Assembly (NCBI GenBank): GCA_006384855.1
Contig: VCJN01001838.1
Location: forward strand, 1-64,000
Reading direction: 5' to 3'
Length of the DNA stretch: 64,000 nt
From: Tetraselmis striata
Taxonomy: Eukaryota; Chlorophyta; Chlorodendrophyceae; Chlorodendrales; Chlorodendraceae
Shown here piece by piece: positions 1-64,000 of this stretch. Positions within the stretch are counted from its first letter, which is position 1; each line of letters starts with the position of its first letter. A program made the position numbers and the translations under genes. The notes under the pieces are model-generated. The model was not told the DNA's origin, did not search any database, and saw only the letters and a list, made by a program, of their open reading frames with translations.

Positions 1-769
1 AGCATTAGACACCACCATCGCCAAAGACACGTTAGTTCCAGTGGCGCACCGCAACATGCGGCGCGCTCGCCTTCCCTACCAATAAACGTCCACCCATCAC
101 CGCCACAAGCACCACTCCGACAAAGGGCCCGGGAAGCGCCCTACCGGGTGGTTGAGACCTATGCGCAGAGAACATGAGACGGCGGGACACTTCGGCTGAC
201 TCGCTCAGTCCGCATGTACTTCCTCTACGGAACAAACCCCAGCGGAGAGAATGGCTGGCAACACGGCGCTTCGGTCCCGAGCTAGACGCTTGCCCGCAAG
301 CGTCGGGCCGAAGTTGTTACAAGTAGATGACAAACACCCAGCGGACGCATGGAGCTCTAGGCGGGTAGTGGGCGGCGGTAAAGCAAAGGCGCGGCGCCAT
401 TGCCAGGGGAATGAGGGGCAGTCTAAGGCTGCTGCAATTGAAGGTGGAGGGGCTTGGAAGCAATTGAAGACGGTCTAGCTTGATCTATACATCCCTCAGC
501 GGTATGCAATGGTGGGTCCGTAGAATAGCTTGATGGGCGATGGGCAGCGGTGTAATCCATTTCAATCTAAATCAAATTGTTGTTGCAACTTGTAAGGATT
601 GCCTCATGTGCTCCCTAGGATTGCCATGCCGCCATATGCCGCCAGCCGAATCATGCAGCGCACAACAACAGTCTTCGTACTGCGAGGTACTCGTAGTCAT
701 GGAATGGCACTATCTTGCATGCCGTAGTAAGAGGACAATTCTTCCTCGTAGAATACGAGTATCAGAAGG
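1..769. other. No gene recognised at left edge
   Basis: Only short open frames with no recognisable motif are seen. There is no homopolymer run or obvious repeat in this stretch. It may be flank of the degraded TE-like coding region that starts near 785. Confidence 0.4.
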
Positions 770-784
770 GACCATCATTCTGAG

Positions 785-1310
785 ACATCTAGGAAATGTC
801 GGATTACAACCGGTACGCTCAACTTACGGCCCCCATGCTCACACTCAACGAGTTGCCCTCTCTGATTTTCGCCATCGACGAACTTGAGGGCATGCAAAAG
901 GTCGCCGCGTTTCTGTCGCACAGTCACACGCAAGTCGCGCGCCTTTTTTGACATGTACAAGGCCGCCACACTGCCGGAACGTATACGTCTCTTGTCCCAA
1001 ACTGGCCATGGGAGCGTCGCATGCCTAGCCTCTGACAGTCCCACAACTTACCGTGCGACACAAGAAATGTCCCGCGTCGCGTTGCGCAACTGCCGCGGCA
1101 TCGCAGCCCTTGGCGACAGCCCATTGCCCCCCGAAGACTCGTGCCCACACTGTGACATATCCCCTTGCGCCACTGACGACGCGCCCAAAAGGTAACTACA
1201 CATCATGGTGCACTGCCCGTCCGTTGGTGCGTGGCACAAGGTGCACGCGCGCGCATCGCCACCGTGCGTGCAAGAGTGTATCCTGCATGAGAGCAACCTA
1301 CCCTCCCCCC

Positions 1311-1341
<31 letters not shown>

Positions 1342-1925
1342 CCGCGACCCTGTCCAAACGGAGATACGCGGGTTGCGTTGTGCGCATGCCACCTGGCCGG
1401 CCGATGTGGTACAACTCGACTACATGGGACCGGTGTGCACTTTGTGCTTGCTTGATGCCGCCGTCACATGCCTCTTCCGAAACTCTATCGCGGCTTTGGT
1501 TGCGAGTAATTATGTTGCTGTCCCACCAAGCTTCGCGGCGCGCTTGCGCAAGCAAATCAAATCCAAGGTCGACGCCAAGTAACTCTTCTCAACCAGTCGC
1601 GAGGCGTCACCATTTTGTGCCGTGTGTCGTCGACACGGGCAAGCGACTGGGCGAGCACCTGCTTTCCTTGCTCAAGGAGGCTACCGAGCGCGGCGTCGCT
1701 AGCGGTCATTTGAAGCAACCCGCGTCGTGGCGCGAGCTCCGGTCAGCAGCTCTGATCGCCCACTTGGTACGAAGGTGGAGTGCGAAGATAATATGTTGCA
1801 CGGCACATTTCCCTCGCCGGATATATATGTCACACGCCAGTAGCGGCCCCCTCGGCTTCGGCGGAAGGTATTTTAAGGCGGGCTGGTCGTCAATTGCCAG
1901 CCTCCTCGGGGCCCGAAGGTAAGTA
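785..1925 (+). pseudogene. Degraded TE-like coding region, frameshifted
   Basis: Consistent coding texture runs through here but changes frame. One frame from about 799 to 945 reads NELPSLIFAIDELEGMQKVA and then hits TGA at about 948. The neighbouring frame carries on without a gap as FFDMYKAATLPERIRLL to a stop at 1193-1195, passing PEDSCPHCD. After a C-run (1303-1327) and a CA repeat, another open stretch (about 1335-1580) and then a third (about 1590-1790, VDTGKRLGEHLLSLLKEATE) follow. The last stretch resembles the 'DTGGRLG' segment I associate with retroelement polyproteins in algae, but this is family memory and not a proven match. I see a pseudogene or a multi-exon relic, function unassigned. 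It could instead be a real host gene with introns. Confidence 0.35.
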
Positions 1926-1929
1926 AATC

Positions 1930-2630
1930 TGCTTAGGCGTCTTTCTTCCTCCGTGCCTACTGTGCATTCTCTAGACGTTTTGCTTTGGCCAAAGCTCATA
2001 TGAAATGTGTATAAACCATCATCCTCATGTATGCATGAATTGGCACTACAATATTTCTATTATTTGATGGCGCCGCCTACCCGGTCCGAGGCAGTACTTT
2101 GCGCTAGGGTGAAAGAATTCTAGTATAGGAGCTGCGCTTCGTCATCTTGTAATCCATATTTCAGAAGTACAATAATAATGCACGAATATATCTTTGTGTA
2201 TATAAGAATTATACCATAATTTAATCATCCTTATCTCTGAATAATGAGCTAGATGCAAAAGACGAGCAGGAAACCACCGGAAAAGGCAATGGGAAACGTC
2301 CACTACAGCAACTAATTGCGCGGTGGAAGCAACACCAGAACATGGTGCGGAATGAGCACCGGCAGACGCATCAGACTTGGCCGTCTGCACTCCAGCAGAG
2401 AGAATGCCACCCAAGGTACCATGCACGCAAGCAACTGAGACTCGCTGCAACAGCCCCCGCCGCGTGTGCGACAGGTGATGGCGGAACTCCGCGGGCTGGC
2501 TGGCAACAAAGTTCCGAAGCGTCTGGACGGACTGACCACAAAGAAAGCATGAAGTCGGGGCGGAAGGACCGCCAAGGAAGTTGCGCACAGCAAGCAACAC
2601 CGCGAAGATAAAGACCACCGTTAATAACAA
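1930..2630. other. Intergenic, nothing recognised
   Basis: AT-richer sequence between the degraded coding region and a dispersed repeat copy. The open frames are short and shadow each other, with no motif that I recognise. Confidence 0.4.
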
Positions 2631-2634
2631 ACGA

Positions 2635-2775
2635 TGAAGGGTTCTTGGCTCCCTGGCCTCCTGCTCGACCTTGGTTTCATGCTTATGTCTTTCTTTTGCT
2701 GGCAACCTTTCATAGTTGATGTTAGTTCTATTTGTAGTGCGCATATGTTAAGGCCCTGATGTGAAAAAGAAGTAG
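2635..2775 (+). repeat. Dispersed repeat, copy 1 of 3
   Basis: This segment shares long near-identical strings with 59880-60140 (same strand) and 22125-22460 (opposite strand). Shared parts include GTTCTTGGCTCCCTGGC, CTTTTGCTGGCAA and TTTGTAGTGCGCATATG. Copy 1 is the shortest and lacks the part around TGACCCGGGTCAT that the other two carry. No coding potential is seen. It is probably a non-autonomous mobile element or a fragment of a larger one. Confidence 0.7.
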
Positions 2776-3383
2776 AATAAACGATGAAACAGTTGGATAC
2801 TGATCCATACATGCTGGTTGAAGTCGCTTGTAGTGCGGGTTGCGGGCCGCTTTTAGGCGGCTTACTGCGCCCTTCTGGTACTGCTTACCTTTTACCTTAC
2901 CTGCTTACCTGGTACCTTTTGGTACTGCTTTTAGCGGTGGATTTGTTCCTGGCCTTTTTGTAATTCACACGAGTACTGTTTATTGCAATCGCTCTGCAGA
3001 GCTCGTGATACTCGTGTCGCATCCTATCCGGCGCTGCATACGCGCTCCGAAACCATCGCTATCCACAGCGCCACCACAGCCCCAGGCGTATGCGCTCGGC
3101 CCTGACGCAAATTTAGCGACTATACGAGCATACGGTGCTGTTCGGGTATGCACAATCTTCAGTTCTCCGCGACCAATGTTTCGCATATGAAATCTCCAGC
3201 GACCAGACTGCCCAATCAAATGCGATCGAACAACTGGGGATTGCGATGGCACGCGTGTGACATGATAGATGGGGCTGTGCGACAGCATAATTTCCGATGA
3301 GAGCGCGTGCTGAGCCCAGATTGCACGGAGGCCTGGGCGGCGGGGCGTCGCGTTCGTCCCGGCTGCTGGTAGCGACGAGCGAC

Positions 3384-3390
3384 TATATAT
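3384..3390 (+). promoter_or_regulatory. TATA box of the LHCII gene
   Basis: TATATAT lies 98 nt upstream of the LHCII start codon, in otherwise mixed sequence, and is followed by a pyrimidine-rich leader (about 3425-3485). The spacing fits a TATA promoter with a 5' UTR of about 60-70 nt. No upstream light-responsive element was identified. Confidence 0.6.
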
Positions 3391-3487
3391 TGCGAGAGCG
3401 CTCCTACTTGCAGCTATCAGCTCACTTCCCTTCCGTTTCCTCTTCCCATCTCCTCTTCCGTTTACCACTCCCTCCATTTCCTCTATA

Positions 3488-4243
3488 ATGGCTGCCGTCG
3501 CCGCCCGCTCTTTCGCCGCCACTGTGGCCGGCCAGGTCGGTGTGTCCGCCCGTGGCCAGAAGCAGGTCACCCGCGCCGCCGTTGAGTTCTACGGCCCCGA
3601 CCGCGCCAAGTGGCTGGGCCCCTTCTCCGATGACACCCCTTCCTACCTGACCGGCGAGTTCCCCGGTGACTACGGCTGGGACACCGCCGGCCTGTCCGCC
3701 GACCCCGAGACCTTCGCCAGCTACCGCGAGCTCGAGCTGATCCACGCTCGCTGGGCTATGCTGGGTGCTCTGGGCTGCGTGACCCCCGAGCTGCTGTCCA
3801 AGTACGCCGGTGTGGAGTTCGGCGAGGCCGTCTGGTTCAAGGCCGGCGCCCAGATCTTCGCCGACGGCGGCCTCGACTACCTTGGCAACGCCTCTCTGGT
3901 GCACGCCCAGTCCATCCTGGCCATCCTGGGCTGCCAGGTCGTCCTGATGGGCGGCGCCGAGGCGTTCCGCGTCAACGGTGGCCCCCTGGGCGAGGACCTC
4001 GACAAGCTGCACCCCGGCGGTGCCTTCGACCCCCTGGGCCTGGCTGACGACCCCGACACCTTCGCCGAGCTCAAGGTGAAGGAGATCAAGAACGGCCGGC
4101 TGGCCATGTTCTCCATGTTCGGCTTCTTCGTGCAGGCCATCGTGACCGGCAAGGGCCCCGTCGAGAACTGGGCTGAGCACATCGCCGATCCCTCCGGGTC
4201 CAACGGCTTCATCTACGCCACCAAGTTCGTGCCCGGCAACTAA
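3488..4243 (+). CDS. Chlorophyll a/b-binding protein of LHCII
   Basis: This intronless gene encodes 251 residues of the major light-harvesting antenna, which binds chlorophyll a/b and carotenoids in thylakoid membranes and feeds photosystem II. A short Ala/Arg/Ser-rich transit peptide (about 1-30) leads into [13 protein letters not shown] (from residue 34). First helix: [16 protein letters not shown] with the E..H.R chlorophyll and salt-bridge residues. The middle helix spans [20 protein letters not shown]. The last helix, [19 protein letters not shown], carries E, N, R and then Q ligands, followed by WAEHIADP. Length and motif order match Lhcb/LHCBM proteins. Codon use is extremely biased to C-ending codons, as in highly expressed genes. 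The trimerisation motif WYGPDR appears as FYGPDR. Start: first ATG after the leader. A TGTAA signal follows at 4337. Which LHCBM isoform this is cannot be told. Confidence 0.97.
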
Positions 4244-4336
4244 GCGTTTTGTACCGGTTCTCCTCCAGTTGATGTATCCCTATGTCTTACCGGCGCTTCG
4301 CCGAGGGTTTCCTGATAGCCAGCGGGAAGCCGTGTG

Positions 4337-4341
4337 TGTAA
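4337..4341 (+). terminator. TGTAA polyadenylation signal of the LHCII gene
   Basis: TGTAA, the usual green-algal poly(A) signal, lies 94 nt after the LHCII stop codon and is followed by A-rich sequence. It is the first TGTAA downstream of the stop. Confidence 0.55.
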
Positions 4342-4344
4342 AAA

Positions 4345-6310
4345 TACCACCAGGCACGAAAACACCTCGTCTCCCCCCCGGCTTCAATGTGCATTTCCGC
4401 GAAACCTGCACGTCACCAATCCGATATTGCACAACACGCAGCCATACTAAAAGTACTATCAGTAGAGTCTCTCGAGCACTGAATACCAAGAACATAAGAA
4501 ACAGTCATTTTACACAAGCCCCAACATATAAATATTATGTTATCCGCCGCCTAGGTGCGCCGCCGGAGCTCATCAGTCACCAGCCGGGGTTGTAGAGCTG
4601 CTGCGCGGAGCGGCCGAGGGGCCTTCAGCAAAGCCAGTAGTGCTGTTTGTGTTGAGTAGCGGCTGCTGCGCAGCAGGTCTTTGAGAGCAAGGGTAGATAA
4701 TGGTTGCGCTGAGTTTCCATGCGGAGCAGTGCCTGCGGGGCGATACTGTGCGGAGCTGATGGGCTGTATCAGTCGTCATCTGGAAGTAGTAGGTGGCCAT
4801 TGCGCACAATTGTGATATGTTGGGAATCAGACGAGATGGCGTGTTATCTGTTGTATTACATTACTGGTAATGTTGTGCGGAGTGGGGTGAGGGGGGACAG
4901 TCATGCGGCTGCAGAGTTAGCTGAAGCTATGTCGGTATTTGGTTGAGTTGCCGCGCAGATTATGCAATGGCTGACTGGCATTAGTCCACAGCATTGTTAA
5001 TATACTAGTAAACTGCGCCTGTCAGCATCGGTGACGGCTCTCAACAGTGGGATGTTATACTGTGGTGATGACAAGTCTTTGCGGCACCGTCTCATGATGG
5101 ACAGTAGTAACTTAAGATTTCGTGCATGCAATTGTGACTGCGTCAACTACTGCCTGCAGCGTCCGCAAACCGATGAGGCCCAACAACCACTGTTACTAGT
5201 CAGGGCTGCCGCTGATTCATTGGCCTGGTCCGGAGACATCGCCTTGGGGCGCAGGAGGGGGGGGGGGGGGGGGGGGGGGGGGTTACGGCCCCAAAGCCTC
5301 CAATGATGGGTGTGATGCTGACTGCCAGTAAAAGTGGTGAGTACCGTTATTGGCCATAGTAACTCTTATTGCCGTCACACCTACCCGCATGCCCCCCAAA
5401 ACGACTAAAAAGGCAGTGTGCCAGCCATGTGTATTAAAGGGCAACAGAGCGAGGGAGAGAGAGAGGAGAAAGCTTCCTTGGAGCTGTGTAGGCCGTTGAA
5501 GGATATCACGGCATCCCTGCCGGGAACACCGCTGTAGCCGTGCTGAAAATGCAACATGTATTCCCCGAAACGTCCTGACGAAAAGGGGGGGGGGGGGGCG
5601 AGTTCGGTAGTTCAGTAGCATTTTACTATAAATTAAGGAGGTCTCGTGACATTTCTATTTAAGTAATTTAGTAGACTTTCACTGTTTTAGATGCTCCTGA
5701 TGCATGGGACATCTGCCGAGGCGGGTAGGCCAGATTTTCTAAGTAATGCAACACGCCCTGTCAGAAACCCTGACTCCCCACCTGCTGCGGTTGATGTGAT
5801 CTTGGTGACATCCGTACACATTATCGCCATTAACAAAATGAGCATGCCGCACACAGTCACAGTCTCGCAGCGGCAACATTACATCATATGACACTTTGTA
5901 CTCCTGGATGACTGCGTTGTTTACGTTCCCTATCATGTATTGTCTTGCCTTGCCCAGCCGTAGCCATGTTTTCTGTGGGTGAATATATACACATAATGCT
6001 AATCCCTACAGGGTATTCGGTCTGTATTTTCTGCAGCCATATTCCGTAGTACCATCTTTTTGTGTGTGTGGTTGAGTGTGCTGCCTCATCCGGCAGTTGT
6101 TGCCGCCGCCGCTCTTATGATCCTAACTGGGATTATACTGCAGCGGCGGTACGGCGACTCTCATTATTATCTGCGGCCGCCTGCCATAAACAAATCGCAG
6201 GGCGGATTAAGGACACCCTCGGCGATATGCTCGAAGACTCGTTGCTCTCCGCCGGACGACCGGTGTTTGTCCGCACGTGCCCTAAAGCTAACACTCTAAG
6301 CACGTACTCT
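4345..6310. other. Intergenic with two poly-G runs
   Basis: No gene is supported. Two pure G runs (about 5258-5282 and 5585-5598) stand out, with a short GA-repeat near 5452-5470. The open frames here are short and overlap on both strands, without motifs. Confidence 0.45.
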
Positions 6311-6315
6311 TGCAT

Positions 6316-6425
6316 GATTGAACAAATCACCATGGCGCACAGCGGAGGGCAGCAAGCCAGTGATGAGCACTGGGGCATGATGGACCAGGATCGCGACAAC
6401 TTGACTGGCACTGTTTGGTACTGGC
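6316..6425 (+). pseudogene. Duplicated 5' fragment of the downstream monooxygenase gene
   Basis: The stretch TGCATGA..AACAAA..ATGGCGCA..CAAGCCAGTGA..TGGGG..ATGGACCAGGA..CGCG...TTGACTG recurs at 6889-6966, across the start codon of the FAD monooxygenase. Translated, MAHSGGQQASDEHWGMMDQD mirrors MAQGQASESWGTMDQD. The reading frame stays open for about 50 codons to a TGA at 6470-6472, but no FAD-binding sequence follows. It is best read as a relic of a local tandem duplication that kept only the first few dozen codons. It could also be a short live gene or an alternative first exon of the monooxygenase gene. Confidence 0.6.
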
Positions 6426-6902
6426 ACCGTGGCGCTGATGATGAATTTATCCTGTCGCTTGTCAGCTTGTGACCGTGGTGCCCGAACCGAATGACCGGCT
6501 CCTATTTAAGTCTTTGTGGAATGGTGTACCTCACTCAGGCGGGCATATATATACCCTGTATATTATTATTTATTATCCGAACGTACTATCGTCTATGTGT
6601 ATGACCATATATGAGCTAGCAGCAGAAGGCGATATCGGAAATCACCATATATATATATGACTATATATATCATATGATACATATGAGTACTTATGCAAGT
6701 GTCAAGAAGACTGTAATGCGCTACATCTTAATGTACAGGTATCGGTATGAATCACATCAGGGCCAGGGCGGTCGGACAGCGCGGCAGGCGGAGCGACGAT
6801 TCGAAAGCTCGTCGCTATCCCTATATTGCCCGCCACTACACCGGTATTCACCCAGGCCGTCCAGATCACTGGAAGCACCTTATCTTGCATGAACAAACGA
6901 AA

Positions 6903-8395
6903 ATGGCGCAAGGACAAGCCAGTGAGTCCTGGGGAACGATGGACCAGGACCGCGGCGGCTTGACTGCAGCGGATGGGACGGACTTGTGCGGTGCTCCGGC
7001 GGAGGTGGGTGAAGAGGAGGTGACGGGAGTGGCAATAATCGGCGGCGGGATCGCGGGGCTGGCGGCCGCGATCTCGCTGTCTCGCGCCGGCGTCACCGAC
7101 TTCAAGGTGTACGAGCGAGCGCCACGAGTGCGGGAGCTCAGCCAGGGAATCCTTGCGCTCGGACCTGCGGGCCAGTGGGCGCTGCAGCAGGTGCACCCTG
7201 AGATCCTCGAAACGTTGCGCGAGGCGGGCACGTTGTGGGACGGCCCCGCCGAGTTCCGTACATACGAGCCCGACGGAAGCGCGAGCACGAACAAGGTGGA
7301 GTCGATGGCGGCCCGCAACGTTGCTGAGCAGGGAGTGGCAAATATCACAATCACCTGGCACCGCCTGCAGGCCGCGCTGGCTGCGTTGGTACCGGAGGGG
7401 CATGTGGCGACCTCTCGCGCGCTGCACTCGTTCGAGGAGCGGCCCAACGGGGTGCTGCTCCGATTCGCCGACGGCTCGCGCGCGCGCGCGGAGGTGGCGC
7501 TCGCGTGCGACGGCACCTTCTCCGCGGCCCGGCGCCAGATGCTGCCGCAGCAGCCGCCGCTTTACCTCGGCCAGCTCAACTGGAACGCCGTCGTGCCGGA
7601 GGCTTTGCTACCAGCGGCCGCCCTGAACGGCTTCGAGGCGCGCGTCGTCATACACAAGCCCGACCCCTTTTGGTACGTCTACATAATGCGGGCCGGGCAC
7701 GGCGACGCCTTCTTCCAACTCCGCGTGCGAGACGCGGCGCACGCGATGGCGCTGTCAGGAAATGGTGGACGCGGTGGACTGGGGCTGCCTGGCGTTAAGG
7801 AGAAGCTGCTGGCGGTGGTCGCCGACGTGCCAGAGGTGCTGTTTTTTTCTTGGATGTAGCCCAACCTCCAAAGTACCGGAATACTGCTTGGAATTAAATC
7901 TTTTCAATATGCCGGCAGGTGCACGACGCGCTGGCAGCCATCCCGGAGTCGACGCTCTTCGAGCGCTGCATTGTCGCGCAAGACGTGGCGGCCAGCTGGC
8001 GCAGCGCCGGCGGGCGCGTTGCGCTGGTGGGCGACGCCGCGCACGCGGTGCATCCACTCATCGGCATGGGGGCCAACTCGGCGCTGGAGAGCGCCGTGGC
8101 GGCGGTGCGCGCGCTCGCGCAGTGCGGCGGCGACCGGCGCGCCGGCCTCCAGGCGTACGAAGCCAGCCGCAAGCCGGAGGCCGACCTCGTGCAGCAGTAC
8201 GCCAACCTATCGGGCCTCAACATCGTCAGCCCGCAGGGCGTGCTGAGCCCAGAGGACACCAAGACCGCGGGCAATTGGGCCACGAAAAAGGTGCCTCGGA
8301 GCGAGCCCCTCCCGCAGCACATCGCCGATGCCTTGCGCGCGTTCAGCGTGGCCGCCTCTCCGATGGTGAAACCCGTGGATGTGGGCGGCAACTGA
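6903..8395 (+). CDS. FAD-dependent aromatic-ring monooxygenase-like protein
   Basis: Two exons, 6903-7835 and 7919-8395, joined by an 83-nt phase-0 intron (GTGCTG...GGCAG), give 469 residues. The family (salicylate or 4-hydroxybenzoate hydroxylase, zeaxanthin-epoxidase-like) uses NAD(P)H and FAD to add oxygen to a ring. Seen: the Rossmann motif VAIIGGGIAGLAAA near residue 40; the DG motif ACDGTFSAARRQ near 205; and the second FAD motif GDAAHAVHPLIGMGANSALE in exon 2. The start at 6903 is chosen because it lies shortly before the FAD fold, and the upstream in-frame extension to 6747 is low-complexity. The N-terminal 35 residues are hydrophilic with no clear transit peptide. Just upstream lies a partial copy of the gene's own 5' end. 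The substrate cannot be inferred. Confidence 0.88.
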
Positions 8396-9534
8396 TGGCG
8401 CACCCACTGTCATGCGGCGGCGATCCATAGCCTGCCACATGCGGAGTACCACTTACTTTACCTGCTCAGCATCCTGGCAGACTATGACTTTCAGCATGGC
8501 ACATACCCCCCCCCCCAACGGTAACACTCAACATAATTGAGGAATAAGGATGCTCTGTGTCCACTTCGGTGTATTGGAGCCAACGGTCACCTCCCATCTG
8601 GCAAGCCAGTCCACTTGTGGTCCTGTTTGTGGATACCTCCGCGCACGGAGCCGCCGCTACTGCGACATCCTCACCGACTGCGCGAGAAAATGCCCTTATG
8701 ATTAAGAACCGGAACATCAGAGCCACTCTTAAGGTTCCCGACATGTATTGATGCATTGACCCACCTGGCAAAATGTAGAGGGAAAAATTGTATCCATCTG
8801 GAAATCATGGGTGCCGAGCGGTAATAAGAACGATGCGAATAATAACATGTCCTACCCGACATTTGTCACGTATATAAAACTAGGGCGGAACCATAGCAAA
8901 TGCTTTTATCGGTTGCATGCTAGCCCAATTTCCGGCTTTCAGAGAGTTCTTATATATGCGTTCCCCCCTGGTAGAAGAATAAACATGGTAGAGGAATCGC
9001 CGACTCGATAGTGCACAGCTGTTCATTCGTTTTGCGGCCTTGGGACCCAATTCCATGGCGCGGCAGTCATCGTCCTGCCGGATGAGGGTGTGCTCTTTAC
9101 AACTGCCCTGTGGATATCCTCATTACCGTGGCTCGCTTGTGCATTGACGCAGTAATAATGAGTGAATTGGGCAGTGCGCTATTCATTATGTATTCATTCC
9201 TGTAGAGACACGGCCTGAAACAGCGAGATCACGGTCCCCGGAGATCCGCCCGATGCATCTGATCTTGACAACAGCAGAGGGACCGGGACATCCCCCCTCT
9301 AATGAAATCGAAATGGAATTTCGATACAACTTTATTCCTGCCAGTCTTCCAACCACATGCCAGCTGTTTCACGGACTGGCTGCATCTACCCGCATAGGGT
9401 CGGCCGGAGCCCGTGGTCCTGCAGCCCTCTGAAGGCCAAGTCCCTAAACCGAAGAGAGAGTGGTGTCGTCCTCGACCCCTCCCCTCGCTCGGCCCCCGGC
9501 CCTCCAGGTGGCGCCTCCCCTCTATAATGACGAC
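8396..9534. other. Intergenic
   Basis: This lies between the convergent monooxygenase gene and the receptor-kinase gene. It has a C-run near 8505-8517 and no recognisable gene. TTACA (minus-strand TGTAA) at 9097-9101 is a distant candidate poly(A) signal for the minus-strand kinase gene. Confidence 0.4.
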
Positions 9535-9535
9535 G

Positions 9536-9620
9536 GCGACGATGATAATGATGATGGTAGTGGTGGTGGTGGTGGTGGTGGTGATGATGGTGATGGTGAT
9601 GGTCATGATGATGACGATCC
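9536..9620 (+). repeat. GAT/GGT trinucleotide repeat
   Basis: An imperfect run of GAT, AAT and GGT triplets sits just past the stop codon of the minus-strand receptor-kinase gene, so probably in its 3' UTR. The apparent Asp/Gly- or Val/Met-rich open frames here are artefacts of the repeat. Confidence 0.8.
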
Positions 9621-9656
9621 TTTCTTGACGCAGACCTCTGAGTAAGCCGGCGATGC

Positions 9657-12600
9657 TCAGAGGGCCATCTCCTCCCGTAGAGCGCCCGCCCCGGGAGCGC
9701 TGACCAGCGACATGTAGCCGGTCACCGCCGCCGGCGTCCACACCGGCTCCGCCGGCAGCTGCGCCTCCAACGTGGCCGCCTGTGCAGCCGCCTCGGCACT
9801 GCCCACGGCCGTCTCCATCGCGTCCAGCAGCAGCGACGTCAGCTCCGCCGCGCTGGGCCGCACCGATGTGTCGCTGTCCCAGCACCGGTGCACAATGTCC
9901 TGCACCACACACACTCACACGACGTCAGATGATGCTTCGTACTTCGTACCACCTGCCCTATGGGGTAGCAGCATACACCGCCCAGCACCGCCGCAGCGAT
10001 TATCCCATGATATGTTGGTCGTGCGTATGGTCCATGGTTGTTATTATTACGGTAAGCTGGCTTTGGGTTGATTGCGGGATTGTTATCGTTCTGCACCCCC
10101 CCCCCCCTTTAATTCCCCGAAGAGGAGAAACATATACTTTTCTTTCAATACATCAGAATACTACACACATATGCCGACTAAAGGCTGCGGCAAAGCCGTT
10201 CATTGTGCTTCGGACTCGCGAACCCCATTGAATGTGACTTTCTGTGGGACCGCGCCTCGGGGTCCCCACGACTACCCACCGCCCACCTCGGAATATCATC
10301 TGTGGCGTTCCCATGACAGCAGGTCCTTTGCGCGCGCCGGGATGCTTACTCCGTTGTTGAATCACGGTAGTCGGCGTGCCGGCATTCCACATCATCGCAT
10401 AGTTGCAGCATGGGCCGATGCATGACATCTCGCCACCTATCGCACACTCCCCCCCCCCCCCCCCCTCTTCCCCTCTCACTCTTCCTATGTAAATTATACA
10501 CATTACCAATTTGCTCATATATAACGTGAGGATTGCGTGCGCTATCTATTAGAACGATGAGACACAGCCTGTACAATCTCCCCGAGTGCGGAAGTATATA
10601 CTCCCGAATGCGCACCGGATGCCTTGCCCTGGGGGTACAGGATCAACGACCGGCGATCACCGCGACCCGGTGGCCCCCCGCTCCCCCCCCCCCCCCCCCC
10701 CCCCCCCGGCACTCCAAAGAAGCATGCGGTAGATGATCGGGCGGGGGTGGTGTTGGGAGGGGTGACGAGCGCGGCGATGGAGGCGGGATAGGGGCAGCGG
10801 CGCACCCGGAAGCTCGCGGGCACGTAGCTCGGCACGGTCGGCCTCCAGCCAAACATCAGCTCGCGCACGCGCGGGCGGTTGGCGCTGCGGGGGCTGGTGA
10901 GGTCGTCGCCCGCGAGCAGCTCGTACATGAGGATGCCCGCCGAGTAGATGTCCATCTTGGTGGAGATCAGCCGGTCGTCGAACGCCTCGGGCGCCATGTA
11001 CACGATGTCGCCAAACACGGTGGAGGCCTCGTAGGCCTGCACGCCGCGCAGCTGGTGCGACATCCCAAAGTCCGCCATCTGTCCGGGCAGGCAGCGGGGG
11101 CAACACACGCGCCGCGCGCAGTGAGTAGCCAGCTGCCGCTGGGCGCCTCCTCGGCGCAACTTGACACTGTGTGTATATCATTATTATTACTCATTAGATT
11201 CTATTTCGCACATTGTGTATTATATGCATTTCATATTACTAACTAGGTGCGCACTGACTCGCGTGTGAAGTAAGGGATCTTACTAATTGAGTAATATTGT
11301 AATATTGTAGAGTAATAATAAAATACACTACATAACACCAAGTGCAAGAAATGACGCATATAGATACACATATGACACATATAGATACACATATTATCAT
11401 AATTGTCTATATATCTGCCACTCTTACACTCGGGTAGGTAATGCATCGTACTAGTGAATTTAGTTACAACAGTTACTACAATTACATTATATATACAACT
11501 AACGTTACATTTATTTACTACAATTTATAGTAATTAGTTCATTTACGTTGGTAAAGTATATTTAACAATATTACATACATCAAATAAAGTCAATAATATA
11601 TATCTACTGTTGATACTTGCCTTCTGTAACACTCCTTATTTATCATTCAGCTGGATGCTGGATGAATTAGAATATCAAAGATTAATAAGTCACATGCGTA
11701 CTAACGTTGCTATTCGCTCACTGCTTGCGGGCGCCACGGCCACGTCCCGCACCTTGGCCATGAACTCGCCGGGGCGCTGCACGTCCGGCTGCAGCAACAC
11801 ATTCTCTCTCTTGATGTCGCCATGCACGATGCCCGACTCGTGGAGGTACTGCAGCGCCGACGCCAGCTGCAGGAGGATCCGCGCGGAGCGCGCCAGCGCC
11901 GCGGGCGTGTCGCAGCCCAGCACGTAGCCCTGCCGTGGCGCGGGCAGCGACGGTGTCAGAGGTCAGGTCGATAATATGTTGTGAGCGATTTTATTAGTTC
12001 TTGCCGCTACGGCAAACCGCCCCGCAAAATTTCGACACATACACGGGGTGCACGAGTTCTTTTTAAAAAATAGCGCTAGATGACAGGTACTCCAATGAGA
12101 CGGCATCAGGCGCGCGACTACCTGCCCATGCTGGGCTGGTGGGTTGCGAAGTGTCACCATCGCACGCTGCTACAGCTCGTGAAAGTCGGGTAGGAAAATT
12201 GCACAAAAAGTGAAAATAATTGTATTCAAAATTATGTACTAAGAGTGATCTCGCATAATAAATAGTATTTTAACTGTTTATAGCAATTGTTAAACAGCGG
12301 GGGAAATAAAATGTAAACATAATCGAAAATCGAAGCACTGTTTTGCTTTTTTTATGCCGATTGAGTATTGAGGTGGCGATGCTGGTAGTAATTGAATGTA
12401 AGGTTTGATTAATCAGACGCGAGTAGATACACAGGTATACACATACAATAGGCGGGAAATCGTCTTAATTTTGGTAGTGCGACACTGTGTATATGTGATA
12501 TTTACGTACTTAGTATGTGATAATAAGCACGTAAAACGTAAAGTAAAGTTTGCCCCGGGACATCGGCCAAAGTCGCCCCAGCACTTGACCGCTTGCGCCA

Positions 12601-13589
12601 ACTGCAGTCGTAGGTCTGGCAAAGCCATTAGAGTGTTGCCTCGTTCGAACCCCGAAGGGCTGACCGGGCGGGTAAACCCGGGAAACGCCGGGACAATATT
12701 GCCAAAAATTCATCTACCAGGAATCGATCCCAGGACCTCAAGCACGTGTGTTACGTATGTCACCGATAATAAGCACGTCTGTTCTCCTAACAGTCGATTT
12801 TATGAATATCGGTTTGCTCGAATTGCCTTGGAAATCAGAGCGCAAATACTGGCAGCACAAGGCTCTGGGTTCGGGTTTTTGGTTTCAGCAGCAAGGGCCA
12901 TTTCAAGTCTCGCTATGTGTTCACCACATATTGTCATAGAAAAGAACGCCGTATTATTTCGTAGAAGTCCGGCTGAATCAGAATAGTCATCGGTCATCAG
13001 TCCGTAATGGTTTCTTGTACAATGGCCGTAACACTGATAAGAATGCGATTAAATATCGTCGGAAGCACTTCTCTGCATCATCCTTAATTATAAAGCAGTC
13101 GCCTCATTGAGTACTGGTGCCGGCATGGCAGGAAGGCAGCACGGGTCATCATCAGTCGCGCGCGTCATCGGCACTATGAGCCGAGAATCATCACAGATGA
13201 ACGACGAGTCAGCGACCTGAATATACATTTGTGAGACCAGTCGCAGATGTAATAAGGATTATGTGGCGACCTCCATAACCCACGCATGGCGCACCTCGTA
13301 AAAAGGATTAAGGCGGAATATCTAGCGCCATGTTCTGGATAAAAATACATAAACTGCCTCCCTACAAATAGCAATTGACTTTCGTGACCAGGCTTTGGGT
13401 TCGCTTTATATCACTGTTTTGGTACCCCCCCCCCTCCCGGACGAGCAAAATACTATAAGTATAGAACACGAATTCTGCAGATACCCCGAATCGATGTTGC
13501 CAAACAATTTGATATTCTTTGGACCTGAGAACCAAATTAAATGGTATATATGGTAATTCTGTTTGGAAGGGTGTCTCATTGTCGGCTAC

Positions 13590-13621
<32 letters not shown>

Positions 13622-15298
13622 ATGATGAGAATGATGAGAATGATGAAACCAGACGCCCCTGACAAATGACCGTGGTGTGTCGGCATGCGGCATTGCGACA
13701 GGGGCTCTAGTTGAGCGGCCGCACCTCGGGGACAGTCCTCAGGCTGCCGTGGTGCAGCATCTCCTGCGAGCGGCCACGGCACCGTACACACCATCTCAGC
13801 GGACCAACACCCAGGCTAGACGGCGCTCTGTTCGCGCGGGCGATACACAGCGTGCAAGTAGAGGGAGCGGGAGCGGGGCAGGAGCTTAGTATTCTGAAAC
13901 ATTGCTGTTTTTCTGAACTGTTTTATTGGGTTTCTGAATAATCAGATTTCTTGCTTGAAATCTAGAATAATCAGTGCGGTTTTGGTGACGAGGCTTTTCT
14001 TAGAGAGAATACAGTAACAACTATGTGTTATGACTAACAACTAGCAACTAAATGTTGCGACTTTTAAAATAAACAAAGCGTATATCTTTAATGCCCATTT
14101 ATATATATCCATGGCAAATCCCCTTTCTAAATATTGCTGTAATCTTGGGGGGAGGGGGGGATTGACGCGCACCATGACGATCCAGACTTGCTTGATTTCC
14201 TGCGGCGGGTAGCAGTCCGCGATGATGCCGTCCGGCGAAGACGCATCGCCGGGAAGCGACGCCTCCTCGGTGTCCTCCACCACACAGTACACGCGGTAGA
14301 TGTGCGTGATGTGCGGGTGGTGCAGCGCGCCCAGCACGTTGAGCTCCACGCCGCGGAACATCACCTCCCGCAGCTCCGTGGGCAGGTGCTCCAGCGAGAT
14401 GGCCTTGGCCGCCACCTCCGACCCGCGCCATGTCGCGTGCCACACCTGCACCCACGCCGGCATGGCGTCAGCCCAAGGGCGTTATGCCAATATGGGGTTG
14501 GGCGGTTATACCTAGCAAACCCTAACAGTCAATCGTTGCATAGATTCACATCCCCGTAATAAATCAGATAGTCAGCAGGCCATACCCCTGATGTATGTTT
14601 TAAAACCCTAGTCTTTGTGGACATGAGAAGTGAAACCCTAGTGTACAATAATCTACATCTAGAGGGACGGTACTCATGCAGTGCGCTAACATTCCATTGG
14701 GTTCGCGGGTCGAAAAACCAATGAATTGTTTGGCAGTATTGAGTCGGAAGATCCGTGTGGTATTCGTTGTACGTTCTGATTTATTTCGAGATACATATTG
14801 ACTTCTCTGTTCCCCCTGAGGCGCGGGGGGGAGGGGATGGGTGGGGGGGGGGAGGGGGGGTCGAGAACAGTAATTTGCCTTCAACCCAAAGCGTGATATT
14901 TGCCGCCGTCCCGCAATGCGGCGAAGCGGTAGTAAACATAGTTAACGAGTTGGTCCGCCACCTACATCGTTTTGAACAAGGCAGGTTACAAACCTCGATT
15001 CAACTCCCGGAAATTCGTTGTGTCTACACTAAACTGCATTGATTGTTCACTCCGTCAGGATGATTGGGCCCAATGATGCGACGCCCGCTTTTTTATGGAG
15101 ATTTTTCTGAATTTATATATATTGGCAAATTTGGACACACAGTGGGGCTTAATACAGTACTGCATTGTGATGCCCTTCAGCAACCCGCACTTCGTTCAAT
15201 GAAATAGATTTCATCTCTTCCCGCTGATGGCCAATGTCGCTAGATATATTCTAGGATTTTTGTGAAGATATATCAAATCCTATTTTGGTTTGACAGCC

Positions 15299-15329
<31 letters not shown>

Positions 15330-18300
15330 TCCGCTGCTGTGGTGCACCGCCTCTTGCCAAACTCACCGTGGAAGTGAAGCCGCGGCCGAGCGTTTTGTGG
15401 CACTTGATGAGGCCGAGTGCATCCGGCGAGCCCTTGATGGTCTCACGCTAGTCGGCCTGCCGGCCCGCGCCGAGGATGGCGCCAGCGCTGCTGCCTGCAT
15501 GGGCACATGCGCGCACTGTAGTACTCAGACGTGATGCTCAGATGTTGCAACCATAAATGCCAAGGCATTTGTCACACATTGCACAAACACGTTAGTCTCG
15601 TCATGAACAATACTAGGCATATGTATAGGTTCCAGGAATTACGGTAAACTACAAATGAACCGGCCGCCGTTGTGCAGCAGCAAATAGGTAATAAGCAATG
15701 GGTGGGTCGTATGTTACTGATACATTCTCGGCATGTACTATATTGTGCACACTGTAAGTTCAGCATCACCGAAACAACCACGCCTTGGGTTCCGGTATGA
15801 TAATGTTTATTTACCCCGTGAAGAGCGAAAACCTCTATTTCTCTGGAAATGTGTCGGATTATACCACGAATATAACACGGATCTTTCGACTAATTGCTGC
15901 AAAACAGTGCATAATTTTTCCGACCCGCTAATCCAATTAAGGTTAAGTGTACGGTACTTAGAGAGCACCGCGAGCGCAAGTACGAGTAGCTATCAGATAC
16001 ACGGAATTGACCGCATCTCACCGTGAGAGCTGACGGTTGTAGCGCGACCCTAGAACATTCACCCGATGTCACGAGACAGATCGCAGCTGTACTTGTACAG
16101 GTAAGTTGGAACGCAGCAGAGCTCCTGGGTCATCCTTTCGTCCAGTAAATGCATTTCGATTACAAGAAACTAGAGAGATCCGCCGTTTTCGGCACGGATT
16201 ATTCTTCGGGCCATAAAACTGCGATACTCCTGCCGGCGGTCGAGAGGGCGGAGGGCGATGGTGTGGGAGCCGTGCGCAAAGGCATGTCACAGAGGCAACG
16301 AGGCGACGTCGATCAGTCTCACCGCTGCGGTGGCTGCCGTCCGCGGACACGAAGGCTGTGGGCGGCTTTTTGACTGCGAGAGCCTTGTAGCCTTCCGTTT
16401 GCACCTAACGATCAGCGGGACGAATCAGCGCCCCCCTCCCCCCGCTCGCGGGGACACGGACATGCCAGTGGTTTCTCGGCCAAGTGCGAAGGACAGAGCA
16501 TGTGGCAGGGGTAGCGGATAACGGCGGGGTGGAGGACGGTCACCTTGCCCGTCTCCAGGCTATCGGTGTCGCTGTTGGCATCCTCTGGGGCGGCCGCGCC
16601 CTGCCGGCGTGCCCGGAGGCGGTACGCGACATAGCCCGCGCCGAGTAGAGCCGACACGGCCGCAGCGGCAGCCGCTCCCGCAATGACCGGCAGGCCAATC
16701 CCCGCTGGCGCCGCGTCTTTCGTCTCCTCCACGGCCGGCGTACTCTTTGGCGCATCAACTGCGGGGGCCGCCGTCGGCGTGTCGTCGGGCACGGCTGTGT
16801 TCTCCGGCGCGGGCCTGTGGCCGTCCAGCGCGTCCAGTGCGTTGTACGGGCAGGCCTGCGGGGTGCGCCAGGCGTGTCATGGTCAGTCCATGGTACGGGG
16901 TGGCACCGAGGGACCGGGGGCTGGAGAGTGGCAATCTGACCTTCATGATCGAATGAATGACCAATACCTTGAGGCGATTTGATGCCATCCCATATTTCAT
17001 TCGATGTGCAGAAGGTCAAACATTCCATCCACCTCCCAAGTTGGTGCGTAAGGACCGGGGCATGCACTAATTTGGTGTATATATGTCGATGCATATGACA
17101 AACTTGGGGGTATGTATGGGTTTCGGGCTGCTGGTTGCGCAGTGAATCATCGGTGACCATTCCATCCGCGAAATACTGATGCAGTATCGGCATGTATGGC
17201 ATCATACCAAGACTGCCGCGGACTGATTTGGGAATACTAAGCGAGTGCACGGATTTGGCCGCGCATCCGCGCGAGGGATGATGCTCCTATCTCACGTGGC
17301 AGGTGAGGGCTCCACTGAAGCATAGATCCCCGGATACGTACGCTGAGGACCGCTGTCTAGAAATGGACCCATCCGTGTTTTCCTGATGACACATGCGCAT
17401 TTTACTTCGATATGAGATCGGTACTTGATGCGGGCGCTTATTTCATGACGCGTGCCGGCAAGGGGGAAACGCTTGCCCGCATTGACTTTGGGGCTGCTGA
17501 TCGGCGGTTATTCGACCACAGCATTCATGCAGGCGGGGTGTGCGCCGCAGCCGACTGACCGGGATCATGGAGGAGCAACTCTTGTGGGTCGGTTTGCCCG
17601 AGTCATCATCGTAAACGAAGCAGGCCGGCCATTCCCGATCGACCTGCCCCATCAGTCGGCACTTGGCGTCCCCGCCGTAGCGGCCGGTGTTGAGGTACGC
17701 ATGCCTGCGGGAGCAGGAGCGCAGCGAGTAGCGACGCCGGGATAGTCAGTTGGCATGGGCACCATCGATCGGTGCCGGGTGGTAGAGGAAGAGGAGGGCT
17801 GGTCCTGTGTTTGGTGGGTTGTTTTTCAGAGCTGAGAAATACTTTTATCATGCGTCAAATCGAGTTCTTCAGGGCAAATGCTGCCGAAAAAGCGGACCTC
17901 AGCTCTGTAGAGTTCCACGGCATGCACTTGCGCCCATCAGGGATGGTGTCGATGGTGCCATTGTAGGCAATGTTCCACGGCAGGACGTTGGGATCGCCAA
18001 AAGTCACCCAGCTGAACTCACTCTGCAAGGGGGGGGGGGGGGGGGGGGGGGTCAAGCAGGAATAAAAAAGCAGATAGAAATAAAAGAGATTAAACAAATG
18101 TGGATTGAAAGAAAGTGGCAACAACGGAAAGGGAACTACAGGGGCGTCACGTAAAGAGATGAAATGGAGACAACAGAAGGAAATGAATAAGAACGCGAAG
18201 AACTGACAGGAATATGTAAATAAACGTGATAAAAGGAAAGGGGGGGGCCTGGGGGGCAGAGCGGGCAACTGCAAGCAAAGCCAACACTCGCGTCGCCTGT

Positions 18301-19001
18301 GGCAGGGGTCACTCAGGGACGGAACGGCCCAGAGCAGCTGCTGACCTCGTGCTGCGGCGTGCATGCCGACTGGTGGCCATCGCAGATGGGCACGTCGCAG
18401 AACTCCCATGTCACGTTGCCGGCCGCCAGGCCATCTGCGGGCACAGCCTCGACAAAGCACCACACACCTGCTCGCATGGGGGGGGGGGGGGGGGGGGGGG
18501 GACCGCTGAGACAGCGTCAACGCCTTGCCATCCGCGCGACGCGCCGCGGGCGGATTAGTTGTGGCTGCGGGGCGATGGGGTCAGTCAGCAGAGCTCAGGA
18601 GCATCACCGTATATCTTGTGGGATGGATTCCTGTTATCGTGGTGCAAACAAGCCGCACATGCCACAGTTGTCAGTGGCTGGGCATCCTCGGACAGGGACG
18701 CGGAGAGCTGTGCCGCCCACCCAGAATGGTTCACATTTCCGCAGGACACCCGTGGCACCCATTCGGGTCTTGCCAGTCACCATAGCAACGGACTGATTTG
18801 CCGCCACCAAGTCGACATTTTGCCAGCCACCGCACTGTATCCGGGCCGCATTCTGATAGATTTCAAGATAAACACAGTTCTTCCTTCTTTGCGGCCAGTC
18901 AACGGCAGGTTTTTATATGTAGGCAATTCAAAGCGTGGTGACATTGCTGGTTGAAGTGCGAAAAGGCGCATCCGCCTGTTCATTCCTGCCCAGAATGAAT
19001 C

Positions 19002-19062
<61 letters not shown>

Positions 19063-21372
19063 AGAGAGAACGAGAGAGAGAGAGACCTCGGAGCTGCAGG
19101 TAGATAGAGGGCATCACCACCTCCCAGTCGGGTGAGCAGCTAGCGCCCTATATGAACCAGGAATGCAACCCCATTCATTGAATCATAATGAATTCAACTG
19201 AGATCAATGAAGAATGCACATTTCATTTCTGAATTCATATTTCGGAACGAATTGACAAAATACTTATTCTATCTAAATGAATTCCCTCGGAGCAATTGCA
19301 AGTTGAGTGCACGCAAGGAGCGAGTACCCGGAACGGACCCCCCATCCCCTCCCCGCACACCCTGGGAGTCGCTGGTATGGTACGCACCGGCAGCGGTTGC
19401 CAGGAAAGTTGGAAGTGTCCAGGTGCTCGATGTCAAAGTCACTCCAGGGCAGGCAGGCCCGGCCGCTGAGGGAAGTGCTGACGTCGCCCGTGTACTCCCA
19501 TCCCGTGTAGGTCTGGCAGTCGCTGCGCGCCTCGGCCTCCAGCCTCTCCTCCGCCATCAGCTCCGCAGGAACACCCGGCACCAGCATCCGCCTGGCCAGC
19601 TCGGCTTCCGCCCGAAAGTGGGTGTCCATCATGCGGAGGTAATCGAACGCGTTCTCCAGCATGTAGAGCGCGCTCTGGTCGTTGTTGAGCGAGAGGGACG
19701 GCGCCGGCCAATTCATCCCCACGTCCGCATTGAAGTCGAAGCCGTCCGGGCCCCACATGTAGTCCCCGTACTTCATGATTCCCGGGAGCGAGAAGTCGTT
19801 ATAGAACCAGCTCTCCGGTACAGTCGCCAGGACCGGCGTCTGTGGCACCTCGAACACGCAGCGCCGCAGCAGCACGCCGGCGCGGCGCGGCGCCGCGGAG
19901 CCCGGCCCATCGGGCACGGTCGCGAGCTGGCGCGCCCAGGGGCTGGGGGGCACGCGCGCCGCGCCGCCCTCATCTCCAAAATCACCCTCGCACTGAAGGC
20001 CGTTAGTCTCGCCCAGGTAAGGCGCGTAGACGTCCACTGCCCACAGGCCGGACACCAGCAGCTCCTCCATCGCCAACCACACGCCGCTCACCACCAAAGA
20101 GCCCGCTGACAGCTGCTCGAAGCCGACGATGGCCGCGTCGTCGGATACCCCGCGCAGCAGGACAGGTCTGCAGGGCAGCCGCGCACACAGCACTGAGACA
20201 TGAGGAACGGTTGCACAGAGGCTGCGCTCTTCACCCCCCCCCCCCCCCCTTCCCTCTAGCAGAAGACGTAAGCTCATCTCACTATGCTTTAAGCTGAGCT
20301 CTGTATATCTATCTAATAATATATATATCTGCAAACAATACAAACCGCGAGCCGACGTATTGTCCAACGCCTTGTCACCAAGGGCAAGCAGATAGTCCGT
20401 GTTTAAATGATTATCCCTGCAGTGATCTGAGGGTAGACGCAAGAGAGGGTGCTTGAGGCTTGAGGCTCCCTGTGCTCCAGATATCATCGCCTACCCGAAC
20501 AGAGTGATGCTTCCTGATCCTCTAACACTACTCCTTATTAAGTCATACTCTACCATGTGCATTTAGCCCACATACAGTGACATGGGACACAACCAGTCGC
20601 ACACAATCCGTCATCTACCCGAGAAGCAGTACACTGGTCAGGCATGAGCTTTGTACGAGTACGAAGGCTTAATGTCAAGCACGAGTCTTACGAGTACACA
20701 CATCCCTCACGATAGGCCTTGAACAGTTGAACACGGGCTAGAGAGATAGTAGCCCGGATGTGCAACCAATCATTGGACACAATCATTCGTTGTGTCCCAT
20801 CTTGTGCATGTGTAAGTACCGAGGATTAGAAGTTCAGAAGTTCTTATCCGAACCCACCTCGGACGAGTACGCGGCCGCTGACAGAGCCTGGAATTTATGG
20901 AATGTAAGGGTGTCCGACACCAGCTGGCAGCTCGTCGACGACGTCGGCGTGGGCGTGAATCCGACGCAGCGGACCGAATTGTGATTTTGGTGGCGGCCGT
21001 GCCACGGTGGTCGTGAGTGGGAGGAGGGGGAGGGGGGGATTGCGGGGGGGGGGGGGCGGGGTGGGGGGCGTAGGCGGGGGAGGTTCACCTGGATATCGTC
21101 ACCACCACACCGTCCGGGAATCCCGCCACGCTGACGCGATCTGTCACCCACACCTCCTCCACCGTCGCGTTATGGAGCGCGGCGAGCAGCTCGCTGGAGG
21201 TTCCCACCACGACGCACCGTCCGTCGTCGATCTGCGGCGGTGATTCGGATGCCCAGGGCTCCCGCCCATACGCAGCGGAGTCGCAGGCGGGTAGCAGGGC
21301 GGCGTCGTCCCCGCCCTCCTCGGCGGCGGCGGATACCAGCAGCAGCGGCAGCAAATTAAAAAGAAGCCGCAT
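9657..21372 (-). CDS. Kringle-domain receptor-like TKL protein kinase
   Basis: Thirteen minus-strand exons keep one frame (2871 nt, 956 residues): 21372-21089, 20167-19388, 18852-18836, 18467-18346, 18022-17898, 17704-17560, 16855-16544, 15447-15367, 14445-14173, 13763-13725, 11929-11753, 11078-10806, 9899-9657. Order: signal peptide MRLLFNLLPLLLVSAAA; a beta-helix-like region to about 300; kringle-like module 1 (about 312-389: SGRACLPW, NFPGNRCR, VWCF, TWEFCDVPIC); kringle-like module 2 (about 396-493: YNGT, GRKCMPW, YLNTGRYGGDAKCR, CFVY, IP-AC); Thr/Pro/Glu stalk; membrane helix about 543-569 followed by RLRARR; kinase about 610-930. Kinase residues: LGRGFTSTV loop (third Gly replaced), EVAAK Lys 636, HGDIKREN Asp 764, DFG Asp 788, MAPE, RCWD and RPSAAEL. 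It should sit in the plasma membrane and phosphorylate Ser/Thr; the ligand is unknown. The 17-nt exon 3 and the GTCCGC donor of exon 5 are the weakest joins. Two separate genes is the main alternative. Confidence 0.8.
10681..10708 (+). repeat. Poly-C run in a kinase-gene intron
   Basis: About 28 pure C (G on the coding strand) lie in the intron between the last two kinase exons. Other pure C runs occur nearby in the same intron at about 10096-10107 and 10448-10464. True lengths are uncertain because such runs are poorly sequenced. Confidence 0.8.
12640..12790 (-). repeat. tRNA-like (SINE-like) segment in a kinase intron
   Basis: On the minus strand, CTGGG-ATCGATT-CCTGG forms a good T-arm with a B-box-like loop. 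It is followed by TAGATGA and then a T-run (about 12708-12713) that could end Pol III transcription. A loop with GTAACAC (a Val-type AAC anticodon reading) lies upstream, but the anticodon and acceptor stems do not pair. I read it as a decayed tRNA-derived SINE, not a working tRNA. Confidence 0.3.
13586..13640 (+). repeat. CTG/GAT triplet repeat in a kinase intron
   Basis: About eight CTG units are followed by GAT and GAGAAT units. They lie in the intron just downstream (on the coding strand) of the 39-nt kinase exon. Confidence 0.85.
15303..15330 (+). repeat. Poly-G run downstream of the glycine-loop exon
   Basis: About 28 G on the plus strand, C on the coding strand, begin some 35 nt past the GTGAGT donor of kinase exon 15447-15367. 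Confidence 0.8.
16323..16373 (-). other. Candidate cassette exon in the juxtamembrane region
   Basis: Between the membrane-helix exon and the glycine-loop exon, a 51-nt stretch is bounded on the coding strand by CTCGCAG and GTGAGA. It would add 17 residues in phase 0/0, rich in Ser, Pro, Arg and Ala. The frame survives with or without it, so optional use is possible. There is no homology support. Confidence 0.25.
18028..18051 (+). repeat. Poly-G run forming a C-tract before a 3' splice site
   Basis: On the coding (minus) strand this is a pure C-tract that ends in CCTTGCAG immediately before kinase-gene exon 18022-17898, where the polypyrimidine tract should be. A similar run at 18479-18501 precedes exon 18467-18346 with ATGCGAGCAG. 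Confidence 0.7.
19008..19090 (+). repeat. GA dinucleotide microsatellite
   Basis: About 25 uninterrupted GA units are followed by interrupted ones, inside the large intron between kinase-gene exons 2 and 3. Confidence 0.9.
20233..20249 (+). repeat. Poly-C run in the first large intron of the kinase gene
   Basis: A run of about 17 C lies upstream (coding sense) of exon 20167-19388. No gene is recognised in the rest of the 0.9-kb first intron (20168-21088), which also holds a G-rich stretch near 21020-21080. Confidence 0.7.
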
Positions 21373-22124
21373 TGGCCCGAAGTGACTCAATCCCGGACGA
21401 TTGACACAGGGGGCCATGCCGCCACGCGAGGTTGGCCTGGTATTAGTACAGTGGCACGCAGCGCGGCCCACGCGATTTATATGTTCGCAAGTCTTAACGA
21501 AAAAGCCCTGAACGCCACCTCTTTGGCAGCTGGCAGCCGGGCGGCGGGCCGTGCAACGTTAGCAGTAGCGACTTCACTCAGGTGTCTGTACGAAACGGGA
21601 GCAGGATTTTTTTCTCGATGGATCGGACTATCGAGTTATTTTTGAGTGGTACGCGGCCAGGCGGCCACGAAGTGCCACATTTCCGTGCTGTTCCCCTCAC
21701 GCCGTGAGAACCACTCAGCGGCACGGACGCTATATCTCGCTGACCCCCGTAGACATAGGCGTATGTGCCGTAGGGGGATTAACAGGAGCGACTAGGCACT
21801 GCTCCGGGCAGGTGAAGAGCGACACGCACACCACACCAACGGGCACGTTGTCGCTTATGGTGGCAGGCTGGCAGCGCACTGCATGGGTGTCCTTGGATTG
21901 ACCATATCGCGACCGCCAACCTCACTGCGCGACCGTAGCGACATACGCGCACTCGTACAGGGCGTACCCGCGTATCTGCTCGCGGAGACAGTAATCCTAC
22001 CCTACCAGTACCAGTACTACAGGCGTCAAAAGTAATGAACGGGTAGGTCCTAATCGTGCGCAGGCTGCAGCACGCCACACGTCGCCAAACGGATCGCTGC
22101 TGCCCTCTGGGCACATTCCTGTAT

Positions 22125-22460
22125 CCTCATCCTTTTTGACAGCAGTCCTTTAACATAATGCGCACTACAAACAGAACTAAAAGCAACAATGAAAGGTTGC
22201 CAGCAAAAGAGAGACAAAAGCCTGAAACCAAGGTCAAGCAGGTGGCAAGGGAGCCAAGAACCAAGGAAGAGCCAAGGGAACCACGAAAACGAAGTCGCCA
22301 AGCTGCCAAGGAACCAAAGGGTCAAGGGAAGCACTGAATCCAAGGAACGACCAAAAAGACCGAAGGGAAACATGATTGAAACCAATGGGGACCACCGCCC
22401 CGGGGTAGGCCATCAGCCGCGCGAGCGGCGAGTACGCTTGCATCCGATGACCCGGGTCAT
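22125..22460 (-). repeat. Dispersed repeat, copy 2 of 3 (inverted)
   Basis: This is the reverse-complement relative of 59880-60140. Seen in plus orientation: GCGCACTACAAACAGAACTAAAAG, TTGCCAGCAAAAGAGAGAC, several CCAAGG-type motifs and ATGACCCGGGTCAT at its far end. It has no open reading frame of note and is the longest copy in the window. Confidence 0.75.
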
Positions 22461-23140
22461 ATATAGCAACACATGCCGACGTCGAGCGACGCGACGCAGG
22501 CGGAGGAGCACCACAACGTGCCGCGCGCGCCGCCGCGACCCCCGCCAAGAACGTTGTCTTCATGCGCCATGCTGATGAGCAAGGAGAAACGGCGGCGCCA
22601 CGCAAACAAGAGCTGGCCGATTTTCTGGCCAGTGTGCGTGTGGCTATCTAGCGTTCGCGAGCTCCACCAAGAAGGCCTACCCTTCTTCGATGTATCCTCA
22701 TCTTCCCTCGAGCTAGCCGGCCTTAGTACCCTGCAGTCGCGCGCACAGCAATGAATGCAATGGCGTATCGTGGACATACACTCACTTACATCTAGACATG
22801 TAGTGCCTCGTCCGGATATGTTGTACGGTATATGTACAACACAAGTAGTATAGAACACGGGTCGCGTCGGCATCATTAACGGATTTTAATTACTTACTAC
22901 TAATTAGTACTACGCGGGCCCCGCTCCTAACAGAAGCGTCGCCCTCTAAGATGTTGTAGCTTGCTGAACCAGCACCACACCACCGGTTCCGGCCTGGGCA
23001 CTACTGCGGAGGGGCAACCATAAGCTGGCAACCAACCGGGGAAGGAAGGTCTTGAGGTTTCGGGTTTGGGAACGGGAGGGTTGCCCGGCTGCGGCCTAGT
23101 AAGAGCGGCGGTGGACCCCGTACGCCGCGAGCTCCTGGGC
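22461..23140. other. Intergenic, no gene supported
   Basis: A frame beginning at 22473 (MPTSSDATQAEEHH...) starts well, but its more protein-like continuation is in another frame (NVVFMRHADEQGETAAP near 22550-22610). This is possibly the start of a decayed element. Nothing else is recognised. Confidence 0.3.
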
Positions 23141-23154
23141 GGCTCCATTACGCG

Positions 23155-23300
23155 GCTACACTCTTGCGCCTCTTGCTCGGGGTGCACAGAGGTGTGTCGC
23201 ACTCCGGGAACTTGTAGAATGTCCGGCCCACCTTTTCGTCGTCAATACGGCACATAGTGCAGCGGGCGGACTTATTGGCATTGTTCTTGCCGGGGCGTTT
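23155..23300 (-). pseudogene. Zinc-finger tail resembling a piggyBac-type transposase end
   Basis: On the minus strand one frame reads NKSARCTMCRIDDEKVGR, then FYKFPECDTPLC and SKRRKSVAA before a stop. The spacing C..C...C..LC at the extreme C-terminus is like the ring-finger tail that closes many piggyBac transposases. Upstream, the coding signal breaks up among frames and the DDD core is not visible. I see a fragment only, and other C4-finger proteins remain possible. Confidence 0.3.
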
Positions 23301-23464
23301 GCCGAGTTGTCATCGCAGTCGGACGGAATTGTAGCGGCGACGAAACGCGAAGGAGGCACGGCGATGGGATCAGCGTTGATCGGCACATGGACACCAGGGA
23401 CATCCGACGCCGCGACCATGCATGGCACTGCCGGAGATGTCTTGGAACGTGAGGTTCTAGGCAT

Positions 23465-24480
23465 GGCGTAGCTTGCCTCGAGTCCGGGACGGGGCTTGTC
23501 TTGCAGGGCGCAGGTCAGTAAGCGCCGTTGTTGAGATATTTCAAAAAAAAAACGTATTCCGATTCAACAGCCAGGCGCGATCGCACGGCCGCGCCGCCCA
23601 CACGCGTCGACATAATCATCACATGCCGACGACATATCATACATGCAAGGTGTTATACGAGAGCTGGTGGATGGGTGATATGGGAGTAATGTTTGAGGCA
23701 GAGTGCCGGCGCCGCCGGTGGATAGCAGCTTGAGCACGTTGGAGGTATCGGGGGACTCGGTGCGCTGTCGTCCCACATGATGCGCAATGTGTTGTTCACG
23801 ACATACACCGCGACTGCTCCGAACTTCATAGCCATGTGTTGGCGTAATCTGCCGGGGCATGGGCTTGATACGGCCCACGACGGGCGGCTACACGGCTCTT
23901 CAGCGGAATAGGCTGTCTCATGGTGAATCGGTGTTAGGAATGGTGGCCGCTTTCCACTTACCGATATTAGCTGACTTGAGCCGTCCCGGACCAACTTAAG
24001 TATCCTATTTCGGGCCCTCTGGACCTCCCCTGACGCCGTATTGTCCCTGCCTAGGGCTAGGCCGAGTGGGGAATGTATCGGTTGAGTTGCGTCACGCTCG
24101 CGGGTGATCTGCGCCTTGGCAGCGCAAAATGTGTTGAAAACACACCGCAAACTCGCGTATTTACCCGATGGGGGCACGATTTTCCAAAGAATGCCAGCTA
24201 CTCAGCTCGCTTACATTGAAGGTCAAAACAAGATCAACATGCTCGGCATGGGTGCTTCGTAGCGCAGAAAGATGGCTGAGGGTGGGTGGGTGCGCGAGCC
24301 GGTTGAGGCGAGCGCAAAGCAAAGAGTGCCGGTGCCCGAGGGTGGATCCCTCAGATCGTGGTGTTGTTTCGGGCCGGCAGGCCCTAGTCCGTGCGCCGGT
24401 TGCGGGAGTCGTTCGCAGTACAACAAACCTGATGTGCTTTAAACCTCTAGATGTCTATATAAATCTGACCATTTACCCAA
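23465..24480. other. No gene recognised
   Basis: A 174-codon minus-strand open frame (24177-23653) has no recognisable motif and may be chance in GC-rich DNA. This stretch separates the finger fragment from the recombinase end of the DIRS-like element. Confidence 0.35.
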
Positions 24481-24528
24481 GGAGTCACGTTTTGCCAGAG
24501 ACGAAAGCCAAAGACTTGCACAGGTAGC

Positions 24529-25460
24529 TCAGTGCAGCGGCCGGGCGGGGACGAGCCAGCCGAAGAGCCGCCGGGCCGCGAAAGTCGGGCGCATGGTCGG
24601 GTTGATGTACTTCCCGGTAACCATCTCGCTGTTTTTCGACCAATCGCCCATGCGCTTGATGGCCGGCAAGGGGACGCCGATGCAACTCGCTGCTGAGGCC
24701 GCGCCCTTGCGCAAAATGTGCGATGTCCACTTGAAACCGAGGGGCGGTCGGGCGCCCGCCGCCAGGTAGGCGTCCCGCAACCACTCGGTGAGAATGGCTG
24801 AAACTGATCACGTGGCGGAAGGCTGCAAGGGGGAGACGCTCTAGAACTTGGGCGGCGGGCTGGCGCCGTAGAAACGGCGGTAGTAGGCGTCGCGACTGTT
24901 GGTGTATCAGTTCAGCACGTCAGCGAGGTCCGGGACATACTGCGGCGATGGGCAGGTCCATGAGGGGCTTACTGACTTAGCGGAAGCCCTAGTACGCTTG
25001 TCGTCCTTCTGCTTAGTTACGGACGTACCACAGCACGCTCCCGGATGGCCGGACAACCACCAAATCACCGGTCTCGCAGCTAATTCCGGACTCCGCGCGG
25101 CATACGAAGACGTACGACGTAATCGTCGCAAGCGCGCCTCTAAACGCGCGGATGTCTGCGATATTTGCGGGTTCCTACACCAATGTCCGCCGAAGTTCCA
25201 TCGCGGTGTCCATGATGTCCGCCGCGACGGGCGCCGGTAGGGGGACGCGGGCGTCCTCCTCCTCATGGCGCTCTTGTTGGCTGGCCAGGCCGTGGCGCGC
25301 GTCGGCCACCATTTCGCCGAGGGCGAACCGGTTGGCGTACCCCACCAGCCCCATGTACATCCACGAGGACGACACCCACTGACTCACCCGGTTGCGCAAC
25401 GTTAGGCAGCACAACAGCAGCTGCTGGTAGAGCGTGCTGAACGCGAGCAGCCGGCTCATG
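24529..25460 (-). pseudogene. Tyrosine recombinase of the DIRS-like element
   Basis: The C-terminal catalytic part is intact in one frame (24780-24529). SHILRKGAASAA supplies the H..R box. It continues GVPLPAIKRMGDWSKNSE and then TGKYI with the presumed Tyr nucleophile. Upstream, frames with VVVRPSGSVLWYVRN and VSKPLMDL resemble the first catalytic Arg region, but they are interrupted by several stops. The helical frame SRLLAFSTLYQQLLLCCL (from about 25459) may be the core-binding region. The family cuts and joins circular cDNA at the target. No intact enzyme can be made here. Confidence 0.6.
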
Positions 25461-25949
25461 CGCGCCAGCTAGATGGCGTTCACGATGTAGCGCGCCGCGG
25501 TACTGTTGGTGTCTTTGCCCGTCACCTTCACCGCCACAATTAAGGTGATCTGGGGGCACCGAGCCGGAGCGAGGGGGTCAGTTGGGTGGTCGGGTGCAGG
25601 GGCGCCTCAAGCGTCAGCGCATGCATGGAGGGTCAATCACGGTTCGAGCTTGGATGCACCCGGTGCGCCAGTGAGACATCAACAGATCAATCCGATGTTG
25701 GTGGTCGCGGAAGTACTTGTTGATGGACGAGTAGTACTACTGAAGGGACTCAGCGCCGATGAGACCATGCAGGCCCAGCCAAGCAGTGTAGCGGGCGATT
25801 GTGCTGGTAGTAGCCTGCAGCGGGCGTAAGCCCTCCTGGTCGCAACACGTAGCGAAAGTGCGCATGCCGCTGTCGTAGTTGCAGTATGTGCCGGCAGCCA
25901 AGAACTTGTAAGCAACCCGAGAGCTTTTTGACTAATTTCGTCGGTCCCC

Positions 25950-26224
25950 AACATGGCTCGGAGCTCGGCCGCCATCGACGCCACCCAGGGCGCTCCGGAG
26001 GCAAGCCGGTAGCGCGCGCGCCGCGCGTGAGGGGAGATGTCGTGGATGTCCAGGAAGTGCCACCGCTTGCGGAGCTCCTCTATCATGACCGGCGATCGAG
26101 AGGTAAGATTGGTCAGCGCTGCCACCACGGCCGTGTTGTCCTCGTGCGCCAAGACGCGCCGTCCTCGAAGTTGCGGCAGGAACGATTCGACCGCGAGAAG
26201 AACCGCGCGAAGCTTCTTCCTCAT
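25950..26224 (-). pseudogene. RNase H domain of the DIRS-like element
   Basis: The frame contains KLRAVLLAVESFL (a Glu in the first helix), then VLAHEDNTAVVAALTNLTS with the DN dipeptide, then ELRKRWHFLDIHD. This is the RNase H arrangement that follows the RT in DIRS and gypsy-like elements. The frame then loses similarity, and the final His/Asp motif is not clear. Confidence 0.6.
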
Positions 26225-26661
26225 GATGTGATGTGCGCGGTCGTCCTACTCGTACCAAAAGCCGCGCGCCGGGTACGCGCTGTTATTGTTCCGTACAGTC
26301 CCCCATCCATACAAGCTGGAGTCCCCGTGTAGATACGCGGTCTCGACCGGCGTGTACATAGAGCGACCATTTGTGCTGCGCCGGTACCTGGGTCCACCAT
26401 TCTAGATCACGGCGCAACGGGTTCGTCATCTTGACGCGGCCGGGCTACGAGGACGAAATGCAGCTCACGCAAGAAGAAGCGGGCCGGCGCAATCGCCAAG
26501 TACGGAAACCGAGTCTTCCCGCAAAGAAGCTAGCTGCCGGGCCGGGAGCCAGGGCATGTCGGAGGCCGCGCGGCCCAGGAACGAGCGGGCGGCCTTGGAC
26601 AGCGCGAGGAGCTTCTTCTTGGGGGCACGGAACTCGCCGCGTTCTAGGTCGACGATGAGCC

Positions 26662-27252
26662 TCAAGTGAGGGCCGACTTGAGTGGGCTCCCAGACTCCCT
26701 AATTGGGGTTGCGCTGCAGGCCGAGGCGCTCCAGCAGGGTGTCCAACCGGACGCGCAGCTCAAAGGCGCTGCTTGGTGGGAGTACGCAAGAAAAAGAAAG
26801 TCGTCCATGTAGGGTAGAAGCCGCTCGCCCTGCCACCGAGTGTTGCGCATGAAGCGGCGACGAGTAAGCTTGGACGGGGCCGTGGGAGGTGACGAGGGGT
26901 CGCACCGCTTCAAGGGCGTCCGCAAGTAGTCCGTAAAGGCCGCTGTCAACTTGCAAAAATAGTACGACGAGCCGCTCGAGCCTATCGGTAGGCACGCCAG
27001 TCGCCACAACTTCCCCCATAGTTCAGAGTGAGTGAAGAAGTCGCGGTCCTCCTCCCGAATTCCGAGGGCGTAGCAGCCATCAGCCATGTCCATAGAAACG
27101 AACCATTCGCATGGGCGCGCCAGATGCCGCATGTGCTTGAGCGTCTTGTAGGACATTTTGAGGGTCTTGCACCACTTGTTTAGCTCCCGTAGGTCGATGA
27201 TGAGGCGCCACTTGTTGGTGCCGGGCTTAGGGACTAGAAACATCCGGGACAC
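26662..27252 (-). pseudogene. Reverse transcriptase of the DIRS-like element
   Basis: The frame shows KPGTNKWRLIIDLRELNKW (finger motif), then WFVSMDMADGCYALGI with the first catalytic Asp, then GKLWRLACLPIG, and YMDDFLFLA with the catalytic DD pair near 26800. These are the core RT motifs in order. The YMDD box is separated from the earlier motifs by a poorly matching insert, and the end runs out of frame into 26465-26665 (RGEFRAPKKKLLALSKAA), so the copy is frameshifted. Confidence 0.75.
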
Positions 27253-27260
27253 TCACTTGT

Positions 27261-28900
27261 CGCACCGTCCTGACTCGCTCCCACGCGCCGGTAGCCGCGA
27301 CGCGGTGTAGTTAATATACAATCCCCCTGGTAAGTCTTGCCATGTACGTATCTGTCCACATCGCCACGTCAGCACCGGCGCCGCCGACCGCCGAGTGGTA
27401 CAGTGGCGCATTCTCATTATGATATAGATTACTTAGAATAGTCATCAACGGCTTGAGATGTGATAGGTGGCGGAGGGGGGGGGGGGGTCTGCATGTTACG
27501 CTCGTGATTCCGCTCTGCGCTGGTTCGAACCCTGCCGGAGCCCTTGGTGGAAATATAACCGAGGAGGGTAGGGGGGGGGGGGGGGGGGGCGATGCAAATA
27601 TGTTTAGGTTCTCCTACAAACCCTAGTACAGTGGCTTACCGCGCGACCCGCATCCCGATAAAAAGGCGGTGTACTCGCCCCGCGCGGGCGGATTTTCCCC
27701 GCTTAGGGGCCCGCTAGGCGCAGCCCAATAGCATAATATGGGAGCATATTGATGGCTAGCCCTACCACATACCCTGGACGATGCCCTATCAGGTGACCAT
27801 ATATATGGACCCACCCGGTGACTCGGGGGCTGCACCCTTGCGCAGTATGGGCTGAGGCCCGGCTCTACCAAGGGTGGCGCATTGAATGCGGACATGAGCT
27901 GTAGGTGTGATGGTTATGGTCGGAGTAACTAAGTCTTAATTGCAATATTATTGGCTGTTTTGCAGGAACTACTCACTTGCTTGCATGCCGACGGTGGGGA
28001 GAGCGCGCCTTTGTGAATGTGCTCTACGATGGTAGAGCTAACTTTTGGCGTGCATCCGTACGGATAGAACGCATATACGTGCGATATAAAAATTCGCGCC
28101 CTCGTGACATTGGGTTATCAAATTTATTGCCAAGCATGGACAAGCAATGACACGCACACATATGGCTTTAAATAACAACGAGAGCACAACAAACGCCACT
28201 TAAGGCTCCCCGCACGCATGATGTCGTGTTCACGTATGACACAGCATGGAAGAGCGCGGCCGGAAACGAAGGTGAGGGCTCATAATGGCCAAATTTACAA
28301 TTGATGCTTGACAAGTGGGGCAAGACTTTTGTGGGCAGGTATACAGCACTAAGGATTACCCATAGTTGAGGTAGCTTTCGCGCCGTTTCCCACAATTATT
28401 GCTAGCGGGAGCGCAGGGCCGCGGAGCTGTAGAGCCTGGCAGGTGAGCAGTTTAAACCTGTTGTCGGCGAGTGCGCGTGCGGCCTGATGGCGCAGCGTCG
28501 TCATAGTACCCGTCGCAGTACCCGTGGTTTGGAGGCCGCTGCAGGGGCAGTACAATGTGATGAGCCCTATCTGCCGTCAATGATTTAATTGATAGCCCAT
28601 ACGCTGTATCTCAGTAGCGCAATTTCTCATATAGTACAACACGGTAGCTCCCGATACGAGGTTCCGCGATATCTCCACGTGTACAGGTCGCGAGTTCGCG
28701 GTGCAGCCTTTTCTCGCTAAAAGTAGCGCGATGTAATCCGGCGCGTGCCCTCGTGGCGCCCTGGCGTGCGCCGCTGGGCTGCATGCCCAACGGCGGGCGC
28801 GCCGTCAATATATTCGTTGAGGCCAATCCGCCGGCAATAAATTGCGCCAAACTCATCACCCACCTCGCCGTGCCCCGGGTCACGCCCCCCCTCACCCGTC
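27261..28900. other. Intergenic, G runs, no gene supported
   Basis: Two G runs (about 27475-27487 and 27571-27589) are present. The open frames are short with no motif. The last 300 bases should hold the glycyl-tRNA synthetase promoter; GCCAAT occurs near 28822 and AT-rich strings near 28810-28845, but no clear TATA box. Confidence 0.4.
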
Positions 28901-28919
28901 CCGCCACTCGATACCCGAC

Positions 28920-31900
28920 ATGATGCACCGTGCGGCGCTTCGGCTGCCGCGGTGCAGCTCGCTGGCAGCCGCCGGCCGGCCGGTGGCGCTCCGCCGGCTG
29001 CTCTGCCTCGCGGGCCGCCTCGGTAGTCCGCCGACGGCCGCCGGCGCGCCCGCGATCGTCGCGCCTCAGCCGCCCCTGCGCCCCGGACGCCCCGCGCGCT
29101 GCCCCGCGGACCTGCGTGCTCTCAGCCGCGGGGCGCAGAGGACGGGCATTGCCTCCGCCGTCTCGCCGAGCACCGAGGCGGCGGCGGCGCCCTCGGCGGG
29201 GAAAGCTGTCGACGGCGGCACTGCCGGCGGCGCCCCCAGCGGGCCGACCTTCCAGGAGGCCGTGCAACGGCTGCAGAACTACTGGGCCTCCGTGGGCTGC
29301 GCCATCTGGCTGCCGCACAACACGGAGGTCGGCGCGGGCACCATGAACCCCGCCACCTTCCTGCGCGTGCTGGGCCCCGAGCCATGGAACGTGGCGTACC
29401 CCGAGCCGTCTGTGCGGCCCGACGACAGCCGCTACGGCGACAACCCCAACCGTGTGCAGCGCCACACGCAATACCAGGTCGCGCCCCCCAGCGCTCGCCC
29501 CGTTAGCTGAGGCTGTTTGAAAGCACCCTATTCACTGCGCCAAGTGGCGAGGGGGGCACACCCTATGTTTTTGTCCTCAGGACGTATTCTTTCTTGTTTA
29601 ATTTAATTAATTGACCATGGCTTATTACTATGTGTACACGGATTGTCACGGTATATAATTCCTAACAAACATGTCGTCCACCTTTTTTGCCGTCCCAACC
29701 TCCCCCCTTCGTCCGTCCTGCAGGTCATCCTCAAGCCCGACCCCGGCAACCCGCAGGAGCTGTACCTCGGCAGCCTGGCGGCGCTGGGCATTGACACCTC
29801 GGCGCACGACGTCCGCTTTGTGGAGGACAACTGGGAGAGCCCGGTGCTGGGCGCCTGGGGGCTGGGCTGGGAGGTGTGGCTAGACGGCATGGAGGTCACG
29901 CAGTTCACGTACTTCCAGCAGGCGGGCGGACAGGCGCTGGCGGTCCCCGCGGTGGAGATCACCTACGGCCTGGAGCGCATCCTCATGTCGCTGCAGGGCG
30001 TCAGCCACTTCAAGGACATCCGCTACAACGACACCATGACGTACGGCGAGATGTTCCTGCAGAGCGAGTACGAGATGAGCGTATACAACCTGGATGAGGC
30101 GGACGTGGAGGGGCAGCGCGCGCGCTTTGACCTCTTTGTCGCGGAGGCCAACCGCATGCTGGACAAGCGGTTGCCCGTCCCCGCGTACGACCACCTGCTC
30201 AAGACCTCCCACGCCTTCAACATCCTGGACGCACGGTGACCCCCCCCCTCCCCCTCCCCCCCCCTGCCCCCGCCCCCCGTGTCTCTACCGCCCCTACTGC
30301 TCCGACCACCACAGCCTCTCGGTATGTTTCTTCTGTTCTACCAAAGGCGGCCATGGCTACTGCTGAAAAGGGAGGGCGGGCGCTGGGTGCTCGGTGCAAG
30401 CAAGGTCGGATGTGGGGATGGGCAGCATAGGGCCTTCAGGCAAGAAGAGACTGTAGGTACGGGGCGGAAGACGCCATAATGCTTTGCCATGGCCGAGTTG
30501 CATACACAGGGCGATCTCGCGTGTAGAGGGGTGCGGGGCACGCAGTGTACTGAGTGGAAGAACACTCAGAGGCTGCCCTCTTTGGGCAGCGTGTCCCTCT
30601 TTGACACACACACACGCACACGCATGCGCGCGCGAGTACATACATATATAAATACATACATACATATTCATACATACATATATATGCATGCTTATATCCA
30701 ATTATCCACGGGTACCGTCGCAGTGATAAGGCCGCTGCGAATAAGAACTTACCCTGCCTGCCAGAGTTCAAATCTAAACAAACTCGTAGCGGAACAATAG
30801 CCGGTATTCTTCATCGGCACTGGTGTTATAACTGTGATGGCATTGCCATTCCTCGGCATGCATCGACGTATGGTTTCGGGGCGGGAATGGTTTTGGAGCA
30901 GGTCTCGCTACGCAGCCGCATCCTCGTGGGCCGCTCTGTAGCGGGGATGTTCTGGCTGTGTGGGCCACCTGCCAGCCGCGAGGGAACGGCTCGCCCCCCC
31001 CCCCGCAGACCCCCCCCCCCCCCCCTTGGCGCTCCTCGCCAGGCTCGCTGGCTCTGCTGGCATGCGCAGAGCGGTGACAGGGGGGTGACGGCTGTGGGCT
31101 CGCCGCCGTGCCGCGCAGAGGCGCCATCGGCGTGACGGAGCGCGCCAAGTGCTTTGCGGACATGCGCGCACTGGCGCGGCGGGTGACGCAGCTGTGGGGC
31201 GAGCGGCGCGAGGAGCAGGGGTACCCGCTGGGCACGGTGACGCAGCCGGCGGAGGCTACGCCGTGCGCGCCCGAGCCCGCGGCGCTGCCGCCCAAGGGCG
31301 GCTCGGCGCCCTTTGTGCTGGAGATCGGCAGCGAGGAGCTGCCGCCCGCGGACGTGGAGTCGGCCATGGCGCAGCTGCGCGCCGCGGTGCCGGCGCTGCT
31401 GGCGGAGCTGCGCCTCGCGCACGGCGGCGTGGCGGTTGAGGGCACGCCGCGCCGGCTGGTGGTGAGCGTGGCGGGGCTGACGGCGTTCACGGAGGACGTG
31501 GAGGAGCGGCTGCGGGGGCCGCCGGCCAAGGCGGCCTTCAAGGACGGCGCGCCCACCAAGGCGCTGGAGGGCTTTGCGCGCAAGAACGGCGTGGACCCCG
31601 CCGACGTCGTCGTGGAGGCGGACGCCAAGGGCGTGGAGTACTGCTACGCGACGGTGGCCACGCCGGGGCGGCCCGCCGCCGAGGCGCTCGCGGCCGCGCT
31701 CGGCGACCTCGTGCGCGGGCTGTCCTTCAAGAAGAGCATGCGCTGGAACGGGGCGCTCGCGTACAGCCGCCCGCTGCGCTGGGTGCTCGCCATGCACGGG
31801 GCCGCCACGGTGCCGCTGGCGGTGGGCGACCTCACGGGCGGCGCGACCACGCGGCTCCTGCGCAACGCCGCGGAGACGGAGGCGACGCTCGCGGACGCGG

Positions 31901-34072
31901 GCGAGTACGGCAACGTCATGCGGGCGGCCGGTATCCAGGTGACCGCCGACCACCCCTCCAACCCCCATCACCCTGCGAAAAGCGAGTCCGCTTGTGGCCG
32001 CAACCACCGCCTCTGTTGCACCTACGAGCGCCTGCGCGGCATTAATACCGCTGCGAAGGAGGACCTGCTCCACCCGCCAGAAGTCGAATTGAGACGAAAG
32101 CATTGCGGAACTACAGCGAGTGTTCTTACTGGTTGCACGCGAGCCCAATCCGAGGCTTGCAATAAGGGTTACTACAGGTGCGCCGGCATGCGTGGCTTCC
32201 GAGTACCGCCAGAGCTATGCGCTACGTTTCATGTTCCATGCAGCGGTGCATTGCAGTGCTGCAGTGTCTGTACGGCGACTATTTGTCCCGTGGTCTTGCG
32301 CCAGCGTTTATAGTGCGCTTGCAAGCTTGTCCTCATCGCAGCGGTAACAAAACGCGGCGCTTAACTTGTAGTCATATTACACGGCACCATTCCACAACTT
32401 CATCTGGCATGTGTCGCGGCAAGCACGAGCAATAGACTCGTCTGCAAACAGACGGATAATGATGACGACGCATACGATGATGGCGACAAAGCGTCGGCAG
32501 CATCGGCCGTGTCGCAGTATGGCGGCGCAGCGCGACTTGGTTGCCCATAGGATACACCGGTCCATAAATTTCATGTACCCGACTGACCGTATTTGTCCGT
32601 GTCGGGGCTTTCGGCCACTTAACCCCCTGTTCCAGGTAGACTTTGAGGCGCGAAAGGCAGGTATATGGAGCGCGGTCCGGGAGGCTGCCGAGGAGGTCGG
32701 TGGCGTGGTGCCGGAGAGCAACGCGGAGGACTTGCTGCTGGAGGTGGCCAACCTGGTGGAGGCGCCCACGGTGGTGCGCGGCACCTTCGACGCGTCCTTC
32801 CTCAAGCTGCCGCGCGAGCTGCTGGTGATGGTGATGCGCAAGCACCAGCGCTACTTCCCCGTGACCGACCCCGCGACCGGCGACCTCATGCCCTACTTCG
32901 TGACCGTCGCCAACGGGCCCATCGACCCGCCAAGCGTCGCCGCGGGCAACGAGGCAGTGCTGCGCGCGCGCTTTGAGGACGCCGTGTTTTTCTACGACTC
33001 GGACCTGGAGAAGACGCTGGACGATTTCAAGCCAGCGCTCGCGGGGACCATGTTCCAGGCCGACCTCGGCACGCTCTTGGACAAGACGACGCGGGTGGAG
33101 GCGCTCGTCGAGCCGCTGGCGGCCCTGGTGGGCTTCGGCGACGCGGCGCCCGCCGCGCTGCGCGCCGCCGGGCTCGCAAAGGCGGACCTAGCGACGTCGA
33201 CGGTGATGGAAATGACGGCGCTGGCGGGCGTCATGGGTCGGCACTACGCCACGCTGGCCGGCGAGCCCGAAGAGGTGGCCACCGCCATCTGGGAGGCCGT
33301 CCTGCCACGTTACGCGGGCGACGAGCTGCCGGCCTCGCCGGCGGGCATCCTGGTCTCGGTTGCGGACAGACTGGACAGCCTTGTCGGCCTGGTGGCCGCC
33401 GGCTGCGCGCCTACCGCCAACACCGACCCCTACGCGCTTCGCCGCACGGCGTACGCGATGCTGCAGACGCTGGTCGGCAACGGCGTGCGCCTCGACCTGC
33501 GCGCCGCGGCGGCGGAGGCCGCGGCGAAGCAGCCGCTAACAGTTGGCGAAGACGTGCTGGTTAGCGCGCTTGAGTTTGTCGAGCGCCGACTCGAGCAGCT
33601 CCTGCTCGACCGCGGCCTGCCAGCGCAGGCGGTGCGCGCCGCGCTGGCCGAGCGTGGCTCGGACCCCGCGCTCGCGGCCGAGACAGCGACGGAGCTGGCT
33701 GCGGCGATGGCCGACGAGGCCGGGTCGGGGCTGGGCAAGGTCATGACCGCGCTGGCGCGCCCCATCCGCATTATCCGCGGCAAGGACGTCAACCCGGACA
33801 TCCTCGTCAACCCCGAGCTGTTCGAGCTCGACGAAGAGCGCGCGCTGTGGGAGGCGTTCGGCACAGCCTCGGCCGCGTTGTCCTCCGGCATGAGCGTCCC
33901 CGACTTCCTCGCGGCCACCAATCCACTTATCGCGCCCGTCGACGCCTTCTTCGACAAAGTCTTCGTCATGGCCGAGGACCCGGCGGTGCGCGCCAACCGG
34001 CTCGCGCTGCTGCAGCAGGTGGCTTCCCTGCAGGATGGCGTCGTCGACTTCAGCCAGCTGCCAGGCTTTTGA
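28920..34072 (+). CDS. Organellar glycyl-tRNA synthetase, fused alpha-beta type
   Basis: Four exons, 28920-29477, 29724-30235, 31119-31938 and 32636-34072, with intron phases 0, 2 and 0, encode 1108 residues. The enzyme charges tRNA-Gly in plastid and probably mitochondrion, and is the bacterial-type alpha and beta subunits joined in one chain, as in plant EDD1. Seen: a long Arg/Ala transit peptide (about 1-110); alpha core with [49 protein letters not shown] and EITYGLERI (class II motifs), ending [12 protein letters not shown] across the phase-2 intron; then beta with [49 protein letters not shown] and the C-terminal helical anticodon-binding region. The length is close to plant homologues. 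Intron 2 (883 nt) carries C runs and a CA/TACA microsatellite. TGTAA follows at 34167. Confidence 0.95.
30605..30700 (+). repeat. CA and CATA microsatellite in GlyRS intron 2
   Basis: ACAC, GCGC and TACA/CATA units form a compound low-complexity tract inside the second intron. A separate C-rich run (about 31008-31024) lies nearer the acceptor. Confidence 0.85.
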
Positions 34073-34166
34073 GCGGAGTCGCACCCGCGAGCAGGGCGCA
34101 TTCAGAGGCGGTGATGCGACCCGTGGGCAAATCGGTCTACGACATATACATCGCGGCTGCGGCTGT

Positions 34167-34171
34167 TGTAA
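34167..34171 (+). terminator. TGTAA polyadenylation signal of the GlyRS gene
   Basis: TGTAA lies 95 nt after the GlyRS stop codon, and a second copy is at 34206-34210. Confidence 0.5.
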
Positions 34172-34214
34172 TCACCTAAAGCTATCGATAATAAGATGGC
34201 ATCACTGTAATGGT

Positions 34215-36090
34215 TGTGCGTGCCATTCAACTGACGAAGCATCATTAGAAGTCAAGCAGTCGCACCCACTACGGCGTCCCACCCAGGGATGGAGTGGGCT
34301 CGTGGTCCTATGCCTCTCCGGCAGCACTATGCTCCTTCCAATTTATGGATGTATGATCGCACTCCGAAGGAATGGTGGGCAACGCACCGCATCATAACAC
34401 GGTATTGTACCGTTGATAGGGCGCAACACTGTTGCATTCAAAGCTGTAGGCAGTCCTGTACTCCAGTCCTTCTCCTCGTCTTCGGTGGCCAACATGGCAA
34501 TCAGAACACTGCAGAAAAGAACACATCGGACCTGCCAGGGATCAGGTTTAGACGGAACTATCGCGTAGGTGTGTATAGCCAGCACGCAAGCCCAACTCGA
34601 TGTGATGCGCCTGCACGTGCCGCCCAGCTTGCCTTGGCACATTTGGGTTGACCTCCCCCTCTCTCAATTCATCATTCAGGTTGGTGCAGCTTTGGTAGAG
34701 ACGGCTGTAGTTGGAATTGTGGACTACTGGTGCCGACATACCCATATCAGCCCGCCTTACTCTAATTTGGGCTTGCATGCCACCTATTATAAGAACAGTA
34801 GTTGCAGTTCCGCGTTAGTTTTTCTCTCGACAGGCAGAGCAGGTTCTTCGCTGTGCTCGTATGACCGCATCGGCACCCGCAGTCAGGGTTTGCGGTATCG
34901 ACACCGCTCACAGCTCTCACCCATCAGAAGCTATGTGGTTTCGGAGCAGTCTCTACCACACTGCGGCATGCATCGCCCAACCACGTCAGGAAATGAGCCA
35001 GCCAACACCGCCCAGCCCAGAAACTCCGCCACTCATTCCCTGATCTAGCGAACGTGCAAGACCACACCCTGACATGTGGAAGAACAAAGTCACGGGGATG
35101 GACTCATCCCGCAGACACAAATAATTACCACACAAAGGGACGGTTCCACGCCCTTTTCTCAAATGCTTCACATGAAGTTTGCGCTTGTTTCCCCCTTGGG
35201 AGGCAAGTTGAAGCCCCATCCATCCACAAGGTTGGCCATCGCTTCAGATGCCTGCCATCCTACATTAACTGTGCGGCGTACCGCTGGATGATGTGTCCGT
35301 GCGCATCAGGTGAGCCACACTTTAATCAGCACATCAGACAAGGAACTAAGTACGTCTTGGCATGATTGCAAGCATTGTGAATCGGGTGATCGTGCCGGAC
35401 CAAGAAGGCTACGGGTGCCAACTCGCCCATAAGAACTCTTTCTATATGCCTCAGTTTGCATGCAGCCTATAACAACGCCCGCTATCGTGCCACTGTAGTC
35501 TTGTCTGCATGTGACCTCTGGCAGGCAGCGTAGGTTCTTATTCGCGCAATGTTCCAACTACTGCGCCGGCACGCGTACATTTAGAATCTTACGCATTGGT
35601 AATGGCATCCGGGCAGGGCCAGGACTAGCAGGAGCAGCAGCAGGTGTGGGGGTTCCTGTGAAGGTGAGCACGCCGCGGCGCTTACTGATGCGGATTGCAT
35701 ACATTCTGAACATGTGACGCCAAAGCTGGAAGAAACCGTCTCGTCTGATGGCAGGAGTGTGGCACTTCCATGGGTGCAGGGGCCGGATCCGGTATGTGAT
35801 GCACGTGCGGTGTGTAGCGCATTCTGCGACTGTGGGAGCCGTTGCGTGGGTGCCAGGTATATTATGGACCCATACCAAATTGAACAGAGCCCTGGGTAGC
35901 CCTTTGATGAGCCATCTATCACATCAGCAAACAGCCCTACAACACAAATCAGACAGCGCTACAGTGCTGCATGATGGCATTGTGATAAACATTTCACAAA
36001 TCAATACAATTAGTGTGTACCGTCCATATAAAATATTCTCAGATGGATTCGCAAGTTCTGCCCATCCGGCGCTGCATAGGCGCCAAGGGT
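34215..36090. other. Intergenic, nothing recognised
   Basis: 1.9 kb between the convergent GlyRS and FKBP genes. The open frames on both strands are short, overlapping and without motifs. No repeat shared with the rest of the window was noticed. Confidence 0.4.
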
Positions 36091-36092
36091 GC

Positions 36093-36097
36093 TTACA
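36093..36097 (-). terminator. TGTAA polyadenylation signal of the FKBP gene
   Basis: TTACA on the plus strand is TGTAA on the coding strand, 37 nt past the FKBP stop codon. Confidence 0.5.
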
Positions 36098-36133
36098 CTG
36101 GTACTGGTACGCTTGAAGCGGCGTGGATCGCTT

Positions 36134-36901
36134 CTAGAGACGCGCTCCGGGAGGCGGCACCGTGACCTTTAGAAGCTTCACCTCATACAGGAGCGCCGCG
36201 TTTGGCGGTACCTTCACCAGCCCGCCCTGCGACTTATCGCACAGTGCCTCCGTGCAGCCCCGCAGCTCAATAACCGTCCCCTTCTCTCCAAACCCCGCGT
36301 CTGCAGGCACAGTGATCCGTCGGTGGCCGCCTGGCTGCATCCCGACGATGCCTTCCATCAGCCCGGCACAAATACTGCTGAAGGGGCGGCCGCCCAGCAC
36401 AAACGCTCGCGGCTTGCCGCGCGCAAGAGTGTCGTCGAACACAGCCCCGCCGTTGTCGACAAGCCGGCCGGTGTACTCGACCACCACGAAGTCTCCCGGC
36501 ACAGCTCCTCGTCCGCGTCCAAGTGCGAGGTCCTCGACAGAAACGGCGGGGGCCCCAGCGACGTTCGGCGCCGGCGTCAGCACGACGAGCCCTAGGACGG
36601 CCGTCGAGAAAACAACGGCACGACGAGACGGCTGCCGACAGTCGAAGCCCCTGGCGCTACTCGCACCGTCCACGTGCCGCGACGAATCGGTCCACCCAGT
36701 CGGGGGACACCAATGGTCTTCCGCATGAAGATTCGCTGAAACAGGATAAATGCGACGATCTTTAGCGGCTCCGAGCCGCCAAGAAAGCACTGTGACCGGG
36801 CGCGTCGAAACCCTTGCTGGAGCCCATTTGGCGCCTACGGGTACCTGTACGGTTGATAGCGGGGCTGTGCGGGACGCTTGGAATTGAAGGATCCGCGCCA
36901 T
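36134..36901 (-). CDS. FKBP-type peptidyl-prolyl isomerase, probably thylakoid-lumenal
   Basis: A single exon encodes 255 residues. FKBPs catalyse cis-trans isomerisation at proline and act as folding helpers. An Arg/Ser-rich N-terminus (1-80) is followed by PSRRAVVFSTAVLGLVVL and APNVAGAP (about 91-118). This is a twin-arginine, hydrophobic, AxA-type lumen signal, so import to the thylakoid lumen by the Tat route is inferred. The FKBP fold runs from about 134: GDFVVVEYTGRLVDNGGAVFDDT, AFVLGGRPFSSICAGLMEGI, GMQPGGHRRITVPADAGFG, and YEVKLLKV at the end. Against FKBP12, Tyr26, Phe36 and Asp37 are kept, but Trp59 reads Leu and Tyr82 reads Phe. An insertion before the last strand holds two cysteines (RGCTEALCDK), as in other lumenal members. 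Activity is therefore uncertain. Confidence 0.9.
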   Translation of the reverse strand: MARILQFQASRTAPLSTVQVPVGAKWAPARVSTRPVTVLSWRLGAAKDRRIYPVSANLHAEDHWCPPTGWTDSSRHVDGASSARGFDCRQPSRRAVVFSTAVLGLVVLTPAPNVAGAPAVSVEDLALGRGRGAVPGDFVVVEYTGRLVDNGGAVFDDTLARGKPRAFVLGGRPFSSICAGLMEGIVGMQPGGHRRITVPADAGFGEKGTVIELRGCTEALCDKSQGGLVKVPPNAALLYEVKLLKVTVPPPGARL

Positions 36902-36904
36902 CGG

Positions 36905-37640
36905 TGTATCAGCGCATCGCGCTGTACGAGCTCTAGCAGTTCGGGTAGGAAAGCGAGGCTTCCCGCTTGCCTGCTGGTTTTGGATGCTGGGTGTGACACG
37001 CTATTGTCGCGCACCACCTGCGGGGAAGGTGTCAACTTTTGGCTCCGCTTATGGCTCCAGTAGTACGGAGTAGCAGCAACTAAGTGCCAGTACCAGGTAC
37101 AGACAGTGGTAGCGCGCAGCAGGCTACTACTACTACCCCCCCGCTACTACCCCCCCCACCCCCCCCAGCCCAGTCCCGTGTACGGTAAGAATCGCGTCTG
37201 TGTCGGAGGATAGCGACAATACATGTGAGGGAATGTGCGCTGGTGGTGGCTATTCCGCTATGGTGGTGGTCACGTAGTTGGTGCTTCTACGCACGCGGAT
37301 CCGGGTTCGATCCCGCGGAGAACCATAAAATATGATATGATATCCCGCAATGTTGGACGACCCGCGATCCGCGGATCGCCTCCGAATCCAAGCCGAAACG
37401 TTGCTGGAGGAGGTCCTCCATCCTATGGGGGGGGTGGAGTGTAAGGATATGTACCACACAAATCCCCATGTGGGTACCCAGTGCCTGGTGCGTTTTGCGC
37501 AGTATCCTTACAATACATATATATAATAATGTTGATACACCTGTAGAACATATAGCGCTATAAAGTAATCGCTACGTGTACAAATATAATCCGTACATAC
37601 AACATAAATTTATTTCTTCTCGTCGGTCGTCCAATGAGTC
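36905..37640. other. Intergenic with low-complexity tracts
   Basis: It contains C-rich runs (37136-37168) and a tRNA-B-box-like GGGTTCGATCCC near 37307 whose arms do not pair. No gene is recognised. Confidence 0.35.
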
Positions 37641-37649
37641 GCAGTTATA

Positions 37650-37682
37650 GTAATTATTAGGCAGTTACGATTATGTTTCATA

Positions 37683-37714
<32 letters not shown>

Positions 37715-39150
37715 AACTTCACTCCCCCCCTCAACTATCTTTTATTTGGTCTGACAGTATTAAGTAGAACATGCCCTCAGCTACATAAAAACTCCCACTG
37801 GCATGACTTTTCTGAACTCGTTCAATGCATGGTTGTGTACAAGAGGGTGTTCCCTGTCATATGCAAGCATAAAACGGAGAGGGGGTGGGGCACTTTTGGA
37901 ACCATCAGCAAATTACAATCAGCATCAAGGGAACCCAACCATATGGTGGCCCTATCCACCCCTCCATGTAGACAGTGCTATGCTGCCGCTGACATGCTGT
38001 GTGTCGCCGCTACTTGCTGATAATGCTGTGGCTGCTCTGCCCTCTGCTCACCCATGCTACGCAATGTTGCATGCCTATCTAGCTCATGCCGCTTCTCAGC
38101 ATAGTTGGCCTTGGCGCCTCTCACGAGCACCTGGTACCCGGCACGCTCACATGTTTTGCATAGGGGCAAAACTATGATGTAGGGAGTATGTAACTCAGCA
38201 TCAATCAAGCCTCCATATGCATCACCTGCCTATCAGCGCAATGCGTCATCATTGGGCGCAACATAGCAAGGCAGACACTAAGATAAGGCATGGGGCAGGT
38301 ATAAATGAGGCAAGAAGGGGGTAGAGATGGCGGCACCTCACCTGATGACCATGCACACACGATGCATAATAAGGTGGGGATGTACTTCGGTCCAAGCGGG
38401 GTTCTTCTTGTCCGTGTAGTACTCAATCTCCACGGGGATAGCATGAGTCGTGCGGCAATCGCGGACGAAGAAAGCATGATGAGGATGATCCTCATCCAGG
38501 GGTTGCATGTCGCACATGAAGATGTTAGAGTTTTGGACATATGCAAGGCCATTGGCAGCCAGCCACCCGCACCACACGAGGATCGGTGCCATGTCAGATG
38601 CGATTGATGTGTGCATATGTTGCATGCAAGGGGGGCAGAGGAGCCCACCGCCAGTTGGCGGTCTCATGTGGTGTGATCGGATTTTCAGCAACCCCGGCTG
38701 GAAGCTCCATGCTGGCGGGTGTCTTCTCGTCGGAAAAGACGCATCTCGGCTTCTGGCTGTGTGGCTCCTTGCAACGCACCGTCCCACGCTGGCGCTGAGC
38801 TGCTGCGATCTTGAAGCCCTGACTACTTTAGCCACCGCATATTGAACTCGAAGACACTCTTGCCCAAGAGCCTGCCTTTCCACACCATAGTCAGCTTCAT
38901 GCTGACTTCGTCGTCGCCTGCCATCCTTGGCGACAATGGCGGGCCAAGTAGTTGGGCCACTGGGAGGTAGCACGTGACTGTCCACCCTGGCGCAGCGCCG
39001 CCGCCGCTTTATAGTACGGTACTGTTGGATGATATAGATACCGTTGCCAGCGCACGCGGTGCGGCGGTGAGAGACCTATAGCTCAAGCCACCAGCCGCCC
39101 AACATTGCTGAAGTACTGAAATAAAAGTTTCGACCCCAAATTCAAGGTCC
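37650..39150. repeat. 1.5-kb direct repeat, left copy
   Basis: Collinear with 45620-47160 in the same orientation. Shared blocks include TCTGACAGTATT.AGTAGAACATGCCC, GCATAAAACGGAGAGGGGGTG, GGGGCAAAACTATG.TGTAG, GGTTGCATG.CGCACATGAAGATGT, and the end block GATATAGATACCGTTGCCA...AAAGTTTCGACCCCAAAT. A middle part (about 38650-38850) differs from the other copy. The left copy has a 28-nt C run (37685-37712). The shared minus-strand reading suggests a decayed transposon gene; the family was not identified. Confidence 0.75.
38205..38985 (-). pseudogene. TE-like gene remnant in the left 1.5-kb repeat
   Basis: The minus-strand frame includes QNSNIFMCDMQPLDEDHPHHA and VEIEYYTDKKNPAW, mirrored in the right copy as QNTDIFMCGMQPPDEDHPHHA and the same YYTRK..NPAW string in shifted frames. 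Conservation of protein-like strings between copies argues that these derive from a real gene. The family is not recognised. Frame changes between blocks suggest decay or unseen introns. Confidence 0.4.
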
Positions 39151-40530
39151 GAGGAGCTTGTCTTTGACGACGTCCTGATATGTATACCAGGCACGTCGCG
39201 GAGCGGGGTAGTAGAGTCTTTGAGGAGTCCATACCATCGATCTCACAAAATAGCATGCCGCCGGCGGGACCTACTCCAAGACGGTTGCCTCCACATGAAG
39301 GCGCTCAGTAGTCGCGCGCTCCCAGTGCTTGTCTCTCTTTTTCATCGCGATGTTGACTGTCACGGGGTAGTCCGAAGTCCGGATCAGCCGTATGCACACC
39401 ACGCAGATCGATATAGATCCCGCATTTAGTGAACCGATCTTTGGCCGGAGTCTTGATGTGGGGAAAATACTTGATCCATATGCGTTTGAACACTGACAAG
39501 GAGACGCGTTTCACATCTGCGAGCGAGCATCGACAATAGTCACCAGCATAATAAGGCGTGTCATGTTTTGTTATATTGCGTTAGTGCTTCGAGCATTGCA
39601 TATTCACTTCTGGTAAGTGCTAGAACCGCATACTCCGGACTCGGGGTCACCTCGGTTCAAACACATGCACACGAAAAGGGGTATGACAAACCGAGTACTC
39701 CGCATACGGTTCCATATCTATGCAGCCGCGAGTGGGTGCAAACACGCAGAAATCGCAGAGGCGGGGCGGGGGAGACTTGATTTATTCGGAAAACTGTTTT
39801 AGGACATGTACATGTACATTAACGTCTACATCAACCCCTGATTAGTCCGCGCGCGACCGCGCGCATCTAATCTGCGGCTCGGTTTGGCGGTCAGTAGGAT
39901 GCGGGGGCGCCCACTGCCGCAGCGACCTCGAACCTAGGCCGCTGCCGACGAGCCCACCATCGGCCCACCCGCCCAACTACTCGATATGGCAGCGTGACAC
40001 GCCAAGATATGCCGCCGCCCAACTGTTTTTACATGGACGTTTCCGTCGTCAGGTGTGCTGACGACGTGGCCATGGGCAAGCTTGCCGCGATTGTGTCCCG
40101 CGAGTGGATTGCTGAGCACACACCTTAGTATACGATCTGCAACAAGTAGAGATGTTAGGATGTGAGGCCGGCGGGAGGGTCGGGCGGGGCGTAGTCACAT
40201 CAACCTATAACTCCAGTCACGAATAGTGTATATATTTTGCTCCATATGTTTCGCTTGTTGCAATGCGCTCTACATGGTCTTTTGCTAGTGTCATGCACTG
40301 CCATGGGGCTTTTGCATGAAGATGCAAAGCATATATAGGGCAACGTTATCATGGAACATGACCCACATTAATACATTCCGCGGCAGTGGACATTCGTGAC
40401 AAACAAGTGCGGAAACCGAAAAATCGGTGGGGGGGGGGGGGATTTGCTAAGCCAAGACAAATTTTCTTAACATGCATAAGTCCAAAACTTCAGCCTGGAG
40501 TTCATTCATCAAGCCGCACTGCCGAGGTCG
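39151..40530. other. Spacer between repeat and TIR element
   Basis: No gene supported. A G run lies at about 40429-40441. The open frames are short and without motifs. Confidence 0.4.
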
Positions 40531-40569
40531 CGACTTATTCAGCAGCTGCAGCGCAGTAGCCCGCCACCA

Positions 40570-40835
40570 ACCCGCCTATTGTATATGTTAAAATCCATGT
40601 GGACATGCGGCCCATGTGTACACGGAACCTTCCATATGGACATGGAGCCTGTGTTGACCCATGTCCACATGGTCTGTACTATGTACACATGGAGCAATCT
40701 AGGCCTTATCCGTGTGGACATGGGCCGTCTGTCGGCCCATGTCCACACGGGTCGACCCATGTTAGCAGGGAACGTACGTTTGTCGCGTCCCATGTTCAAA
40801 TGGGCCGCGCTGGGCAAGCCCGTTTGCACATGGCC
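40570..40835 (+). repeat. Left terminal inverted repeat, CCATGT/ACATGG-rich
   Basis: More than a dozen ACATGG, CCATGT and close variants alternate with GGCC-type spacers. The arm pairs with 44230-44545. Short open frames here simply translate the repeat. Confidence 0.75.
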
Positions 40836-41123
40836 ACGACGCGCGGTGGCGGGTACGCCGTTGTTCGGGCGAGCGCCGGATCGCGGTTACGACTCGGCCT
40901 TTGTACGGGCAGGTGTTGGATGGCACTGCGGCGCCCGCCATTTTGCGGACGGGTGACGTGCCGGCGCGGGAGCTGCGATCGGGCGCTAGTTACAGTCGCT
41001 AGTAAAATCCCATGCGGATAGGCCGTGCTCACTCGTCCCCACTGTAACGCACCCCATCGCAGATGCGCAATCCCCCTTTCCGGGACCGCCCCTGGCCGGC
41101 TCTGGCCGGCTCTGGTCGGTGCT

Positions 41124-42618
41124 ATGGCCTCAGGCAATACTGATACTACCGCAGGCGCTGCCGCACCGGAGGATGGGCCGGCCGAAGATCGACCGGAGGT
41201 TGAGGCACCATCCGTGGTGCATGCGCGATGGCGCATCACGACGCCTTCAGCAAGAGACTTTCGTGAGTATATGGCGCAACGTCGAGCCAACCAGACGTTG
41301 CTGACCGAGGCAGAGTACAATGAAGCCATGCAAACGCTTCGTACCTTCGACCAAACGACGAGAGAGGTGAGGCCCGCCGACATGCCGTGTTCGCAGGTTG
41401 CCCCCGATATGCGCCACATGCCTCGCGGATAAGGTTCGCGTGTTTACGCTTTATAGTCTGACGTTTAGCCGACCTGATCGCGCACCGCCCGACGAAGTTC
41501 GCGCTCATCCTCTAAATAGTACAGTTCCCCATAATCAACTTTTTGTGTCGTTGTTTGTGCTTGTAGCTCCGCTGCCGGCGCCGATTTTACGGTACGGCAT
41601 GCAAATGGGGCACTTGCGGCCGCCGCCTGTGCTGCCGCGCCGAGCCGAAATAAATTGGCGCCGCGCCTCTATCATGTGAAAAACCCTAAAACCCGCGCCT
41701 CTAAAAACCCTAAATTCCAAACCCTAAAACCCGAGTCGAAATAACTGGCTGCCAAATGGTAACAGGGAGAGCTAGTAGGCATGTAGCCCCAGCCAGTAGC
41801 ATTTGAGGATTCAACCGCACCATTGAGGAGTACATTGCACATTGGTGTGATGAAAACAAATCCCCCAATTGGCCTTTGGCATCATCTTGGAGGATGTGGG
41901 CCCACAACACAACATTCCACACCGCCATTCAGCAGGTTACCCCCTCCCCCCCACCTTTTCCTGAAAATCTACTTGCTGATGACTAAGCGGAGCACTTAAT
42001 GCATGTTGTAGGTGCCATACAACACCCTCCTTGGACAACCCCCTCGCGTGGGTATCGGCAACCTCCCTATCTCGGCAGAGCTCATGGATTCCCTCGTCAC
42101 GGAGGCAAATCTGAACATGGCCTTAGGCTTGGAGGAGGATGACATGATTGAGAACCTCCGTGAAGGTGTGTTGGCGCCGGAGAAGCAAGCCGAGGCGGAC
42201 GAAGAGGAGCAGCAGGCAGAGGAGCAGGCGCGACAACAGCAACAGCCATAGGAGGAGGAAGACATGGATGCCTTCAGAACGCCAGCGCCTCTCCCAATCG
42301 GTGAATGCCCGCAAAGCCGTTGCAATATTGCAGGCCTGCCATGCTGCGCATGTACTGCGACATAGCATAAAGTGCTGAGAAATGGTTATATAAATGCGAT
42401 TATAATCAACTCTTTAACTAACTGATATAACAAGCAACAATAATAATTAGAACTACTTTTGCTAACGTCTATCAATATTATATATGTTGGTTCTATATAT
42501 CATTACTGCTGCTGCCATTGGGTTATACATAGTAGGTTAGGATGGTGTACATAGTATTACATAGTAATGTCCTCTAGCCACGGCAATACCTTTGATTGTA
42601 ATGTATCTCTCTCTCTCT

Positions 42619-42659
<41 letters not shown>

Positions 42660-44114
42660 AATAATACTTATTATATTATAATGTGTTTTGCTGTATCATA
42701 TATTTATATTTTGAATACTATAATTATGTAGCATTGCTAGCTCGTATTCCACAGCATATATCAACACAAGTGCTAACTCATATTTCTCTGCTCCCCAGCC
42801 ACTCCTCCGTGCACACGAAAAAGATCGGCCCATCATGCCTGGGATTAGCGTGAACGCGCAACACGAGGACCATCAGACAATACGCGCCTACGTGCCCCAA
42901 ATCCCAACTTGATGCCATGGGACCCGGACACATATTGCGCCTCATGCAAAGCTTGGTGCGATGGTGGGCATTGCAAGATTGGGATGCTTATCCCCACAGC
43001 CGGCCTTGTCAAGGGTCATCAGTGTGCACGCTGCAAGGCCTTTTACCATATATCATATGCATAGGTAACCCGTTATTGCTGCCAATCTTGTCAGCATGCC
43101 CGTTATGGCATGGGTGTGTCTGTGACACCCATGTGTCTCGCACGCATGTGGCACGAATGATGGCCACTGAAGCAACGACTGCATGGCTGCTGAGACAGTG
43201 GATGTGGTGCCTCGCTCTCTTGAAACGACAACTGCAGCCACCAATGCAGCTGCCTCGACCCGTGAGTCAGTGGGCTTTAAGAGGCGAAGGTCGCCTGAGA
43301 AGCCACCTCTGCTTCCGCATGCAGCGGCGCCGGAGGCTACTCCACAAGTCCTCATGCAAGCACGCGCGGCCGTTGGTGATTATAGTCCAGTATCTCCCTC
43401 CCAGCTGGCCAACAGTCCCGGACGGCTCGCAATCAGGGCTCAGTGCGGTGCTGCACATGCCAAGCAGGCTACGGTGATGCGTGCCCGGGTCGCTGCCAAG
43501 GCCGGGCCATCACCAGTGGTGGGTGATGTAGTCAAAGTGCCGTTGGCAAAGGAGAACCGTGGCAAGGTGGACCCTAGATTCTTGACATGCGTGGTGATTG
43601 AGGTGAGTTATGTTATGCTCCTCTTGTTGTATATTGATGCCAATGGCATGCTATGCTTGATGTGTCCCAGTGATGACGCACACATCTTTCTCAAATGCCC
43701 TCCCCCAAGCAACCCCTTGTGTCGCTGGTCACAGAATGCAATTCTTAAAGGGTGGCTGTGGACGCGGGTGTTGTCAAGACCAAATATGGGCAGCAAGATC
43801 TGGATCAGCTGCGCGACATTGCACCTGCGCGAGTGGGCTTGGCGGGTGTGGTAGAGAAGTGGAGCGGCCAAGCATCATGGAAGAAGATTTCCTTCAGAGA
43901 AGGTGTCAGATATGTGTCACTATTTTGGGGCCAAGGAATGATCAAATACACATGTGAACGGCCATGTGCCACCAGTGTTTGCAGTTGCCGCAAAGTTGGT
44001 AGGAAATGCAACTCTGGGTGTCGCCCTGATAACAACTGCTGTGTAAACATTGAGGACAATGGTGCTGGCACTAGCGCTCAGGGAGCTGCCACCCCAGCCC
44101 GTGTAATGAACTAA
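41124..44114 (+). pseudogene. KRBA2-like integrase gene of the TIR element, broken
   Basis: Recognisable exons on the plus strand are: 41124-41366 (RDFREYMAQRRAN, LLTEAEYNEAMQTL; N-terminal helical part); about 41808-41935 (FNRTIEEYIAHWCDEN, MWAHNTTFHTAIQQ; end of the integrase fold); 42012-42251 (VPYNTLLGQPPRVGIGNLPI then an acidic Glu/Gln tail to TAG); about 42905-43060 (Cys-rich YCASCKAWCDGGHCK); about 43183-43602 (GDVVKVPLAKENRGK...VVIE); and 43710-44114 (VAVDAGVVKTKYGQ, CERPCATSVCSCRK, CNSGCRPDNNC). The blocks follow the order in KRBA2-like integrases. The expected DDE catalytic part between 41367 and about 41800 is absent, and TAA at 43746-43748 interrupts the last exon. Splice limits marked 'about' are estimates. 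Confidence 0.6.
42607..42657 (+). repeat. CT dinucleotide microsatellite
   Basis: CT units with two CCCT interruptions, in an intron of the TIR element's gene. Confidence 0.9.
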
Positions 44115-44229
44115 ATTCTAGAATAAATAAAATCTAACTGAAGTCTCTCTTTGATTTCACTCTATTAATTTAAAGTTAATTGCATCTGCTGCTTAATTTG
44201 AAATTGAAATCGAATTAATCTTGCCTTAA

Positions 44230-44545
44230 AATGTGGACGAAAACTTACCATATCACACATGGACTGGATAGCGTGGATCCATGTTTAAATGGTCCAAGTA
44301 CCGCGCTCCATGCGTACATGGGCCGGTCCGTGTGTACTGTACATGGTCGTTTGTCGAGGGCAGTAGTCCATGTGTACACGGGTCAGCCAACGACCCCTGT
44401 TCACATGGACCGTGTTCAGCTAGCTCCATGTGTACATAGCATGGGCCATGTGGACATGGGTCAATGGAGGCTCCATGTCCACATGGACCGTTCCATGTAC
44501 ACACCTGGGCCGCATGTCCACATGGATCTTAACATTTAATGTACT
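44230..44545 (-). repeat. Right terminal inverted repeat, CCATGT/ACATGG-rich
   Basis: Reverse-complement partner of 40570-40835, with the same density of ACATGG and CCATGT half-sites. Outer flank similarity (GCAGC repeats and TTATT) extends the arm to about 44572. Confidence 0.75.
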
Positions 44546-44574
44546 ACGCTGCTGCTGCTGCGGGTAATAATCAG

Positions 44575-45615
44575 TAGGGTTTTACAGACTTTAGGTACGA
44601 GTACGAGTACCGTACCGCACTCCCGCCGCCAGCAACGTAACCTAATACGCATCAGCGCGCGCGCACGACATGGCATGCAAATAGCCGCCGCTATAAGGAT
44701 TACCTGTATCTCAAAATCTGAATCAGCACCGAACCTCCGACCGATGTGCGGGTATTATTGGTTTCCTGTCCTGTATAGTTGTCGTCGTTTATCGCGTACG
44801 GAGGACATCCAGCACGTGGCCAGATACGAGGAAATTTATATCTTGTACGAATCTACTCTGATACGTCGAGGTTCGACGACACTACAGTACTTTCCGCGCC
44901 CACCTCATCCTCTAGATCTCCTCGTTCCATGTCAAGATTTACCCGGCGATCGACAGCGATTCTACAGCGATCTACAGCGATTCCTTACATCTTGTGTATT
45001 TGCCGTTTGCAGTTAGCTAATGCTCACTAAATGAAACATTATTGAAGCGCTAAAAAATGAGTGTACAGAATATAAGTCGTGTGTACAGGTATCCTCAACC
45101 TGTTTACGAGTACGGCGCTACCAATACTCACTTTAGGGTTTAGTTAAGTACACGTACGGGTACGGTCGGTATCCGTTGTTGCGCGCGCGCCACCAGATTT
45201 TGCTTTTGTACAGATACTGGTACCTGTACTTGTACCGATAAAATACAATGATGTACATACAGTACAATATCGCAACCATGATCGTACCGGTACCCGTACG
45301 TCACCGGCGAGCGGGCGCGGTTGATTTTACTACATGCTGTAAGGATTAGTCGCTGATGATTATTAGATGTGGCTACACGAATCCAGACTATGAGCTCTAC
45401 CTACTACCGCACCAGTATTTATATCAGCATTTATATTCAGGTACCAAGTACTGGCACCAGGAATCGTATTTAGCAGGTACCCGTCGTCCTACCATTTTTC
45501 ATTATCGTTGCCTAGTATTTTATGAATTAACTATTATTCAGGCGGTAATCCTTCATATTCAGGCGGTAATTGCGCGACAATGAATTCATTCGTATTCTTA
45601 TCGCAGAATAAAGAT
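44575..45615. other. GTAC-rich spacer
   Basis: Rich in GTAC, GGTACC and CGAGTACGGGTAC-type words (44590-45310), with no recognisable gene. The words look like degenerate short tandem repeats. Confidence 0.4.
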
Positions 45616-45619
45616 ACTT

Positions 45620-47160
45620 ATTATTAGGCAGTTTCGATTAAATGTTACGTTTTAGGTCCCCGCCCCCCGTTCATCTACTTTTTATTGGGTCTGACAGTAT
45701 TTAGTAGAACATGCCCTTATCTACATAAAAACTCCCACATGCATGATTTTTCTGAACTCTTTCAATGCATGGCTGTGTGCAGAAAGGTGTTCCCTGCCAC
45801 ATGCAAGCATAAAACGGAGAGGGGGTGAGCCCCTTTTTGGAACCATCAGGAAAGTACAGTCAGCATATCCAGGCAACCCAACCATATGGTGGCCCTATTC
45901 ACCCCTCTATGTAATGCTATGCTGCCGCCGACATGTTGTATGTCGCTGCTACTTGCTGCTAATGTTGTGGATGCTCTGCCCTCCGCTCACTACCCCTGCT
46001 ACGCGATGCTGCATGCCTACTATCTACTTGCTCATGCAACTTCTCATCACAGTTGGCCCACGTCCCGAGCATCACTTGGTACCCGTCCCGCTCATAGGTT
46101 TTACATAGGGGCAAAACTATGTTGTAGCTCAGCATCAACCATGCCTCGATCTGCATCACCTGCCCATATCAGAGCAATTCATCATCAGTGGGCGCAAAAT
46201 AGCATGGCCGTCATTAAGACAAGGCATGGGGCAGCGCAGATAAGGCGGGGTACAGAGATGGCAGCAAGCCTCACTTGATGACCATGCGCACACGACGCAT
46301 AAGATGGGGATGTACTCCCAGGCAAGCGGGGTTGTTCGTCTTGCGCGTGTAGTACTCAATCTCCACGGGGTAGCACATGTCATACAGTAATCGCTGAGAA
46401 AGGAAGCATGATGGGGATGATCCTCATCCGGGGGTTGCATGCCGCACATGAAGATGTCAGTGTTCTGGGCACCTGCAAGGTCATTGGCAGCCAGACACAT
46501 GCACCAAAGGAGGACCAGTGCCATGTCAGATGCTGTTGATGTATGCATGACATGTTGCATGCAAGGCAGGGGGTAGAGAAGCACACCGCCAGTTTCCGCT
46601 CCACGTCGAACGAGTACTTGTCAGTTGGCATGTCATGCATCACCTTCCATATCTTCTTCTGCAACCTGCGGGTGATGTCATACTTGTCTTGGGGCTGGCG
46701 CCTTCTACCTCTCGACGCAGTGGTAACGTCTATGTGTTGCACGCATGATGCAAAGATGCCGGCATCGGCTCTCATGTCGAGCTGGCTGTCGAAGTCGGCA
46801 ACCGCATGCTCCAAGATGAGCTCGCGGAAAGTGTGCGCCTCTAGCCACTGCCTATTGAAGTCGAAGACACTCTTGCGCAGGAGCCTGCCTTCCAAGACCA
46901 CAGTCATCAGCTTTAGGCTGACTTCGTCTTCGTCTGTCATCCCCGGCAACGATGGCGGGCCATGTTGGGCCAGCGGAAGGTAGCGCGTGACTGCCTGGCG
47001 CAACGCCGCCGCCGCGTTGTATAGTACGGTATCTTTTTCTGTATGATATAGATACCGTTGCCACCGCACGCGGTGTGGCAGTGAGAGACCTAGCTCAGGC
47101 CACCAGCCGCCCAGTGATGCTAAAGTACTGAAATGAAAGTTTCGACCCCAAATCAAAGAT
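45620..47160. repeat. 1.5-kb direct repeat, right copy
   Basis: Collinear with 37650-39150. This copy keeps a longer uninterrupted minus-strand frame and lacks the long C run of the left copy. The two copies differ by many substitutions and indels, so the duplication is not recent. Confidence 0.75.
46160..47156 (-). pseudogene. TE-like gene in the right 1.5-kb repeat
   Basis: A 258-codon minus-strand frame (47156-46380) includes MTDEDEVSLKLMTVVLEGRL, FDFNRQWLEAHTFRELILEH, FDSQLDMRADAG and KYDITRRLQKKIWKVMHD, all with normal protein composition. Downstream conserved blocks (DIFMCGMQPPDEDHPHHA, then VEIEYY) are in another frame. The left copy has the first and last blocks but different sequence between. 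I do not recognise the family. A transposon-encoded protein is inferred from its duplication and setting. Confidence 0.4.
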
Positions 47161-47177
47161 CCCCTCCCCCCCTCATT

Positions 47178-49030
47178 TCAAGTTTTTCCCGGCTCAGTTA
47201 CGTAATAAGGGATGGGTAGCACTACGGTCGCCGGGGAGCGCCAGTAAGAATCGGCCATGTTGCTGGGCGGAGGCGTTTGCCCGAAACGCCGCGTTGCGGT
47301 AGCCGATGCATGTCCAAGTGGGGACGGCAGTGGCAAGGATTTGAAGCAGGGGCTTGAACCCGTCTCGACGCTTGCGATGTTAACCCCTTCTCGCGGTTGA
47401 CGGGGAGGGTGTTGTTGTGGGCGTCGATCGCCATGTGGTGGACGATTCGGCAAGAGACGTTGGACTAACCACATAAGTAGAACATAAACTTCGAGCATAC
47501 CTCTGTGCCATCGCGAAAGATGTTACCGTAGTCGGTGGTGGTCGTGGAAAGGGTAGCAAGTAAGGTCGTCGTGGATGTCGGCGATGACGTCGCATGGCAG
47601 AGTGGCGCGCCGAACGAAGTTCCTCGTTGGTCTTGAGCTGACGGACTTGAAGCGCGCGCTTCATGTCGCCGATGGCTGGACCGGTGGCCGGGGCGTCTTC
47701 CCGACCGGTGTGACGCAGGCAAGTGTTGATGGCTGAGAGAGGTAGGGCTGCAGAGAGCCGGCACCGATGATGCCGCGTTCCGCGATCGAGGCGACGAGGT
47801 AGCATACGCACGTAGACTCGGTGCAATTCAGAGGGGAGATGCCTTCCTCATCTATGCAAAACTCGGCGAAGAGGCAAACCTTGTCCTTGGTAGGTCGAGT
47901 AGGTGCTGGCCATGAGCGATGTACTAAAGAGGTCGAGCACCTGGCACCCGAGTCGTCCGTGCCGTACAGCGCTTCGATGCTGCCACGCATGACCTCGCTC
48001 CAGTGGGCCTTCGCCCCGGCGTCAACGATGAAGTAAATAGCCGTCTTAGTGGTGCGGCGGATGCGCCAAACAAGCGCCGTGCGTTGCTACCGGGTTCTGC
48101 GGCGGCTCTTGCCGGGTGGTGACGACGGGGCCAAGTGTAGCAAGAAGATATTACCAGGCAGGTCGGGCGATGTAGCCGCTTGACTCGTGACGGGCGTCGC
48201 GCGAGTACCTGGCCCGTCGGGCCGCCCGCGAGAGGCCGCTGCGCAAGCGACGGACACATTAAGTTAGCGCGGCAGGTCGGGATGGGCGCGCCAGAAAACG
48301 GAGAGTCGGTGTAGAGTCGTGATGAAGAAGGAAAGACGCATGACCAAAGCCGGAGGCGTTGACTCCGGCGAGGATAGGGGGAGGACGACGCCCCGGGCAA
48401 GGGGGTTAGTGGTGACGGAGTCCGACCCGCTCATGCCGACGACTCAAGTGCAGCGCTGCTAAGAAGGCGCGCCCGGGGGCGCGTCCTCGAAACGCAGGTA
48501 GTGCATGAGGTCGGTACGGTGGAGCATCCCATCATTCGATGTTGTCGGTCGCAAGGGGGCCTCAGCCTTCGCTCTGCCCTTGCCATATTCCTTGGTGAAG
48601 GTGACTCGTGGCGCCGCCACCTCGCGCCCCGTGCGCACGATCTTGAAGTTGTCGCGGTTTCCGCCGTCCCAGTCGTGGTCGTTGCGCCGGGGCCCACAGC
48701 CGAGGCGCTGACGGGCGGCCGTTGTCTTTGCAAAGCTTGCGATGTTCGCGTCGTAGACGCGGTCTTTGTAGAGCTCCAACAGCTCGGTGAACTCGGCCGA
48801 CCCGGCTTCTTGGTGCCAAGGCGGAGGTAGCGGAGGTACCGCTCCTATACGACCTCGAGTATAGGGCGAAGATGTCGCCGTTGTGCCCATGCGTGTCCCA
48901 ATGCTCGCGAAGATAGGCCAAGCGAAACCGATAATCGTCGTCGACGACGGCCGTGTGGACGACGGCATCTAGAAGCTGCCCGAAGGCCGGCGTAATCCCG
49001 TCGGTGACGCACGACCGCGGCAAACAATGG
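47178..49030 (-). mobile_element. Second tyrosine-recombinase element remnant
   Basis: Minus strand. An upstream region (49023-48459) reads FGQLLDAVVHTAVVDDDYRF, LAYLREHWDTHGHNGDIFALY and ELLELYKDRVYDANIASFAK, and is gag-like in position. Downstream (about 47900-47640), CLFAEFCIDEEGISPLN, VCYLVASIAERG and LQPYLSQPSTL match the helical N-terminal (core-binding) domain that precedes tyrosine-recombinase catalytic domains in Kangaroo/PAT elements. A later stretch (47440-47220, PVNREKGLTSQ and after) may be the start of the catalytic part. No RT and no complete catalytic domain are seen. The frames are broken. Confidence 0.5.
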
Positions 49031-50050
49031 TCAATTCCGTTGGACCCGACGACCGTCCTTGGCCCTCAGAATCGCGACCCCTCCCTCCGCCTCCACCCCC
49101 GTCAGGCGTGCGAGGCGGGCTCGTGCACGGGCGGTGGCACCTTGGTAGCCTTGGCTCCGCCCTTGCTGCCGCCACTGCCGCTTAGGAGCACTGCGTGATG
49201 GACATTGGCGTCTTATGTCGTTGCTGGTTCGGTCAAGTCCCCGCTCGCTATTAGTTGAGCATCCTCTCGCTCTCCCTTCATGGCTTGTCAGCGCCTCCAT
49301 CCCTCTACTTCACATTCGGCCTAGTTTCGTTATTGGAGTGGCCTGGGCTGTTGTGTTGGGGAGCAGGGAGTTCTACGTTCGGTGAAAGGGGACGCGACCG
49401 AGCTGGCGGCGGATTAATTCGGCGATGGGAGGCCTGCGTCGGTTGCAAGCCCGTGGCGCCCGCTGCGATACCTCTTCAAAGCTCCTTTCATGCCGGCGCT
49501 TCCGCCTCAAATTCGGCATAGTGCGGATATTGGAGTGGCCCGGGAATGCGTGTTGGGGAGAGCGTCCCTACTGCGTGGAGCGGCGTCTGGCGGTTGGCGA
49601 TTCCTGGTCGGTGGCTGCCATGGCGGTTCCCGCCTCAGTGGCCCGTAGCTGGATTCCGTTCTGGATTTCTGTAGATTTCTTGCATGTTGCAGCTAGCGCA
49701 TGGAATCAGTCATTATGGTAGTACTGTACAGTACAGTACCAAGTACTAATGTACAGTAGTTCTCTGACATTTCAAAGTTGAGTCTGGTTTTGCCAAAAAG
49801 GTCGCGCAGGCTGTTTTACACGGTCAAGAGCCGAAATTGGCAGGATGGTTTAGCGAAAGCGTGGAGGGAAAACGGAGTCAGGGGGGGCGCTGCGTGGAAC
49901 GCAGCGAAAACTGGAAGATGGCAGGCTCAGCTGTTCTGGCTGCTTTTATGTTTACTCGTGCTGCACCTGAAAAGGGCGCAACAACAGATGCCTAGCTCCC
50001 GTACCACTGAGCAGCACTTGTAGCTAAAAAGCGGTTAGGTCAAGGAGGGA
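49031..50050. other. No gene supported
   Basis: Short open frames only. A near-repeat of TTCGGC..AGT...TTGGAGTGGCC occurs at about 49314 and 49510, suggesting a small imperfect duplication of about 200-bp period. Confidence 0.35.
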
Positions 50051-50055
50051 AACCC

Positions 50056-50249
50056 TCTTATAGCCCTGGTGCAGGGCACGGGCGTAGGCCCCTGACGAGG
50101 GGCAGCCGAGTGGGAGGGGCAGGAGGATGCGGTGAGGTTAAAGGAAGTGTGTGGCGTCCGCAGTGCCCGCGCCGCCATGTAGCGGCGCGCGCGCCTGGCG
50201 GGCGCCCAGGATACTGCTGTCGCTGCGCTAGTACTACTGTACTATAACA
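50056..50249 (-). repeat. 3' LTR of the copia element
   Basis: This is the 3' LTR relative to the minus-strand element. No base difference from 51486-51679 was found on reading both. It contains GGCGCGCGCG and CAGTAGTAC strings. Confidence 0.9.
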
Positions 50250-50319
50250 GCCCCTCTCAAGCATAGGCCGGTCATACAGTTGACTAGTGCCCATGCTTGT
50301 CTAAGCAGCAGGGTGTGAG

Positions 50320-51361
50320 TAGGTTCTGGCAGGGCTTTGATGATGGGTACCATTGAGCATGCTGATGTCACCGGACTGAGAGCGCCGGTTGCTGGTGTCA
50401 GCGGCCCAGTCGGAGTCTGAGTAGACTACGAGGCGAGCCCCCCCCGGTTCAGTGGCCCCGTAGGTGATGCCCATGCCAGGGGTGCCTTGGAGATGGCAGA
50501 GCACGCATGAGGTGGCTCTTCTGCGGGGCAGACTGAAACCTTCTGAGCACGATGACAGCGAAGGCGACGTCCGGTCCGGTGCACATCGTGAGGAAGTTGA
50601 TAGAGCCCAGGAAACCAGCACCGATACGTTTCATGGTCCTCTCGGGGGAGCGGGGCCTTGTCGGTGGCGATGGTTCTGGCAAGATGGCGGCGACTGAAGG
50701 GATGGCTGAGTGCTGGATAGCGGCAAGTGCTGAGGTGGGGGCGGCAGGCGGCGGAGGCACGAGCTCCGGCTGCGCGGGGGCGGCAGGCGGCGGAGGCACG
50801 GACTCCGGCTGCACGGGGGCGGCAGGCGGCAGAGGCACGGGCTCTGGCTGCGCGGATGGCGGCGTGCCGAATAGCGGCGGGCGCTGAGGTGGCGGCGGCA
50901 AGTACGGGCTCCAGCTGCGCGGGCGGCGGCGGCGGCGGAGGCACGGACTCCGGCTGCGCGGGGGCGGCAGGCGGCGGAGGCACGGGCTCCGGCTGCACGG
51001 GGGCGGCAGGCGGCAGAGGCACTGGCTCCGGCTGCACGGGGGCGGCAGGCGGCGGAGGCGCGGGCTCCGGCTGCGCCGTTTGGTGCTGGAGAGAGAGACG
51101 GGGCAGGTCGTGTGCCTGCAGAACCGCGCGGACGGCGGCCGTGGTAGCATCGTGCGCGATGTCTCGCATCAGCGCGAGCAGCTGAGACATCTGCTCGGCT
51201 GAGGCAGCTTGCTGGATCTGCACGGCGTGCTGCGCCGCTGCAAAGCTGACTTGTCCCCAGGAGGCAGGGGATAGGGGGCCAAAGGATTGGTCGAGTGCGG
51301 GCCACTGGTCGGAGGATCCGCCGGCGCCTGGCGGCGGCGGGGCAGGCATGAGGTCGGACAT
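50320..51361 (-). pseudogene. Gag-like ORF joined to an RT/RNase H tail in the copia element
   Basis: The frame from ATG at 51361 begins MSDLMPAPPPPGAGG and has a helical stretch WGQVSFAAAQHAVQIQQAAS and LLALMRDIAHDATTA. It then enters a Pro/Gln/Val tandem repeat of period about 13 residues (PPPPAAPVQPEPV type), encoded by a roughly 39-bp DNA repeat (50730-51080). Near 50620 the copia tail begins in shifted frames: IGAGFLGSINFLTMCTGPDVAFAV, then GTPGMGITYG and VVYSDSDWAADTSNRRSQSG, the RNase H region of copia polyproteins. The junction shows a large internal deletion. Confidence 0.65.
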
Positions 51362-51485
51362 ACAAACGCTCACGGAGAAACCAGGCGACATGGCCAGGAG
51401 AGCGCGCCGTGCAGGCGGGCGCGGCGCATCGAGACGGAGCACACAGCGGGAAGCGACGCTGTGAGGCTAGGAGGGCACCATAACC

Positions 51486-51679
51486 TCTTATAGCCCTGGT
51501 GCAGGGCACGGGCGTAGGCCCCTGACGAGGGGCAGCCGAGTGGGAGGGGCAGGAGGATGCGGTGAGGTTAAAGGAAGTGTGTGGCGTCCGCAGTGCCCGC
51601 GCCGCCATGTAGCGGCGCGCGCGCCTGGCGGGCGCCCAGGATACTGCTGTCGCTGCGCTAGTACTACTGTACTATAACA
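51486..51679 (-). repeat. 5' LTR of the copia element
   Basis: Identical partner of 50056-50249. The minus-strand interior starts GGTTATGGTGCCC right after it, where a primer-binding site would lie; no tRNA match was assigned. Confidence 0.9.
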
Positions 51680-51684
51680 AACCC

Positions 51685-54030
51685 CATAAACTAGTTTAGA
51701 TCATAACAACGTGCTCGTACGCGGTACGGGTACTGACATGCGCTTCAGCATCATCATCATAATCAGCATACATCATCAACTAAGGATTACCTCATCGATC
51801 CATTAAGGGCGGGCGCCGCGCTCCTATCATCATCGCCATCTCGTCCACTATCCTGTACGGGTACCCTGTACCCACACCGGTACCTGGGTCCCTGCACCGC
51901 ATTTGCTACAGGTACCTGCTCGTGCCGTCGTCAGTAATAAGATCAGAGCGCTGAGCTCTACTGTGCTGCTTGCGGTACTATCATACTGCCTGACTTGCGT
52001 CCGGACTTCTGTACACTACTTTCTTTGCGCCAACTGCAGCAGGTACAGGTACTGGTGCCCATACCGTCGCGGCTGCCGTCTAGACCGTGGCTGGACTTGC
52101 CGGCCCCTTCAGCGAGACCAACTGCGACAGGTACTTGGACGTCCTCCTGCTTCGGGTTACCTACCGTACTGCCCCAGGCCAGTCCAGCCGCCCATCAACC
52201 TCCCTCACGTGAAGACAGCAGTGGCGGTCCGCGAGCACTTGCTCGACCCGACAACTTCCTTTTGACAGTACCCGTAAAGGTAGGAATAATAACTTTCCAT
52301 ACCACAAGCTTCCATCGTTGGTCAGCGCGCTCTTGCGAGCGCTTTAGATATGGTAAACGCTCGTGAGAAGGCAATTGCGATGCTTCGCCAAGTCCGCCGC
52401 ATGGCCTGGCATCCTGTGGTCTCGCAGCCTTTGGCGCCGCCCGCCGCGCCGGCGGCTCTTGAGCAAAGATATATATAGCCCTGTCGATAAATAAACGCGC
52501 CTTCCGTACGACGGTCGAATACATCCGTGTCACTTTATATACCGTTTTTATACGATGACTACCCGTACTTCGGGCAGTACCAGTACTACCTGCATGCTGC
52601 TGCTGCTCCTCGTTCTGTGCGCTCGCTCACCTCTGCTACCTTCACGAAACGCTCCTATAGCTTCGCTTCTCCCCATATCCTGCCGCGACCCCCTCCCCGC
52701 CCGACGCTTGCTCTGCCTCGAACGTCATGTGAGTCGCGCCTCCGCCACCTGGCAGGTTGCTGGTCGTGTCCCCCCCCCCCCCCTCCTCCTCCGCACCCCC
52801 CTCCCGGCCCGTTGCGTAGGGGAAGGTTCCCGCGGCCTCTGTGTATCCAAAAAGTACGAAAAGCGAATACAGACGAACCTACCTTTCAAGTTTAAAGTGT
52901 TTTCTACTGGTTCTGCGAACTTTCTGACAATCTAGTCTGACAGCTTGGCAGCCAGGCACGGTGTCACCGTAAGCATTACCGACTAGGGACTACTAATATT
53001 CGTTGTGCTCTCCGCTTCCCGTTCCTGTCCAAGTTTGAACTCGGCCAAGTGGAGGCCATGAATGCATGCGTATACGACAGACGTCTCGGGACGGAGAAAG
53101 CAAACTGCTATGTATGACCTCGTTCTATTCCTTCCTTTCCGATTCTACCGCTGCTCTCCATGGCTGACACGGTTGCTGACACGTAATGATAGGCTCACCT
53201 TCCTTCAAGCCATCGCCGCTTTATCTTCGACCGAGCCGTCATCGGATCGCCTCCCTCGCCCCAGACGCTCTACTTCAGGGGCTAACCAGCAATTCCTCCC
53301 GCGGCCGCTCAAAAGCCGAAGCCAACACCCGACGGACGACGAAGTGCATTCAGCGGCGTCCTGTATTCCTCACCTACCCTCCTCTCGCCACGGTGCCCCG
53401 CCCCGTCGATCCGCTTCGAGTGCTGTGACGTCGCACATGGCTGCCTCGCTGCCCGACGAGTAGCGGCCCGAGGTGCTGAGCAGTGTAGGTACGCAACCCG
53501 TCGCACTTTGCCCCCCCACCCTCCCCCCTCCCCCCCCCCCCCCCCCCCCACCCCCTCCCGTCGGAAGCACATTCGTCTCGACGTATCGATCGCGGATGTG
53601 GCCTACCCTCCAAGCTACATGTTTGGAACTATCACGTCGAATCTTCGATACACAGAGGCGAAGACCACATCGAGCGAGTTTCCCACTGACCTGCCCGACC
53701 GCTTGGGTAGTTATTGCGGCTGCTTTCTGCACGACACAAATAAGCAAGGTGGGCCAGGTCGAACGCTGTCATTACTAAAATAAGCCGGGAGCTATTCATG
53801 CTAGTCGCCACGACTCGCAGTGGCTGGTAGTCGTAGCGGCAGCCTTGCCTGTTGCCGAACACCTCGCGACGGCGTGTTGTGTCTCCCGCAGAAGCCCAAG
53901 CTGTTCGTACGACTGGTCCTTTTTTTTTCTGGGCAGTTGCAGCAGCTGAGCGCTGGCGATGTACTCCAGCTGGCGGCGCGCGGTATTGTCATTTGGCTCG
54001 ATTTGCTGATTTTCCGGCTTTTGCCTGCAG
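51685..54030. other. Intergenic upstream of the RRM gene
   Basis: No gene is supported. There are C-rich runs at 52771-52783 and 53515-53555. TTGCCTGCAG directly before the RRM start codon looks like a 3' splice site, so part of this stretch may be a 5' UTR intron or first exon of the RRM gene. Confidence 0.35.
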
Positions 54031-54031
54031 A

Positions 54032-55827
54032 ATGAACCTTTTGCAGCCAGCCAGCGTATACATCAACCAAGGCATTAGCTGTCACCAGGCCGCCCGGGAG
54101 TCTTCCACGCTGCACTCGAATGACTGGCGGCAAAAGTCCTGGGACCAAAGGAGCAACTCGATGCACCAGCAACCCTCCCACCCCTTTGGCCGGTATGGTA
54201 GCCTCGTGCTGCCCGGGCAGGAGCCCAGCCCCGCCATCAACAGCCTGGACGCCTTCTCCACGAGTGCCCTGCACAGCGCCCTGCCTGCGGATGCCATGCA
54301 GGATGCGCTGGCAGCTGCTCCCACTGTGCAGCACTCAACCTCAACTTATCCTAGGGCATTTGGCCAGCAGCCCAATGCCGCTCGCCACGCGGGGAGGAGT
54401 TACATCCCGTATGAAGCCACCCGCAGCGCGCCCTACATCCCCATCCCTACCACAACGCCATCGGAGCCCAGCTTCGAAAGGGGCTTGAGGTATTCAAGCA
54501 GCGTTGAGGCTCCACCAACGCTACGTTGGGACTCGCTGGAGTCCATGTCTGATTTGCTGCTCTACGGCGACACCGCGATTCCCCTAGAGAGGCGCATCTC
54601 CATGCCGGAGAGCCTCTTCATCCCGGCTGGGGACCAACCCAGCTGGATGCTCGCCGACCCGGTTGCAGCTGCTCCCCTCGGCATGCTTTCCAGCAGTCCG
54701 ACGGCAGCCCGCCACACGCCAGCAGCCTCCAGCTCCTCTGACACCTCCTCCCAGGCAGACGCTACCGCAGCGGGGCCCAGCAGGCACCTGTGGCTGGGCA
54801 ACATTCCGCTCAAGCCCAGCAAGTCCGCAATGGAAGAGTGCTTCCGAGTGTTCGGGGGCCTGGACAGCGTCCGTGTGTTCCCGGGCAAGACCTACGCGTT
54901 TGTCAACTTCCACAGTGTGGCCGCCGCCATTGCGGCGAAGGAAGCCCTGGATGGCTGCTTCCGCCCCGAAATCACCGGCTCGCGTCCGATGATCATACGC
55001 TTCCAGGTGCACCCATCACAGCCCCCTACCCCATGTGACCGTCACGTAGATATTCTGCGGTGTTCTCTGCCGTGCTTCCTGACATTGGATTTGGATGTTT
55101 TGGGGGGTTGGCGCAGGCGGAAAACCACGCCGTAGCGGCTGCCGCCAAGCAGGAGGCCAAGGCCGGTACCAGCGCCGGGCGCGACTCGCCCATCCTCGAC
55201 CCAGACGTCATGCTCAAGATCTGCCGCGTGGGGCTGGAGATGGCGGAGGAGGTGAAGGGCGCGCAGACCAAGCTCTCCAACCGCCTCAACCCCAACAACT
55301 GCTACTTCGACGCCGAGCTCGTGGAGCGCTACAGGCGCATGTCCAAGATGGAGAAGGAGATGCTGTGGGCGCTGGACCGCCGCACGCGGCCGTCCTTGGA
55401 TCTGCCCACCTGCGCCAGTGACGCCTCCCGAGCACACCTCCCGAGCCGCATCCTTCGCGCCGGCGGCGGCCGTTATTCGCTGGACTTGCCGGTCCGCGGA
55501 AGCCGCTTGTCCATGGACGCATCCCCCTGCTCACCGCCAGGCTCCCCCCGCGCTGGCGGAGCGTCGGCGTCGGCCTCACAGCCGACCAGCCAGAGCCCCT
55601 ATGCCGCCCTGGCCGCGCTGTGGCCTTCCTCCGGCCAGCTTGAGACGCTGCCGCCCAGCCAGCCCCCGGGGCCGCCGCCCACGGCGGGGCCCTTGCTACT
55701 CGGACCCATCGGCACGCGGCCACCGCCGGCTGCCAGCCCCCTGGGCGAGCAGCAGCAGGCATTATACGAGAGCTTCGTCATGACGGGGACGCTGCCTCGG
55801 CAAGCAGAGCGGCAGCGCCGCCCCTGA
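54032..55827 (+). CDS. RRM RNA-binding protein with a chlorophyte-type helical region
   Basis: Two exons, 54032-55006 and 55117-55827, with a 110-nt phase-0 intron, give 561 residues. A long disordered Ser/Pro/Gln-rich N-terminus (1-245) precedes a single RRM (about 249-325): HLWLGNIPLKPSKSAMEE is RNP2-like, and FPGKTYAFVNFHS is RNP1-like. This arrangement is close to SPEN/FPA-type RRMs. Exon 2 adds a conserved-looking block, VMLKICRVGLEMAEEVKGAQ, SNRLNPNNCYFDAELVERYR and MEKEMLWALDRR, which I recall from green-algal relatives but for which no function is known. A Pro/Ser-rich tail follows. It should bind RNA and regulate transcripts; targets are unknown. The start is the ATG after TTGCCTGCAG; if that is a splice acceptor, further coding could lie upstream. 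Confidence 0.88.
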
Positions 55828-57232
55828 ACGGCACCGCCTCTCGAGCTCAGAGCGCGGAACTTGGGTGTCACACTCGCGGGCGGTCGCGTGGAACGTCGGA
55901 GGGGACATCTCCGCAATCAAGAATGTGATCCTTGAGCTCGAGGCGCCCGCCGCGAAGGCCGTGCCCCTCCCGACCGCACGCCCTCGTCCATTCAGAGACG
56001 TATTGATATTTTACCCGCTTAGTGTTAAATTCTGCCAGCCAGCTACATTTAGACGTAGCTCTAGTCGGCCGCGGAAGATGGCAGTATGGTTCCAACCGTG
56101 CGACAGCGATGCTTGTCATAGATAGCCTGTTCTCCATATTGGCGTGCAGAGTAGGCAGGCGGCCTTCCGGCGCCACCTGCGCTTCGTGCACCATGCTTGC
56201 TGCGCATATTTGTGCCAGACGTGTGCGGGCGGCCCGCCATTTGGCGCCGTCCCCGCACTGTCCTGGTTAGGTTGTGATCTTGAGATCACCACTGTGTGCT
56301 ATTTTCTGAGCACCGCCCACCTGAAAATATGGAATTATTTGTATTGTAACAGTCCATTTTGCGACCTCGATAAACGATGTGCTCCCTTGCACTGGCTGCT
56401 TTGTGTCTTCTCCAGTTGCGGTGTCCAGCAGGCAAAACGGCTGCGCCCGAGGGGCGCGTACGTTCCGAGCCTGATAGCATGCGGGAGGTGGAGCAGCAGC
56501 AGCGAATAGTGAATGGTTGACGGCAGCATTGTTACTGTCACGATGGCTCAGCAGACCTTTTCTGAGCTCAATGCGTAATTCTTGGCGGCGGGGCCCAACC
56601 GCAAGCACTTCATCCAAATGCATGGTCGTCTGCATCCCCTTGCCCGCCTGCCCGTATACACGCAGTATCTGTAACCAGATTCGTCACACCGAAGCAGAGA
56701 ATCTAAGGCTACTGAGTTTAAATCAAACCTAGAAGTATAGCGGGCTCTGTAGTTCAGCTTTAGCTTCGAGTGTAGTTGCTGGACTCCTAGCTGCTTTAGT
56801 GACGCTATGTGATATATGGAAGCGCCTTATGGTCGGAATATCGGCGCCAGGTTGTCGGCTCACTACGCAAGGATGTGCGGCCACACCCGCCTCATCGTGT
56901 GCAATTCCCTTATCAGTCCGTAGCAGTCTTTGCATGATATATCGCACATGCCGATACTGCATCAGTGATGTTGCGACCAATCAATTACCATCCTCGAGTC
57001 CATTCCTACGGGGTCATCTAGCAGTGAAGAAATGCAGGCCCGCTGGGACGTTCTTATTAAGCAATCCTAGCCGGAAGGCAACGCACTCGTACAACACATG
57101 GCCAAAGAGCCTCGCCCCAAGACGGGGCGGATGACTGCTGCCCAATCGGGAAAGAGTGCGGGCAGCCCGTGCACGTGTCCGCCCCGGAGACCGGCTGGGC
57201 GCATATCCTGGTGCGGAGATGCATGTGTTAGG
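55828..57232. other. Intergenic / 3' UTR
   Basis: No gene recognised. TGTAA at 56345-56349 is the first such signal after the RRM gene stop, about 520 nt away, so a long 3' UTR is possible. Confidence 0.4.
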
Positions 57233-57391
57233 ACCCGTGTGTCTACTTGTAGACCCCTATTGTAAACAGGGCGCCCCGTATACATACAGGACTCACATGG
57301 TAAGGATATCAGCGCCGTATACAAAGAGGGCGCCCGCCATTCTGGGCCCGTATGCACACAGGGTGTCTTGTAGACATGCGGGTCAACATCA
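57233..57391. repeat. Short inverted-repeat (MITE-like) element
   Basis: The ends are imperfect inverted repeats: GACCCGTGTGTCTACTTGTAGACCCC at the left against the reverse complement of GGGTGTCTTGTAGACATGCGGGTC at the right. Inner GGGCGCCC and GTATAC words also recur in inverted order. No coding sequence. The element is small enough for a MITE and is diverged. Confidence 0.4.
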
Positions 57392-57572
57392 CATGGCATT
57401 CCACTTCCTTGCGCGTCCATGCAGGCGGACAACGTAGCCAGGCTGACTCCATGCAGTGGCCTTGCTTTAATTGTTTCATGCAACAAATCTCTGCTTGCGA
57501 TGGCATCGCACAAATGTACCGCCGTCATCTCTTCAACACACGTGTGCGAATGTGAACGCCGGCACGTTGGGC

Positions 57573-58749
57573 CTAGATGGTGGCATCGTCCAGCTGGGCC
57601 GCCGCCAGCGGGTGGATTGCTACTGTTGCTGGTGGTGGGCCCACATCACAGACCGGGGGCCCGCAGAACCGTGCATCCGCGCACATGGGTGGCACCTCGA
57701 AGACGGCAGCGGGCACGTGGGTGGTGTAGCTGCTGGCGCTGAAGATGTACTGGTCATCGGCGCGCTGCTCCGGCGTGCGCAGGTAGTTGAGCGCGTCCAC
57801 CTCGCACGGCAGCCCGCTGTCCACAAACTGAAAGTAGAAGTTGTCGTGTGGGGGGTCGCCCAGGCCGAGCACATCCCACTTGTGGCAGGCCGCACCGCGC
57901 ACCGCCTCGACGCCCATGTACAGCAGATTGCCGGTGGCGTTGTTCACCCATTGCGGACCCAACGGCCCCCCACACGCATAGGAGCCGGTGGCATAGCTGC
58001 AGCACCTGGAACGACGGGAGGTGCTCCAAGCACTATCTCAGTCACGGCAGCCACGACTGTGCGATGCTTGTGCTTTTTAGTACAAACACAGCGAGGGCAG
58101 TATTATTATGATAGTGTATGTGTGTGATATGAGCGACACAGGAATCGGATACATCCGAACAACCTATGGAAGCAGCTAGGAATCGATAATCCGCAGCATA
58201 TATTTAGCCATAAGAAGTGACACAGCCATTCACAAAACAGGACATGCAGCCATTTAATGTTCCGACACCGCTGCTTGCACGTGGCATGTCGAGTAACACC
58301 GTCTAACAGTTGCTCACTGCTCTCACACCAACACATCTCGCCCCCCCCCCCCCCCCCCCGCCGCCTTTGCTTCCCGGTCCCTTGTCAGGATGGGCGCACT
58401 TGCAGCAGTCGTCGATGTCGGGGAAGTACAGATACCGGAAGCCAGCCGTCGTGAGGTGCGTGCAAGCGGTGCCGTTGTGGTAGGCGCTGCATAGGTGGTC
58501 GCGCGTGCCGTCGGCCATGTCAATCCGCTCCGAAGCGGCGTGCGCCGCCGCGGCATCGCCGGACAGGGGCACATGCACGGCATATCGGCCGTGCGTGGCC
58601 TTGTAGTCGCTGACAAAGTCGCTGGCGAACGTGGGCGGCCACACTGGCAGCGGCGCCGCTGACGCCAAAGGGGGTGCTGCGCTCAATGCCGACGCGACTA
58701 CCAGTGGCAGCAACTTGCGGATAAGCAGCCCAAGGCGAAACTTCATCAT
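57573..58749 (-). CDS. Secreted Cys-rich protein of unknown function
   Basis: Two minus-strand exons, about 58749-58360 and 57996-57573. The first starts MMKFRLGLLIRKLLPLVVAS with ALSAAPPLASA, a clear signal peptide. It then has ASDFVSDYKATHGRYAVHV, ERIDMADGTRDHLCSAYHNG, CTHLTTAGFRYLYFPDIDDCCKCA. Exon 2 continues YATGSYACGGPLGPQWVNNATG, LYMGVEAVRGAACHKWDV, NFYFQFVDSGLPCEVDALNYLR and FCGPPVCDVG. The pattern C..Y...C, RY..FP....CCKC, GCG-like, CHKW and PC belongs to an uncharacterised secreted family that I recall from algae and ciliates. The donor of exon 1 is unresolved because a G run (58340-58359 on the plus strand as C) lies right at the boundary; exon 2 starts in phase 2 after CTGCAG. No function is assigned. 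Confidence 0.75.
58340..58359 (+). repeat. Poly-C run at an exon-intron boundary
   Basis: About 18-20 C, G on the coding strand, directly after the CCKC region of the secreted-protein gene. If read through it would code polyglycine, so it is more likely intronic, with the donor near its upstream edge. Confidence 0.7.
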
Positions 58750-58754
58750 CGTTG

Positions 58755-59025
58755 AAGCGACGACGGGGTCGGGCACTGGATCGCGGTGTGGGGTAGGAAA
58801 GAAGGGGGTGCCTCTCAAACTGGGTGCACGGGGGGGCGCCCCCGTTCGTGCTCTCAGGGACCTCTGCAGATAAGAGCATCGCCTCAACATCGCGTCTGTT
58901 CGGGCAGTCGAGCATGTACGCTGGTCGGCTCAATCGCGACGATCGACTGCATGCTGTCGTCGCTCTGATATGTCGCTCTAGAGGAGACCTCTAGCATGTG
59001 CTAAGCCGAACTCTAGGACTAGGAT
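58755..59025. other. Upstream region of the secreted-protein gene
   Basis: Upstream of the minus-strand secreted-protein gene. No clear TATA box or other site was recognised. Confidence 0.3.
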
Positions 59026-59026
59026 T

Positions 59027-59171
59027 AGGATATAATAAAACATCCTTACCTATCCTTCCCGCCATCCTTATCCCAGAAAAGTCCTAGAGGTCTCTAAGGA
59101 TATAAAACATCCTCATATATCCTTCCCGCCATCATAATCCTAATCCCAGAAAATTGCTAGGCGTCTCTTTA
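59027..59171 (+). repeat. 70-bp unit tandemly duplicated twice
   Basis: Two units share AGGATATAA..AAACATCCT, TATCCTTCCCGCCATC, TAATCC-type strings, ATCCCAGAAAA, CTAG and GTCTCT. Spacing is about 70 bp, with small indels. No coding sequence. Confidence 0.7.
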
Positions 59172-59879
59172 CAGAGAATAATGCAGATAAGGATACATAT
59201 ATAAGAATATAATAAAACGGACTATATCGCTCCGTAATAGCGCGCGATTAATGCAAATTAATAAGTCAATGTAACGGGCGACGGTATCATGATCAAATCG
59301 CGCGACGACGGTGCGTCCGGCCACAGTTTAAAAGGATTACTATCAGGCGCAAGGGGTAAAGTGCTAGGGCGACTTCTGCTGATGACCCGGGGCGCACCTT
59401 ACTATTATTGCTACTAAGTACAGGTAGCGACGAAGGATTACTGGCGACCAATACTGTGAGGATATATCCTATACCCTCACTAGCCCTAATCATCATAGCA
59501 CAATAGGCGCGTAGCGCGCGCCCGTCAGATGGCGGGCTGCACCGCGCCCTGTCGGCCACATCGCGTCGCCTGATATATCAGGCACGGCGCGTGTCGGCCT
59601 GTAATCAGATGATACTCGACCACCACCCTAGCGGAATAGCCACCACCAGCGCACATTCCCTCACAAATACCCTGTGTATCATCCGACATAACATCCAATC
59701 CGTAACTGGATTGCTGCCTAAACGGCCGTCGTAGAGACGCTGCAAGGGTTTCACTGGTGCCAGTCCTGTCCCGGGGGCGAGAAAAAAAAACATGCGCTTA
59801 CATCATGGGCAAGTTGTGCCGCGAAATTATCCGTAGCGCGTGTGACCATTTCTGCAGCAAGTGTTAGTATCATTCTTTC
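59172..59879. other. Intergenic
   Basis: No gene recognised. A short A-run (59781-59789) precedes the third dispersed repeat copy. Confidence 0.4.
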
Positions 59880-60140
59880 TGCCTCTGTTGCTATGACCCG
59901 GGTCATTGGATGCAAGCGTCCTCGCCGCGGCTTATGGCCCACCTCGGGGCGGTGGTCCCTTTGGTTCCAAGCAGCTTGGCGTCTCCGTGGTTCCCTTGGC
60001 TCTCCCTTGGTTCTTGGCTCCCTGGCCTCCTGCTCGACCTTCATTTCCTTCTTATGTCTCTCTTTTGCTGGCAAACTTTCATAGTTGCTGTTCGTTCTGT
60101 TTGTAGTGCGCATATGTTTAAGCCCTGATGTAAAAACACA
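59880..60140 (+). repeat. Dispersed repeat, copy 3 of 3
   Basis: Shares ATGACCCGGGTCATTGGATGCAAGCG, GGTTCTTGGCTCCCTGGCCTCCTGC, TCTCTCTTTTGCTGGCAA and TTTGTAGTGCGCATATGTT with copies 1 and 2. It is the same orientation as copy 1 and inverted relative to copy 2. Its limits are estimated from the matching blocks. Confidence 0.75.
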
Positions 60141-61165
60141 ATTCTTAAGATGATGTCCGTGAATATGATGCATTTATACCCTGTAATTGCATGCATAGAA
60201 GTTGAGGAGACAAATACAAAATTACATGTTACAAGTTCGACAAGCATTCAATGCAGTGCATTACACAATAATTATAAATAGTTACATGAGCCGCTGTAAA
60301 GATACCGCGCAAAACGCACCAGGCACTGGGTACCCACGTCGGAATTTGTGTGGTAATCCTTACATATCCTTACGGCCGCAAAAGGCGATCAGGAAAAGGC
60401 GTACATAATAATGCTTTGCGACTACTGTAGTATCCGTGTCCTAATGCCCGTGAATCATCGGGTACAAAGACTGTGCTTCGCGTCCAGCGCTTTTACATAC
60501 ACCGCCCCGCGACTGGCAGCAACAGCGAAACCCTTGCAGCGTCCCTACGACTGCGGCCGTTTTTGCAGTAGCGATCCACCGCTTGGCGAATATTCGTCTG
60601 CTGCCGAAATAGTGCTTTCGCCGCGTCATCCGTACGGACTGAATCTCGACGTACCGCGCACGTGCTGGCGCACGTTAGTGCTTTTATTCCCCGGCCCCCG
60701 CGCCCCTGACTCGTACCCTGTCGTACTTTACCTTCATCCGACTCTTCCGCGTAGTGTAGTAGTACGAGTGCGAGGTTTAACCAACCCGCCAATTTTGCCC
60801 TATGTGAACGCAGGTCTGGCGCGGTTACTACCGGTACCTGTATACACGGGCGGCGTCTGGCAAGCGCTGTAAGCGGGGCTCACCGGGGTTGCATAACCTA
60901 GCGGCTAGCCCCATCTTCCGCCCCGCTGCACCGGCTCACCGCGCTTACACAGCGTAGCACGCCCCGATAGCCATCAGCAGCAGCAGCACGCGCCGCACTC
61001 ACTCCGCCACGTCGCCGTCGCCGCTACCCCATGCTGCACTTCGCCGTTGCTACCTGTCCACTTACACTGTCGCCCCCAGGAAGCTGGAACATTTCCACAG
61101 CGGGTCGCCGTTTCGCTTCCCTTACACGCAGCTGGGATCACCGTCGCGCACAGCTACCGCGCACC
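60141..61165. other. Intergenic upstream of the cysteine desulfurase gene
   Basis: A 153-codon frame at 60411-60872 has no motif I recognise and unremarkable composition, so I do not call it. The last part must contain the desulfurase promoter; no TATA box is clear. Confidence 0.35.
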
Positions 61166-61170
61166 GTAGG

Positions 61171-63290
<2,120 letters not shown>

Positions 63291-64000
63291 GTGCGACCTC
63301 CCCCCCCCCTCCCCCTCTCCCCTCTCCTGTGGCACCACAGCGCGTCGCGGGCTGCCCCCCCCCAGCAGCATGCCCCCTTCGCGTCAGCGATTCCTGAGAC
63401 TCCTACAGTAAATGTGGAAAAGTGTATAACTGGGAGCATTGCAGGGGATCAGGTGGCAGCATTTTGTGGATGTGTGTAGGGGGCCAAACATCATACAGCA
63501 CAGTATGCATACAATCCCTGCTCATAGCCCTCCTTGCCGCGCTCCCCGTAGCCCTTGCCGCTGCTGGTGGCGTCATGCAGCGCAGCAGTGTATCCAACCA
63601 TTTCGCAAAAGTGGCCGCTGTACACATAACGACTCCCTGAAGTACATTGAGCATGACTCGGCGCGGCACAACCTGCGGCAGCAAGTCGCAGGCGGAGTCC
63701 TCCGAGAAACATGCTGCGCTTTTTGGTGTTACATTGGTGACTCGGTGTCCATGCTGAAGACAGAGTCTCTTGATGCATACATAGGGAGGGAAAACAACGG
63801 CCGATCCGCTGCCATTCCATGCACATGTCTTATACACAGATTACGTCTACGCATAGTTAGTGTTTTATCTTTCCGCCAGGGTGGGTGGGGGGGGGGGGGG
63901 GGGCTGTGGATGCCCAGCATGCCGGGTCGCATCCCTCTTACCCCTAGCTCGACTCTGCGACGCCAAAGCTGCGAAGATGCACACGCCTGTTAAACCCCCC
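63291..64000 (+). other. Long intron of the desulfurase gene to the window edge
   Basis: It begins with GTGCGACC after the phase-1 exon end. The next expected residues (E-M-I and RFEAGTP-like) are not found in any frame, so the stretch is taken as intron. It holds a G run at about 63887-63902. The open frames here have no motif. Confidence 0.5.

Follow-up and report, generated by a model that had tools for sequence, protein, structure and literature searches.

In animals, membrane kinases with kringle modules are known from the ROR receptors and from those MuSK receptors that have a kringle. Tyrosine kinases carry a catalytic loop of the HRDLAARN type, and the D-x-K-x-x-N loop is the form seen in Ser/Thr kinases. 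In the kringles of plasminogen, an acidic D-x-D pair that follows the CRNP motif is part of the lysine-binding site. One table of domains labels the kringle 'Euk', that is, not animal-only (PMC2394772). Receptor-like kinases (RLKs) are patchy in chlorophytes, being present in 9 of the 18 examined according to the count given in PMC10868138. Here, we describe a gene of the unicellular green alga Tetraselmis striata whose deduced protein places a kringle-bearing N-terminal half ahead of a membrane helix and a kinase. The window, as the term is used below, is the whole stretch of DNA that was analyzed, 64,000 nucleotides of contig VCJN01001838.1 (positions 1 to 64,000) in GenBank assembly GCA_006384855.1. 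Comparison of its sequence with the rest of the genome makes it very probable that the window gene belongs to a small family of Tetraselmis receptor-like kinases that cross the membrane once, each with a kringle ectodomain and a Ser/Thr-type kinase. A first-pass annotation of this DNA had proposed that a green-algal gene with kringle, membrane helix, and non-tyrosine-type kinase was undescribed, and the literature searched agrees: the titles and opening lines of abstracts on kringles in algae and protists contain no description of an algal kringle receptor.

By its open reading frames and exons, the minus strand from 21417 to 9657 reads as a single receptor-kinase gene, with the modules in the order hydrophobic start, N-terminal domain, two kringle modules, membrane helix, and kinase. 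The first-pass annotation had joined 13 exons into one frame; all 13 exons were located where it had placed them, and the in-frame join itself failed. Within kringle 1, where 19388 is joined to 18467, the frame is lost, because exon 2 stops two bases into a codon and the exon that follows in that model needs one base; an in-frame TAG is present at 15450-15448 besides. A 23-nt microexon that the 13-exon model had missed accounts for this break. It lies at 18630-18608, is flanked by an acceptor AG and a donor GT, and reads (C)RNPSHKIYG(VWCF). The closest relative of the gene, TSEL_020007 (P0001; JGI Tetstr1 430176), is an annotated protein of 1059 residues with kringle and kinase, assigned to T. 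striata by its database label. At the site of the window frame break TSEL_020007 reads CRNPSYDIQGVWCF, and the window microexon supplies the matching RNPSHKIYG. Mini-exon candidates counted in intron 2 number 22, and from a wider list only 18630-18608 resembled the sister protein when compared by eye.

The corrected gene has 14 exons and a coding sequence of 3051 nt that ends with TGA, and GT-AG borders are found at all 13 introns. Its reading comprises 1016 codons, one of which, the TAG at codon 655, is an internal stop. A 17-exon model produced by spliced alignment was also considered; its far-upstream first exons (21884-21653) and shortened third exon were rejected, as were its split of exon 7 and the GC donor that it gave to exon 8, and the GT-AG model was retained. 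Intron 8 contains a dispersed repeat (15775-15959) with at least 36 other places in the genome at 70-84% identity, from 40 scored candidates out of 82. The neighbors of the gene in the window encode a chlorophyll a/b-binding protein, an FAD enzyme, a glycyl-tRNA synthetase, and an FKBP; the synthetase (29607-34069) has bacterial-type alpha and beta domains that adjoin, like a fused organellar enzyme.

Exon 1 (21089-21417; this and all following exons are on the minus strand) begins at the ATG at 21417 or at an in-frame ATG at 21372, and encodes a hydrophobic leader and the start of the N-terminal domain. The leader, a putative signal peptide by its hydropathy, occupies residues 18-32 with a mean of 2.21 over 15 residues and 1.55 over 19, and similar hydrophobic leaders stand at the starts of the sister copies. 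Exon 2 (19388-20167) continues the N-terminal domain and encodes the first half of kringle 1. The N-terminal domain, which comprises about 260 residues ahead of kringle 1, has no match to a Pfam family, and a PDB search with its counterpart from TSEL_020007 returned one chance match only. At another family locus, C1793, this domain has a weak match to Pectate_lyase_5 (E 0.14, 12.7 bits vs a cut-off of 24.3). The beta-helix-like region of the first-pass annotation was not confirmed, as the window domain has no substantial match in Pfam or the PDB, and the beta-helix label is kept here as a suggestion.

Kringle 1 is encoded by exons 2-4 (18382-19518) and is completed by the microexon, exon 3 (18608-18630). 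Its end and the start of kringle 2 share exon 4 (18346-18467). Parts of kringle 2 follow in exons 5 (17898-18022) and 6 (17560-17704), and its last cysteine is in exon 7, so that this degenerate second module spans exons 4-7 (16850-18363). Both modules have six cysteines, at residues 327, 348, 369, 381, 401, and 406 in kringle 1 and at 413, 451, 475, 488, 503, and 510 in kringle 2, and these are in register in the window and in three further copies (C1418, C443, and C1756, introduced below). With the microexon, kringle 1 scores 40.6 bits against the Pfam kringle family PF00051, above its curated cut-off of 34.3 bits; without the microexon it scores 26.2 bits, below the cut-off. The whole TSEL_020007 protein scores 49.6 bits, and kringle 1 scored alone gives 42.8 bits in TSEL_020007, 43.3 in C1756, 46.3 in C1793, and 45.2 in C1077, all above 34.3. 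The borders of the C1077 and C1793 kringles are provisional, since these modules were pieced together from their exons by eye.

Kringle 2 of the window reaches 17.0 bits, below the cut-off. The second module was scored in the window, C1077, C1793, and TSEL_020007, the last three giving 48.8, 28.8, and 23.1 bits, and among those scored only C1077 exceeds the cut-off. Two kringle modules of equal standing had been claimed for the joined protein. The profile check bears out the first, which also matches kringles in the PDB, and does not place the second on the same level. When the window kringle pair (187 residues) was compared with the PDB, kringles of plasminogen, HGF, angiostatin, ROR2, prothrombin, and ROR1 ranked first among the best 60 of 82 distinct sequences, and in three PDB kringle alignments the cysteines and the CRNP, WC, and CD-P-C motifs matched column by column. 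The residues that follow CRNP are S-H-K in the window, S-Y-D in TSEL_020007, S-Y-N in C1756, S-D-H in C1077, and G-D-H in C1793. Since the acidic pair is absent after CRNP, window kringle 1 is unlikely to have a classical lysine-binding site or to bind lysine as plasminogen does.

Exon 7 (16544-16855) carries, after the last kringle 2 cysteine, a linker and the membrane helix (about 16702-16628). The sole 19-residue stretch with a mean hydropathy above 1.6 starts at residues 556-567, and this single hydrophobic stretch of the membrane type agrees with the one membrane helix that had been predicted ahead of the kinase. Exon 8 (16323-16404) encodes a juxtamembrane segment, and exon 9 (15367-15494) the end of that segment and the glycine-rich loop of the kinase, together with the in-frame TAG (15448-15450).

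The protein kinase domain extends over exons 9-14 (9828-15411). Exon 10 (14173-14445) encodes the N-lobe with the VAAK lysine, exon 11 (13725-13763) is 39 nt long and contributes EMLHHGSLRTVPE, exon 12 (11753-11929) has the catalytic loop HGDIKREN, exon 13 (10806-11078) has the DFG and APE motifs, and exon 14 (9657-9899) encodes the end of the domain, the tail, and the terminal TGA. The full kinase domain of the first-pass annotation is borne out by Pfam scores above 120 bits (Pkinase 128.4 and PK_Tyr_Ser-Thr 121.7) and by the retention of the catalytic lysine in VAAKAI, HGD in HGDIKREN, DFG, and APE. The catalytic loop of the window kinase is of the form D-x-K-x-x-N, with HGD in place of HRD, and no tyrosine-kinase-type catalytic loop was found in this kinase; the loops of the sisters read HGDIKREN, HGDLKREN, HGDLKCEN, and HADLKLDN.

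The PDB was searched with a profile built from five kinases of the family, of which two were partial readings. Among the best 60 of 805 matches, an EGFR construct scores 119.1 bits, the plant TKL kinase CTR1, in second place, 115.6, STK33 114.0, PAK1 106.6, FAK 106.5, and SYK 104.7; for TSEL_020007 searched alone, PAK1 is first with 80.7 bits. A TKL-like assignment of the window kinase is plausible on these scores, with PAK, FAK, and SYK scoring nearly as high. A search of NCBIfam returned kinase-type families alone, all far below their cut-offs. In a protein database search with the kinase, the next match after TSEL_020007 had 28% identity across 53% of the domain, among the best 120 of 193 matches.

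TSEL_020007 was the sole close relative in the protein database by a word-based search of proteins of 0.55-1.75 times the query length, in which the ectodomain search covered the best 8000 candidates. It is identical to the window protein at 582 of 1033 aligned positions, gaps included. The two agree in architecture, in the microexon, and in most of their exon layout, and their kinases are 82% identical; TSEL_020007 differs from the window protein in its intact frame, a longer N-terminal insert, a longer tail, and an N-terminal domain that is about 54% identical. The gene of TSEL_020007 is the copy on contig C1418 of the same assembly, where a 15-exon spliced-alignment model translates to an identical protein (1059/1059 residues); the source of the assembly is therefore T. 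striata or a very close strain. A further copy at C443 is identical to TSEL_020007 at 1033 of 1059 aligned residues, differs most in the tail, and is probably the other haplotype of the C1418 locus.

A census of the family, in which TSEL_020007 and kringle-reading queries were compared with the whole 224-Mb assembly, gave six copies at five loci: C1482 (the window), C1418 with C443, C1756, C1077, and C1793. Outside these loci, the kringle queries found matches in the genome at E ≥ 0.25 only. At all five, kringles precede the kinase on the same strand, and at C1077 and C1793 a hydrophobic segment, recognized by eye, lies between the kringles and the kinase exons. The spliced alignments of these two loci are poor outside the matches, with one to five frameshift steps and stops. 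Over the stretch that begins with the kringle 1 microexon and includes the kinase, the window, C1418, C443, and C1756 have largely the same exon sizes and phases. The microexon has 23 nt in these four copies; its counterpart has 20 nt in C1793 and is fused to the neighboring exon in C1077. The C1756 copy (C1756:221047-220276), a distinct paralog, has one frameshift in exon 2, and its kringle and kinase exons are otherwise open.

A Pfam kringle search of the whole genome detected none of the copies of this family, because their kringles are split by introns; introns and a microexon within a module can thus conceal a domain from such a search. The only matches of that search were four Pfam kringles of 38.8-86.1 bits at C2483:32350-35035. 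They belong to a repeat protein whose reading frames are long and open and whose repeats are of the GGD/GGN type, and no kinase was present in the frames examined.

Codon 655 is TAG in the window and Trp in C1418, C443, and C1756, a single TGG-to-TAG difference. Because the TAG precedes the kinase, the window copy as assembled would yield a membrane-anchored ectodomain only. Selection was measured along the gene as dN/dS (NG86). Between the window and C1418, the whole gene gives 0.42, the kinase 0.28, and the part after the TAG 0.35; the corresponding values between the window and C1756 are 0.29, 0.20, and 0.23. Constraint is weak in two segments of the window-C1418 comparison, from the linker to the juxtamembrane segment (0.61) and in the tail (0.60). 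Nonsynonymous and synonymous changes at private kinase codons number 15/14 in the window, 15/14 in C1418, and 20/42 in C1756. The purifying dN/dS and the equal private counts of the window and C1418 indicate that the window kinase was constrained until recently. The window kinase shows no relaxed constraint, and its TAG is recent, bypassed, or an assembly error. Between the window and C1418, dN is about threefold higher in the N-terminal domain than in the kinase (0.355 vs 0.108). Faster dN is common in the ligand-facing parts of proteins; the N-terminal dS is also higher, 0.85 vs 0.38 in the kinase (9828-15411). The lower kinase dS may reflect gene conversion between paralogs.

That the TAG is an error of assembly or base calling, or one allele of a polymorphism, and that the living alga has an intact window gene, is a real possibility, one we hold at somewhat below even chances. 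The lesion is a single base in an otherwise clean coding signal, and C1756 likewise has one lesion, its exon 2 frameshift, as is expected with residual assembly errors. One lesion in each of two genes that are clean elsewhere is compatible with errors of assembly or with pseudogenes of very recent origin. The window copy may, more doubtfully, be a recent pseudogene that has lost its kinase by the TAG, and possibly its mRNA by nonsense-mediated decay, with the live members of the family elsewhere. Trp at the same codon in three sister copies speaks for such a loss, and searches with parts of the gene found in the assembly no second copy of the window locus that could carry the Trp allele. Against it stand a frame with no other internal stop in its 1016 codons, the GT-AG borders of all 13 introns, and private kinase changes that equal those on the branch of the intact C1418 gene. 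An alternative genetic code for TAG was ruled out, as the sister gene has no internal stops by the standard code and Trp at this site.

It is very unlikely that the TAG is bypassed by splicing, exon 7 being joined to the AG within the TAG with exon 8 skipped and the frame and kinase kept. Exon 7 does end in phase 0, and the sequence after the TAG is computed to resume the kinase frame as LETGK|RETIKG, but the acceptor context, ggcaggccgactag, lacks a pyrimidine tract, and the skipping of exon 8 is required as well. On another view, two neighboring genes were misjoined, one for a secreted kringle protein at 21.4-17.5 kb and one for a kinase at 16.9-9.6 kb. The 704 nt of intron 6 (17559-16856) speak for this view, which is scarcely tenable: TSEL_020007 is annotated as a single protein across the whole architecture, order and strand are repeated at five loci, at two of which the kinases are only 36-37% identical to that of the window, and exon 7 holds both the last kringle 2 cysteine and the membrane helix, and the single annotated protein and the order at five loci therefore disfavor separate genes.

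The modules, the catalytic motifs, and purifying selection (in the window, C1418/C443, and C1756) are read from the sequences, as is the module order at the five loci, and a receptor function, inferred from such domains, is the best-supported reading of the family. By domain logic, the N-terminal domain and the two kringles would be secreted to the outside of the cell and bind a ligand, the single helix would span the membrane, and the cytoplasmic Ser/Thr-type kinase would relay the signal by phosphorylation. A broader proposal goes further: chlorodendrophyte kringle receptors would be diversifying, independent of those of animals, with Ser/Thr signaling, and the window locus, through the single TAG between membrane helix and kinase, would encode either a decoy that is anchored in the membrane and lacks the kinase or a splice-switched isoform, the TAG also offering an in-frame alternative splice acceptor. 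We consider this proposal unlikely. The receptor reading of the family would provide a concrete, testable surface receptor in a group whose receptor kinases are, by the account in PMC10868138, few and patchy. If a family of five loci in a unicellular green alga has this layout with another kinase type, the same receptor layout would have arisen at least twice.

Among described systems, ROR and the kringle-bearing MuSK receptors are alike to the window gene in their kringle outside, one membrane helix, and kinase inside, and the ROR2 kringle ranks with the leading PDB matches of window kringle 1. They differ in that the window gene is without Ig or Frizzled domains, has the Ser/Thr-like loop HGDIKREN, contains two kringle modules instead of one, and has introns that cut within these modules. 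Pfam scans to E 10 of the window protein and TSEL_020007 returned no Ig or Frizzled match and gave kringle and kinase-type families only, apart from one chance match in the window protein (Formyl_trans_C_2, E 0.31). Since the kinase loop is of the Ser/Thr type, the likeness to ROR and MuSK is architectural, and we infer that the layout probably arose independently of these animal receptors, because the kinase type differs and Ig and Frizzled are missing. The kringles of plasminogen and HGF share with a window kringle the six cysteines and the CRNP and WCF motifs; the window gene differs from these proteins in having no protease domain by Pfam and no acidic lysine-binding pair in kringle 1. Plant and chlorophyte RLKs resemble the window gene in their sequence of ectodomain, membrane helix, and Ser/Thr-type kinase, whereas the ectodomain of the window gene is built of kringles rather than of LRR or lectin domains.
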